From Sparassis latifolia (Eukaryota; Basidiomycota; Agaricomycetes; Polyporales; Sparassidaceae), in the NCBI GenBank assembly GCA_018466975.1, contig CM031562.1, forward strand, positions 1,116,001-1,180,000: 64,000 bases of DNA, read 5' to 3'. Positions 1-64,000 of this stretch are shown here, in pieces. Both the position numbers and the translations under genes were made by a program. Position 1 is the first letter of the stretch. Every line of letters starts with the position of its first letter. The notes below the pieces were generated by a model that saw nothing but the letters and a program-made list of their open reading frames with translations, ran no database searches and was not told the origin of the DNA.

Positions 1-1451
1 AATGCCAGTCACTTCCCGCGAGTTGCGAATGGTCTCGCTGCATCTCTACCAAACTATTATTCTGATTTTGGTGGAACACATTCGCGGTGAACAATGCGAT
101 GCCACTGTTGATTGGTGTCGAGGGGCTCCTACATCTGGCCACGGAAGTCCCACGAAGGTATACAGCAATGACAAAACAGAAGATTTGTTTACTGGGTCAA
201 GTTACCACCTGCTAGGTTCTGCAAGTGCAGTCCGTCGTGGCATTCTCGAATCCAGGGTCCCTTGTTCGCGCACATGTACACCTGTCCAGGATGCCTCTTG
301 TCATCTTCTCCGTGATCTTGAAAACGTCATGAAGAACTTTGTCTGGCATCGGTCCCCGAGTCGAATTCGGTCTGACATTGTTCTTGTCCCCAAAACCGAC
401 TTGTTCCGTGTCTACTCCGCATGCAATCCGTTGCTTTATCGATGCACCTTTTTGTTCCCGCTTTTCACTGTTGTATCCATACGCCATAAGACAATGTCGT
501 GGATCCGGCGTCTGGTTGCTGGGGATTGGCAACTTTGGTGAATTGTGCGGACAGCGTGGGCACTGTTCTTCTTCCCATGAACGAAGTCGACGGTCGTCGC
601 CTCCTTGGGCGGACCAAGTGCGGAAGTGAGGTCCCCTTAGTCACTATAGTAACTATTCTCATCACTCACACTGCCGACGACTCGGACAAGGCACATCGTT
701 CGCGATGAGCAGCCTCCATCAGATCTCGCCTGGGTACTGATCCTTAGACTATCCTCGCATTTATTCTTCCACCTTCCCGCAAGGTCCCCGGGCTGGGTTG
801 TACATAGCGAAATTGACAGTCTGCCGTGCCTTCTTGAATTTCGATAATGCTATCTATAGCACCGCCTCTCCTCCCGCTCCTCACTCCCTACCGCCTCGTA
901 CATGTAAGTAGCATTGCAAATATTGGTACGCTATAGAGACCGGTCAAGAGTCTAATACTAGTACTGCTAGCTAGTCATTAGCTCCATCGATAAATTTGAT
1001 GCCTCACGCAATCGTGGCCAACGTACCAAGAGAATGCCTCGTGACATGTTGACACTGGAGCCTTGGGATGCGTGCGGGTGCCAACTTCACGCGTTCCTGA
1101 CTACAATCTTGCAAAGAAAAAGACAGTTACAATGGTATATGAATGTCATATGTATGTACAAAATGCAAGAAAACCCAACAATGATTGTTATGGACTTGTG
1201 AACAACAAGTGCAAAGCAGAATATCTGGAGCGAGGAACAACAGCATGTCGCGGGGATGTTACAATATTTCGCAAAAATGTCCAAATCACGAACGGGACTG
1301 GACGCACCGAACCCCATAAAAATGAATTGTCAAAAAGTCCCTCATACACCGAGAAATGGATAAAACAACAGAAGTACATCGGCACCGAAGATGACCGAAC
1401 CAACGTCACTACACAAAACATGAAGAGTTAACGAGTGTGGAAATTTGCGCT
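1..1451. other. No gene recognised
   Basis: Open frames occur here (for example 2-541 on + and 212-532 on -), but none shows a family motif, a plausible intron chain or a link to a neighbour. The stretch from about 1060 to 1440 is visibly A/T-rich compared with the rest of the window and may be 3' flanking sequence of the minus-strand gene that ends at 1452. A partial gene cut by the window edge cannot be excluded. Confidence 0.5.
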
Positions 1452-3499
1452 TTAATTTGGTACGCGGAGGACGTCGCCCTGGAAGATGAAGTCTCCTCGC
1501 TCGTGCAGGGCCATCGCACCTTTGATTACTTCCGCGGTATCGTAGTCTTCATGCTTGTCCGGAGGCATGGCAGCGTTCAAGTAGGTGACTAAAGCCGCGA
1601 TGGTTAACTCGTCATTCTGATCGAACGTCGACTTGAACAAGTGTTTGACGGACCCGAAGATGAAGTCAAACCTAGGCCTACGTTAGCGCTCAACTCACAT
1701 TGTTCGAAGAAAGCCTCCTACCGTCCAGAGGGCGAATCGAGGTCCGTGTATCGAGGCCGCAGTACGTCCGGGTCCATATCGTAATCTCCATCCGCGTCGT
1801 CGTCATACCCGGAGATATCGAACATCGACACGCCAACCCCCCCCTGCTTCTCCTCATCTTCCTGGCGCAGTTGAGTGAGAGCCTCGGCCTTCGCCTTCTT
1901 CCTGGCCTCGCGCCTCTCTGCACGCCTTCTGCCTTTCTCCTCCTCTGTGCCTGATTCAACGCCTTCTTCAGACTCGGGCCCATCGCTGTCGTCCGCACCC
2001 ACCGACGGGGTTGCAGTCACACTCAGTGTACGCTGAGCCCTGAACGCAGCCAATTCCACGTCTTTCTGAGCCCTCTTCTGACTACCAAGATAGTACACAT
2101 CAGTGAAAGATCAGTAGCGCGAGCAGCTGAGGCGGACTCACTGCCTGTTGAGACACTTTCCACGATGCTGCAACCAGGGATAGGCACAATAAGAACTATC
2201 CTGTCTCAGTTGGACCCACTTCTGGCAGAGTGTACAAAAGACGCGGTTGGGCTCGACATCGCCTACCAAGGGATCAGAACGTAGTGCCGCAGCGCGCTGC
2301 TCTGCGTTTCGACGCCTGCTCTCATGTGCCGGGCCGAAATTCAATGGGTTAAGGTCCTTGAAAGCAGAAGGAGAAGGCTGGGGAACTGTAGCGACACCAT
2401 TGGACATAGGTTGTACTGCGATCGGATTCACGGTAGGAGAGGGAGGGCCTGCCGGAACGGGTGGCGGCAATGACGATGAAGAAGCGAGAGCCAGAAGATG
2501 CTTCGGAGGAGGGGGAACACTGTCGATCGTCGGAATGCTGTGGCAGAATCGCGTCAAGCAGAGATGAAAACGGTCATGGGAGCACTTACTTCGCGGCGGA
2601 GGGCGGTGCAGCTGAAGTACTCGTAATCTCTTGCTGGCAAACCGCGCGGTGCTCCATCCACTTCTTGACAGCCAGTAAGTTATCATGCGCGCCCAGCCGA
2701 ATCCATGTCTCGCAATTTCTGCACAGGACGCGCTCTGCATCGAACTTGCGCACGAGAGGATCGGTCACAAATACGTTGCTCCGATCGTCCGTTGGGGAAG
2801 CATTCTTAGCGCTGGCACAGACGAAAGGGTTCACTGCTATGTCCGTCGGTAAAACTCGCGTAAAATACGTACAATTTCTTCGCCAAACAGCTCTTGCGGT
2901 GAGCGTCCCATGGAATCGAGCAATAGGTGGAATTGGGCCGCAAGCGAATCCACTTATCACAGGACGCGCACAGAACGCGATATGCCTCAAATTGTGCGAC
3001 ATAAGGGTCAGAGCGAAGATAATCAATACGCTCCTCCTCCGATCGCTTGGCACGTCGTCTTTTGGCTGGCGGTTGAGACGCGTCGACCTGGGTTTCCGGA
3101 CTGGGCGCAGTCGCGTCCTGAACTTGCTGAGAAATATTTGGACTATTATGACCATGAAACCCACTGAGTGAGGTCGTAAGATGAAATCATCCAAAAAGAC
3201 GTACCACTGGAGACGATGTTCATCCCAATGCTTAACCGTGAAACCACCTGTTATCTCATCCCTGAACGAAATGCCTTCACCGCACGCCTCACATATGACG
3301 CGTCCAGTCTCGTATTCGCCCTTGGGAAGCTGAGAATCGACAGTACCAACCGAGACGCTCTGATTGTCGGTCATACCAAACGTTCCTGGAGATAGCTCTC
3401 CCTCCGCGGGTGGCGCCTTGCGCTTCTGGGGCAATCTATTGACAAAGTAAGATACAAAGAAGGCGATAGTTGCAACACATACATCGCGGCCGACGACAT
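1452..3499 (-). CDS. Protein with four C2HC-like zinc-finger repeats
   Basis: I do not recognise a named family. The start is ATG at 3499, followed by a 47-nt intron (3482-3436), then a Lys/Pro-rich N-terminus. Four repeats of one motif follow, C-x2-C, about 15-20 residues, W-x2-H-x3/4-C: ICEACGEG near 3305, VLCASCDKWIRLRP near 2985, VLCRNCETWIRLG near 2725 and VFCTLCQKWVQLR near 2230. Repeats 2 to 4 share the core C-x2-C-x-x-W-[IV]-x-L, and each follows a DP-[LY]-V phrase. The first repeat lacks the final Cys in the expected place. The C-terminal part is acidic with a basic Arg/Lys/Ala helix (about 2040-1850), then a conserved-looking tail ending RVPN. The repeats suggest zinc-dependent binding of nucleic acid or protein; this is inference. 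Internal exon joins are approximate, especially around 1650-1720. Confidence 0.6.
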
Positions 3500-4894
3500 G
3501 AGAGCAGAGAGGGTCTGCGCTGGTTGCTGGTTTCTAAGAATCGCATCGTCAGATAAAGATAATGGTCACAATAGAACCCGCCGCTCACTCTATCTCCATT
3601 TCATTCGCTGCTCGCTCACGACTCGAGCACGCGATGGGAAATGTGTGTGGCGGGGCAGGTTGGGGGCAGGATTAGACGACGACGGGAAAGGGGGGATTGA
3701 CGTGGAAGTGAGGAGGGGGTTCACATATAAAATAGGTTCAATAAAGAAGCGAAAACATTGGGATCTATTTGATTATGGAGTTCTTGGAAATTCGGAAAAC
3801 ACACCCAAAACATTTCCCAGGCTTCACAACGAGAAACCCCGAATTGAGTGCTCCGTCGTCCGGATATAGAATACCTCCTGATACTAACTTCTGACCGTGC
3901 GTGTTCTTGGCAGTCATTTATTCCATCAGTTTCTCCCGAAAACTACGTTGCGCCTCCCCATCGCCGCTAATCGTGCAGCCACTGATGAGGCTTGCTGTTC
4001 GCTGTTCGTACTTGCTGAAAGGCATTTTTGTGTATCGTGGGCGCAATACCTCCTTGACTGCATGGATGATCTCAGGAAAGATAGACGCCCGCATATGTCG
4101 TGGTCGGCTGATCATGATATGGGGTAGCTTGCCTGTTTAGAAATTGTGATGCCCCCGGTCGTCCTGCCATAGCCTGCCATCATGTATGTGCACCGCTTCC
4201 CGTCTCCAGCTCTCGTATCACACAGGAGATTCTGTGGCACAAATGTTCCTGTTTGAGTACTCTTCTCTGAACCATGCGCTTGAACATATGTATGTCTTGT
4301 TCTGACGGACGTGTGACTGCGCGCAGAATGACTCTTGATTTCAACTCAATTGATCCATGACAACGCTGGAAATGCTCAAAGTTTGCGTCTCAAACCCAAG
4401 GCTCCAGCTGGGGCGCTTTCGGGGAATATCGCATTTTTAGGGCTCTATACTAGTAACCTCACCCACAGTGCAGGGCTTGCCGCGACATCGATATGGCAGC
4501 GAATATCCAAAAGATGGAAGTAAACGCTGCCCCGTGGACATGGAGAAGGCGCGTCTCAGACGAAGTCAGAGATCGAGGCGCATTCATACAGGAAGCTCCC
4601 GTCAACGGCTCCGCTTACGGAAAGTTCACTGCAAAAATGGGATTCTTCCTTGGACTCGAACAGCCGCGACCTGCTATGCTTTCATGCTTTGGGGATCTAG
4701 CATACAACAGATCAGAAACGTCGAACATGAATTGCACCCACGTATTGACGGCTCTGCGGTGCACGGGCAACACTCATAACAAGTCTTGCAGCCCTTCTAC
4801 TTATACGATAGGGTCTACAATCCAGCTGAAAATATGTCGAAAATTAACGAGGGCCATAGTCCTCTGAAACCTGGAGTTTCATATCGATGGTCAA
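3500..4894. other. Intergenic, nothing recognised
   Basis: This lies between the upstream side of the C2HC-repeat gene (start 3499, minus) and the end of the GLTP-like gene (stop 4895, minus). Open frames at 3498-3869 and 4335-4867 on the plus strand show no domain, no signal and no consistent splice pattern. The first one probably covers promoter sequence of the C2HC-repeat gene. Confidence 0.5.
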
Positions 4895-5859
4895 TCATAC
4901 CCTCCCGTAACCTCCGTTCTCCAAGAATGCCTTCATCCGCATTACAATCGTCTCCAAACCAGCAAGCCACTTCGTTAGCTCAGCATCGAACTTCTCATGC
5001 GAGCCACCTTGAGTCAGGCGGATGTAGAAGTCGCGTCTATGGGGGACTGCTCTGATCGCAACCTGTCGAATAGAAGGCGATTGGGTCGATAAAGATACGG
5101 AACAACATACGATTGAGATCAGATATAGTTTATCGGCGGTTGAAGGGCAACGGATACGTACAGAAACAGCAGACCGAACGATAAATGAGTGGTGATGTCT
5201 TAGATTCGTGTCATATGATCGTTTGAAACAGATGTGTAGCTCCGAGGAATCGTCGTTCTGCATGTTTTGCAGAGCCTGACAAGCGAAGAGGAGCCCACTA
5301 TCATCGTATGTTCGCAATTATGCGCAAGTCGGGCGTATAGACGAGAGCGACATCGACTAAGCGGGTTGTAAGATACGTAGGACTGGGAAGTCACTCACCG
5401 GATGAGCCGAACTAGGCAAGCAGTACCATGGCATTCGTGACGTTCCGCTTCATAAAGTACTAGTTTCTCCAAAGTCGTGGACCTATCGGAAGTGGCCTCA
5501 TACCGACTTCGCACACCCTGAAACAAAAGTGAGTAAATCAAAGGTGAAACAAGGAAGTCAACATGCGCCGATATTGCTCTTAAGATCAGCTTGTACGAAA
5601 GCAAATACCCCAGAACCGAGAAGACCTGCCGAGGACGCCGAATGTTAGTGAACAGCAACCTATAGCGGCTTCGACGGCGGCTCTGTCTCAACTTACCGAA
5701 CATGTTGACGAAGTCAGTCGACGACACGAGAAACGAAGCGGTATCAACTCCCTCATCAGTAATTGGAACATCTGCAAAAGACTATAATCCTTTCAACACT
5801 ACCATAGCATACGCATATAAGACACTCTTCACCTTAGCCGTCTCAAAATATGGTGCCAT
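4895..5859 (-). CDS. Glycolipid transfer protein (GLTP) homologue
   Basis: GLTP-fold proteins carry glycosphingolipids between membranes in the cytosol. Reading on the minus strand from ATG 5859, the spliced product begins MAPYFETAK and continues SFADVPITDEGVDTASFL, the usual start of fungal GLTPs. Next come FVQADLKSNIG (the D-x3-N headgroup-binding motif), STTLEKLVLYE, RGLLFACQAL, YDTNLRHHHSFIVR (with the conserved His) and VPHRRDFY, ending ENGGYGRV with the stop at 4895. Length and motif order fit a full GLTP. Two oddities stand out. The codon expected to encode the sugar-stacking Trp (Trp96 in human GLTP) reads CGG (Arg) in ACLVRLIRG. The second coding segment ends at a GC donor (5566-5565) instead of GT. 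Six exons are needed. It is transcribed away from the CK2 gene. Confidence 0.8.
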
Positions 5860-6464
5860 GATCACCGTGACGAAGCGCGAGCGAGGCCACAGTGAGGTTG
5901 CCTGTACTGGTCGAGCGTTGTGAAAGACTCGTGGTCAAGGCATGCCAAACTCGTCTCCACGAGGCTCGGAGTGGCAGATTCAGTTTTGCGGCAGTATACA
6001 AGCTTCATGCGCAGAACCACGTATAAGTTCAATACTCCTGGCGCCGGGTGCGAAGAGATAGGACCCCGGAATGAGGAACCCCGATTACTCCAATCCGACA
6101 ATTTTGGTCGGTTGAAAACAGGCCATCGACTCCATTCTCGCCGAAACGCACGCTCAGAAAGCGTGGGAACCAGAAAAATGTCCGGACAAACTGGCAAACC
6201 TTAGGATCAGAGTTCCTCTCCCATATTCCGGGGTCCTGAAGAGATTTCAGCGGCCCGGCAGCGGCAGAGGGCTGGTTTCTCACCAGACTCCCACCCACGT
6301 GTCGTTGAGAGAACAAAGAACATGCCAACGCCAGTGATCAAAAGTCAAACATGTCGAGGTCGCAATAGACGACAGCCTTGTGAGCACATATAATGTGCTG
6401 GTCGTGAGTGCCATTGTTCCGGCATTCCATCCCTCTGGTCGAAGGATCTGTTACTGTGGCCCAA
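5860..6464. promoter_or_regulatory. Divergent intergenic region, GLTP-like / CK2 alpha
   Basis: About 600 bp separate the start of the minus-strand GLTP-like gene (5859) from the start of CK2 alpha (6465, plus), so it must carry both promoters. Open frames inside it (for example 5862-6197 and 6029-6328 on minus) have no family motif. I see no clear TATA box. Confidence 0.4.
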
Positions 6465-7872
6465 ATGGCTCGGGTGTATGCTGATGTGAATGCTCTCCTT
6501 GGACCGGCGTGGTTCGATTATGGTGAGCAACGGTTCAAATTCGTCTTTGTGAGGTGTCTTCTGACAGGTAGCATGCAGAAAGAATTACGATTGATTGGAA
6601 TGTGCCTGACCGTTACGAATTAGTCCGACGCATTGGAGGTGGCAAATATTCCGAGGTATGGATATGGGCATGTACCCCGCTGTAGATTGTCCCTCATCGC
6701 GATCTTGCCTCACAGGTTTTCGAAGGTCTTGATTCTTCGAACGAGGACAAGTGTGTGGTCAAGGTCCTGAAGCCTGTAGCGAAGAAGAAGATAAAGCGCG
6801 AGATCAAGATACTGAGAAATCTCAGCGGTGGCCCGAACATTGTCGGTCTGCTCGATGTCGTACACGATCCCCCATCGCGATCGAAGAGCTTAATTATGGA
6901 GTATGTAGAGAACGTAGAATGGAAGGAGTTGTATAGCGTGTTGACGGAGATGGAGATTAAGCACTATTTGTTCCAACTATTGAAAGTAAGAGCTGCTTCA
7001 TCGTTCTTGGTATCCTCTCACACTTTCCACCTCGGTAGGCTTTGGATTTTGTCCACTCTCGCGGCATAATGCACCGCGACGTGAAACCCGGAAATATCAT
7101 GTATGACCGTGAATGCCAGAAAGTGAGAATCGTTACCGCGGTGACTGTCGGGCAGTCCTAACGCGTATTCTCCAGCTCAGACTCATAGACTGGGGTCTGG
7201 CCGAGTTCTATCATCCTGGCACAGAGTATCACCCTAGAGTTGGTTCAAGATACTACAAGGCTCCCGAATTACTAGTGAATAACAGGCTGTATGACTACAG
7301 TTTAGACATGTGGAGCGTAGGTTGTATACTTGCTGCCATGGTGCGTAAATTGTTCAATGTTCTGGCAACATTTCTCTTAGAACGCCTTACGGCTCAGATC
7401 TTCCGAAGAGAACATTTCTTCCGTGGAAGGGATAACGAGGATCAATTGCTGAAGATCCTGAAGGTGCTCGGAAGCGCCAACTTCGAGCAGTACCTCAACA
7501 CATACGCACTCTATATGCAGGCGGAGAACGACGATCTCCTGTCCAGGTTTGCCCTCTCATCATGCTCCGAAGCCTAAGGCACTGATTGCAGTAAAGTTAT
7601 TCCAAGCAGCCGTGGACTCGCTTTGTAACGGCAGATAATCGCGCGTTAGTCTCACATGACTCTCTGGACCTTCTGGACAGGCTGCTCCGGTACGATCATC
7701 AAGAAAGATTAACTGCCGCCGTGGCCCAATCGCATGCATACTTCAGTATGGACTGTTGCTATTTATTTCCTGCAAACCTCACCCTGAATCTCTTATCACA
7801 GACATCGTCAGGCTTCAGATACCCTCAAATCCTGCGGAATGCCCAAGCGACTCTGGTTTCTATTCGAATTGA
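6465..7872 (+). CDS. CKA1: Casein kinase 2 catalytic subunit alpha
   Basis: CK2 alpha is a constitutively active Ser/Thr kinase of the nucleus and cytosol that assembles with beta subunits. Eight exons can be read, with introns at 6523-6578, 6656-6715, 6986-7038, 7123-7175, 7341-7397, 7547-7596 and 7746-7801. The product starts [19 protein letters not shown] and contains [11 protein letters not shown] (Gly-rich loop), VVKVLKP (catalytic Lys), [11 protein letters not shown] (basic cluster and alpha-C Glu), [11 protein letters not shown] (catalytic loop), [14 protein letters not shown] (DWG in place of DFG, a CK2 hallmark), [20 protein letters not shown] and [12 protein letters not shown]. It ends shortly after HAYF, near the end of the kinase core, so the C-terminal tail is short. 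The exon 6 acceptor (AAG at 7594-7596) is the least certain junction. Identification is firm from the motif series. Confidence 0.93.
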
Positions 7873-9143
7873 TTTTTTTTGACAACGGGGTAGTTGTCAC
7901 ATGCAATCATAGAACAAATTGCTAGATGACTGGCTCTTCTACGGTGCGCTATCGCAATGGTATTGGTTCTGCCCCATCCAGCTCAGATTTGTCGCCGGTC
8001 GGCATCGCTCATCGTCCCTCTTTAGAGCCTTCACCGCGCATTCAAATGCTTGTCGTCTGATCCACTGCGCACTTACAACGATTGATATGTTTCCTATCAT
8101 AGAATTCTGGGTGCATCAAATTTGCCGCGCTCTGTTCCGCGTGAGATCATTAAACGCGTGTTATGTGCGTGTCGGTAGTACACTTACTTGCACCGCACTG
8201 GAACATGGCTGCTAGAACCATCAATTCGCCCCACCGGTGGGCTGTAGTGTGATGGGCTCACCCTAAAATTTCCTGTCCTCGTCCATGCACTCAACAGTGA
8301 TGCAATCTTTCAGTTAGTACCACAGCTTGCACTGCCTGTAGCACGTGCTTCAACCTGCTTGGAGTACCGTATCGCTGGACCGATCGAGGGCTGTTACCGA
8401 TAGAGTTAGATCCCACACAGCGGGCCCGGGCGCTTGTTGCCGATAACGTCCACACCTGAAAACCAACTCAAATTTGCTACCCCAACAAATGATGAATTTC
8501 GTGCTCACTACAAAGTAACCGTTTGTAGATGAAACACAGTTTCTATTTGCCGAAGTAACAAATTCAATTGGCCAATTGAGTCCCTATTCAGTCCTGATCA
8601 CACATGTAAACTTTATCAATAAATTTGTACTGGCGACAAATGGTGACATTGTAAGGCAGGCAAACCTTACATTCACTCAGGGATACAAATCCGGGAGGGT
8701 CTCAAGTGCCAACGTACGCTGAAGTTGTCGCTGCACTTTAAGTTTCTGTAGAGCATAGGAAATTGACACGTGGCATCGTAGCTGGTTTATTAGTACACGC
8801 GTTTCGCTAGGATATATAGGTCATCGGTGATGTTCAACGCGCCTGAGTGGACCGCGACCGTATTCGTGGGAGCCTGCAGACCGCGGTGGCATTGAATTAC
8901 CAAGAAACCGCCCCTTCCTAGTACACCCGCTTCGGATACACTCCGAAGGAACACCTGCGAAGAATTCTTGGGTCCTCGAAGGTTTCGCGACTTATAAGGC
9001 TGTGACCCGCCCGCTGGCCCGTCGCTCGTCTCGGAGTCCACTCTGGAATCTCAGATACAGGTAGGTAGGTTACCAACTTGGTAAAGCTGGCGCTGATCGT
9101 CTCGTTCAATCCATTTCCAATCCAGGCAATCCTGCAACCTACC
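7873..9143. other. Intergenic, nothing recognised
   Basis: About 1.3 kb lie between CK2 alpha and the first Zn2Cys6 regulator. It should include the CK2 3' UTR and the regulator's promoter. Short open frames (7919-8215 plus; 8790-9160 minus) have no motifs. Two similar 13-15 nt words (tagtacacgcgtttcg near 8792 and tagtacacccgcttcg near 8919) are the only local repetition noticed. Confidence 0.5.
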
Positions 9144-12100
9144 ATGCCAGCCGATCTCACGAAGCCAAGCGGTTCAACTCGTCTTCGTCGTGCCGGTCGG
9201 AAGGACAGCGAGGAGATCAGGTTCGAGAGCAGTCGCGAGATTGAACTGAAACGCAGTAGGGGCGAGATTTCATGCGCGGAGTGCCGTAGGTACGCTCCTA
9301 TTGTCCGCTCGCTCCGAGATGCTACTCATCAATGGAATGCTGTCGTAGATTGAAAGTGCGTGGAGAGGACATGTTGATGTATCGAAATACTGAGTTGATA
9401 GCAATTGATTGGTTTATTAGATCCGTTGCGATAAAACCATCCCATGTCAATCATGTCAGGTATGCCATACCCAACTTGTCTCCGGTAAATGCTGCAGTTC
9501 ACGTTGCTTGACAGAGGAGAGGGTGTGCAACACTATGCCCCAATGGTACGGAGTTTATCTAGTTATTACAGACCTTCCCGAGTTTCATGATTGACCCAGG
9601 GAGCCTTGCCACCGGACAGGGAACTCGGTATGCAAAGCGCCCACTGATTGGTGACTTCATGCACTCATGATGTGCAGCTTTGTTCTAGCTGCTACAGAAC
9701 ATCTCCACCAACGGATTGCGAAAATGAACGAGCGAATACGACAATTAGAGGATGCCCTCGCAATAGCCCATGCAAAGTATTCTAACGAGCCCCATCCTTT
9801 GCTAACTGGCGACAAAGCAACCGCTTCTGCAGAGCAGGAAGAGGACCTACCCATATCTCGGAATGTACCTACTAACATCCGGGACGCTATTGACGCGTTC
9901 GGAACATTGTCAGTTTCCGACCATGGTGTCTCAAGATTCTTCGGCCCAACAGGAGGAGCTGAGGTACGTACATGACCTGTTCCTGCGTGACATTGCCTTG
10001 ATATCATGTTCTAGTATCTCCTTACCGTGAGTGTCATCTATTCTTCCTTCTGATATTCGAATGACCGGATTTAGGTGGACAGCGACGCAGCATGCACATC
10101 CTCCGACGCTGACGGTGCATCCCCTGAATCAATACGAGATTCGGAAAGTCCTCCTGCTCTGGGGGAGCTCCTGCGCTTCTCCTCTGCCTTCCCGTTCACA
10201 CCCACGGGTAACTCTCATGCAGTGTTTGAACTTGTTGAGAGCCACCTGCCACCATATGAGCGTGCATCCCAGCTCGTGGAGATGTACATGGAGCGCGTCG
10301 CCTGGATGTTCAATGGAATCACGCGAGAACAGGTCGTCGGAGAGATGCTCCCTTATTTCTATCGTCGACCCACAGCAGATCCATCGTCAACAGTGGGCTA
10401 TTCTGGTCCTCATGCACTTAGCCTGCTGTTCTTCATCTTCGCTGTCGGAGCGCTGGTAGATCCTCAGCAAGAGCAGTCGCATGCAGAAGGGGCACACTAT
10501 CAGCAGCTTGCCAATGCTGCATTATGTCTTGAGCCCGTGATGGCGAAGCCCGCTCTTGTAACTATTCAGGCACTTCATCTGTTTAGTGTCTACAATGCCA
10601 TGGCAGATAATGGTCCTGGTGACAGCGAGGCTAGTATGGAAATGTCTTGGGGTCTGTTCGTGCTTTGCGCTCAGTTGTCCCACAGCGTACGTCAGATGTC
10701 TCTTGTCGTGGATGCCCTGGACTGATGTACTTATAGATTGGCTTGCGTAAGTCTGCTGCTTTCAGATTTTTGTACCTGCTCTATGAGAACTCCCTCATTC
10801 ACTATACCGCTAGATCGAGACAGCGCAAGGTGGGGCTTGAGTCAGAAGGTCGTCCATAGACGTCGTATCTTGTTCTGGACCCTGTTCACGGCGGATGTGT
10901 GGCAGGTTGCTACCTTTCTCATGTGCTATGTGCCGCCTCTGATGATTATTCAGAGTCTTACCACAGGTCGCCCTCCATCATTCTCGCGTCCATACTTAGA
11001 TTGCAAGTATCCTTACTATGAGAAAAGTATGCGTGAAGACAGCGAAGCCGTACTAGACCGTCAGTATATATCGATGTTTCATAGTTTCGTCCTCTAATTT
11101 GAACATGCTTTCTTCCTAGACGCCTCGTGGCACTGTCTCTTTACAGCAGAGTGCGTAGCAGAGGTAGCGTCCAAGACCTTAACAGCGGAAGGTCCCTCCT
11201 ATGATACCATCATGGAACTCGATCGTCTAGTGCGCGATTTTCCTCAAGCTCCCGGTGAAGCAGAAATGCTCGAAGAACGAGAATCCCAAACAAATAATAC
11301 ATCGCTACCTGTACCAACTTCCATGCAGCGGTTCATTTTGGCACACTCCCGAGAAGTTCGTGAGTAATCGTCGTTTCATCACAACATGCGACGTCTGACA
11401 AAACATGCCTTGCTGGAGTCCTGTTGTACATCCATCGCAGCTTCTTCGCTCAGGCCATCATCGATTGTCCCGCAAATCCTCTCCGAAGTGCATACGCATC
11501 TTCGTTCCTGACTGCGTATAGATCATCGTGCACAATCATTAAAGTGATCCGCGATCAGTTCGCCATTTATCCGGGTGTGTGCGCACGAATTTGGCCAATC
11601 TGGACGTACGCCTTTTCAGCTGCCGTACGCAGTCTTACTTGTCATTATCGTCCTTGTCGCTAACGTTCCGGTATTTTTCAGGTCGTCTTCGGGACAGTGG
11701 TGGTCCGAGGACCACGGTCACCCTTAGCTTCTGCTGCGATGGTGCAATTAGATCTGGCTTCCGTTTTGTTCAAACAGGCGGCAAGTCATTCACCTCGCGC
11801 TGCCAAAGCTCAAGTGAGTTGCAGTGTTTCGTTAATTCTTCATGCCAATCGTTGCCTGTTGTAGCCCATTATCATGAGGCTCAGCGAGAAGGCTCACAGC
11901 TCTCTGTCTGGGGCGCAGAATAATCCCTCCGCCGAGGGCGCATACAATGGCTCCCTATGGAATGTGAACACCGAAGATTTCGAAGATGAACTGGAAATTT
12001 TCGCGGGCCGGACAAAATTGGTGGCTTCCAAGCGACTGTCTCATTCGCCTTCGCAGCATCTTGACCAATTGCATCAACCATTCACGGAGGCGCCATCTTT

Positions 12101-12582
12101 TGACCAGCAAGCGCCCCCGATGGCACCTGCGGCACCACCAGCGTCTTCCTCGCTACAAGTTCCGGTCGCCCCGACTCACTCCGGATGGCAAATAGATGAA
12201 ACACTCTCCTCTACATCTTTTTCAGACTGCCGCACACCACAAGGATCCTATCGGCCGATTGAAATCGATCACTCCCAGCCATCGACAACGTATGCATGGT
12301 CCCAACAGTCTCACAGTCTTCCTCAACAGACTCAAGACGCATGATGATACTGAGGCAGCCTCGCAGTATCACACACCGCAGGGTAGTGCTGAACCTTACC
12401 GCGATCGCGGCCAGATGTATCCCCCCGAGCCAGTGTATGCGGGTATCCAGCAGCAAGGCTACTTAGCTCCGACAGAGCTGGTTGACTTGGGACTTACGTC
12501 GAGGAATTCACGGCTAGACGAGAGATGGACGTCCTTCATGCACGAGTCTGGCTTCCTTGACGGCGTAAACTACAGGTCGTGA
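9144..12582 (+). CDS. Zn2Cys6 transcription factor, copy 1 of a tandem pair
   Basis: This is a nuclear fungal-type regulator; its target is unknown. From ATG 9144 the N-terminus is basic, then RGEISCAECRR leads into a Zn2Cys6 cluster assembled over several small exons (SCAECRR, LK, IRCDKTIPCQSCQ, RRGCATLCPNG). Spacing is C-x2-C-x6-C-x5-C-x2-C-x8-C. A heptad-like dimerisation helix follows (TEHLHQRIAKMNERIRQLEDALA, 9700-9770). After that comes the middle homology region of the fungal_trans type: LFFIFAVGALVD near 10430, CAQLSHS near 10670, DRDSARWGL...RRRILFW near 10820-10880 and TTGRPPSFSRP near 10960. The C-terminal third is Pro/Ser/Gln-rich, typical of an activation region. The stop is at 12580-12582. 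Motif order and exon phase match the downstream copy, so they are tandem duplicates. Internal introns are approximate beyond the zinc cluster. Confidence 0.85.
9349..9355 (+). other. Predicted 7-nt microexon in copy 1 zinc cluster
   Basis: The first exon ends at 9289 in ...GCCGTAG before GTACGC. The next in-frame piece must be ATTGAAA, preceded by CGTAG and followed by GTGCGT. The zinc cluster then resumes at 9421 with ATCCGTTGCGAT after TTATTAG. Skipping these 7 nt shifts the frame and removes the LK of the conserved CRRLK-x-[RK]-CD sequence. In the paralogue near 13250 the same residues lie in one uninterrupted exon. Confidence 0.65.
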
Positions 12583-13095
12583 GACGTGCTGCCGCCTTGA
12601 TCAGACATTGATTGCTTCAGCTTTCGGATGCTTTCTAGCATACGTACGGCAGTGCGGGAGTGCTCCGTGTTATATCGTACTTGTTACAATACATAGTTAT
12701 AGGCACCTGTGCTTATCTGGACATTGCATACATGATATTGTTCACCGTTGTAAGTGGCAGGTATTATATGTAGTTGGCGCCAAGTTGAAGGTTGGCTCAG
12801 ACACTCCGGTGTGCGGAAGATCACTTGCCGGAGGTACGCGCGGATACCGTGCCGAGTGTACGTCACACATGGCAAACAACCGAATTTTCAGTGCGTCTCA
12901 AGCCGGTCAGAAACTTTCTGTATTCCGTATCTCTCGACGGATTTAACGACGTTGTAACGACTTGCTACTTGGCCCCTCACTCCCGATTTTCTATCATCTG
13001 ATTGTGTAATATTCCGTTTCTGCGAGGCGGAGCCACTGCAACCCAGATCCTGAGAGGACCAAAGATCGATTATTCTGCGTCCCAGGGATCCAGTC
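12583..13095. promoter_or_regulatory. Spacer between tandem regulator genes
   Basis: This 513-bp spacer separates the stop of copy 1 from the ATG of copy 2. It should hold the copy 1 terminator region and the copy 2 promoter. Open frames in it are short and carry no motif, and no obvious TATA box or long repeat is seen. Confidence 0.4.
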
Positions 13096-16000
13096 ATGCC
13101 CGCTGAGACGCGCCGAACGCGTAAGGCATCAGGAGACGACGAGCTCGAGCTCAAGCGTGCGCGCGGCGAGATTTCCTGTGCAGAGTGTAGGCGGTACGTC
13201 CCTGAAATCTAGTAGCGATTGGTTGAACGACAACAGTCGATACTAGTCTGAAGCTCAAGTGCGACAAGAAACTCCCATGTGGTTCATGTGTCCGCAGAGG
13301 TTGCACCACCATTTGTCCAAACGGTAAGATGACGATCCCCTACCTGTTATATCACGGCTTACATTGACCACCATTGAAGGCAGTCTGTCTGCAGGACAAG
13401 GTACCAGGTGAGTCCGAAGGGAATTGTGTCATGTCCCGCTTCCCTTCATTTATGCAGGTTCGTACTCGCGGACACCGAGCAACTGCACCGCAAGATCGCG
13501 GAAATGAGCGAACGAATACGGCAGCTGGAAGATGCACTTGCCATATTCCAGGCAGGCGTCTCGAATGAGAGGCACCCTCTACTTCGAGATGAGCTGCTCA
13601 CCGTTAAGTTTGGACCTGAGGTTCGCCGCACCGTGGACGAAGAAAACTCTCGAGACCAGCTCTCGCATTCGATCGATGCGCTTGGGACGCTCACTATTGG
13701 CGATCATGGCGAGACTAAGTACTTTGGTCGTTCGGGGGGTTCCGAGGTTCGTGCACCAAGTGACCCAAGTACCTTCTATGCGATCGGTGACTAATTTACA
13801 CTTGCACCAGATGCTCTTGGTGAAGTTTGGAGTCATAGTCGTCTTGAGTTTCCGTGCTGATCGGTATCTAGACTGGAAGTCCTATTGAGACCGATGCTAA
13901 CGACTCACCATCGGTGTCGCTCGAGGTTGCCAACTTGTCTGCATCCTTCCCTTTCTCCGTTGTGGAGAATGGCATTGATGCATTCCTGGACAAACTCGAG
14001 TCTTTCCTGCCCCCTCAGCCTCGTGCATGGGCGCTGTGCGAGGCTTATCTCGAACATCTGGGGTGGTGGTTTAGACCCATTAAACGGGACGAGATGGTCG
14101 AAGACATCCTCACACCGGTCTATAACTATCTCAAGAACCCCGCAAAGTCAAAGCGGACATACCATCCCTCTCATGAGGAACGATGCCCGCACCTTCTGGC
14201 CACGCTATTTATGATATTGGCAGTTGGCGCCCTCCTAGATTTGACCCTACCTCCGTGCAGCGCGGAGGCTGAGAAATATCATCTTCTGGGACGCGCAGCC
14301 CTATCTGCTCGTTCGGTGTTCGATTCCCCAGCCATTGAAGCTGTTCAAGCTGTCGCACTTATGTCGGCATATCATGGCGTGTGTTCCTCTCGCTACACTA
14401 TCGAGAGTGCCTGGTCCTTGATCTCATTGGCGAGTAGACTTTCCCAAAGTGTACGTTGTTACCTCGTGACGGCCTGTGCCTGATTGACCTCGTACTAATC
14501 TTTCTTTATCACCTTACCGCAGATCGGACTACGTCAGTATGTTTTACCATCTATCACACTTTGACTGACAAGTCTGTAGATCGCGACAGCAAGCAATGGA
14601 AATTAGACGACAAACACGCTCAACGACGCAGAAATCTTTTTTGGGAGATTTTCTTCTTAGAGATCGTTCACGTACGTAACTAATTGCATCGTATTTTCTG
14701 ACGTAACTTCGGTTGGCGCAGTGTCTTTCTCTGGGACGCCCCCCTACGCAGGTACTAGCTCACATTGATTGTGAGCTTCCGGCTGACGACGAGCAATTCG
14801 TGGCCGAGGATGGCGAGGTGTATCTAGGATGTATGGTATCTGCCCTGTCGTGTTCCGTGTTAATAACGCTTGTAATCTGTCCTTTAGATTGGCAGCACAA
14901 GTTTGCCTTCTGTCGCGACATCTACGCGGAGGTGGTGGACGTCACGTCTTCCACGAAGTCTCCCGCTTATGCGAAGGTCCTGGATATTGACCGCCGAGTT
15001 CGACAGATGACACCACCGCCTATCAGATTATATCTCCGGCCGGACGAGGATGACTACTCGAACCCGGCACTTTGCATGAAGAGCTACGTCCTTTCCCATC
15101 ATCGGTCCATTGGTTGAGCAAACATGTTGTGTTATATTTGATAGTTCCCACTGTATTAACGTTCTCCCCGTAGTGATGATCCACATTCACAGAACCTTCT
15201 TCGCCCAGGCACTCCTGGATTATCCAAAGAACCCTCTATCCAGCCCATTCGCGCCTTCATTCCTCGCGGCGAACCGCTGCGCATCCATCTTGCTCAGATC
15301 ATTCGTCCACCATCACGAGCGATGCAGTGACTTATGCAGTCGCTCCTGGGTCATGTGGAGTCACGCATTTTCGTCCATCGTGAGCCAACGTGTAGTGCCT
15401 GACAGCGTGGACCAGCGTTGAGCGTTCTCTGAAGATGATACTAGGCACTACGGTGATCCGGCTCCCGAACGCGATAATGGCACCTAGTGCGTTAATGGAA
15501 ATCGACGTTGCGGTTGATGTTTTCAAGAACTGTGCAAACAAGTCCGTTCGTGCACGGCAGGCTTTGGTATGCACACCTTCCTGCTGATGTACTATTTACA
15601 GCCTAACAGGAGCCTTGCATAGCCATTGTTACTCAGGTTGAAAGAAAAGGCTGCACTTGCGTACTCGGAGTTCCGCAACAGGAACGCAAGTCCTACAAAG
15701 GGTATTCAGCTACATATTTCGCCCGAAGACCAACTTGAGGATGAGCTCGCCATTTTTGGAGGCCAAACCCGAGTGTTGCCTACTAAGAAGATCAAGAAGC
15801 GACCGAAATCGCAGGTTGCGTCCGGTGCAGCGATTCCAGCGGTTCCAGCTCCTGCATCCACTCCGAGCGACATCGTCTCCTCACCGCGGTCTCTATCAGA
15901 CGACTTCACCGACCTCCATCCGTCGTTAATGGAGTACCTCTCTCAGCTCCCGTCCTCCGGATCTTATACAGTTGTGGACCAACCGCAGCATGTGGCAGAC

Positions 16001-16333
16001 CCGTCGTCGTCGACTGTGACGTCAGTAACGACCACTACCCCAGTGCCGGGAGTCGCAGGCATTAGCTCTTCCTTCTCAGACCCCGCCGTACCGTGCGACA
16101 CGATGGACTTCGTGAACAACATGCTGTCCGACCCTTACTTCTCTGACATGTCATTTGCGGGGACTTCCACCATCAGTGGTCCTCCCTCGATGAACATGTT
16201 GCACTCACCGCGCATTGCTGGAGACGGGGATTTGAGCGAAGAATGGAGGTCGCTCATGGCGGCTACGGGTATCTTTGATGGAGGCACTGGTTACATGCAA
16301 GAGAGCCCTGCCAACACCTTTACTTTCCAATAA
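13096..16333 (+). CDS. Zn2Cys6 transcription factor, copy 2 of a tandem pair
   Basis: It has the same architecture as the gene starting at 9144. ATG 13096 opens a short basic stretch and RGEISCAECRR. The cluster continues LKLKCDKKLPCGSCVRRGCTTICPNG, then GSLSAGQGTR, and a dimerisation helix TEQLHRKIAEMSERIRQLEDALA near 13480. The fungal_trans-type region shows LFMILAVGALLD near 14210, SLASRLSQS near 14440, DRDSKQWKLD...RRRNLFWEIFF near 14580-14660 and SLGRPPTQV near 14730. Later segments read HRTFFAQALLDYPKNPLSSPFAPSF near 15190. The C-terminus is Ser/Pro/Thr-rich, with the stop at 16331-16333. The copies share intron placement at CRR and at GTR but differ by the extra intron in copy 1. The gene ends 114 bp from the convergent GatA gene. 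Target genes are unknown. Confidence 0.87.
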
Positions 16334-16447
16334 TGATTGCTGTTTTGTCTCTACGGATGTATCAATTATTGTACTTGTTGGATATATATAGTAATAGTGC
16401 CAGTGCAGAGTGCAGACATGACGACGTCTCCGATGTGAATGATGAAC

Positions 16448-18405
16448 CTAGTCGGGGATAGATTCCTCGCATATTTTTCCGACATCCAGCACCATCTGGT
16501 CACAGCCCCATTGGCCGACGACGCTAACCCCTACAGGCCAGCCGTCTTCTCCGACGCCCGCCGAGATGTTGAGAGCCGGCAGCCCAGCTAAAGATGCTGG
16601 GACTGTCAAGACGTCTTGGACGTATGTATCCAACCCGTCTCCGTGGCTTAATGGAGACTGCACATCCGTCTCAGCAGGTAAAGGAGGTGCCGTCCGGATT
16701 GCAGAAGGATGGATCATTACGTGCACTCCGTCATTGTCAAGCGACGCTGAATTGGTGTTGACAGGAGTAGCGAGGAGGTTTGGCACGCGGAAGACTCGGT
16801 CATAGTCAGATTTAATGAGGTTGCGAACTTGCTGAGCTTGGAGAAAGTAATTGTCAAACGCACTGTAGAACGGTATCAGTTGCGGCTCCAAGGGTTATTT
16901 TGCATGGAACCTTACTCTGCTGACAAGGCGTACGTCCCAAGCAACATGCGCTTTCGGACTTCCTTACCAAACCCACGAGAACGTGTGTGCGCGTACACGT
17001 TGGCGGCCTTGGTTGCGTCCGCACCAGGAGGCAGTTCTGTGAAAGAGCCTAGGAAGGCGACATTAGATAGCGCGGACACAAATCAAAGATCGTATCTACC
17101 ATACTCAATCCCGTCGTACCTGGCCATGTTGCTACTTGCCTCTGCACTGGAGATGACGTAATACGCACTCAACGCATATGGCGTCGAAGGTAAGGAAACT
17201 GGAACAAGGGAAGCGCCCCGAGACTTCAAAGCATCTAACAGGCGTCTGATAGGATTGACCACACTGGGTTGCAGCTCCGCAGGGAAGTACTCCTGTTGGA
17301 TACTCAACATAACGAAAGTTGGACAATCACTCTGCTATGTCGGTCTTACCTTGGCAATCCCAATGCGCAAACCTGACAATGAACTGCCACTATCAAATTG
17401 TTCCCGATATTCCTGGCATATTTGTAAAGCACGCTCCCTAACCTCTGGTTTAGCGGAAGTGGGATCCTTAGGATCATACTTGGAAAGCACGTCTGACGCA
17501 CAGAGTACATCGGCGTGAGTGCGTGGATGAGCGATATGCCGTGTATTCACTCACTGTGTATCTTCTCAATACTTCGCACTTTCTGTGCTACAACGCCGAC
17601 GCAATCTAAGCTGTCGGCAAAGGAAACAACTCCCCATCTGGAGAAGATGAGCGGTGAATTCGATTGGACTGCGCATGTCAATGCACCTGCTGATTAGTCC
17701 GTAGGATGGCTTGTGTCCTGCGACACCACAGTAAGAAGCAGGGAGCCGGATCGAACCGCCTGTATCAGTAGCTAGAGCACTTTCCTTCACTACAGCGTCA
17801 GTAACCGTTGGAGAACGACCTGCAGGATTTCTCACGCGTCACACATGCCAGCAGCTACAGCGGCGGCACTTCCTCCAGAGCTTCCGCCGGCAGATCTCCG
17901 TTCTCGGTCTGCCCATGGAGCAGAGTTATGCGTTGGTTGATACGGATTGATAACTGGACCGTGCACGGAGTGTATATTCAACGAGCTGCGCGAGATTCAC
18001 TGCCTTGTATCTCCAGTAGTAATAGGACAGTAAAGCGCACCCCATTGCAAACTCATCGCAGTTGGCTTTGCCGACAATGACCGCCCCGTTATCTTGCAGA
18101 AGCTCCACGACAGTAGCGTCGAAAGGTGGCTTGAACCCTCGCAGCATCACCGAAGAGCACGTCGTCGGCATTGACTTCGTGCATATGATGTCCTTCACAG
18201 CTAAGGAGAAGCCATGCAGAGGTAAAGTAGTGTCATGAGACGGCGACACTGCTGGAGCAGCATAGACCAGAGCGTTGACGCTGACGTTCTTGCTTTCCAC
18301 AGCCGACTGCCACGATGAATGTCGCACGGAGCGCCTCAAGAACGAAAGAGAACCTGGGCGCGTGCTACGACATCGCGCACCGACATTCATGAGCACAATG
18401 AGCAC
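16448..18405 (-). CDS. HER2: Mitochondrial glutamyl-tRNA(Gln) amidotransferase subunit A
   Basis: GatA-type amidase releases ammonia from glutamine for conversion of Glu-tRNA(Gln) to Gln-tRNA(Gln) in mitochondria, with GatB-type and fungal GatF partners. On the minus strand the N-terminus is Arg/Ser-rich with no acid residues early on, as expected for mitochondrial import; MNVGARC (ATG 18390) is an alternative start to ATG 18405. Amidase-signature motifs are present: GFSLAVKD (catalytic Lys, near 18200), [11 protein letters not shown] (near 18060), [18 protein letters not shown] (near 17870-17830, cis-Ser) and [24 protein letters not shown] (nucleophile Ser, near 17760-17690). The C-terminus reads [18 protein letters not shown] and ends EESIPD. 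At least four introns. The gene is divergent from the MAK11-like gene and convergent with the regulator at 13096. The symbol follows the yeast orthologue; human QRSL1 is the counterpart. Confidence 0.88.
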
Positions 18406-18570
18406 AGACCTGTATAATGATGTTGTGGACGCAATGTGGACGCGGCAAAGTCACAGGCGTTTCTTTGGCCTTGTTTACCAACAACTTTGGAATCTAACAA
18501 GTGCAAATAGTTTCTACCAGACGCTTTACCTTCTTGGGAAAATTTAATTGCACTATACCGTCGACCAAAT
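18406..18570. promoter_or_regulatory. Short divergent promoter, GatA / MAK11-like
   Basis: Only about 165 bp separate the GatA start (minus) from the MAK11-like ATG (plus). Both genes serve translation-related housekeeping, so a shared bidirectional promoter is plausible by position. No motif was identified with confidence. Confidence 0.4.
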
Positions 18571-20206
18571 ATGCTCAAGAAAACTACTGCGGCGAAGGCC
18601 GACATATCTGAAATACACAGACACGCCAAAAGGGTAAAGGTCGACACAAATTCGGGCGTTGCTGCTGGCAAGGGGCTTGCAACTCAAGGATCGAACGCAA
18701 AACCGAAGGCGGCGGTCCAACCTCGGTTGATTCCTGTCCCTGCCAAGGGAAAAGGCAAGGAGCGCGCCTCTACACCTGTACCCCACTCCAGAATTCAGAA
18801 AACTGCCTCAAAAAGCTCTGGTTCAGCTTCGTCTTATACTCTTCCGTCGACATTTAAAGTTATTGCCGGATCTTACGAAAAGCTTCTCTACGGCCTGGAA
18901 GGTACAATCTCGGCAGAAGAGACTGAGCCTACATTCCACTTGAAACCGATCTTCATCTTCCCTGCACATATCTCATGCATCAGGGCTGTCGCTGCCTCAC
19001 CACAGGGAGGAAAATGGCTTGCTACAGGAAGTGTAGACGAGATTGTGAAGGTGTGGGATCTCCGGAGGCGGAAGGAGATTGGCGGTTTGATGCAACATGA
19101 AGGCATGTTCCATCGATTTTACCTGGACTCGGTTACATTGACTGCCTACTTCAGGATCCATTACACATCTTGAATTTCCGTCTCGCTCGCATCTGTTGTC
19201 CGCGTCGGAAGACGGCACATTATCTCTCTTCCATTCGCGCGATTGGAGTGTCTTGCGCTCATTAAAAGGACACAAAGGACGCGTCAATAGCGTCGCAGTA
19301 CATCCCTCAGGAAAGGTCGCCTTGAGTGTGGGCAAAGATAGGACTCTGCGCATGTGGGATTTGATGCGAGGGAAGGGTTCCGCCAGCACAAAACTTGGGA
19401 AAGGTCCGTGTATCAGCCATACACTCTTTGTGACATTATCTCATGCTTGTATCATTGAAGAGGGAGAGGTCGTAAGATGGTCGACTGACGGGTCCCTCTT
19501 CGTTGTTCTTACTCAGTCTACAATAGACATGTACACAACCGTGTGTATGATCTTCATTCTTTTTCGTACTATCCGCGAATCTTCTTACTGCTTAGGACAT
19601 GGACCTCCTGCACACAATCGTTCATCCCTCTAGACTTCACGATGTCAGGTTCTGCAAGCGCGTAGTTAGCGAAGGCGAGGTACTCCTAGTGGCTGCCGAA
19701 GACAAGAAGCTGTCAATTTACGACATCCCCGCCGAGCGGGAGCAGGTTCCTGTCGTAGTGGCAGAAATGGTCGGACATACCAACCGGTAGGTCTGCTTGG
19801 GGACATCTCCAGTCTCTGTCTGACTCACACTGCTCCTAACAGAGTCAAGGCAGTGGATACCCTGTCCGTGGCATTACCCCCATCCGTTAGTTCAACCCGA
19901 TCATCGACGACTATCGTCAGTACGATATCTTCGGACGGCAAAATTCACATATACGACCTGGCTGCACTTCCAGCATCATCGGAAGAGAAGATCCAGCTCA
20001 ACCCCGTCGCTGAGTACGACACGAAAGGTACACGCCTGACCTGTCTTGCCCTAGCAGATGGCGACATCGAGAATAGCTCGAATGCAACTGGCAAGCGCAA
20101 ACGACCGGAAGAGGAGGGAGATCAGAGCGGGGAAGATGATGCAGATTGGGGGTCGCAGCAAGGGGACGAGGATGAGAATTTGGGTGTGGTTGTGGACAAT
20201 GAGTGA
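18571..20206 (+). CDS. MAK11: MAK11/PAK1IP1-like WD40 protein
   Basis: MAK11 is a nucleolar WD40 protein needed for 60S ribosomal subunit assembly (with Rlp24 in yeast); animals call it PAK1IP1. The product starts MLKKTTAAKADISEIHRHAK with a basic, probably nuclear-directing N-terminus. The family phrase FKVIAGSYEKLLYGLEG follows near 18850. WD repeats: LATGSVDEIVKVWDLRRRKEIGGLMQHEG (19020-19105), LLSASEDGTLSLFHSRDWSVL (19195), HKGRVNSVAVHPSGKVALSVGKDRTLRMWDL (19270), EVVRWSTDGSLFVVLTQS (19470), VAAEDKKLSIYDI (19690), HTNRVKAVDTL (19780-19860) and STISSDGKIHIYDLAAL (19920). It ends in TRLTCLALADGD, then an acidic/basic tail KRKRPEEE...DDADWGSQ typical of the family. Small introns lie at about 19100-19170, 19400-19445, 19545-19595 and 19788-19840. 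The stop is 46 bp from that of the convergent GPATCH1-like gene. Confidence 0.9.
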
Positions 20207-20252
20207 AGGTAGAATGGTGCTACGCGGATGCATAAATTATCCAAATGAGGTG

Positions 20253-23200
20253 CTACATGAAATCTATTGCTCTCTTCCGTCCTCTTGGAGGGCCCGTTTC
20301 TCTTCCATCTGTAACCGCTGCACCTTTGCCTGGCAGTGATATAGGAGGGATTTCAACGACAAGGCTCTTCACTGCTTCCGGAGGTGGCTTCTCAACCCAC
20401 ATGCTCTCATCGTCATCTTTTTCCTTGTGCTCCTTCCGCTTCTTTTTCTTCCGCTCCCTATCCTTGTCCTTGTCCTTGTCTTTGTGACGTCGCGTCTCTG
20501 GTGCGCCAAGCTTGGACTCCATACCATCATCAACATCGAAAGACATGAGGGCCTTGCTCGCAGTTTTCTTTTCTTCTCCTTATCTTGCTTGTGTTTTCCC
20601 TTACCCTTGTCCGCACGAGACTCGCGATCCGAGCGAGGGATAAACGTAGGTTTAAACGATGCGATGTCCACTTTTTCCTGAGAGGCAGAACCAGATGCTG
20701 TTCCGTTTTGTTGGGTGTCATAGGATGGTGCAGGGCCATCTTTCAGGAGTAGGTGAACGGGAACCGGCTCGGACTTCACTTGCATCTCTGTAGGAGCGAC
20801 AGACCCAGCGTCGTGCTCCTCCGCGGCATCTGGGCCCTCGTCTTCTGCCTCTGCTTCACTCTCCTCGTCATCGCTCGCGAAGATCGCTTTGAAGATATCC
20901 ATAGCAGGCCGCTGATAGGTGAGCGTATCCCGCCCCTGATCGTCGTCCTCGCCCAAGCCAACGTTTGCCAAGTTGCGCGGACCGCCCTCCCTCTTCTCCC
21001 CGCTAGAACCATCCGTAATCATGCCAGCACTCACAGCACCCGCACCCGCTCCCGCACCAGACGATTCTGCCGACGTCATGTCGGCCTGCTTGGCAGAGGC
21101 AGTCGGGGCAAAGTCGGCGGTGCTTGGACCTGCAGTCGCGCTATCCATTTCCACCTCAGGCTCCTTCACGCCGAACCTCTTGCACAGCAGGCGTGCGGGC
21201 TGCCACGGCTGGACGTCCCTCGTGAGCGGCCCGTACATCCCCACGCGCACCGCGGCCATCCGTGGATCCTCCTCTTTCTTCTCCTCCTCCTCTTTCGCAC
21301 CCTCCTCCTCCTTAACGGTGGAGAAGTCCGGCTTGTGCAGTCCCTCGATGATAGTGGGCCCGCTCTCCACGATGACCGCGCTGCGGAAGCGACCCGCCAT
21401 AGCGGCAGATAGCGGCTTGAACACGGTCGCGGCCTTGGCGTAGTCCACGAGCTCCTTGTTGAAGTCGTCGATGCTCTGTCCCTGGGTCGGGCCGATGCCC
21501 AGCTGCACGGGGCCGGTATCTGCAGGCTCGCGGTTGGCTTGGAAGTTGAGGAAGGTCGTGTAGCGCGACTGCTTGACTGGGTCAGCAGTAAACGGTTGAA
21601 AGCCCTGGAGCGCAGCTTTGGCGATGGAGGGGTGCAAGTGAGGTATGTCGAGCTGGCCCCGGATATGCTCAGATGGGGGAGGAGCGGCAGAAGGGGTAGC
21701 AGCGGAGGGTGCGGACGGCGCGGATATGACATTGCGAATGTTCTGCAAACGTTCCCTGTTTTTCTGCGACATGTATTCGAAGACCGAGCGTGGCTGGGAT
21801 GGTAGAGGTGTCTCTCCAAGCATGGATCCTCTCTACAATAATTTCAGCACGATCTGCTCAGAGACAGTAAGAGGATACTGACCTGGTCTGCAGATATGAA
21901 GCTACTCTTCCAATCACCATGAGTCTTCGGTGGATGTTTGACCGCCGTACGAGCAGTGTCAACATTCTCATCATGATCATTTTTGTCCCATACTCGGCGG
22001 GGATTCGGAGTCCAACCTTTGGGTACTTCCGGGAGAGCAAACCTATCTCAGGATGAGTAAACGGTAGCCTGTGGAATTATGGGGAAAGACTGCACGTACC
22101 ACCGATCTTCAGCCACAGGTCTGTCAGACAATACGAAACCCTTCAACACCGTCCGGCCATCGCTGAATGTTTGCACACTGGCAACCGTGGTCACTTTCTT
22201 GACAATTGTAATGTGAACAGGCAGCCCATCGAGAATGTAGACGGAATTACATACAGATTGCTGACCCCTACTTCGCGCACTGGACGAACCCATGATGATA
22301 TGAGAGTCGTCATCGACGTGCGCAGCATCATAAGCCATCCTGGTCCGACCATGTCTGCCTCTACCGCCCTCATATACATCCAAATCATCTTCGTCTGCAT
22401 CGTTGAGTGCACCCAACCCAAAACCGGCTACAACAGTAATGTGAAATGGACGTCAGGACATGAAGAGAACGTGTACAAAAATACGCACCTGCCAACGTCG
22501 GGCCCTCTTCACGAGCCTCCTCCTGGCCTAAGGCCTCTTGCAGCCGCATGCCGGGTACATAACCCAACCCATGGAAATTGTCCTTTCTAGGCGCAAGAAG
22601 GACAGGAGTGTCGCGGCGGGGGTACATATGCTTCTTCGCCTCTTCGTCGTTCTCCTCCTCGCCTGTGGTCTCCTTCCACGAGTCCAGGACGCCCGCGTCT
22701 TGTGCCTTGCGCTGCGCGTACGTGAGTCGCGGACCGATGCCCTGACCCAAGCGCCAGCCCATCTTCTTGAGTATACGCGCGCCGACGGAGTCCTTAGGCG
22801 CAGGGGCGAGCGAGGCTTCGAGAGCGGTCGATATCGAGCTACACAGGAGACAGGAGGTTCAGCAAAAATAATGAGCCGAAATAATGGTGCGATACGCACT
22901 CAGGCTCCTCGTCCACGTTTGCGCCAGTACGTCGCCGTAACTCGGCCTCTGTCCCGCCGAAGTCCATCTCGTCGTGCTCGTCGACGAGTTTCCGGCTCTC
23001 CTGCAACTCAGCAAGGTCCTCTTCATCCATAAAGTCCTCCGGCTTGGCCAACCGCTGCTTCGCCCTATCGGAGCGCGAAGACACGAACGTAGAGGGCGCC
23101 CATCCTGGCGGACCAAGTGAGCAACCCTACACGCAAGATAACTGGAGATACGAACCTTCCTTGGTTCCTACCGTGTTGAAGTACCCAGCTGAGAAACCCC

Positions 23201-23528
23201 CGGTGAACGCTCCATGAAGCCGTCTCCGTCCCTTCTCATCTCTGACCTACAGATGGCACTATCAGCACCTCACCCGTGTAACAACGCCAGTCTCTAATTT
23301 AGCAGTGTACGCACCTCTTGCTTCCATAGCGGAACGAACTCTCCAGTGTCTTTGGACTTCTCTAAAGGAGGTAGAGGGGTCCCAATCTAGATGCAAGAGA
23401 CATGTTCAGCCTTGCAACAGTTAACGAAACCTCAGATATCGGCGCACCAGACAGAAAGACTCATTCGCCTTCGCGCTGGTGGGATCGACCCCGAGATCAT
23501 TGAGCTTCCTCTTCAGTCGGCTCGTCAT
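20253..23528 (-). CDS. GPATCH1: GPATCH1-like G-patch splicing factor (DUF1604)
   Basis: GPATCH1 is a nuclear G-patch protein found with catalytic spliceosomes (C complex), where G-patches activate DEAH helicases. The start [24 protein letters not shown] at 23528 is followed by an intron and [22 protein letters not shown]. Then come [32 protein letters not shown] and [22 protein letters not shown], the highly conserved DUF1604 block (23320-23030). The G-patch core [11 protein letters not shown] follows near 22765, after VGARIL. Then [14 protein letters not shown] (22570), [19 protein letters not shown] (22420) and, in the large last exon, [22 protein letters not shown] (21600) and [23 protein letters not shown] (21240-21175), another family hallmark. 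The tail is acidic then Lys/Asp/Arg-rich. It ends ...GRKRAIDFM. At least six introns, compact in the 5' half. Confidence 0.9.
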
Positions 23529-24216
23529 GCGTCGTCGTTGTCTTCGTCAATGTCAACCGCGAAACTCCAGAGTTACCTACTAAGACATGAAAGTCGAAGT
23601 CACGGTATAGGCGAGTGCAAGATCTCGTGATTATATTACATAATGCCGATGCCTCATTTCCATAAATGTACGATTCGGCGCTGAAGAAGGTAATCAAGTT
23701 CGAACGTAACGTTGCGCCATCGGACTAAAGTCTCGTCACGTTCGAACCAGAGTCTTGCTTCGACCCACCACAGCGTCTCCACAGCGTACGAAACCACCTC
23801 TGCCCATTAAAATGCGCCAGCAATGCCGCCCTCAACCTCCAGGAATTTCCTCAGAGGTACCCATGCGCGGAGACGCCTACATTGAATAATTCTGCATCCG
23901 TCATACTCACCGTCGCCTCCGTCTGCTGAATTTATGATAACCGTACGAGCCATTGAGTCACCGTATGTTTTGAACCGTCTATCTCTGGTCCTCTAAATTC
24001 CTATCATCTACCCAGTGTTCCTACACATCCTCACGTATATCTGGCACGTGCTGCTCGTGCTCCCAAGCACTGGCTTGCCTGATGCGCGACGCTGGAATAT
24101 TTCGACGCGCTGCCTGCTCACAGCCGGCGTGCAAACCACTACTTCTATCACGCGTCTGGGCACGTAAACATGCAGTACAAACCACTTTCTGACCACACGC
24201 GCGGACTTGGCGAACT

Positions 24217-24267
24217 GTGGACCGCGAGTTCAACCAGCACAGATTACTGGTTGAGCTCGCGGTCCAC
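24217..24267. repeat. Near-perfect 21-bp inverted repeat with 9-nt loop
   Basis: The left arm 24217-24237 (gtggaccgcgagttcaacca plus g) and right arm 24247-24267 are reverse complements except for one position (t in the left arm opposite g in the right). They are separated by cacagatta. Sequence just outside the arms (cttggcgaact on the left, the reverse complement of aatcgcgcaag on the right) is also partly complementary, so the hairpin may be longer with mismatches. It lies in a gene-free stretch. Confidence 0.8.
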
Positions 24268-24544
24268 AATCGCGCAAGATACCAGATTCGAACATGATCG
24301 GGGCAAGCTTCTTCAGCTCGCCCCCACCGGCGATAAGGATGGGAATCTGAGTAGAAATAACCGTAAGTGGTTCCTGGCCGATAATACTGTAGCGTGCTCA
24401 CGTATATATAGATGGCTGTGTGGGGGTGTTCTCAGATCAACCCCCCTCTGATAGCCATCGGACAAGGACCTCGCAGGGCCACCTGCTATCTTGGCGCCCC
24501 CGTTGTTAGCCCCAAGGCTTCTCTATCATTGAACCGACCTGTGT

Positions 24545-25273
24545 ATGCCGCATGACGAGATGACTGGATGCTTCTGTTCCTGGTCTCGGAGATCAACGTC
24601 TATGCACCGCTTCTCTTCTGCGAAGCTGTCTAAATTTTGCCACGGCGGTAATGTTTGGATGGCATTCATTCAGCAACTTCTGAGCACAGCCTTGCAGCTT
24701 CCGAGAGATTGGATTACTAGAGAAGCCTGTGTGATCCCACTCGGAAGGTGCAGGCCGCCATCTCGGATGTTGGCACTTCAATCTGAGGTATGTGCGGTGT
24801 GGTCAAGTAAAATGGATGATAACGGTGCTACTCACCGCTGTGACAGAATCATGTCCGTTGATGGGCCAAACATATCCAGTGATGTCACACATACCGATGA
24901 CGTCAAACACGCGAAGACGCGCTCTCGACGAGCTTTATTTGGTTCCGTCTGGTGCGCGTTTGCCATATTGGACGCCTTGGATTCTGGCGAACCCCCGCTC
25001 TGCCTAGAGCGTCTTGGACATGCCTGCAAACGACGAGGCCACGGGTGTGCATACGCAGCGGTTGTCATATATGGAATCCAGGCGCAGATGGAACTTGTGA
25101 CTTTATCAGCTCGCCTGTTGGAGGCTCCGTGCCAGCTCCGCTGGCATGCCTTGGGTGTGTGCCTTGGGGCGGTAGGCGAGACGATGTCGACGGATGTAGG
25201 CAAGACCCTTCTAGTCTCTCGCGAACGCTGCGCTCGCCAAGCCACGCACGGCTGCGTCAAACTGAGTACTTAG
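24545..25273 (+). CDS. Unrecognised 242-codon open frame
   Basis: A 242-codon frame without introns stands in the permease upstream region. The product is Cys- and Arg-rich with no recognisable domain, signal peptide or repeat. The antisense strand is also open for 142 codons, which suggests composition-driven openness. I list it only because of its length; it may be chance. Confidence 0.15.
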   Translation: MPHDEMTGCFCSWSRRSTSMHRFSSAKLSKFCHGGNVWMAFIQQLLSTALQLPRDWITREACVIPLGRCRPPSRMLALQSEVCAVWSSKMDDNGATHRCDRIMSVDGPNISSDVTHTDDVKHAKTRSRRALFGSVWCAFAILDALDSGEPPLCLERLGHACKRRGHGCAYAAVVIYGIQAQMELVTLSARLLEAPCQLRWHALGVCLGAVGETMSTDVGKTLLVSRERCARQATHGCVKLST

Positions 25274-25276
25274 CTG

Positions 25277-26175
25277 CTTATCTGCGCGCGGTTCCGATGC
25301 GACGACGACCGCGGTCGATTCATCAGCAGTTGCTTCTGGACTATTTCCCAGTCAGTTCCTTATTTCTCTTGGTGGCGCAGGAGAAGACTTACGCTCACGA
25401 AAAAAGGCCTTTACATAGATTTTGTCATTCGTGGGCTACGGAAGCGCGGTGCACTTGCTGTGCGGTTGCTGTGCAATGAACTCGCAAGCGCTACCGACTT
25501 CCGGTTCTTATCTGCGATCATGTCGTGATCGTGCTTGGAGAATTCTGGCGTGATTGGGGAGGAGTTTCCTGGACATCAGCGACGAAGGCAGTCTCCGCAT
25601 AAAGTGTGGGGCCGAGGAAATTTTCGAGAAACTGATCTAAGTTTACTGCAGGTTTTACTTCCGCGGGCCTTTAGAGGAGTGGCCGGCCGCGGAGAACACT
25701 CGAGTGAATTGGTCGCTGTGCCCCGGGATAAGGGCGTGTGGAGGCAAGTAAATATGCGACGGGCCAAGAGCTTTGGACGAAGTGTGATACGGTCGTGTGA
25801 TGGATGCGTAGAGTTGAGGTGAGTGACCAAATCGGGGTTATGGGCGCTTACGTGAGGAGGAACGATCAGGTGGGAGCAGTGTCGTTATCTCTTGATGTGC
25901 CCTGGTCGCCACATCTCGCATTGCATAGTCGGTATCGACAGCTCCTGCGTATGTTTTCCATCGATGGTTCGACGAGTCGGCGGGCCTGTCTGGGACCCGA
26001 CTGCCGGGCTGGCCTTTGCGCGGCGGACGTTTTTTTTTCCGAACCTATCCGGAACCCTCTCAGACCTCGCACTCTCCGAGGCCAGGAAAAATTTGCATCT
26101 GGGCTTGAGATCAATCACGCCCGAGCAGAGGCTTATCGGGGTGCACTGTATGGTCCTCGCTAGCCATCGCTTATC
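25277..26175. promoter_or_regulatory. GATA-type motifs upstream of amino-acid permease
   Basis: CTTATC (reverse of GATAAG) occurs at 25277-25282, 25507-25512, 26132-26137 and 26170-26175, and GATAAG at 25727-25732. GATA factors of the AreA/Nit2 type bind HGATAR sites and activate nitrogen-scavenging genes in fungi. The two nearest sites are 130-175 nt upstream of the permease ATG. A regulatory role is inferred from motif and gene function only. Confidence 0.35.
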
Positions 26176-26235
26176 GCTCGTTGGCGTCCAAAGATGACGG
26201 CTGTCCCCACATGGATCCGGTACTTGCCCTCCGAG

Positions 26236-26246
26236 GATATATATGG
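26236..26246 (+). promoter_or_regulatory. TATA-box candidate for the permease
   Basis: The sequence gatatatatgg lies about 70 nt upstream of the permease ATG at 26308, followed by a pyrimidine-rich stretch up to the start codon. Position and sequence fit a core promoter. Confidence 0.5.
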
Positions 26247-26307
26247 CGCCCTTCTTTTCAGTTGCTTCTCCCGCCAAGGCCCTCCTTCCACTAGCCACTC
26301 TCCCACC

Positions 26308-28621
26308 ATGGCTGACGCTCCCCCGAACTATGAGGAGAAGGACAACGCCAGCACCGTCGAGAAAGGCGGGGTTAGCGTCGTCGTTGCCCACCAGGCAGAC
26401 AGTCGCTACCAATTCGACACTGCAGACCTTGACCGCGTTCAAAGACGACTGAAACAGCGCCATGTACAGATGATTGCTGTAAGTAGTCCGTCTTCGTGTG
26501 CTCCTTCCGCGAACATCGGCTTACCGACTGCGTATGTCCACCGTAGATTGCTGGTACCCTCGGTACTGGTCTTTTCCTCGGGTCAGGACATGCGCTGCAG
26601 GGCGCAGGTCCGCTGGGTGCCCTCATCGCCTATGCTCTGGTCGGCACTACTGGCTATGCGACCCTGTGCTCTGTTGGTGAAATGACTTCATTCGCTCCCA
26701 TCTCCGGTACTTTCCCCCACTTCGCCGCCCGGTGGGTGGACCCCGCCTTTGGTTTCGCTCTCGGGTACGTCATGTCGCGTGAGAAATAAACAATAGACAA
26801 TTCCTCCTTATTCTGGTTCTTTGTCTCATAGTTGGAATTACTTCTACACCAATGCGATATCCACACCCGTCGAAATCACAGCTGCGTGTATCCTGATCAC
26901 GTTCTGGGATTCCAATGTCAGCACTTGAACTCTAACTGATGGATGACATGATTGCTGATGTAGGCGCATGACCTAGACCCACCATCAAGCAGCCTATACT
27001 GCTGCGGTCACGATTTGTGTGTGTGCCATAAACATTTTCGGCGTCCGGTGGTTTGGAGAGGCTGAGTTCTGTTTCTCCATCATTAAAAGTATGTTTCATG
27101 CATGACTCTAATTGATGTTGACATCATGCGCTTACTACCTTGCCTGTTCGTCTCAGTTTTGTTGATTACCATTCTGATCCTCACTGGTTTGGTCATCGAC
27201 CTTGGTGGAGGACCGGACCATCAGCGTCTTGGTTTCCGGGTAAGCTACATCTTCACGTTGTATGAAGTCGAACTAACGGTATATGTAGTATTGGAAGCAC
27301 CCTGGCGCCGTTGCTGGCGCTGGGTTGGAGCCGAACCACCCTTCTCTGGACCGTTTCCTTGGCATTCTCACTGTCATCGTTCAGGCTGCATTCTCGTTCC
27401 AGGGAATGGAGCTTGTCGCCATGTCAGTGATTGCTCCTGTTCTGTTACTTCATGTTTACTGAGTTGGTGTGATTAAAGCGCTGCATCTGAAACGGAGAGC
27501 CCACGTCGCAACATCGCCAAGGCCGTCCGAAGGGTGTTCTGGCGTATCCTAATTTTCTACGTGCGTTGCTCCTCGTTCTGCTCGGATCATGTGCTGATTG
27601 TTGGGGAACCAGATCCTTGGTATCCTCATCACGGGCATGCTCGTTCCTTACAATGATCCGAACCTACTCTCCTCCAGTGGGACAGCGGCGGAGTCGCCCT
27701 ACGTTATCGCCATGACGCGCGCAGGCATCAAAGTCCTCCCTCACATCATCAATGCGGGTATCTTCACGTCCGCCTTCTCCGCGGGCAACTCCTTCCTATT
27801 CAGTTCCTCGCGTGTGATGTACGGTCTTGCGCTGCGAGGTCAGGCTCCGCGGTTCCTCGCATATTGCACCAAGAGCGGCCTCCCAATCGCTTCAGTCCTT
27901 TTTGCAAGTTGCTTCTCGTGGTTGGCATTCATGAACGTATCATCGGGCGCTGAGACGGTGTTCAAGTGAGTGTCGCGTACTTCTAGTGTTGGACTGTTAC
28001 TGACGACTTTACTCAGTTGGTTTGTCAACCTGTCGACCGTGGGCGGCTTCTTTGGGTGGATATCCATCAACATCACCTACCTTCGTTTCTGTACGTGCTT
28101 GCGCTATTCTTTCCTGTTGTCGATCTTATATCGACTGTTTTGTCCTTCGGCTTCACAGATAAGGGCTACAAACGACAGGGCTTCGATAGAACTAAGCTAT
28201 CGTACTACAACCGTCTCCAGCCGTGGCTCGCAATATGGGGCATCTTTTGGATCACGATATTCATCCTCATCAACGGAATTGCAGTATTTTGGAACTTCAA
28301 CGCGTCGTCATTCCTCACATCATGTACGTCGTCCACATGTTCCTTCGAGACGCAATGTCACTGATCTGATGCATGCTCGCAGACATCAATATCCCAATTT
28401 TCTTCGGGCTGTTCGTGTTCTGGAAGGTGGTCAAGCGCACGAAGTTCTGGAGGGTTGACGAGATGGACTTCGTGACGGTATGTAGCAACCGTGCCTTCAC
28501 GCCACACTAGCTGGTTGCTCACACTTTGTTCTCTAAGGGTATTCCTACATTCGAGGAGACGGAAATCCCAGAAGTACCACCAGTGACGATTCCCCAGAAG
28601 ATCGCTGCCATCCTCTTCTAA
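26308..28621 (+). CDS. Amino-acid permease (APC superfamily, fungal YAT type)
   Basis: It imports amino acids across the plasma membrane in symport with protons; the substrate cannot be set from sequence. ATG 26308 opens a hydrophilic N-terminus (MADAPPNYEEKDNAS) with RRLKQRHVQMIAI just before TM1. The classic TM1-TM2 signature is split by an intron: IAGTLGTGLFLGSG, then GPLGALIAYALVGTTGYATLCSVGEM (26540-26690). Next come FPHFAARWVDPAFGFALGWNYFYTNAIS, a TM with EITAACILITFW, FRYWKHPGA, FSFQGMELVAIAASETESPRRNIAKAVRRVFWRI (27390-27550; E-x-x-x-PR-x-N-I is a family mark), SAGNSFLFSSSRVMYGLALRGQAPRFL (27780-27860) and YKGYKRQGFDRTKLSYYNRLQPWLAIWG. It ends in a short cytosolic tail. About ten short introns. 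Length and TM order fit a complete 12-TM permease. Confidence 0.9.
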
Positions 28622-29309
28622 TCTCAGTTGATCTGTACCGTCGTTGTGTTAATGCCTGTGGATACTGTACGACCCTATATACGCTCATCATCTGTTCGTA
28701 TGACAGCAGTAAGTCGAAAGAAACGTGTTTGTTGTCGTAATGTATAATACCTTTTTTCCGTACGCCGCAGGGATGACTCGACATTAATATTGGTTGCACG
28801 AGGATGTCGATCTTGCTCGCTCCTCGTCGTCACGTTAACGTCCACCCATCTTTGGCCGTTGCCACCTTTGCATGCTCGAGCAGTTGGGCGAATCATACTG
28901 GAGCATAGTCGATCTTCGTCGACCTCCAGGATGCTGTACAATCGTTGCATTTGAAAAGTTGACCAAGTATGAGCATGGGTGAACAACTGTGCACAAGCCT
29001 TCGCCGGATAGCAGCGTGCAATTTTACCCTATTTGTCGCTGAACAAATCAATCGTTCGCGGATCGCGAAATATCTTGAGCTTGAACCTTCGACGCGGGGA
29101 AGTCGATCATCCGTGACCGCCCGACAAATGCCTGCAGTCCGAGTTGCTCCCTCAGTCGACTCGACAGCTAAATCATGGCACCGGGCTCCAGAAAGCGTGA
29201 CATTCATTATTCATCTGATAAGTAGAGAATCAAGATTGCTTCATATCCGATATAAATGCGAGAAGGAAGGAAAAGCAACGATAGGCAGTAAAGAATACAA
29301 ACGATCATG
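28622..29309. other. Convergent intergenic region, nothing recognised
   Basis: This lies between the 3' ends of the permease (plus) and the RhoGEF gene (minus). It should contain both 3' UTRs. Short open frames show no motif. Confidence 0.5.
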
Positions 29310-32300
29310 CTACAGGCGCTGCGATAATGCCGGGTTCAGGCGAGGGGAGTGTGGAGGGGAGTTAGACTGGGCGAAATGAGTAGCTTGTGATGGCGAGGAT
29401 AGCGATCCAGGAAGATAAAGAGGTATCGTGGGGATCAGTTCAAAGACGTGCTGCACTACAGGCCGTGCCGCTCGTGGCCCAGCACTAGTTTGCGGCGCGT
29501 CGACAACGTTCATGACACCATGTACTCGAGGCTCCTGCGATACGCCTTCATGCCAGCCGTCCGGACCAGGGACCGAAGAGGTAGGGGTATTCGTAGTACC
29601 GCGTCCATCCCAGATGCATCGCATGTCGTTGCCAGAAATGATCTGTGCAAGACGACCGGTCTCTACGTGTCGAATTTCAATGAATCGGGTGTCGAAGAGA
29701 AGGACGTAAGGTGGATGGAAAGCGACATGTTCCGCTGTCCCTTCCCATTCAATCGTCCCAAACGAACGGCTTGGATCACCGTGGCGGTCAACGTACAAAC
29801 CGAATTCTGCGAAATGGATGAGAAACTGAAGTAATAATGAGAAAGCCGAGATGCCATACCGTCATAGCACAACAAAAATTCGTCTTGGCTGGTTCGGAAC
29901 ATGCCCATAGGTCGACATGACTCGCACCTCTTGGCCAATTTTTCGAGGCGCGGATCGTCGCGCTGCGGGATAGTCACGCTCTTGAAACTGAAACGGCAGA
30001 GGCAACACGTGAAACGAGTTCAAGCAAGAAAGTGGATGACGTACTCGGTGAGATCCATGATCTCAAAGCCTTTAGTGCACAAGATGACAATCTTGGCTTT
30101 GAGGAAGATGAGGTCAAAAGATTCTGAAGGAAGGAAGAAATCCTGGAACGAGTTACCAGCAATTTGTTCAAATGGTGCTGTGGAGACGTAACGAAGTGAC
30201 CTACCCGGTAGACTCTGAACCACTCGGAGCGCTGGGAACGAAGACCAAGGCGGGACCCAAACGTCTGGGGAGCTTTTGCTCTCTCATTGATCTTTCCCAC
30301 AACTGGTTCCAACACGCGGAAGACGCTATCGAGCTTAAATGGTCGTAAGTTGATGAGACTCAAGCAGACGACCGAATAATTTGCACGCACTCCTTTTTTC
30401 TTCATGTAGATCACAAGCGTTCGGCCATTGAGGCTACCAACACTGAAGAAATGTACGTCCTTATTTCCGCTCAGTTTTTGTGGCGTCTGTGATGTATGGG
30501 CGCTATGGGGGGAAGATGGCACCAGCGCTTCAATGTGATAGGCAAAGAGGGACTGGGATACCAAATTAGCGCGTCGCTCAAGGAGATCGGAAGTAACAAC
30601 AACACAGACCTTGTCGGCGAGTACCAAGAAGATACCGAAGTCTTCGAGCATGGCGCACTGCGTAACCATCTTTAGGTGGAGGACACGGCGCATAGCTATG
30701 CAGAAGCAATGAGAGAGAAGAATCATTGTGTCCAACTGAAACAACTCACATCGAGAGTCGTGACGAAACCCAATCCACACTCCCTCTGCACACCCAATTG
30801 CAACAAGGCCCCGCCCGTCTGCCGTAGCTATACGAAGAGAATTCAATGTTGAGCAAGCGACATCACCAATATGTGCGACTGACTGAATGGCACGGAGCAT
30901 GTGACCTTTCCCGTGTACGCGTTTTCGTGATTCCAAGATGGCGCACCCGCACCCGGTGTAATGGAAGGAACAATGAAGGTGTCTGCACTCAACGTCTCGA
31001 TCTCAAAGACCTTGTTCGACTCTTGCACGACCTTCCGTAAACCCATCGCCTCATCTAGCACCTGCTTCCACTCATTACGAGCTTGCATGGATTCAGCGAA
31101 AAGGGTATACAATCCACCCAATCTTCCATTGTGGTGAATAGTGCATGGATAAACTGCACGCGCGTCGGTCTCCGGACTCGCCGTCGCACCGGGGGTACCC
31201 ATTCCCTCATGACGTTCTGGGACGGAGCGACCAAGACGCAGAATACCACCTCCGCGTTGGGTTGGTGGGTCAGTGAAGTTGGCCAATGTGAGAAGGTCCA
31301 GAGGGATCGGCTGCAGTAAAATTAGTCGATGACAGACGTAGGAAGTAATCACTACATACACGTCTGTACACGTGGTATTTCGTCACACCATCCTTCTCCT
31401 TGGGCTTCGTCATGACCACTGGATGTACATCAGATACACTGCCAGACTGGAGACATATGGCATACAGTAGTTGTCAAACAGCAGAACGAAAAGTTCCGTC
31501 CAGCCATTCCATTCGAATCCCGTGTCGGGTTGGCGGAGGAATTTTCCTACGTGGATGAGAGAACGGTTTTCGTTCAACAGATCCATGTCCTATAAACATC
31601 GCGTGAGATCCCGCGGAGTACGAAACATCAAACCCTTACGATGGTCTCGCCGCTCTTGAAGACAAGGTTTGAATTGTACCGCCATACTTCGACCTTCTGC
31701 TTCGCTGAGACGACTCCTGGTTCGCTTTCCTTGCCAAGGGCTTTGATGACTTCTAAGACTTGGGGTATAGTCTCGCGATCCTCGTGCTCTTCAGGCGACA
31801 CGTCCATAATACTCTTCAGCAACAGTTCGTACCGTAGCAATCTCGGGATCGGCCTATTGATGAAGTTCTTCATATCCAACCTGTGGGCATCGGGGTGCCG
31901 CGTACATTGCTTGCGTATAATGTCATCAAAAACAGGAATGCTGAGATCGAGGTGCAAAGCATACCTCAACGAACTGCTTGAACGCGGGATTGTTCGCCAT
32001 CTCCTCGTCAATGCGATATGCAGCGATGGGGTAGTTGGGGATGTAATCCATATACGCCTCCCGGAAATTCAGCACGGCGTCATAGACAGCAGCGGTGACG
32101 CTGCGGATCACGGGATGCTCCTCGCGCTGAATTTCGTGGAAGGTGTTGAGCATCTTGCGGTGGTGAACATGAAGCTCAGCGAAATTGTGGAACACGTCCT
32201 GAATGAACTGAGACAGCCGGTCTCGCGAGATAATGGGGGGATCCATCTCGCGCAGCGGTGCAACATACATCTGTGGGGCATTGTCAGGAGACTGTCATTG

Positions 32301-35300
32301 CTATGCGTATCTGAGAGAACGTACCACTTCAATGTTCTCAAGATCCTTTACATAATCCATCTCACCCTTGATCAATTCGAATATGATCCTGCACATGCAT
32401 GAGCATGCCGACTTGCACTTCGTCGCAGTCAATGAACTCACGATTGACGCTTAGTTTCTTTCTTGGGGAGGCTGGCTCTGACCTCGTCCGAGACAAGGTT
32501 GTACCACTCCAGTTTCCCGCTGGGACCTCTGCACATCGCCGACTGGAATGTCCACAGCTGCGCGACCGTCTGCAGCTTCTTGATAGCTTCTATTGCCTCC
32601 TTTAAAAAATCAGCGTCCGGGTTGCCTTCCGCCGTCTCGTTGCAGATGGCTTCTAGCATCACAGGATATTTCTGTAGATGCTCTGACGGTCGATTCAGGA
32701 AGTGCTTGAGGTCGAGACGATGAGCGTCGGGATGGCGGGCGCATTGCTAAATGACGCACAAATTCAGTACTCGGCTTCAAAAGGAGGAAAGACAAGTCAC
32801 CTCCAGGAATCTCCTGAACTCCGCATTGTGTTCCATCTCGTCCTTCACCCTCTTCTCCGCGACGGGGAGGTGTCCGACATAGATCGGGTACGCGAGGCGG
32901 AACTCGGTCGCCGCCTCGAGGAAAATGTCGCCGATGCCCAGGATGACCGGCGCCTGCTCACGCTGTCGTACATTCATTACCTCAAGGAGTCGGCGGTTGC
33001 ATTCGCGGAGATCTAGCACGTTGCCGAAGACGTCCTCGATAAACTCGTCCACTTCGCTTGGCCGGATCACAGGTGGGTTAGCCATGCGCAACGGCCTGAT
33101 GAACAGCTGCACAGTGCACAGTCAATAGGCACATTTACCTAATTCTAGGTGGACAATGACTCACGGATTCGACAGTATCCAGGTCGCGAAGGTACTGCTT
33201 CTCTTTGTCGATGATCTTGTGGATGATCCTTCATACAAACGATTTAAGAAAACAGGATCGGGAGTTAGGCACGGGCGCTCGTACGTTTGACGATTAATCT
33301 CGCTTTCGGGCAGTGTGCGCAAGATCTCCGGTGAGACGGTACTGGACCACTCATCCTAGACACCGAATGCCGATCAGCTCCCAGAAGCCGCCAAGTTAGT
33401 GTGGATCACCACCTTTTCTTCTTCATCGTCCTTCTCGGGAGTACCGATGAGAAGTAAGGCATCCTTCTGTACATCGCGAGTCAGCGCCGTCAGCAGGTTT
33501 TATTGTCATATCAGCGGTAACGTACTCTTCTCGGACAAGCATATGAATAGCACGGATTCTCGTCATCACAACTAGGCACGTAGCACTTCGTCAACAACGT
33601 GACAACCGCGGTAGGGAGCTCCTCGCGCTCGAGACGGGCGTCCGACGCGCCCTCCTGATCGTCCAGGAACATATACACATCCTCGACACCGTCCTGCAGC
33701 ACCCGCCCGCCCCACTCGACCTCGTAGAAGAAGAGCTGGTTCTGCAAGCTGCGCGCCACCTGCAGGGCAGCACGTCTGTCGTTAGTGGAGATGCCGTGCG
33801 TGATAAGCAGCTCGCGCTGGATTTGTGACTGTATCGTCGACTGGAAGTAGAACGTGAGGACCATGGCATGTCGCATGCTGACCAGAAACACTCACGACGA
33901 TATCTTTGCCCGTGAACGCTCGCGGGTACGGAATACTGCCCTTGACGTGCGTACCGCGAGGGACCTTGTCCCGCAGGCGCACGGCAATATGGCTCAGGAG
34001 CGCGGGGTTGAAAAACCGTTCGTCGCCCTCCTCCGATGGGTCCTCGTCGTCGTAGTAATAATCGTCCTCATCCGCCATGTAGTCCTCGTGAAGCTCGAGC
34101 GGGCGCTTGCTGTCTTCCAGCGTGCGCACGACGTCGTTGTCGCGCCAGGACCGGCTCGAGGACGCGCCCGCGCCCGCACCCTGCGACGAATTCGACCGCG
34201 AGACCTGCTCGAACGGCCGTGTCTGCAAGTAACCCTGCTGCGGCTGTACCACAGGCAGCGTGCGCGGCGGGTATTGGCTCGCGGGCGGAGTCCACGAGTC
34301 GGAGCCCTTGGACGCGTGCGAGGTCGCTGAATTCCCGCGGTCGACCGTCGTGACAAACGACGAGCCAGAGTACATGTTCATCGTGTCACTGAGTGACGAC
34401 GCGGAGATCACAGACGACTGGCGATCGACGCCGGCGTTCCCGTTCTGGTAGGCCGCCGTGGCACCGTTCTGGGCGGAAGACGCGGCGGAACCGACGGACG
34501 TCGAGCGTCCCAGATCCTGAATGGACCGTGAAACTTGTACCGGTCAATCAGTAGGAAGCGAAACCACGGTGTGAGCGAGAACTGACTGTTCGAAGTTCCG
34601 TACATGCTGGAACCGTATGGCTTGAGACCGTGATCTGCAGCCAGCGAGGCGGGCGAGAACTCGTCAGGACTCGCGTACAAGTCGCTCAAGTCTGAAGGCG
34701 AGCTCGCCGACTTGCTGTCCTCGTAGCTGCTATTTTGGCCAGGGATCTTGGGCGGCATCGCTCCTAGGGGACGAGTGGACAGTTGGCGTGCCATCCCCGC
34801 GTCGCTCGGCGGACGCCATCCATAGCTCTCTCTGGTGTCCGGGACAGGCATCGCCATAGGGCGTTGAGGCAGGCTGCTAGACGAGGCGGGGCGCGAAGAG
34901 CCTGTGTATGCTCTCTGATCGTCCGAGAGGCCATTGAAAGCGGGTAGTCGAGGCAGGGTCGGTGCGCCGTTATAACCGCCCGCGAAGCCAGCAGGACTGG
35001 TCTCGGACGGGGTCTGAGGCAGGCGTCGCCCGCTAGGAGAAAGTAATGAATGCTGGCGTGAGGTCCGTAGCAGCGCAGGTACGCACGAATCAGCACTGGT
35101 ACGCTTCGGCGGCGGTGGGGGTGCTTCTTCATGATAAGGACGCGGCTCGGGCATGCCTTTGGGGTACATTATCGGTGGAGGAGGTGGAGGAGGTGGGTTT
35201 GCGAGAGGCTGGCCAGGGATGCGCGGTAGAGGCCTCAGACTTCTGCCGCTCGCGGAGACTGGGCTGGTTGGGTTGGGGGATGGACGGGCAGATGATGGGA

Positions 35301-35603
35301 TTCCATGAGGCTCTGCAGGAGAGAAAGTAAGCGAGCGGGAGTGGGAGAGGCGGGATAGACGAACTTACGGGAAGATGGAGTTGCGGGAGAGTAAGTGTGA
35401 TTAGAGCGCGAGCGGGCCGATAGAGGTGTATCACCGCCATCGTCGCCGTACTGATTATAGAGCGAATCGACGTCGGGTTCGTGCATGGGTTGTTCTGAGG
35501 TTGGAGACTCCTCTGCGAAGCCGGCGAGAACTTGGTGATAGAGATTGGCGAGGTCCTCGTCGCCGGGGGATGAGAGATGGGAAACCGCAGCGACGGACGA
35601 CAT
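29310..35603 (-). CDS. Rho guanine-nucleotide exchange factor (Rom2/Rgf-like) with two DH domains
   Basis: Rom/Rgf proteins activate Rho1 at the cell cortex for cell-wall integrity. Reading minus from ATG 35603, there is a long disordered Ser/Pro/Tyr-rich N-terminus (35600-34050). A DEP-like domain follows (LLSHIAVRLRDKV, YPRAFTGKDIV, TIQSQIQRELLITHG, QLFFYEVEWGG; 33990-33600). DH repeat 1 covers 33260-32470 (QYLRDLDTVES, FIRPLRMANP, QREQAPVILGIGDIF, QCARHPDAHRLDL, LQKYPVMLEA). DH repeat 2 covers 32400-31650 (EMDYVKDLENIEV, YVAPLREMDP, QREEHPVIRSV, QCTRHPDAHRLDM, LLRYELLLKSI). A PH domain follows (about 31580-31040), then a citron homology (CNH) domain from GKVTCSVPF (30920) through IVILCTKGFEIMDLT and MYVDRHGDPSR to HVETGRLAQII, with a tail ending ALSQRL. 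Usual Rom2 proteins have one DH. The linker LVSDEVRASLPKKETKRQ joins the repeats in frame across one intron. Confidence 0.88.
31650..33300 (-). repeat. Intragenic tandem duplication of the DH exon block
   Basis: The two DH segments align along their length and share three intron positions with matching context. Donors at 33284 and 32441 follow ...NRQ/KRQ; donors at 33164 and 32324 follow DLDTVES/DLENIEV; donors at 32800 and 31964 follow FLE/FVE, each time directly before QC-x-RHPDAHRLD. A W-E/S-x-x-VS leader precedes each copy (DEWSSTVSPEILRTLP and LEWYNLVSDEVRASLP). Similar exon structure supports duplication of a whole exon block within one gene. Confidence 0.8.
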
Positions 35604-35914
35604 GCAGGCGTCCTGCTTCGATTAATCTTCGATTCAACGGCTGAGAAGATAAGTAGCTTGGGTCGTAGACTTTGGCCAATCCCGAGAGCAGACTGTGTCA
35701 GACGGTTAGAACGTGTTGGAGAGCGTGCAACGGCATCAGCTCGTTGCACGAGCGGCGCCGAGGCTGTCCAAATGGTTTTCCAGGAATATCGCCCGATACC
35801 CTTCAACTATATTCCTACCTCAGAATGCACAGATAACCTACAAGCGGGAGAAATATAGTTGAAGGGTATCCAGGCGATATTCCTGGAAACCCGTTTCTCT
35901 CTGCTAACCGCCAT
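35604..35914. promoter_or_regulatory. Divergent promoter, RhoGEF / tRNA methyltransferase
   Basis: About 310 bp separate the two start codons. The half next to the methyltransferase is taken up by a long inverted repeat, listed separately. Any promoter for both genes must lie within or around this hairpin-forming DNA. Confidence 0.45.
35774..35892. repeat. Long inverted repeat (about 40-bp arms) just before the methyltransferase ATG
   Basis: The left arm 35774-35813 carries tttccaggaatatcgcc, then atacccttcaactatatt. The right arm 35852-35892 carries the reverse complement (aatatagttgaagggtat, then ggcgatattcctggaaa). The arms differ only around cg/tgg in the middle and at the outer edge. 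The loop is about 38 nt. The right arm ends 22 nt before ATG 35915, so it may fold in the 5' UTR. Confidence 0.85.
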
Positions 35915-37569
35915 ATGCAGTCTGAACACGCTGGCAGTGGGAGCTCTAGGATTCCCAAAACCACGTCATCTGTCCACGACGTGAAGGCGGAGAACCCACC
36001 CTTCGGATCTAGGTGGGTGCTCCCTGCGGAGCCAAATAGTAGTTTCACTGATCCACTTAGGTAGATTCCTCACAGAAGAAGCAGATGTATGGAGCCAAAA
36101 CGCATGGGACCACGTCCCTCCTCCAGAAGGGCATCAAGAGGTCATCGCCGCAGCGCTAGCGCGACAAAAGATATCTCCTGTGCCTGATACTGAGAAGTCG
36201 AAGTACAATGACAGACCGTCTCGGCACTGGTATGCGCCCACCAAATCTGTTCTGCGCAGTGGCATGACCCTGTAGATATTCAGGGATAATTTCTACAAGA
36301 TGAACTCCGGCAATTTCTTCCGGAACAGAAAATGGTGGATCTCACACTTCCGGCATGCTGAGTACGTACTGATACTCTCGTTGTCAGGCTGCATCTTGAA
36401 TTTCCTGAGCTCGTTGAGGCAGCTGACGCTGAGGTTCCATCGAGTTTTTGCTCGATTTATACATACTGATGTATCTCAGGCAGGGTCCATGACGGTTGCC
36501 GAAATCGGCTGTGGTGCGATTCCCGTCAGTGCAAAGATGACATTCATAAGTGAATGTGTATTTAGGCGCAGGCAACGCAGTGTTTCCCCTGCTGTCCGCC
36601 AACAGCAACCCCCAGCTCGTCCTACTAGCCTTCGACTACTCTTCACACGCTGTAAAATTGGTACAAGTAGGTCTGTTCAAATTTTTCTCGAAATGCCCGC
36701 TAAGATCGCACTCAGACGAATCCGCTATATGTGGACCCCCCTGTCGGTCAGATCAGTGCGGCGGTTTGGGACCTATCATCTCCCGCCTTGCCCCGAGGCG
36801 TTGAGCCCGAGAGCATCGACATCATCATACTCGTCTTTGTCCTCAGTGCGCTGCATCCAAATGAATGGTCCTGTGCCATCTCGAACATCTATGAGGTCTG
36901 CACAATATAACTGCACAATCTGCCCTTCGCGAGTTGCTAACCTGTTGGACGACAAGATGCTTAAGCCTGGTGGCCTGATTCTTTTCCGCGACTATGGGCG
37001 GCATGACCTTGCGCAGCTGCGGTTCAAGGGTGGGCGCCTCCTTGATGACAACTTCTACGTTCGCGGTGACAAAACGCGCGTATACTTCTTCGAGATCGGT
37101 GAATCACATGCGCTTGTTGTACCGCGTCTTGCTTGTGCCTGACATGCATCGCACAGACGAGCTTGCGCTGCTCTTCACCGGCTCGCTCGCGCCGCAGTCT
37201 GCAAAGGCTACCAAAGGTGTCAAGATAATTGAAGACAATGACGACAATGACGACCTCGACACGCCGCCGGCTCACTCGGGCGCGCCTTTGCCACCGGTTT
37301 CATTCCCATCTACGCCTCCCCTACTCGAATCAGCAGTAGAAGGCGGGTCTATATCGGCTGAGGAGCAGCAGGCTCGTTTCCTATCGCCAACGGCCTTCAT
37401 ACACCCATCTCTCATCCCGGCGCCAGCTGCAAATGATCGATTGGCGCGGCATCCCCTGTTCGCTATCGAGCAGCTTGGCGTCGACCGTCGACTGATCGTG
37501 AATAGGAAACGGCAGCTCAAGATGTATCGGGTATGGATGCAGGGTAAGTTCCGCAAGCTGGAACGGTAG
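35915..37569 (+). CDS. tRNA N3-methylcytidine methyltransferase (METTL2/Trm140 family)
   Basis: This family adds a methyl to N3 of C32 in the anticodon loop of certain tRNAs, using S-adenosylmethionine. ATG 35915 opens a short Ser-rich leader, then (after an intron with donor near 36011) [20 protein letters not shown], the characteristic METTL2/8 entry. The next block [14 protein letters not shown] matches the family Phe-Lys-x-Arg-x-Trp segment. Next come [18 protein letters not shown] (SAM motif I, split by an intron), [91 protein letters not shown] (36955-37100, the most conserved stretch). The C-terminus carries an acidic low-complexity insert before [29 protein letters not shown]. The stop is at 37567-37569. 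Internal introns are approximate. Confidence 0.88.
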
Positions 37570-37870
37570 CGGTCGATCCGCGCGAAGCAAATAGTGTGTG
37601 CCCGTTATCATTCATATCGAGATGTTCCGATAGAACTCTTGTCTCTTACTTGCCGCATGCGTATGGGATTATGAATGCACTGAATCGACGTTGTACAATA
37701 TTGTCATGGTCTCAAAACATCCTTCTAAATATCGATCTCCCTTGCTGTCCTCAACAGCCAGAACTCGTGGTGATCGCGTTGTCCTGGCCTTCTCACCCTC
37801 ATAGAACGTACCTTTAGCAAAGTACCCAGGACGCAAAGCAAAGCTATACCTGGGCTGCTCACCCACTCAC

Positions 37871-37935
37871 CTGAGTCGTCTCGATGTGCACTTCCCCGGA
37901 GTAGTGCACGAACCCGAGGAACGTGACGAGCAATG
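37871..37935 (-). pseudogene. Class 3 lipase-like relic
   Basis: In one minus frame this reads LLVTFLGFVHYSGEVHIETTQ, then a GTGAGT donor. It resembles the segment around the active-site His of the two lipases at the right end of the window (FLDFVHPSGEVHI and FLGYVHPAGELHI). No GHSLG segment or other lipase part is found nearby, so it looks like an isolated fragment. Confidence 0.4.
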
Positions 37936-37980
37936 ATACTTACCATACGTCTTGGTTACTGACTCGCGGACTCCTCGGTT

Positions 37981-38403
37981 ATGATCACAGGGGATCCTTT
38001 CCTCCCTGTAGCTTTCAATGACCATGAAGCTCGGCCCTCCCAACAACTCGCCGCCATGATGATCCGTCTTGGACCGATGCCTTCTGATCTGATCGTTCAC
38101 GGAAAATACTCGAGGCGTTACTTCGGACCAGACGGTAGTTCAAACCTACTTATTCTGTCTGCAGGTTAATCAATCATCTTGCAGGAACCTTCATGTCGAG
38201 TCTCGACTACCCGGGTGCGGCGACGTTGCTGCAGAAATTGGACAGTATTTACAAGAAACGATGGTACCCAGAAGAGATAGAGTTGTTCAAGTCATTCATG
38301 GCCTCGGCATTGGCGATGGATCCAAATGACAGGCCAAGTGCTGCTGTGCTAGCTGAACATGGGTGGTTTCGAACAACATTCAAATTCAGAAAGAATTTTT
38401 GAC
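37981..38403 (+). pseudogene. C-terminal fragment of an SRPK-type protein kinase
   Basis: SRPK-family kinases phosphorylate SR splicing factors, and Agaricomycetes carry many SRPK-like genes. Two pieces are visible. The first, ITGDPFLPVAFNDHEARPS...AAMMIRLGPMPSDLIVHGKYSRRYF (37984-38140), corresponds to the segment after the kinase activation region. The second, GTFMSSLDYPGAATLLQKLDSIYKKRWYPEEIELFKSFMASALAMDPNDRPSAAVLAEHGWF (38183-38370), corresponds to the final kinase lobe with the conserved R of PNDRPSA. They are joined by a plausible intron. Upstream in frame there is a stop and none of the N-lobe, HRD or DFG motifs, so this is a truncated copy. Confidence 0.65.
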
Positions 38404-40007
38404 AGTAGAGCCATTTTCATTGATCCCTACCTACCAACTTGGAAATTCTGTCTGCTGTCGACGTTCTGAAAACAGTTACGTGGGATGCACATAATGTCTT
38501 GGGATTAAAGTAGCGAAAAAGGAGTCTGGTTGTCCAACACCTGCAAGGTGTATCATCATGCCGTGTATGTATGCATATAATGTTTGATGGACATGACTGC
38601 GCTTGGCAATGTTGTCTGTGTCGACGTCGTTCCACTCGCAAAATGCAGCTGTTGCCACAAGTGACAACAGGCAGCTAATATCTGGCTGGACACGTTCGCA
38701 CCGGGAAGAGTACCTTCAAGTTCCGACCGCGTCGCGGCCGATTCGAGCACGTTGCGGCATATCCATATCCAACCGCAAATCGCGTGTCATCTGCGACTTC
38801 CTTCATCTACGACGAAAAGACGGACGACCAGAGCCTTGAGGATGTGCAGTACAGGGAGATCTTTCCTCGCCGGCCGTGCAGAAGAGCCTTGCAATGGCCC
38901 GGTACTGTCCCATATCACGAGAGAGTGAGTTTCCCCCCAAGTTGTCTGTACTCTGAATCAACAATGATCTGCTGGGTGTATCGACCTACAGCGTAGTGGA
39001 ACCTCTTCGCGAGCCCTTCCTATACCAGGCGGTGCATCGCTTCCTCGAGAACAGCAGGCTCTACGTTGGGCTTCACCAGCGCGGCACGGTGCTCAGCGTG
39101 GTGGAATATAAAATACGAATGAATACAGATTCAGATTCAAGTTGGTTCATCTCCCCTTTTTTGGCCACATGCGCACGGGGGATGAGCTCATCAGCAGGAC
39201 AATTGTACGCTCTACCGTTCTTCCGAAGTGGCAGTGACCGCATGATCGATGGTTCACGAACGGTAGGTGTACATTCCCGCGGCATGGAGCAAGCCAACGG
39301 GCATCCAGTCGCGAACATCCTCGTGGTTATCATTAAGGAGAACAAGCTCACCCTCCAGTCCGCAGCCAGCCGCCTTGCGAGGCAAGACACCACAAGCACG
39401 TCGTAGTTCGTGGCAGTCGCAGTGGCACTGGCCAATCGCTCATACAGAAGGGTCAACTACGCGTACTTGCGTGCCTATATACAGTATGCGGGCTCAAGAT
39501 GTCGATAAGCAGGAGTATCGAATGGGGGCTGCAGATGAACAGGTACTTCGGGGAACAGAATGCAGATCGGCAGACCAGCTTGTAGGTCTTTCGTCACGGT
39601 CTCGAATTGTAGCAAAGCTTGGGCGTACAACACCGTAGGAGGCTGTTTGGTTCATCACAGAAGGACCGTTATATGATAGGAAGCGAACACACTTTCCTCA
39701 ATAAGTCAAAGGTCGAGAATGCTGCATTGTCGACGCACCCAAATGGCTTGCGTTGCGATGCCCGGCACGCCTAAGTCGATGTGACAACCACGCTCAGCCA
39801 GCTGCAATATATTTCTAAAGGTGGGCGTGGGGGCGGAAGGTAGCTCCGAATACTAACGCAGTCAGTGAACTAGCTACACCGGTGTGCTGGCGGGGGGACC
39901 AAAGGGACTTTATCTTCGCTGAATGCAAGAATGCAAGCTGAATGTTCCTGGACAATCCCCAAGAGATTCAGGTGATCTGAATATCCCGAGCCATGACATA
40001 TGATGAG

Positions 40008-40345
40008 TTGCCCTGTTCAATTATGTCCCTCCCTAATTTCCCTACTTTGATCGCCTCGGCAGGTGCCTTATTTTAGACCCGCATCTCGGCTAGATCGGAG
40101 TTTGCGGTTGCTCGCGCTCTGCTCTGTGGATGCGGGCTTCCCTCATTTTGCTTGAATTTTGGATGGTTTGAAAGCTACTCATGCCCCGAAGAACACTGGA
40201 ACCTTTCCTATGAAGAATGCATGCATGATCTTGCATGCAAAGTGTCGAGATATTTTTGGCACATCTTTTACATAATGCCGAAGATCACGACGAGTGCCAA
40301 GCCGAGAGTAGGGAAAGTAGGGAGGGACATAATTGAACAGGGCAA
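40008..40345. mobile_element. MITE-like element with 38-bp terminal inverted repeats
   Basis: The left end at 40008 begins ttgccctgttcaattatg and continues tccctccctaatttccctact. The right end (40308-40345), read in reverse complement, is the same over about 38 bp with one or two mismatches. The total of 338 bp, the non-coding interior and the TIRs fit a miniature inverted-repeat element. No target-site duplication is evident at the edges, so it may be an old or fold-back copy. Confidence 0.7.
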
Positions 40346-41537
40346 GTGAACGCCTGCACGCGTGCACCTCTGAGGGCGCCGAGGAACCTGGACATCGGAT
40401 CGACAGTACTTGGCATGGACCAGAGGCTGCATCAGCGCGATCGCCATTTGAACGGGACGCCCGTCACCCTCCGTCACCAGATTTTATTAATAATGTCGCA
40501 GTCCGTCACAGGTCACTCGTGCCCGCCGTTCGCACTACGACAGAGCCTGGAGTCACTCGGACTCGGAAGTCTGCCATACTTGGTCTGTACTTAGATTCTC
40601 GATGGCGGCTTTCTATCCCCTCTCTCAGGCAACCACAGGTTAGTTATCAGAAGAAGATACTAATCTGAGGGAGGATCGAACTAGGCAATACCTGCACTTT
40701 CCATTCCTTCTCGCATATGGCCTTGTCAGGCGTATCTTGTGCGCTGATATTTGACACAGCATTCAGGTACTTTCCTCGTCCGGCTTCGCACTGTCCTTGA
40801 TGTCAAGGACGGTTTCGAACGATATGTCTCTACAAACCTAATCTCGGACGCATCCCGTGCACATGCCGAACCTCAAGAGACCTCACGAGTTCACGCTACT
40901 CAATTTATCTCGGAGAAGGCTGCCGCGTGCCACTGCGTACTGTCATGAGTAACTCAATTCCTCTGAAGCTGGATTCAGGCCGCCTGTTGACTTCAGATGA
41001 AAGCAAGCCTTCAAATTTGGCAGGTTCAATCTACCCCATTGATTGGTTCGTGTGGAGGTTGTCAACCACCACACGCGAAGTAATCGCAACTTTCGCACTT
41101 ACTCAGTGTACATAGCATGCTGGGAAGACGGGAAACGCTTACGCCCCCCTTATCATCTCAATTGACCAGCAGGCTGCATCTTACTTCGCATATTTAGGAC
41201 TTCGAATCGGTAAGCAGGTCTCCGCAAATTTTGGTTAGATATCTAATTTACGCAAGCTAATCGTTAGTCATCAAGGGGAACGTGAACATCGATCGCAGTT
41301 GTTCAGGGACGTAAGCGGCCAGCGTTGGAGCATCACGCGGGATTGGTAGAAGTAGATCGCTTCGCCTTCCATGACAATCAAAAAGAGGGCACGCGGCAGG
41401 AAGGATCGCCTCACGGTGAATTCGAACGACGGCGCGTATCATTGCATGGAAGTATCCCTTGGAGGCATAAATCCATCGCTCACGTTTAGGACTGCGCGAA
41501 CTAGTTTTCCTCAGCTCAGCCTGACCCGAATCCTATC

Positions 41538-44500
41538 ATGGCGAACAGTATTGTAGGAACGCTTCCCATCAAACACACCGTGGATCCTAATGGATCACTC
41601 TTTCTTGATGTTCCCTTGCAACTCCCGTCGGCGAAAGTGTCCCCGAAGATATCTCTGTCCTACCATTCTGCCGCAACCAACATCTCTGCGATCGGAAAAG
41701 GATGGGTTATTAAGGGCGCATCTGTGATCGAGCGCGTTCCTGCGACCGTGGCTCAGGATGGCTTTCGTGGTATGTGCGTGTCTCTATCCTGTGGTTGTAG
41801 ATTCACACTCTATCTGTTTTTAGGCGTGATCAATTATGACAAGAACGACCGGTTTGCCCTTGACGGTCAGCGTCTGGTTTCTATAGGCGGCAATGAGTAT
41901 CGCTTTGAAATCGAGCAATGGTCGAAAGTTACTGCCAAGGGATCTGACCCAGCCAATCCTGAATATTGGACCGAGCATCTCCCCGATGGTACGACCCGTA
42001 TATTTGGTAATACTCGGGTACGTTCTACGATGTCGATATTTTTCTCTTCCAAAGTTCACATCGCACGTTGTCAGGACTCCAACATAAAGGCGAAGGGCGG
42101 TACGGGGACGCGCGTGTGGGCAATATCCGAAAGTTCAGACGGGTTCTCAAACTACGTCACTTATTCTTACAACAATGATATTCGACAAGGCGCATTTTAC
42201 TTGACGGAGTTGAACTACGGAGGAAATCTTTCTTCGAGAATGGCCCACCAGCGCCGGATCACTTTCGAGTATGAGACGCGCCCAGACAAGCTGGTCAAAT
42301 ATATTGGTGGCTACGAGGTTTCCATTGACAAGCGGTTGACCTCCATCTCGTCACATGTGCAGAACAACTTTGTGCACAAGCATCATCTTCAGTACGACGA
42401 GGCTCCTGTCACAGGTACGAGCCGCTTGATCAATGTCGCTCTTTCCGATCCGTCGGGAGCGTCCGTCAGGCCGCTCAAATTCGACTGGGTCAATGGAAAC
42501 CGAGCCATTTTCGATCCACTCGATCCATCTAGGGCTGTTACCATCGAAACCGAGGATCCGAATGCTCAGGTACTTCCTCTGGACGTCAATGCTAGCGGGA
42601 GGAGCAGCCTCGTTATCGCTTCTAAGCGCATCCAATCTGGTTACCAGAAACTCCATCTTGCTGTGCATATCGCGGACGATGATGGTCGTATTCCTTCTTC
42701 GCCCGACTCCGTACTCGATAGTTTGCCCTTTCCCAAGCAAATTATACCGCTGGATATCAACGGAAATGGGAAAACTGATTTGGTGCGCAATCTTGTTCCC
42801 AAGGTATTCTCTTCATATTTAGTTCTATTGCGCAGCTTCATATCATGTCGACGATGTCGTCTCACACTCTTACCGTCATTCTTTCTACTCCACAAGGCTA
42901 CGAGCCTCAACAGCCTGTCACCTTCTCACCGGAGGCTATGGGCGGACACTTTCACTCCGGTGACTTCGAGGTATAATTTCGTGCTTTCTGCGATATTCTG
43001 AAGATATTGATTCGTCATTAGGGTAATGGCCAAGTTGGTTTGGTATACATATACAACCGCATGAGCGGCGGGCGCCAAAATGTGCGATTTGTCCAGTTCG
43101 TTTCGGACAGAAAGCAGTTTACAGCTCTGCCCCCTCGCGACGGACCTGCGTATGTTAGTCTGAAGAATCTTCATGTCGTTGTCGGGGATCTTAACGGCGA
43201 TGGGTACGATGTTTCTGAGCTAGGACTTCCGTGATCTAACTCTATTTCCAATTTCAGCGCTGAGGATGTCTTCGTTATCTACTCAAAAATCAAGAGTGGG
43301 CGCACCGTTGGCCAGATTGACTTGCTACAGTCACGGGATGGAAGGCTTTGCTACCGGCAAGACGATGGCTTGACAAAAGCTGGCGAGGCCGTTTTGTGGA
43401 AATCGACAATAACATTCTTGCCTTACCCTGCAGACGAAGACGGAAAGACAAGTCTCCTGGCAGTCTCGGACAACAACGGTTACCTTTCAACCCAACTGTT
43501 ACGCAGCACTGGTCCTTCCTTATTACTGCCGTCCTCGCCGTTGGTTACCAACATCGCGTATAATGGACATCTTACCCTGGCGAGGACCACTTCGACTGGC
43601 ACAGTCGATCTCGTGAATACCTTCACGAAGCTATCCGGAGACAGGCAGACTAATGTCAATGTTCTACGCTTCTTCAATAACACCTTCGTAAATACGGAAG
43701 ATGTTGCACAGCCTGGAAAGTCATCCACTTCAGTGGTGTGGTCCGATGTTCGCGGAATCGGACGTGCGGATTGCTTGCTGAATACCATAGACATCCGCGG
43801 CAAGCTTACCATATCCCCGATGGTGTGTTCGTCTTCCCAACCCTTAGATTTCATATCTGGCTACGAAAATGGCCTTGGGTCCCGCATCTCGGTGTCATAC
43901 GCCCCTCTCAGCGATGGCTCAATCTACAGAACAGACAGCACGCCCGAGTCACCGTTGCCTGCTCTGAACGCCATGGCGCGTAATGTGTCCTTGAGCACCA
44001 CGCTCACTTCGTCCCCGACACAGCAGGAAACGGCACACAGCCGCTCACAGCTCATGTATTTTCCCTCTTGGGTTGTTAAACAACTTGACAACACTCCTTG
44101 TGCAGCCAAGCCTGCTGTGGTTGATCAAATCAACTACAAGTACGCTAACGCAAGACTAAACTTTGACGGACGAGGCTGGCTTGGATTCGAAGAGATTACC
44201 AAGTCTAGTCGAGTGCTCGGAACATCCGAGAAGACACATTATCGGCAGGAATACCCATTTATTGGCCACGCGTCCCAAGTGGAAATTAGGTCTGGTGGTC
44301 GGCTGCTACAAGATAACAGGTACAATTTTGAGACCACACGGTCGAACGCAGGAAATAACTGCTCCGTTCGACTGCGTAGTGTTCTCGAAAGTACCTATGA
44401 TGGTGGCGCGCTTGCTTACGAAGTCGATGTCTCATATGCATATGATGCCTTCAATAACGCCACGAATCTCACCATCAAGTCTCCCCAGCTGCAGATGCCT

Positions 44501-47500
44501 GCGTTCACTATCCAGTCTACGTTCGAGAACAATGAGCAGTTTTGGGTCCTCGGGAATAAGACGCTGGAGGTTGTCAAGCAGAACGGCGTTGTTCTGAAGC
44601 AAACCAAGTACGCTTTCGTTCCGCACACGCAGACTACCAAGGAAGTAAGCAGCTGGGTGAGCGGTGACACTTGGTTGGCTCGGATCTTCGAATTCGACGA
44701 GACTGGGAATGAGACTATCGTCAAGGGGCCAGGGCCAGCTAAATCTTCGTTCACATATGATGAAACCAAATCTCACGCAGTGGCTACATTGACCTACACT
44801 AGTGCCGACGATCCTCCGTTGAAGGAGACTTTAGCCTTTGACTTGGTACACGACAAGCCGGTCTCGGTCACAGACTCGAACGGGTTCACTACGTCTACAA
44901 CTTATGATGTACTTGGTCGCATGCAAGAGATTTCCCAGGGGGACGGCTACTCGGGGATGAGTGTTGTCGAGAAGCAGTCGTTCCACGTCGACGGCACGGA
45001 CTTCTACCAGTTGTCACAGATTCGTACGGAACTCAGAGCGGGCGAGGACAGCTGGATGGACACTGTGGACCATATCGACGGCCTCAATCGTAAGTGGAGG
45101 AGCGAGAGGCCTCGACCCGATGATCCCTCTGCGTTCATCTACACGGATGTCGAGTTCGACGGGGCTGGGCGAGTTGTCGCCCGCTCTCGAGATTACTTCG
45201 CCGGCTCAATGCCTACATTCACAAGGTACACCTACGACACGCTTTCTCGTGTGATCAAGCAGACGCTACCACCCGCTTCTTCGGGTGTGTCGCCCATCAC
45301 AATCACGTCCAGATATGAGTTCCAGTCAGGAATATCCAAGATCACGGAGACTCGATCCGATGGAAACACAGCCACGGAGCAGATCAGCACCCGCGAAGTC
45401 CAGTTCCTGCCCAACCCAGAGCCTTCCGCCTCCAAATTCGTCAAGCCGTTCGTGGTTAGATCGACGAACGAGCTGCAGCAAAGCATCCAGACGGTCTTCG
45501 ATGGTTTGGGAAGGCCCGTTCGCATGAAAGATCCTTCAGGTGTTCAACTGTCTCTAACCTGGGATGGTCTTTCGCGTGCCACCGAACGACGTCTCACAAA
45601 CTCTGGGAATAAAGACATCAGTCATTTCGTCGCCAAATACGATGTTGACCTTTGCCTAGCTACTGTCTGGAACAAGCTTACTGGATTGTCGACGACGACT
45701 AAATCGGACTTCATCCAGAGACCAATCTCGAGGACGACAGCGGACGAGACCCTGACTTACACCTACGATAAAGGAGGGCAAAATACCAAACAGCGTTTGG
45801 TTTCTGTGACGTCTTCGAAGGGTATCGACTACCATTTTGACTACAACATCCGTGGGAAGTTAATCACGCACAGCCTCTCACTCGACGGCCACAAATTCGT
45901 TACATCTCATGAATGGTCACCCTTCGGTCAGCTTCTACGCACCACGAACCCTGATGGTACTACCATCGCTCGAACCTTCTATGGGGACGGCGAATCAGTA
46001 AACCGGGTTGTGCTCACGGATACCGACAACACTACCCGGGCTTGGATCGCCCTCGACGAGTTCAAAGACGTCTTTTCTCGTCCTCTCATCTGTGAATTCG
46101 GAAACGGGTTAAGGTCCACATCTTCCGTCATGGAAAGTGGTATGCTCGCCAGCCGTATACTGTCGAAGGGCAGCAATGTGTTACATCGCCAGGACTGGAA
46201 GGTCGATGCCTTCAGTAGAATCGCCAATCACAGTGTCGGCCGCGGACGTAGTACAAGCCAGTTTTTAACCTCCAGTAATTCATTCCAGTACAATAATGCA
46301 GGTGCGAATGCTCGTCACTTCTAAAAGCTTTTGGTTGTGCTGAAGTCCCTCCGGATTGTCCACTCAGGCCAGCTCGTACAACTCCTCTCTGATTCGTCTT
46401 CACTTGTTACACAGCCCGAAGAGTTCTCCTACGACCAGAGTGGTAACATTACCTCCAAGGGCGGTAGAAAGTTCGTCAACGATGGTTGGCAACTGTCCAA
46501 AATAACCGGCGGTGATGGCCACACAGAATGTTCTTTCACTTATTCCCCTGATGGCAACTTGATTTCAAAGTCGAATGGTGCAGGGATAGAGAAGAATACA
46601 ATGAAGTATGATGCTAACGGGCGGCTTGTACAGCTGGACGAGACGTCGTTCGTGTATGACTTCAGTGGTCACTTGATCAAGGCGGTGCTTCCGAATGGAG
46701 ATGTCACGATGTATCCCAGCCAGTCATACGAAGTTACCGTGTCGGCGTCTGGAAGGGAAACTCACACATCCTACCTTGTCCATGGCTACCGCCGGGCCTC
46801 GCTCTCAACGACGAAGGGAAATGTCAAGGAAAGATCTCATGGCCCAGTCGTCTACTACTACCACACGGACCATCTAGGCAGCACGGTTGCAGCCTCCGAT
46901 GAGAAGGGCAATATAGTGACGTTATACCACTACGATGGATTTGGCAAGGTTTCTATCGATGGTCCTGACGTTGCCAGATACAAATACTCTGGCAAAGAAC
47001 AGTTTGCAGGCTTCTACTACTTCGGTGCCCGATTCTATGATCCGGATGTGAGTCACCAATTTGAAGGAGTTGTTGTTAGGCCACTTACTTTTGACAACAC
47101 AGGCTGGACGCTTCTTGACTCTCGATGATTACCCAGTGTCGTTGAATGAAATTTCACCTTCTACTTTCAACATGTACTCTTTTTCGCGCAATGATCCAAT
47201 CAATTTCATTGATCTCAACGGCAACGTACCAAAATGGCATTGGTGCGTCATCATGACTGACTCTGAGATCAGATTCTCATGTTTGTTGCTTTCGTAGGAT
47301 CTTAGACGGATTCCTTATCGCTCTCGGAGTGGGATTGATGTTTGTACCAGGTGTTAACATCTTCGTGGCGATCGGTGTTGGGATTCTTGCTGGGGCTGCC
47401 CTAGGAGCCGGTGTCTCTGGACTCATGTACGATTTCGACCATCGCAAGGGCTCCTACAGCGACAAAGACTACTTTGTCAATATGGGCATCGGCGCTGCGG

Positions 47501-48092
47501 CTGGTGCCGTCACGGGAGGAATCTCGGGTGCTCTCGATTTTATCGTTCCCGCGGTGACTTTGGCAGAGGTCTTGGGCTCCCGAGGTGCTCTGTTGACGTC
47601 AAAAGTGGGCAGAGAGCTCGTCGTTCGCTTCGGATTTAGGCTCACTACGAACACTCTCATGGGCATGGAGAAGAATATGGTGAAAACCGTTGCATCCAAC
47701 ATCTATTCGGGAAAACCGCTGGATGAGGGTCTGGGGCAAGCGGCATGGGAAGGCGCTGCTGAATCATTTGGACTGGCATGTAGGGCTTCTACGTATTCTT
47801 CTGATGTGTCAGACTTGTACTCATGGTTCCAACAGTGGGGGGCGAACTGCTTGCCTCCGTCAAGCCAATCCTCAAGGCGCGGTTCTTCGCGCGGCTCAGA
47901 AAACTGAGGTACCGTGGCTCCTATGACCTCACTACGCAGCAGAACGTGTCAGGCCTGAGGCGTCTGGTCAAAACGGTGGAATATCCTCTCAGGGAAACAG
48001 GATTCGATGTCAATGATCGATTCAACTGGAACATGGAGATGTCTGGGAGTCGCTTGAGATACGCACATGTACAAGACGTGACGTCTCTCTGA
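41538..48092 (+). CDS. Giant SpvB/RHS-repeat protein, TcB-TcC-like single chain
   Basis: About 2,017 residues in ten exons. Introns: 41770-41823, 42018-42074, 42783-42835, 42971-43021, 43204-43257, 46302-46367, 47048-47102, 47243-47297, 47780-47835. Residues about 5-370 match the SpvB N-terminal domain (VPLQLPSAKVSPKISLSYHS, GKGWVIKGASVIERVP). Residues about 370-560 carry D-x-N-x-x-G VCBS/FG-GAP-like motifs (LDINGNGKTDLV, VGDLNGDGAEDVF). A TcdB-middle-type phrase (YENGLGSRISVSYAPL) follows. YD/RHS repeats run to about 1660 (FTYDETK, TTYDVLGRMQ, FTYSPDGN, MKYDANGRL). The RHS core is YHTDHLGSTVAASDE...YYFGARFYDPD...SRNDPINFIDLNG (about 1665-1770). The last ~245 residues are Gly/Ala-rich and hydrophobic, with no recognised effector. 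No signal peptide. In bacteria these domains make a cocoon that encloses and self-cleaves a C-terminal toxin; function here is unknown. The 42783 donor is inferred because the next downstream donor would give a 32-nt intron. Confidence 0.85.
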
Positions 48093-48904
48093 GTCCGCGA
48101 TGTAGGCGCAATGTACTATATGCTGTCCGCGTTTGCGACCCGATCACGTATTAGGTGGTGACGCTGCCACGCTCGATCGTTTTCTGGCAATATTCACACT
48201 TCTTGCTATGCCCACTCTGTCATACAATTTTCGAAGTGAGTCGATACAGATGCACTTGCTAAATAGGCAAACATATGTGGGCAAACGTCGAAAACAATCT
48301 GGTCGGACGAAAGGATTCAGGCTCGGGTTCGCTGACCACCGTGACGAGCGAGCGGGATCGTAGAGGTTCGAGCCGATCACCTGTCTAGTAGCAAGAGGCT
48401 AGCTCACCTCGAGTCTCGACTCTCGAGATTCGGACAAAACTCATACCGAGGTCGGCGCAGCGGTGTATTTACTGTCAAGTGACGAGGAGAATGTGGTTGA
48501 AGTTCGATTGAGCTGGCCCACGGCAGCTCAACGCGCGTTTCTACGCCAGGAAGTACTCATCGCCGCAGGCAGACTGACGTTTTGACGCAATCTTCATACT
48601 TAAAGAGAGTATCCGTGCACACCACGACGACGGTGGGGGAGGGCCGAGGGAACGTTCGCCAAGCAGAGCTCTGATCTTCATGCGAGAACCAGGTAACGAA
48701 ACACGACCATCCAAATTTTCCCCCGCGCATATAGTACGCATAATCATAATCATAATCATAATTCGTACAATCATAAGGCATAATATGTGCGTAATGTAGA
48801 GGCGCACGACCGTAGGGTAGTAATGTATGTTGCGTTCGATAGCACAGCGAAAGCCAACCAGAAAAAAATAGGAACTCCACCCTTATGAAACTCCACATAG
48901 CAGA
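48093..48904. other. Convergent intergenic region
   Basis: This lies between the stop of the SpvB/RHS gene (plus) and the stop of the His/Asp-repeat gene (minus). A short tandem repeat (cataat units) lies at about 48733-48762, and a small palindromic run of ctcgag/tctcga words lies near 48410. No gene is recognised. A minus-strand 113-codon frame (48557-48898) is open but is given character mainly by the microsatellite. Confidence 0.5.
48733..48762. repeat. cataat microsatellite
   Basis: Four consecutive cataat units are visible (cataatcataatcataatc...), in non-coding sequence downstream of two convergent genes. Confidence 0.8.
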
Positions 48905-51589
48905 TCAGTGCTCACCAACGATGACGCCCTCACGGAACATCCACTCATACGGCACCGAACCCGGGGTCGCGCTCGCAGTGCTGGAAGACACCCAGCTGGT
49001 CGTGGTGATGGTGGTAGTGATTACGTCACGCGCGACCGGGTCCGAGGGTGACGTCGACGTGGCGGTGGGTGCGGATGCAGAAGTTGTAGGCACAGTGCTC
49101 GGCCCAGACGGGGCTGATGACGCGTCGGGATTGAACACTTCGACGTCCAGAGCACCAGCAGTCGACGACGCAGTTGCGGTCGCAATCGAACTTGAGGCCG
49201 AGCTTGACGTCGGGATCGAGGTCATAGACGCAAACGCAGATCCAGAGGTCGTAGCAGCCATCATGTCGTCCTGGCCCGCCGACGTCGTCGCTGAGTCCGT
49301 CGGTGCAGAAGCCGAGTCAGAAGATGTCGCAGACATAGCTGTCCATGAACCATCAGATCCCGAGAACGTCGTAGCAATCGCATCCGAGTCTGCATTAGTG
49401 AAAGTAGCCGTCGCCGTTGTCATCATCGCTGAAGAGGCCGAATCCGTCGCAGTCACCATCGCAGCCATAGAAGAAGAGCCCGAAGCAGTCGAAGTCATGT
49501 CCGAGTCTGAGTCCGAGTCAGAATCCGCGCCAGCACCCACGTCAGCACCAGCATCCTCGTCAGCACCAGCATCCTCATCCGCGTCATCGTCCTGATCGGC
49601 TGCAAAGTCCTGCGTCTGAGCTGGAGCGATTTCCGGTGCAGCCGGGGTGAACACGAGTGTCACATTACGCGCAAATCCCGCTCCGGGAGTCGCATCGAAC
49701 GTGTTCACGAACGCTGCGCGGCTAGGAGGGCGCGTGGCGTCGCCATACTCCTCATCCAGCGCCGTCCCCGAGGACAGATCTGCCACGCCCGTTGTCATAT
49801 CGCTCGCTGGCGTTGCCGTGCTCTGCGCCGTACTAGTGGTCAAGGTCGCGTTGGAAGCTGAGCTCGAGGTATTAGCAGCAGGAGCAATAGATGCCGATGC
49901 GGTCGTGTTCAGGCCATTAGACGCGTCGTACTCCGTGAACAGCGGGCGGAGGCTATTGGTGAAAGGGTCAAACGCGAAGATCTGGCTCTTGTGCGGGTCG
50001 TCGGAGCTGCCTTCCATGCAGATCTCCACTGTGAGAGGAGACGGCACAGGTGGATTTGGGTCGAACGTCGCGCAATAGGGCCTTATCGCTGCCTCTTCCG
50101 CATCGAACATCGGTATCTGCAGCGTGACCCTGTGGAACGACGAGCCGTCCGGTACAGTGGCGTTCGTAGAGTTGGACATATTGCTGGGGGCGGCGGTCAA
50201 GAAAATCTGAGTCTGAGCTGAGCCTGACGCGTTGAGGACAAAACTCGTCGAGTTCGTAGTGGAATTGGAACCGCTCGTACTATTGTCTGCCGGCTGGGAG
50301 AGAACAAGCGATGCAATCTTCTGGGCCATGGTAGAATTCGCCACCAGACTCTGCAGATGCTGGGTTAGCTAGGGTTCGCAAGATCGACCGATGTCACGAT
50401 CGATACGCACCATGATGTCGATTGAGCCTTGAACGCCCTGCATCGATCCATCATCGCGCTTGACGCGAACATGGACAGTAGCGTCGAGGTCGCCGTCATG
50501 ATCCTGATACCTACCGTACACGCGGACGTTGGCACTGACATTGACATCGTCGTCACTACGAGCATGAGCGATAATATACGAGTCGCCATGCTCGCTGGAC
50601 ACGTAGATCGACGAGTCACGATCCCTCCGGTGCACGTTGACATGATCGTGATCACCGTTCACGACCACCTTGTCGTGACCATGGCGGTCGTGGTCGTGCG
50701 GCTCCCTTGGAACGTGGACGTGGTCGTTGTCACCGTTGACAACTACCTTGGTATGGTCATGGTCCCAACGATGGTGCGGCTCTGGCGAACGACGGACGTG
50801 CACGTTGTCGTTGTCACCATTGACCACCACCCTGTCGTGGCCATCATGGTGGTGGTGCGGTTCGGGCGAGGGAGAACGGCGCACATGCACACGGTCGTGA
50901 TTACCATTGACGACAACTTTGTCATGGCCATGACGGTGCCTCTTCTCGAGCATCTCATACTCGTAGGAGTGGGGACCCGCTTCAACGTGAACCTCTTCCT
51001 TCTGCGTCTGCTGTTGAGGGGCGGCATTGGGACGATCTCCGATCCAGATACCGCCGACCTGGAGGAGAGGATCGAGGGGGTCCCAAGGGGCTCTCTGTAA
51101 AGCATCATCAATGAGCGTCCGCCGCAACAAGAGGGCATTGAGATTTGCCTTGTCTTTATGGTGTTTCTCCCCCTTGTTATCCTCACCCATCTTGGAGCCA
51201 TGGTGCGACGAAGATTGAACGGTCTTCTTCTCGCCCTTGGATACCTCCTTACCATCACCAGCTGATGACGACTGGCTGACCTTCTTCGCAGCAAAGAGCG
51301 CCGGAAGAGGGAGAGTCGGCTTGGGGTAGAGCGCCACTTTGGATGACCTCGACGCATTAGCAGAAGCAGTCGTCGTATCGGAGGAGTGTGAATGGCTGGT
51401 ATGAGTGGAGTGATGAGAAGTGGTCGAGGAGGTCGAGGCTGTCGAGGTAGCCGAGGGGGCTGACGAGTCCGAATCGTGGTGAGAACGGATCTCGATGGCA
51501 GCGCCAGCAGCAGGTGCAGGACAAACAGAGAGTGCAGCGATGGACGCAAGGCCAGCGAGGAGAGTGAAACGGGGCGTGAGGACGACCAT
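48905..51589 (-). CDS. Secreted protein with His/Asp-rich VVVNG repeats and Ser/Thr-rich tail
   Basis: No family recognised. From ATG 51589 the product starts MVVLTPRFTLLAGLASIAALSV, a clear signal peptide, then a Ser/Thr/His-rich linker. Between about 50950 and 50600 four tandem units of roughly 25-30 residues follow a common pattern H-[GD]-H-[DT]-[KR]-VVVNG-[DN]-x-D-x-V-[HN]-V, linked by Pro/His/Arg stretches (HDKVVVNGNHDRVHVRR, HDRVVVNGDNDNVHVRR, HTKVVVNGDNDHVHVPR, HDKVVVNGDHDHVNVHR). Then comes a possibly beta-rich region (SIYVSSEHGDSYIIAH...VNVSANVRVYG...LDATVHVRV). One intron (donor at 50410, acceptor near 50360 or 50351) joins a second exon with VTLQIPMFDAEEAAIRPYCATFDP, then about 300 residues of Ser/Thr/Ala/Asp low complexity with many N-glycosylation sequons near its start. 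It ends PYEWMFREGVIVGEH. The unit pattern suggests surface metal binding (inference). A GTGAGC word just before the stop leaves a further exon possible. Confidence 0.75.
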
Positions 51590-52015
51590 GGTGGAACTAG
51601 GATAGCGAAGTGAAGTAGAGTTGGAAAGAAAGTGGGTAGAGAAAGAAAGTATCAGGCGATCCTGTCGCAAAGAGTGAATAGATTAAGGTGAATGTGAAGG
51701 ACCACCTGGGTCTAAGTCTCTAACGATAGCGAACGAAAGCAAGGGGCACTGGGGGGAAACGAACCGTCGGTCAGATACTTATACCCTCCTGCGCCGGTCA
51801 GCCGCCGACGCCACCGACAGCACTCGCAGTGTCGCCGGTGTCGCCGGCACGTCATTCCAGATCGGACGGGCAGCAGCCAAGCAGCGACAGTCGATCGATC
51901 GACGTTGAGTCGCAGACGCGCCAATGCTAAACGCGTCGGTCACGTGCTGGGAACATACCCGCGACCGAAACAAAATGCAGAAACAATGCCAAAGCCACCC
52001 AGCCCCAGCATTACT
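51590..52015. promoter_or_regulatory. Upstream region of secreted protein and U6 gene
   Basis: The 425 bp between the minus-strand secreted-protein start and the U6 gene must hold both promoters. A TATA-like word (on minus, tataag, from about 51783) lies 190 nt upstream of ATG 51589. No TATA box is visible 20-35 nt upstream of U6. Confidence 0.35.
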
Positions 52016-52043
52016 GTATGTCCCCTTCGGGGTGACATACGAA

Positions 52044-52074
<31 letters not shown>

Positions 52075-52145
52075 GGCCCCTGCACAAGGATGACACGCTT
52101 TCCCGGAGTGGTAGACCTACGGGTCTCAATATTTATGTTCTTTTT
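52016..52145 (+). ncRNA. U6 spliceosomal snRNA
   Basis: The 5' hairpin gtatgtccccttcggggtgacatac (UUCG tetraloop) is followed by ttggaacgatacagagaag (containing the ACAGAGA box), attagcatggcccctgcac (AGC triad and U4-pairing region) and aaggatgacacgc, the internal stem-loop entry. These are near-invariant U6 features. After the internal stem-loop the 3' part departs from usual U6 and holds an extra potential hairpin, agacc-tacg-ggtct, before a run of five T at 52141-52145 that fits a Pol III terminator. The mature 3' end may be near 52120. No intron is seen in the core. Confidence 0.9.
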
Positions 52146-52395
52146 CGCTCTCAGTTGGCCTATGTCTGTCGTCTGAAACCGTCCGAGACATCGGCGAGTT
52201 CCTGTACCTGCTCCGAGTCTACTTCCATGCACATTTTGTACGTTCGACGTTGCAGTACTTTTCACACCACAAGCGTCGCCAGACAGTGGCAGCTCATGAA
52301 GATAGCAGCGGGTATTCCATATTGCGCAACTCCCTTCGAGTATCCCGAATATCACAATAGGTACAAAAAAGATACGAAAATATTGCCCCCACTGG

Positions 52396-54665
52396 TCACG
52401 TAGATGAAGCACTTATATATGGGGCGCAGACACTGGCATTATGGTACTCCGCAGGGTCTTGCGTAAAGTATCCAAGCTTCACGCCTTCGATATAAGACCT
52501 GCATCACCGTGAATCCTGATCACCACCAAAACAGTAGGAAAGAGGACATACCACTGCCTGGAGAGGTTTCCGGCTAGCTCAGAGATCTCCACCTGGAAGT
52601 TCCAGAACTACACCCAGCACGGCTTAGTATGGGAGGACACAGACGCGGAAGGACTCACTATCCAGCCCTTGCCCACGCTATACGCCAGCTTTTGTGCGTC
52701 CGCCCACTGGTACAAGAACTGGTCTGTCGCGTTGAACTGCGTCGGGAGGCCCCACTCGCCGAACCAGAGCGGGCTGTCGCCGAGCGCCGCGTCAGCCTGG
52801 ACGCGCTGGAGGTCTGAAAAAATGCCACTTAATCAACGGGGTGCACGCAGACAGTAACGGCGTACTGCAGATGCTTTCCATGTATGCAGTCGGATTGGGA
52901 TCAGCCACACCCTGGGAGATCGTCAGTATCATCACAGCTGACCATCCGTGGACGAAGTTTCTCACCCCAAAGCTAGTAGAGAACACGTCAATCGTTACTC
53001 ACACGGTGAAGAGGCTTAACACTGATCCTCACTTGTAGTACAAATGGTTGTCGTATCCCTGAGGCCCCTTCGCAGCATACGCAGGATTCGGAGGGTCGTC
53101 ACGCTGCCAATTCACATCCATGAACCTGGGAACCGAGCCCGCATCAGTACCAGTCTCAAGTTGGAACAGGCAGCCCTACGTCGTCCATAGCGCTTCCCGC
53201 TGATTTGACGCCGAGGCGAAGTCGAATATCGCCGGGACGGAGAGCTGCACAGCGAGCTCGGCGAGGATTGGCGCGGCTTCCACGAGCGCCGACTTCACCT
53301 CTTCGTTGAACACCATGCTGCTCGAGTTCCCAACCTGCACGAGCGCCGCGCTCATGTTTGTAGTGCCGACAGGCGTATCGAGCGCCAGGCCGGGCACGGG
53401 GATCCCGAGGATGAGCTCCACCGCGCGGACGGTGTCCACAAAGTATTGCTGGACTATGCAGATACGATTTCAGATTTTTAGATTCATAGATCAAGATTGA
53501 GTTCCGGATGAGCGTGACAGGGGTGATGTGGGTGGACCTACATGTGCCGTAGCCCGGAGTTTCGGATGCGTCCATGATAGGTTCATTGACGGCTTCGATG
53601 GCTAAAACAGAACCAAAGTTGGGGTCCAGGTGTGATAGCGTTGTCATCACTGCGGTCCACACAAGCGCACGGTGGTAGTTGTATTCAGTCTAGAAGCAGA
53701 GTCACCTCAAGCCGATCGTTCTCTACGATGCCGGTATCGCAGAGAAACTTACATAGAACTGGACGTTGTATGTGCAGCTAGTAGGGACGTAAGCAATAGT
53801 CCAAGCATGTCTCTCAGGTGAAACTTACTTTCCGGCGAATGACTGGTCGCTAGTTTGTACGCCTGGAAGCGCATGATGGTCGAGGATCACTTGGATGCCG
53901 GCGTCTTGCAACCATTTCAAGCCTTGTTGCTACACCGTGCCTTTAAGTTCGGCATCTATTCGGTGAATACATGTCATATCACTCACCAGGTACATAATTC
54001 CACCACGGGCGTAAAACTCAGTTTCCCGATCAACGAGCTGTTCAACGATCCAATACCCAAGCTGGGGTACACAGCATATTCCGTGCCGACTTTAGGCTGG
54101 ATCCATGACAGAACTAATTTCACGCACTGGAATGCGAACAGTATTGATGCCGTAGGAAGCTAGGGTAGCCACTTCGCTTTGCGTAAACCAAGTAGACCTG
54201 TGTTTAATCGTCGACTTCGGGGTTCCATCTGAAGAACACAAGAATTCGCGTACCAATGCTGCGCAAATGCTTCGTCGGCGCTGTCAGGGTAGGCCTTGAC
54301 GTACGCACTGTATCCAGTCAGGCGTGCCGTATGGAAAATACTTCGTCCGACTTACTACTCTGAGCCGATACACTGTGAACAATCGGAGCAGATCTCTCCA
54401 CCCATTTCCAGCCATTCTAAAGTCAAACAAGCAGAACATTAGAGCAACGTCAATATGCGCACGCGTAAGAGCCATACCAGCAGGGAGCATCCACGGCTCT
54501 AGGACCAACCTGACGTACCGTAATTGTCAGAATCATCTGCGAACGGACTTATGAACAAACGACATACCACCCGCCAATGTTAACGCCGTAGATTTTGTTC
54601 GGCAGGCCAGCGCAAACATAGTGGAGCGAGGCAAGCAGCACAGCGAGGCCGAAGAAGGAGCGCAT
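52396..54665 (-). CDS. Secreted glycoside hydrolase family 5 (exo-beta-1,3-glucanase-like)
   Basis: Cell-wall or plant-polymer glucan hydrolase with a TIM-barrel fold. From ATG 54665, MRSFFGLAVLLASLHYVCA is a signal peptide, followed by GLPNKIYGVNIGGWLVLEPWMLPAEWLEMGGEICSDCSQC (spliced over 54630-54350), the typical entry of fungal GH5 glucanase-like enzymes. Next come AYPDSADEAFAQHW, VWFTQSEVATLASYGINTV near 54150 and a segment with DHHALPGVQT near 53870. The acid/base motif AIEAVNEPIMD is near 53590, and the nucleophile motif PLWFGEWGLP is near 52760. The C-terminus reads FWNFQVEISELAGNLSRQW, then SYIEGVKLGYFTQDPAEYHNASVCAPYI, with the stop at 52396. Both catalytic Glu residues are present. 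About ten introns. A TATA candidate lies about 45 nt upstream. Exact subfamily and substrate are not fixed. Confidence 0.85.
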
Positions 54666-54706
54666 CCTGTCCGGGGGAACGCAAGGCTCAAAGAGCAGAG
54701 CGACTC

Positions 54707-54716
54707 ATATATATCT
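54707..54716 (-). promoter_or_regulatory. TATA-box candidate for the GH5 gene
   Basis: On the minus strand the sequence reads gatatatatgag, about 45 nt upstream of ATG 54665. Position and sequence fit a core promoter element. Confidence 0.5.
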
Positions 54717-56256
54717 CGAAGCGGACCGTGTCAGCCACAGCCCTTACGAGAGAGAAGTCCGCTGTGGCCCCTACACGGTCACAACGGGAGCGGGACAAGT
54801 TGCTCTGAGTCCATGTTTCAAAATACACATAGCGTTTTGGGTACGTAGTGCAGGGCAAGATCAGTGTAGACGAACCCATGACATCCGAAGCTCAAGAAAG
54901 ATGCCTTCGAAGCGGTCCGTACTTGCCTCCCGCTTCGCAATAGCACGTCGTCAACGCTCGGCAGGCCCGAGCAGAGTCAAGTGATTGCTCTCCAGAGCGA
55001 GAATAGATACAGACGCGGCGTCCAAGGACGTCGAGAGCTCCAGGCTGTGAGAGACGCATGTGTGGCTGCAGCCTACAGTCAAGATTCTTTCGAAATTCGT
55101 CTACATATAGACGCCGCTGTTTCTCCCATTGGACTGGCAATCGACGTAAGAGAAGTGTAACAGTACAGCAGTTTCTTCGATTTAGGTCGCCAAGGTCGCG
55201 GTCGGAACCGTCAGCCATAACCCTTACCGCTCCCCGCTGACGCGCAATGTGCATAATCTTCAGGACGTGCGAGCACGGAGAAGCAACTGTCGATGAAAGA
55301 ACGATGTTCGAACGAATTCAATACATAGTAAACAGTGGGCCGTCGACTTGCGGATTGAAAGCGTTCGGTAACCGATCAGATCGACCTGATGAGCCTCACG
55401 AGCACGTGGCTGTTCACCAAGCGGGACAAACCGTGAAGGGTCATCCGACCGTCCTCAAGTTCCCCTCGTTGAATAAACTTGAACGTTTGAACGTTCATGG
55501 TACTGATAGCCACGTTTATGTTCCTTTTGCATGAAGAACATCCTACCCGGATAACATATATTCGGACTGGACCCTGCACCTTCCAGCTCCACAGAAGCTA
55601 CTGAACCACCCGCCTTTACCAACGCCTTACTACCATCACAAACACGAAAGTTCGTTGGATGGGTAATCATGATAGGCATCCTTGCACTCGCAGTGGTAGT
55701 GGTTCTATGCCACGTTCCATATGACCTGATCGCACCTATCTCTGAAGCATCCTCAACCGGTCCCTTACTTATGCTGCCACGGTGCATGACAATACCAGAC
55801 TATCAAATGTCCCACATTCGTCGGAATGGCTCTCCCCCATGGTCTGGATATGCATCCCGAATTATGACGTTGGTCCACTTATCAAAGTCGGGATACAGGT
55901 GAGCAATCTCCTCTCATGTGCTGCGCAATCTCGACTGAATGCACTCCCACGTGTCCAGCATGGTTGCGATGCAGGTGCCACTGGAAGAAGGTCTGAATGC
56001 GTCTTAGCATGCCGATCTGTATTCTCACCGAGTTGTCATCCGCGAGTGTTACATGCCGTTACATGTACTTCCAGTACAACCCAATACACGTGCAGAAGGG
56101 TACTTCCAATAGTCTTCCATATCCTCTTCATCAACGTTCGTCGTAGGCCCGTCGAGGGCTGTGTCCTCTGCACATGGCGTCGCCGGCTCCGCTGTCCGCA
56201 AGACTCAACCGCTGCACCCTCGCTGATGCATTAACTGATGTTCCTTCCTGTATTCT
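54717..56256. other. Intergenic, nothing recognised
   Basis: About 1.5 kb lie between the divergent GH5 and lipase 1 genes. Open frames (54892-55254 and 55455-55787 on minus, 55782-56234 on plus) have no recognised motif and overlap each other on opposite strands. It probably contains both promoters. Confidence 0.5.
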
Positions 56257-56265
56257 GATATAAAC
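56257..56265 (+). promoter_or_regulatory. TATA-box candidate for lipase 1
   Basis: The sequence gatataaac sits about 75 nt upstream of ATG 56338, in a position usual for a fungal core promoter. Confidence 0.5.
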
Positions 56266-56337
56266 CGGTACGTATCTGCATGCCATGCAGGTCTCCCAAC
56301 TACACGACCTGTGCTTTGCTCCCGCAACCTTGCCGCT

Positions 56338-57575
56338 ATGCCTCTTAACTTGAAGGTCAGCGCTGCCCTCCTCGCTGTGATATATGCCGTCCACGCTGTG
56401 CCCGCCCCAGGCCTGAAGGCGAGACAGTCGATCACCGCACTCTCGACGACTCAGATCGATACCTACACTCCTTACACGTGGTACTCCAGCACGGGCTACT
56501 GCAATGCGGCATCGACGCTAGCCTGGAACTGTGGAACGAACTGCGATGCGAACCCTAGCTTCAAGCCTGTCGCGTCTGGTGGCGACGGTGATAGTACCCA
56601 ATATTGTGAGTGAACTTCACGAATGTCGTTGGTGGAAGTGCCGAGCTATAACCATACAGGGTTCGTGGGATATGATCCGGCGTTGGAGACCGTCATTGTG
56701 TCTCACCAAGGAACGAATACCTCCGAGATGTAAGTTAAAACGCTGTGCGTAGCACTGAGAGTCCTGTATGACTGACTTCCCTTCTACAGTTTGCCTCTGG
56801 TCACCGATGTCGATATCGTGTTCACTAATCTAGATTCTACTCTTTTCCCCGGTCTCAGTTCCTCAATTGAGGTCCACAGTGGATTCGCTAACGAGCAGGC
56901 TAAGTGAGTGGGCGGACATTTTATCATAACGAACGGCGTTTGAATATCGCAGAACTGCAACAACGGTTCTGTCTGCGGTGCAGAAGGCCTTGTCAACTTA
57001 CAGTGCCACCCATGTGACGGTGGTGGGACACTCCCTCGGTATCCTCTGTCCACGCTTACCGGCACGCCGTGTGTAAAACATCTCTTGCAGGTGCTGCAAT
57101 TTCCCTCCTAGATTCCGTTTATCTCCCTCTCCACATCTCTGGTGCGACGTTTACTTACGTCGGGTATGGCTTGCCTCGGGTAAGCAATTGCATCGAGACA
57201 GAGCGTACGTCACGTCTTCTAACTGCTCCCTGTCCTAGGTTGGCAACCAAGCCTTCGCCAACTACGTCGACGCGCAGCCCACATCTGTGACGCACATTAA
57301 CAACGAGGAGGACCCCATTCCCATCTGCCCCGGAATGTTCCTCGATTTCGTGCACCCCTCCGGCGAAGTACACATCGAGGACTACGGTGAATGGGCTTCG
57401 TGCCCAGGTAATGCCCAACGCCCGTGGATCTCCGCGCAATGCGTTCTGACCTCGCCCTGTAGGCCAAGACAACCCGAGTACGCAGTGCATCGTCGGCGAT
57501 GTGCCCACAATTTTCCAGGGCAACGAGTCCAACCACGACGGACCGTACAACGGTGTCGAAATGGGTTGTCGATGA
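56338..57575 (+). CDS. Secreted class 3 lipase, copy 1
   Basis: Fungal class 3 lipases hydrolyse acylglycerols or related esters outside the cell. MPLNLKVSAALLAVIYAVHAVPA is a signal peptide, then a KAR-type propeptide end and the family phrase STTQIDTYTPYTWYSSTGYC. Further on: GYDPALETVIVSHQGTN (oxyanion region), DIVFTNLDSTLFPGLSSSIEVHSGF, then VTVVGHSLGAAISLLD (nucleophile Ser, split by an intron near 57040), TYVGYGLPRVGNQAFANYVD, HINNEEDPIPICPG (Asp) and FLDFVHPSGEVHI (His). The end is GQDNPSTQCIVGDVPTIF, then GPYNGVEMGCR. Six short introns. All triad residues are present and the length is usual (about 300 residues). It is paralogous to the gene at 59484, with matching intron positions. 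Confidence 0.9.
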
Positions 57576-57945
57576 GCGTAATGTTCAGGAATTGGAGAAC
57601 TCAATTACGATCATTCAATGAGGCAGAATCGGTGATCAGTATACTCAGTGCCGGAGTACATTTACTGTTTCTTGTCACTGATCGTAGTAGATGATGAAGG
57701 AAATGGTGTCATTAGTCGCCTACTTTAACCACACGGGCGCTTAAGTTGACAGCCATCTTCAACCATTAATGCATTACGCGTTACCGTGACACTGTTTCGT
57801 AGCCACACTTTCATTCTGTCGACGCCGAAGTCCAGCGCACGCTTCTTGGTCAGTCGTCAGCATACGAAATGAGAGTCTCTAAACCAATGTAAGTGGTACG
57901 CTCAGCCTGAGCCAGGTTCAGATTCCCCAGCGCCCACTGACCACG
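57576..57945. other. Intergenic between lipase 1 and TBCB
   Basis: About 370 bp with no gene. It contains the lipase 1 3' UTR and the TBCB promoter. No clear motif was seen. Confidence 0.5.
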
Positions 57946-58919
57946 ATGTCCAGCGCAGTGCATGTCTTCGTCGTCTCCCCCGACACGCGCTCAGAGCGGC
58001 GGTTCGACCTACACATTACCGTGCAGCAGCTCAAGGTGCATCAGGTCGATTGTGAATGAGACTGAACGCTGAACAGGGCGTCTGCGCTCCCGCACTGGGG
58101 TGTTTTGCAGAACAAGCTCGAGGTTATAACCGGGATCCCCGTCCAGAACCAATCGATCGCGCTGTACAACTCGGAGAATGATTCGGAGGCACTGTGTGGT
58201 CTGAATGACGACAGCAGACCGCTGGGGTTCTATGGGATTAAAGATTGGCAGGTCCTGAAGGTGTGTTCATCGCAGCGCAGCGCTTGCCGGCTGTTCAACT
58301 AATAACAAAGTTGACGTGCGGATGCTGCGTAGATCACGGACTTGAACCCGGCCACATCCTTCACCGGACAGCTGAGCGACGTCTCGCAGGTGGAGAAGTT
58401 CGAGCTCAGCGAAGGCGAGTATGCACAACGACAGGGTACGCCTGACATCTCGTCTTCTCATTCACAGCTGATCCTGTTCTATGAGACAGACACAGTCCTC
58501 TCGTACAAGCAACGCCATAAGATTGGACGCTTCGCGGACAAGGATCAGGAGGAGACGGTTTCGGTGCCACATCTAGACCTCCCAGTGGGCGCGCGATGCG
58601 AGGTCGAGACGAGCGAGGAAGGGTTCCACAAGCGCGGGACGGTACGGTTCGTCGGGGCCACGAAGTTTGCAAAGACAGGGTTGTGGATTGGGATTGAGTA
58701 CGATGAGCCCATAGGGAAGAACGATGGCTCGTGAGTCCCGTTGCTCTATCGTGCACGTCGAAGTTTTTCTCATTATTGCTGACTGCGCTTTGATACAGGG
58801 TACAAGGCGAGCGGTATTTTACCTGCCGGCCTAGTTTTGGCGTATTTGTGAGACCTGAGAGGGTCAAGGTTGGTGACTTCCCAGTGGAAGATATCAATTT
58901 CGATGAGGAGGAGATGTGA
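57946..58919 (+). CDS. ALF1: Tubulin-folding cofactor B
   Basis: TBCB binds alpha-tubulin after the chaperonin step and, with TBCE, takes part in making and dissociating tubulin dimers in the cytosol. ATG 57946 starts [30 protein letters not shown], the ubiquitin-like domain, continuing [19 protein letters not shown] and [38 protein letters not shown]. Next comes the linker with [13 protein letters not shown]. The C-terminal CAP-Gly domain shows [43 protein letters not shown] and [18 protein letters not shown] (GKNDG tubulin-binding motif intact). It ends FDEEEM, close to the EEY/F-like acidic tail of the family but ending in Met. Introns at about 58040-58110, 58262-58332, 58436-58490 and 58732-58800. 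It lies between the two lipase paralogues. The symbol follows the yeast orthologue. Confidence 0.9.
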
Positions 58920-59483
58920 TGTCCAGTTGTGCATGACGACTGTGAGTTGCACAGGTATCGACAGCTTGTATGTATTTCTTGATCTTGCCCCTTGACGCTG
59001 ATCAGATGGCACGTCAGATGGCATGTCATTTATGCCGATTACATGGAATCATTGTCAGCGTAGATTCGCACAGACGAACGCTATTTCATTTCATCCAGCA
59101 GCCTTCATCAGTCGAACTGTTCAATGTCAGGAAACGGTGTGATCATAGAGTTCCATGATCTCTGTCAACCTGCGCACAGTTCTCTTGTCGACCACGACAG
59201 GCCTGGAGGAACGCGTCGGTTCCGCAGTAAGTACACGCGACGCGTTCCTATCGCCACGTGCCCGCGCCGACGGTCACTCGCGTGGCAGCCATTGACTTTG
59301 CCTGAATCATCACAACGAACCGCATACATATGGCTGTTTTATTGTTTCCAGTGCCCGCCTGTCCAATCTGATGGCCGTCCTGTTTTCCTGGGAGATGGCA
59401 CGGCACTTCGCGAAATGAAGTTCGAGATCGCACTTTTCTTGGTTATCTAGTCATCGCCCGCTGGCAGGTCTGTGTAACTCGCC
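58920..59483. other. Intergenic between TBCB and lipase 2
   Basis: About 560 bp with the TBCB 3' UTR and the lipase 2 promoter. Open frames are short and unrecognised, and no clear TATA box is seen. Confidence 0.5.
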
Positions 59484-60749
59484 ATGCTCGTCTCCCCACT
59501 CTATGCAGTAGTGCTGGCGATCCTGCTGCCATTTGCGGCCGTAGCTGCTCCAGCATCTGGGCGGCGGGGTGAGACGATCCCCACGCTCGCTGCGTCTCAG
59601 ATACAGTCATACACCACCTACACGTGGTATGCGAACGCAGCGTACTGCGCGCCGTCCAAGACACTCGCATGGGAATGCGGGTTGAGCTGCAATGCAAATC
59701 CGGCTTTCCAGCCCATTGCGGCGGGCGGGGATGGGAGTGACGTGCAATTCTGTGAGCAATATAGTCACTCTTGGGGCGTGTTTCGTTTCTCAAATGCTCA
59801 TGGGTGGTATGCAGGGTTTGTGGGGTACGATCCTGCGCTGGACACCGTCATCGTGTCGCATCAAGGGACGAACCCCCAGGCGATGTGAGTCGGCACTCTC
59901 AGAGCTTCTGAACTGAGGTTGACAGCATTAATCGCAGATTACCTTTACTCACGGATGCGGATATCGTTCTCGAGCAGCTCGACGCGTCGCTCTTCCCCGG
60001 CGTGAGCTCCAGCGTGCGGGTGCATAGCGGGTTCGCGAGGGAGCACTCCAAGTCCGCGATATTACGATATCTATTCTTATCTGTGAATGGCCATGCTGAT
60101 GTGTACGCAGGACCGCGACAGCTGTCCTGGCTGCAGTGCAGGAGGCGATGTCGACATACAGCGTCGGCCGCGTCACGATAGTGGGGCATTCTCTCGGTGA
60201 GCTTAACGTGCACTATCTGATACCGCCGTCTGATGCTCTTTCACAGGCGCAGCGGTCGCGCTTTTAGATGCGATCTACCTCCCGCTGCATATCCCAGATG
60301 CGTCCTATACGTTCGTTGGGTACGGTCTCCCCCGGGTATGCACTACCTCAACTTGCCTTTTCGCTTCTCCCATTCTACGTCTGACGTCCCTTAGGTCGGC
60401 AACCAAGAGTTCGCAGATTACGTCGACGCCCATCCAATTGCGGTCTCACACGTTAACAACAGGCAGGATGTCGTGCCAATCCTTCCCGGCGAGTTCCTCG
60501 GGTACGTACACCCCGCAGGCGAACTGCACATCCTGAACTCTGGCGCGTGGGCTGCATGTCCCGGTGAGCAGTCTCCTCTCGCTCGACCTTTGATGACATT
60601 GATCACGCCTACCATTGGTGGGGTCAGGTCAGGATAATTCGAACACGGAGTGCATCGTGGGTGACGTGCCGACGGTGTTCGAGGGGGACACCGCATACCA
60701 TGATGGGCCATACTACGGCATCACAATGAGTTCCAGCTGTTCTAGCTGA
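59484..60749 (+). CDS. Secreted class 3 lipase, copy 2
   Basis: MLVSPLYAVVLAILLPFAAVAAPA is a signal peptide, then LAASQIQSYTTYTWYANAAYC, GYDPALDTVIVSHQGTN, DADIVLEQLDASLFPGVSSSVRVHSGF, VTIVGHSLGAAVALLD (nucleophile Ser, intron just after HSLG near 60197), TFVGYGLPRVGNQEFADYVD, HVNNRQDVVPILPG (Asp), FLGYVHPAGELHI (His), GQDNSNTECIVGDVPTVF and GPYYGITMSSSCSS. The order of motifs and all intron positions match the gene at 56338, so they come from one duplication. The catalytic triad is intact. The C-terminal end differs (SSSCSS instead of GCR). Confidence 0.9.
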
Positions 60750-62620
60750 AGGTTTGACTTTGATCCCACTGGCAACTGGCAACGAGCATGGCGACTTTCA
60801 TTCACACTCTTTTCCGACTCGTCCACCGACTGGTGGTCAGGCAATCGTTATTTTCGGCAAACCGATTCATTCATAGCTCCGAGGTCGGCCTTTGGCCGGT
60901 CAGTTGAGGAGATCCATACCTTCGTTTGGGCTCGGAGAACGCCTCTAGGTACTTTGTAGGCTAGCTTATTTGTTGTGTCATTTTTGCCCATTGGCATGGT
61001 GTATCTGATGGCACTATTGTCTCAGTAATAATGAGGGTATTGGAAGTGCTCGAGCGATCCTACAAGGCCTTTCGACCATCGACTGCAAGTGTACTCTGAT
61101 CTCAATAACTCTCAAGACTCGAGATGTCGTTGATCGCTGCTCACTCGATTTTCATTCAATTCAACATTTGCCTGTAAGATAGCATTAGCCTCGAGAAGCG
61201 GTGCCGACTTCTGTGAGGCTCTGGAAGGGGTGTTGCCTAACGCTGAACCTGAACTTGGGGCAGCGCTATATGGCACAGGACGCATAACTCCTTTTTTCCC
61301 GAGGAAATAACTTGGAAAAATGCGTGGAAATCAACAAAGTTATACTCTTACGCCCAAAAAGGAAACAACAACTGCAGCTAAGCACGCGAATTTAAAAGCT
61401 GGAAGGACAACGACAGCCCGGGTGGCTGATATTCAACCTAAGAAGTCAATATACATCCTTCAGAATCCTTGCCTATTATTTCAGGAATGTTCTTTGGAGG
61501 TACTGATAAGGAGAAGAGGTGCAGATGTCCATTTCACTACAAGACTGTGCAGCATGGCCTGTTTCCGGCCTTCCTTGCTACGAACTATACTAGAAATATT
61601 TTTTGAAGTAACTCAGGTCCTAAAAACACGGTATCATTAGCCTAGCTACCCGTTCTTCCCTGCAGGAAGAGGAGAATGCATTGGACAACGCGACGCGTAT
61701 ACACAGAATCACGGTTGCACGTGATGCGGAAACTTCCGTAAGGTGGGAGCCTGCCAAAAATGCGCTAGTTGACCAAGACTAATGCAGACTATATACTAGA
61801 TATGGATCGACTGTCATCCATAGCCATATATAGTCAGCAACGGAGACTAGGGCAGCGCGAATGCTCCAGAGCAGGCTGTCCCCGGCCCGTGTCTTTCTTC
61901 TTTTCAGTATGAACATTCGGTACAGCTTCCTTCTTCAAGTCAGCATCCTCGGAACCATGGAGCGCGTCAAGATCAAGAGCTCTTCCTTTACTGTCCCCCC
62001 GTTTGGTCCACCTACGCTCACCCAGCGTCCGCATTATCATCATCTGAGGCTACGTATCCCTCCAGCCCCCTCTTGTTTCAATCGCGCCTACACCAGCCGT
62101 CCGCGGATGCATCATGACGCCCGCTGCGCGGGCTCGCTCATCCACGGCCATGCGAGGGACGTACCCCACCGCGTAGATCAGGAGTCCGGCGCTCGTCGAC
62201 GGCGGTGAGCTTTATTGGAGTTGGGTAGTCGGGCAGTAGGACGAGGAATTAACCAATTCTCATGTCGTATAAACTTAAGGGATGCGGCAGATTAAGGAGT
62301 AGCGGCCGGGTTAATCGGTATACTAATATCATAGATGCGGGAAGTAAGACAGCGCACGCGGACATCGTACTTGGCTAGCTTGGCTATTGAAAGTAATGAA
62401 AGTTGCCGTCTATTGATCTGTGAATAAATGGGGCGCGAATTAGTCTCCCAAAGGCAGACTGACACTCTGCTTCAACCTTCGTGCCTCAGGATATCCGTGT
62501 CTGGCGCGCGAATACTTTCCAAGTACTGTTGTTGTCTTTGCGCAGAAACTCGGGAAGTTTCCTGTTCTGGCATCTCTCCTTCCATCAGCAAAACCGGGCA
62601 TTCTCTCCAAAGAGATTATA
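60750..62620. other. Intergenic, nothing recognised
   Basis: About 1.9 kb downstream of lipase 2. The frame 61320-61640 (plus) lies in A-rich sequence and shows no domain. The frames around 61834-62208 are open on both strands without motifs. Confidence 0.5.
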
Positions 62621-62972
62621 TAGCTATAATTATGAGACTCAAAAATGGGCGGTGGTTGTACAACGAAAAAGAACGTGAGTGCCGTCGTGCCTCTGTATCG
62701 TCTCCTAATTGAGCATTGCTCTAGAAAATGCGTCGCGTTTCCTCAAATTTGACGTTGATGCTACACAGCGACTCGCTTGTACTGCAGTCGGAGCTCAGCG
62801 ATGTACTCATTTCAAAAAGGTAGACGGAGTTGTGTGGATTTCAATCTCGGAAGCTTCTATTGTGACATGATATGCAGGCTCGTATAACAAGATTTTTACG
62901 CTCGGTTTCGATGATGGACGAGAAGTTATCGCACGTATTCCTTGTCCTCTAGAAATACGACTCTTCTAACCG
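62621..62972 (+). pseudogene. Broken phosphotransferase (APH-like kinase) N-terminal fragment
   Basis: Fungal genomes carry many aminoglycoside-phosphotransferase-like kinases beginning with a GRWLYNE-type motif. Here NGRWLYNEKE is followed by a GTGAGT donor, then NASRFLKFDVDATQRLACTAVGAQRCTHFKK (62725-62820) and SYNKIFTLGFDDGREVIARIPCPL (62880-62955), the glycine-loop-like and Lys/Arg strand of the fold. After CPL the frame meets a stop, while a neighbouring frame reads NTTLLTG and also stops, so the usual continuation is lost by a frameshift. No Brenner-type HxD-x5-N motif is seen downstream. Confidence 0.6.
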
Positions 62973-64000
62973 GATGATGTCCTAGGATACCCTCTGGCCA
63001 ATCCATGTGGATGCCCGTCCCTGCAGAAGAGCTCGCCTTCTGACGGCTTGCTCATCAAAAGCCATCATAACATGGGAGCAGACATTCGACGGGCTCAACG
63101 ATCTTCACCACCCGGAGCCCAGGGTTGTCTTCGTGCTCGGGCAGGTCCAGCAGGTCCAGCTGGCAGAAGCCGAAGGGTCGGACGGTCATCAGCGTACGCC
63201 AAGGCTGTAGGTGCGGGTACTGACTTTACCACGCTTGCTTCAGTCGGTACTTTGGGCGCTCATCCATGAACCACAGTGGAAACTTCGTAGGTGCCGCCTC
63301 GCCGTCCGAAAGTACCCATGAATTTCACAAGTCATGCCTGAAGTCGACGAAGAACGGCGACCGCTGGTTTTAGAAGCCTGTCTCTCGACTCCTCCACCAT
63401 CGTTGTGGTGCGTGCATGGATACCCGTTTTAAGCATGAAGATTGCTTCAAATTGCCAGTCTGCCTGCGGCGATGTACTAATAGCTCTTGTGAAACACGTG
63501 TTGAGCTGCTGGGGCCCAGCTCAGTGAAATCTCAACCACATTCTCCCGGTCACTGGACAGTAAATACATAAGGTATACCATGGGGTACATAAGGCTAGCT
63601 CCCGAAGCCTCGGAATATTTTATCCCACTTATTCCTCGAGACTGATTCTTACTCACTTCGGAGGCTTCCTCGTGTGCGTTCTACACCTCGGCTATCGCAT
63701 CTTGTTATCCGACTTTAGCTACGGCCCGAGGCTGTCGGAGACCTCACAGTGCTGACGTCGAGGACCAAGGGCAGACGACTTGCGCTTGGTCATTGTCATC
63801 CTTCTTGCCGGCTCGCCAGGCGGCGGAGGAACTTGCGCGGAAAGCACGGACAGAATTGCCACAAAACAAATAGTGCACGACAGCCTTGAGAAAATTTGGA
63901 TCAACTTTCCTGTTTTGGCATCTCTCCTTCCCTTCACGGTATATATATGACTGACCTGCGGTTCGAACCCCGACAGCTGCTTGGACTTTATAAGCTTCGT
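62973..64000. other. Unassigned right edge
   Basis: A GC-rich open stretch at 63000-63270 reads on minus as WRTLMTVRPFGFCQLDLLDLP...RVVKIVEP, which looks protein-like but matches no family known to me. A gene continuing past 64000 is possible but unsupported. Confidence 0.4.

Follow-up and report, generated by a model that had tools for sequence, protein, structure and literature searches.

An intron-rich SpvB/RHS gene of the basidiomycete Sparassis latifolia with a predicted Tc-like shell and a hydrophobic C-terminal region

Exon structure and genomic setting

The gene described here lies on the forward strand at positions 41538-48092 of a 64,000-nucleotide stretch of the Sparassis latifolia genome (GenBank contig CM031562.1; referred to below as the window), and is built of ten exons separated by nine introns, each with GT-AG limits (Table 1). 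Its 2,012 whole codons are free of stops, and a further five that are split by introns, as counted from the exon limits, bring the total to 2,017; this confirms the original prediction, from the DNA itself, of an intron-rich frame of about that length interrupted by nine introns of 51-66 nt. Exon 6 is by itself an open frame of 1,014 codons, as against a maximum of 324 when this DNA was resampled 500 times under a Markov-1 model.

Table 1. Exons and introns of the gene, in window positions
Feature	Position	Strand	Description
Exon 1	41538..41769	+	Start codon and first part of SpvB domain
Intron 1	41770..41823	+	54 nt, GT-AG
Exon 2	41824..42017	+	SpvB domain, continued; no Pfam match of note
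Intron 2	42018..42074	+	57 nt, GT-AG
Exon 3	42075..42782	+	End of SpvB region and probable start of FG-GAP-type beta-propeller; no Pfam match
Intron 3	42783..42835	+	53 nt, GT-AG; donor picked to keep the frame into exon 4
Exon 4	42836..42970	+	Probable propeller blade; open frame; no Pfam match
Intron 4	42971..43021	+	51 nt, GT-AG
Exon 5	43022..43203	+	Probable propeller blade, with DLNGDG motif
Intron 5	43204..43257	+	54 nt, GT-AG
Exon 6	43258..46301	+	1,014 whole codons; propeller part, then TcB-type and TcC-type shell wall
Intron 6	46302..46367	+	66 nt, GT-AG; stop in the exon 6 frame
Exon 7	46368..47047	+	YD repeats and first half of RHS core
Intron 7	47048..47102	+	55 nt, GT-AG
Exon 8	47103..47242	+	Second half of RHS core, with DPxxFIDxNG boundary
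Intron 8	47243..47297	+	55 nt, GT-AG
Exon 9	47298..47779	+	Post-core region: a pair of adjacent, strongly hydrophobic Gly-rich stretches, followed by further predicted helices
Intron 9	47780..47835	+	56 nt, GT-AG
Exon 10	47836..48092	+	Basic tail with a net charge of +7, then the stop codon; matches no known family

The locus sits 1.16 Mb into contig C11 of a 22-contig, 41.4 Mb assembly; other frames in the window encode Fungal_trans, CNH and WD40 domains, and the GC3 of the gene's exons (0.58) lies within the range of 0.51-0.74 found in other window frames of at least 250 aa, not all of which are genes. These three observations rule out contamination, and since the gene also carries introns, keeps an open frame and is present as a single copy in a fungal assembly (no second copy was seen, copy counts being lower bounds), the earlier view that it is not a bacterial contaminant can be upheld.

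Domain order and predicted fold of the shell

Family searches were run exon by exon, with Pfam on all ten exons and NCBIfam on seven of the ten. The SpvB family (PF03534) scores 20.8 bits in exon 1 (cut-off 22) and 27.4 bits once this exon and its neighbours are read together in their natural frame, and each of exons 1-3 has matches in the N-terminal region of SpvB-carrying bacterial ORFs (phmmer: exon 1, 3.4e-13 against L012; exon 2, 2.7e-12 against L046 and 1.5e-11 against L012; exon 3, 1.9e-25 against residues 187-412 of L011); exons 4, 5 and 10 gave no match among 41 bacterial/archaeal ORFs. YD repeats are found as RHS_repeat (PF05593) at 64.4 bits in exon 6 and 40.7 bits in exon 7, the latter exon also matching the RHS family (PF03527) at 30.6 bits (cut-off 27.9). 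The RHS core model (Rhs_assc_core, TIGR03696) is split by intron 7 into matches of 16.6 bits in exon 7 and 25.3 bits in exon 8, each below the cut-off of 32.5, and the DPxxFIDxNG boundary is present in exon 8, in one of the listed open reading frames. Thus, of the domain order originally put forward, the SpvB domain, YD repeats and RHS core stand, but the VCBS-like motifs are represented solely by FG-GAP_3 at E 0.1 in exon 5, below cut-off, and the TcdB-middle families PF12255 and PF12256 are absent at E <= 1 from all ten exons.

Ahead of the shell, the maximum 19-residue hydropathy of exon 1 is 0.85, with no signal-peptide-like stretch (an unseen upstream exon being possible), and values over exons 1-8 stay below 1.6, with no membrane anchor seen. 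When compared by sequence with the PDB, exon 6 found no Tc chain at E <= 1 (its best match was Tse5, 0.0053), exon 3 found nothing and exon 9 a single match at E 1.9; exon 7 matched a solved T6SS-type Rhs protein (phmmer, 2.9e-8) and TccC2 (5.8e-4), with no match among phage records, and the RHS core gave a non-significant match to SGS4 (E 0.16).

Modelling of exon 6 with a 44-row alignment (pLDDT 79.1) yields a hollow YD/RHS shell of TcB-TcC fold, for which the best matches in both Foldseek and VIA-align are to TcdB2-TccC3 and span the B/C junction. In the model, residues 1-193 make up the propeller part, residues ~194-707 a TcB-type shell wall and residues ~708-1014 a TcC-type wall, with a low-confidence loop (713-726) adjoining the junction between the two; the fold matches further include teneurins, a teneurin-like protein and, at rank 43, mosquito SGS1. 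The model therefore shows a Tc-BC-type fold for the exon 6 product, such that the suggested likeness to a fused TcB-TcC is backed by the modelled fold across the junction, and the ‘TcdB-middle-type segment’ can be recognised by fold, but not by sequence. Set beside the Tc BC assemblies TcdB2-TccC3 and YenB-YenC, the fungal protein is alike in its SpvB domain, propeller, shell and RHS core; it differs in being one chain, in lacking PF12255 and any TcA that we could find, and in having nothing behind its core that is recognisable in Pfam or NCBIfam.

Single-chain relatives and the history of the gene

We examined 40 bacterial/archaeal relatives out of 80 fetched; the ORF is closed at both ends in 25, and 19 of those measure 1,800-2,800 residues from stop to stop. 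SpvB, FG-GAP and RHS_repeat occur together in one chain in all seven of the single-chain relatives scanned, and the fungal order (SpvB, propeller, YD repeats, core) recurs collinearly within individual bacterial ORFs ~2,000 residues long: L011 matches exons 1, 2, 3, 6, 8 and 9 in order, and L012 exons 1, 2, 3 and 6. Both of these are from Flavobacteriales, with further examples in Rhizobium (WP_120670428.1) and Parabacteroides (WP_228002651.1). The original statement that bacteria divide this order between two proteins is consequently wrong for this branch; moreover, frames of 2,636-2,701 residues on TcA-carrying contigs hold PF12255, which suggests that natural BC fusions occur on such bacterial contigs too. 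What sets the fungal protein apart from its bacterial single-chain counterparts are the nine introns, an identity of 16-21% (in the 44-row alignment), a weak FG-GAP signal, the lack of a PT-HINT domain behind the core and a start that is not signal-peptide-like, where a table in PMC3482391 gives a signal peptide before SpvB in bacterial proteins.

A tree built from exon 6 puts the fungal row inside a nine-row clade with bacteria (support 100/100; SH-aLRT 96 in a 45-row quick tree), its position within that clade being weak (29/21). The trees set the fungal row among prokaryotic relatives, with no Tc BC rows and no other fungal rows, and its branch is very long, at 2.43 and 2.99 changes per column in two trees. 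The TcA family PF18276 was found in four of the seven searched clade members and in one of 19 other genomes, a post hoc count that hints at a link between the clade and Tc systems in bacteria. We do not name a donor, as neither the phylum nor the order searches gave a closer genome: at E <= 1e-25, with no more than two candidates scored per genome even where more were found, and a limit strict enough for L018's own genome to fall below it, 395 genomes of the L012 phylum returned only L012's own genome and 398 genomes of the L018 phylum returned none, and at E <= 1e-15 the 42 genomes of the L012 order returned, besides the genome of L012 itself, a single additional relative, L091. An initial scan of genome contigs, and one of viral contigs with exon 6 alone, confirmed no relative.

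Purifying selection on the fungal gene, which had been proposed from its open frame, is moderately supported by the comparison of residues. Retention tracks conservation, exon 6 keeping 27 of the 37 most conserved columns (0.73) as against 91 of 539 variable ones (0.17), although the share of conserved residues kept (0.59) is lower than in all 43 bacterial/archaeal rows (minimum 0.77); constraint thus looks to be real, but relaxed or changed. Readings of age, selection and donor all draw upon one fungal sequence on a very long branch.

The region behind the core and what the shell may do

The RHS core retains one Arg and two Asp at the positions expected of a putative aspartyl auto-protease, residues whose role is described in PMC9935623. 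All three lie in exon 8 (Arg, codon 47109; Asp, 47124 and 47211), in an alignment made without Tc sequences, where the Arg and first Asp align with both L011 and L012, the shorter L012 piece leaving just L011 to match the second Asp. Loss of the second Asp was considered, and is ruled out by the L011 alignment taken with the description of SGS1 in the same source.

Behind the core come ~250 residues of no known family, compared with ~230 in SGS1 and ~200 in Tc toxins (as given in PMC9935623). They begin with a very hydrophobic region (hydropathy 2.26 over residues 5-23 of exon 9, and 2.29 over residues 21-39), and this first half of exon 9 has a homologue in the region behind the L011 core: residues 14-80 match that region at 27.9 bits (phmmer), with any match in none of 200 block shuffles and a reversal control that was also passed. 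The exon 9 model is helical throughout, at low confidence (pLDDT 51.8), and the ~165 residues that follow the hydrophobic half are without known relative. In L011 and L012, two of the closest relatives, a hydrophobic stretch, a PT-HINT domain (71.9 and 66.8 bits, respectively) and a tail come after the core, an arrangement that is not universal, as PT-HINT is not reported in L018 or L044. HINT is absent from fungal exons 8-10 by both Pfam and NCBIfam, and no Pfam, NCBIfam or PHROGs family stands over its cut-off or above chance there, PHROGs giving weak matches only; exon 9 had no match among plasmid records. Pfam presumably includes a model of the arthropod Tox-SGS domain, and no Pfam family reached its cut-off in these three exons.

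Four other readings need to be weighed. The presence of teneurins among the fold matches, the absence of HINT and of any known toxin domain, and the shortfall in conserved shell residues relative to all 43 prokaryotic rows would suit a teneurin-like structural or recognition protein, its shell a scaffold or adhesion surface from which no piece is released. However, neither signal peptide nor anchor precedes the shell (unless in an unseen upstream exon), the core keeps its Arg and both Asp, where teneurins are without the last Asp, and the ~250 post-core residues compare with ~90 in teneurins (the last two points as described in PMC9935623); we consider this rather unlikely, and a purely structural shell less likely than was originally allowed, because ~250 residues, hydrophobic at their start, follow the core.

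A true fungal Tc system, in which a natural BC fusion docks on a TcA encoded elsewhere, has a precedent in Metarhizium, for which PMC13236867 describes separate B and C genes, an A gene on another chromosome and an A-knockout phenotype; its Tc proteins are said there to come from spliced genes, and bacterial transfer is suggested. Tc-like toxins are also mentioned in PMC3218866 for Trichoderma, Gibberella zeae and Podospora; the fungi with these Tc-related genes are all ascomycetes. The nearness of the exon 6 model to TcdB2-TccC3 and the occurrence of TcA in the genomes of four of seven searched clade relatives also speak for such a system. Against it, the observation that no TcA-like gene lies in the window extends to the genome, where PF18276, PF20220 and PF03538 had no match (an intron-split gene could be missed, and the positive control holds for PF18276 only, found in five of 26 relatives' genomes, the other two families matching nowhere). 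PF12255, too, is absent from the whole genome, as from every exon at E <= 1, and was found in five of ten genomes in the same search; in four of the five TcA genomes it occupies frames other than those of the single-chain relatives, as judged by its absence from the L011, L012 and L044 ORFs and, for L017, by length (2,486 versus 2,636 and 2,696). We regard a fungal Tc system as quite improbable.

The last part of exon 9, together with exon 10, might instead hold an unrecognised enzymatic toxin used in competition, making the shell a polymorphic-toxin carrier. This part has the same place, behind core and hydrophobic stretch, in which L011 and L012 bear HINT and a tail, its ~165 residues of no known family would be enough for an enzyme, and toxin-domain transfers to fungi are reported in PMC3482391; but the lack of any family over cut-off or beyond chance in Pfam, NCBIfam and PHROGs, the lack of a processing domain and the helical (low-confidence) exon 9 model make it distinctly unlikely. 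Finally, a transferred gene in decay, still open and heading towards a pseudogene, would account for the shortfall in conserved residues, the weak FG-GAP and SpvB scores and the long branch, yet is very unlikely given the stop-free codons, the nine canonical introns and the link between retention and conservation, a pattern that should have faded under neutral drift along a branch of this length.

The explanation that we favour, with a probability of roughly 0.46, is that of a naturalised, anciently acquired bacterial-type single-chain shell that would release membrane-active helices without a TcA. We suggest that a bacterial-type gene for SpvB, FG-GAP propeller and RHS may have been gained long ago by horizontal transfer, and have become an ordinary single-copy fungal gene with introns. 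Its YD repeats would coil to form a hollow cocoon, with the propeller sealing one end and the RHS core the other. This core could cleave the protein immediately after the FIDxNG boundary; the freed ~250-residue C-terminal piece, with its hydrophobic helices, further helices and basic tail, would be shielded inside until some trigger opens the shell, and might then insert into or disrupt a membrane. The shell would work alone, with no TcA pump, and would most likely serve to antagonise another organism or to defend against one. Counting against this proposal are the lack of a signal-peptide-like start, which leaves no obvious route of exit, the low confidence of the exon 9 model, the unmatched ~165 residues and exons 4, 5 and 10, the single, long-branched fungal sequence, and the hinted link of the clade with Tc systems in bacteria.

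By analogy, the C-terminal region recalls the mosquito protein SGS1, a eukaryotic Tc-like shell that PMC9935623 describes as made of one chain, with Arg-Asp-Asp in its core and putative transmembrane helices, ~230 residues in all, enclosed within it; the features that bear on this in the fungal protein are the two adjoining hydrophobic stretches of exon 9 and its helical, low-confidence model. SGS1 itself differs in its 3,364 residues, two propellers, carbohydrate-binding domains and Tox-SGS domain (same source). We raise, as a tentative and somewhat doubtful idea, that the gene might encode a bacterial single-chain toxin shell domesticated independently by a eukaryote, without the HINT-toxin cassette or TcA and with a self-cleaved bundle of membrane-active helices, and so be a fungal counterpart of SGS1. 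Ss-Rhs1 of Sclerotinia, an Rhs-repeat protein linked to hyphal infection and sclerotia, is described as secretory in PMC6390599 and PMC5987419, which cite it, and is likened here by description only; among the literature matches listed, none was recognised by its title or the start of its abstract as concerning an SpvB/RHS protein of this type from a basidiomycete.

The bacterial relatives, being already single-chain, correct the idea of a TcB-TcC fusion as a eukaryotic novelty. If the favoured explanation is true, closed RHS cocoons have entered a non-ascomycete fungus in the form of a functioning nine-intron gene, and eukaryotes have at least twice made such shells carriers of hydrophobic helices, rather than of recognisable enzymes; it would then be possible to test by what means a Tc-like shell opens when no TcA pump is present, and at what target fungi direct it.

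Structure and genomic setting of the gene

With exon limits set as listed in the table, the DNA plus frames of at least 60 aa being examined, the gene has introns of 51-66 nt (n=9) and 2,012 stop-free whole codons over its ten exons, which together with five intron-split codons make 2,017 residues, just as the original prediction had read it. Exon 6 alone holds an open frame of 1,014 codons, against at most 324 when this DNA was resampled 500 times (Markov-1), and the exon assembly is further supported because the matching exons are collinear with single bacterial ORFs (those of the relatives L011 and L012).

The window lies in an assembly of 41.4 Mb and 22 contigs. Nineteen other window frames were scanned, the majority without a family; one carries a Fungal_trans domain above the cut-off, another a Fungal_trans match below it, and CNH and WD40 domains are also present. 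Matches to DUF6534, a family typical of Agaricomycetes, number nine in the fungal genome (seven above cut-off), and GC3 of the gene (0.58) falls within the range of the other long window frames (0.51-0.74). Because of this assembly context, the fungal domains, DUF6534 and GC3, this is a genuine fungal gene, probably from a basidiomycete; as had already been argued, it is not bacterial contamination. The RHS core exon, RHS_repeat and SpvB find matches in the fungal genome at this locus only, and the gene appears to be single copy.

Several other features of the assembly may be mentioned here. The two Fungal_trans-like frames are possibly neighbouring transcription factor genes, and the DUF6534 pair on contig C8 perhaps reflects a recent duplication. 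Neither of the two adjoining minus-strand frames has a Pfam family above cut-off; the translation of the 487-aa frame appears rich in Ser, Thr, Ala and Asp.

Positions of features in the window (unprefixed) and on contigs of the fungal (G000) and bacterial assemblies
Feature	Position	Strand	Basis or remark
Window in assembly	C11:1116001-1180000	forward	
SpvB/RHS gene, nine introns, ten exons	41538-48092	plus	Frame continuity and GT-AG sites
Exon 6	43258-46301	plus	
Exon 8	47103-47242	plus	
Exon 9	47298-47779	plus	
Fungal_trans-like frame	10075-10725		15.8 bits, below cut-off
Fungal_trans-like frame	13872-14483		24.2 bits, above cut-off
Two adjoining long frames	48905-51682	minus	487 and 437 aa
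DUF6534 pair	G000 C8:1716820 and C8:2413979		Identical scores and frame lengths, one contig
PF12255 frames sharing a contig with TcA	G006 C35; G018 C855, C433; G002 C262		2,636-2,701 residues, the TcA match at a distance of about 3-14 kb

Domain order and prokaryotic relatives

Pfam was run exon by exon, with the exons kept separate. SpvB in exon 1 scores 20.8 bits alone and 27.4 once its natural-frame neighbours are included (cut-off 22), RHS_repeat is found in exons 6 and 7, and RHS (PF03527) in exon 7; the RHS core model TIGR03696, divided by intron 7, gives 16.6 and 25.3 bits on either side, both below cut-off. FG-GAP reaches E 0.1 at best (exon 5), and the TcdB-middle families PF12255 and PF12256 have no match at E <= 1 in any exon. 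Searched against PDB by sequence, exon 6 matches Tse5 and Tse15 only (E ~0.005-0.04), with no Tc chain among its matches, and exon 7 matches T6SS-type Rhs proteins best (2.9e-8), followed by TccC2 (5.8e-4). From the predicted domain order, SpvB, YD repeats and RHS core are confirmed at the level of sequence; the propeller and ‘TcdB middle’ are assigned by fold and kinship.

It had also been proposed, as a contrast, that bacterial Tc complexes divide the same order over two proteins; for the present branch this contrast does not hold, since the single-chain layout is common among the bacterial relatives. When prokaryote genomes were scanned a second time, using a four-row alignment as query, 89 relatives emerged and 80 were kept. 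For 40 of the 80 the natural ORF beneath the match was taken; 25 of these ORFs have both ends closed, and 19 of those span 1,800-2,800 residues (stop to stop). Exon 6 also has 25 distant matches in plasmid records, every one below 60% identity; the three of them that were retrieved are single ORFs (2,089, 2,579 and 2,007 residues), each combining SpvB, FG-GAP and RHS_repeat in one chain. The single ORF of L011 (Flavobacteriales) matches exons 1, 2, 3, 6, 8 and 9 in that order and that of L012 exons 1, 2, 3 and 6, with exons 4, 5 and 10 finding no match among 41 ORFs. In L025 (Marinicaulis) and L032 (Kiloniella) the match is divided among two or more ORFs, and the one taken aligns from query residue 443 or 509 onward only; in L025, query residues 51-445 are covered by another ORF, with the break away from the TcB/TcC junction.

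Identity of the fungal exon 6 to its relatives is low (16-21% in a 44-row alignment, 25% in the best local matches). A 22-row tree of this exon places the fungal row within a nine-row clade (support 100/100), together with L011, L012 and L091 (Flavobacteriales and kin), L045 (Myxococcales), L017 (Thermoanaerobaculia), L016, L018 (Shimia) and L046 (Rhizobium). The fungal row has no support for its position inside the clade (29/21) and sits on a very long branch (2.99). The same nine rows are grouped in a 45-row quick tree (SH-aLRT 96).

Among exon 6 columns with 30 or more rows filled, and with the consensus taken from the other rows, the fungal residue equals the consensus at 27/37 columns conserved at 90% or more, 17/39 at 80-90% and 91/539 below 40%. 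Over columns of at least 80% it keeps 44/75 (0.59), every bacterial or archaeal row being higher (minimum 0.77). Such a pattern fits long evolution under shell constraints, relaxed or shifted relative to prokaryotes; it does not prove a present function.

The region behind the RHS core

Behind their cores, L011 and L012 have a stretch that is partly hydrophobic, its 19-residue hydropathy peaking at 1.81 and 1.53, then PT-HINT (71.9 and 66.8 bits) and then a tail; no HINT was seen in L018 and L044. The fungal exon 9 shows homology in its first half to the post-core stretch of L011 (27.9 bits), with no match in any of 200 block shuffles or with the reversed sequence, and nothing besides L011 matched exon 9 among the 41 ORFs. 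That half of exon 9 contains two hydrophobic stretches side by side (hydropathy 2.26 and 2.29), such that a hydrophobic piece behind the core is shown for the fungal protein, and no HINT or toxin family was found in exons 8-10. Modelled alone, exon 9 is all-helical at pLDDT 51.8, which hints weakly at a helical nature.

Auto-cleavage in Tc toxins and SGS is described as requiring one Arg and two Asp, the last Asp being missing in teneurins (PMC9935623); exon 8, aligned with L011, keeps the Arg and both Asp. Placing the cleavage site by analogy with that paper, arithmetic from exon lengths would leave about 251 residues behind the putative cut, some 165 of them located after exon 9's hydrophobic half and without known relative. 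For comparison, the same source gives ~230 residues for the mosquito shell SGS1, as putative transmembrane helices inside the shell, ~200 for Tc toxins and ~90 for teneurins. We suggest that the hydrophobic piece may be membrane-active, without an enzymatic part after it; any function of the fungal protein is likewise putative.

Relation to Tc toxins

Beyond the window, for which no TcA-like gene had been noted, the TcA families PF18276, PF20220 and PF03538 have no match in the fungal genome; the PF18276 search evidently works, because it matches in 5 of 26 genomes with single-chain relatives (picked from the 80 loci), this being a positive control for that family only. By a post hoc count, TcA occurs in 4 of 7 clade members searched versus 1 of 19 other genomes, a frequency that counts against a non-Tc reading.

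PF12255 frames occur in four of the five TcA genomes and, in three, on TcA’s own contig, which suggests natural TcB-TcC fusions beside TcA in those bacteria. These frames are distinct from the single-chain relatives, given that PF12255 is missing from the ORFs of L011, L012 and L044 and that the L017 ORF differs in length; therefore, BC-like single chains in bacteria are probably found alongside TcA as well as in its absence. In G019, the myxococcal genome of L045, TcA is matched and PF12255 was not found, so this TcA could be partnered by the single-chain SpvB/RHS protein of the same genome. The fungal protein appears to side with the branch without PF12255 and should not be labelled a Tc toxin.

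Tc-like toxins were noted in Trichoderma, Gibberella and Podospora in 2011 (PMC3218866), and in 2026 Metarhizium was reported to have a Tc complex encoded by A, B and C genes, knockout of the A subunit giving a phenotype (PMC13236867); a TcdB-middle domain is mentioned for Cladobotryum (PMC6409746), Rhs proteins for Sclerotinia and Monilinia (PMC6390599, PMC5987419), and bacterial SpvB-propeller proteins with RHS repeats are tabulated in PMC3482391. Among the papers listed in our literature search, none was seen to describe a basidiomycete gene of this kind. The gene is real and was well read in the original prediction, and its novelty lies below what was claimed there, since bacteria share the single-chain layout and fungal Tc relatives were already known. 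What makes it a distinct variant is that it lacks the HINT cassette and yet retains the core, with a hydrophobic region following.
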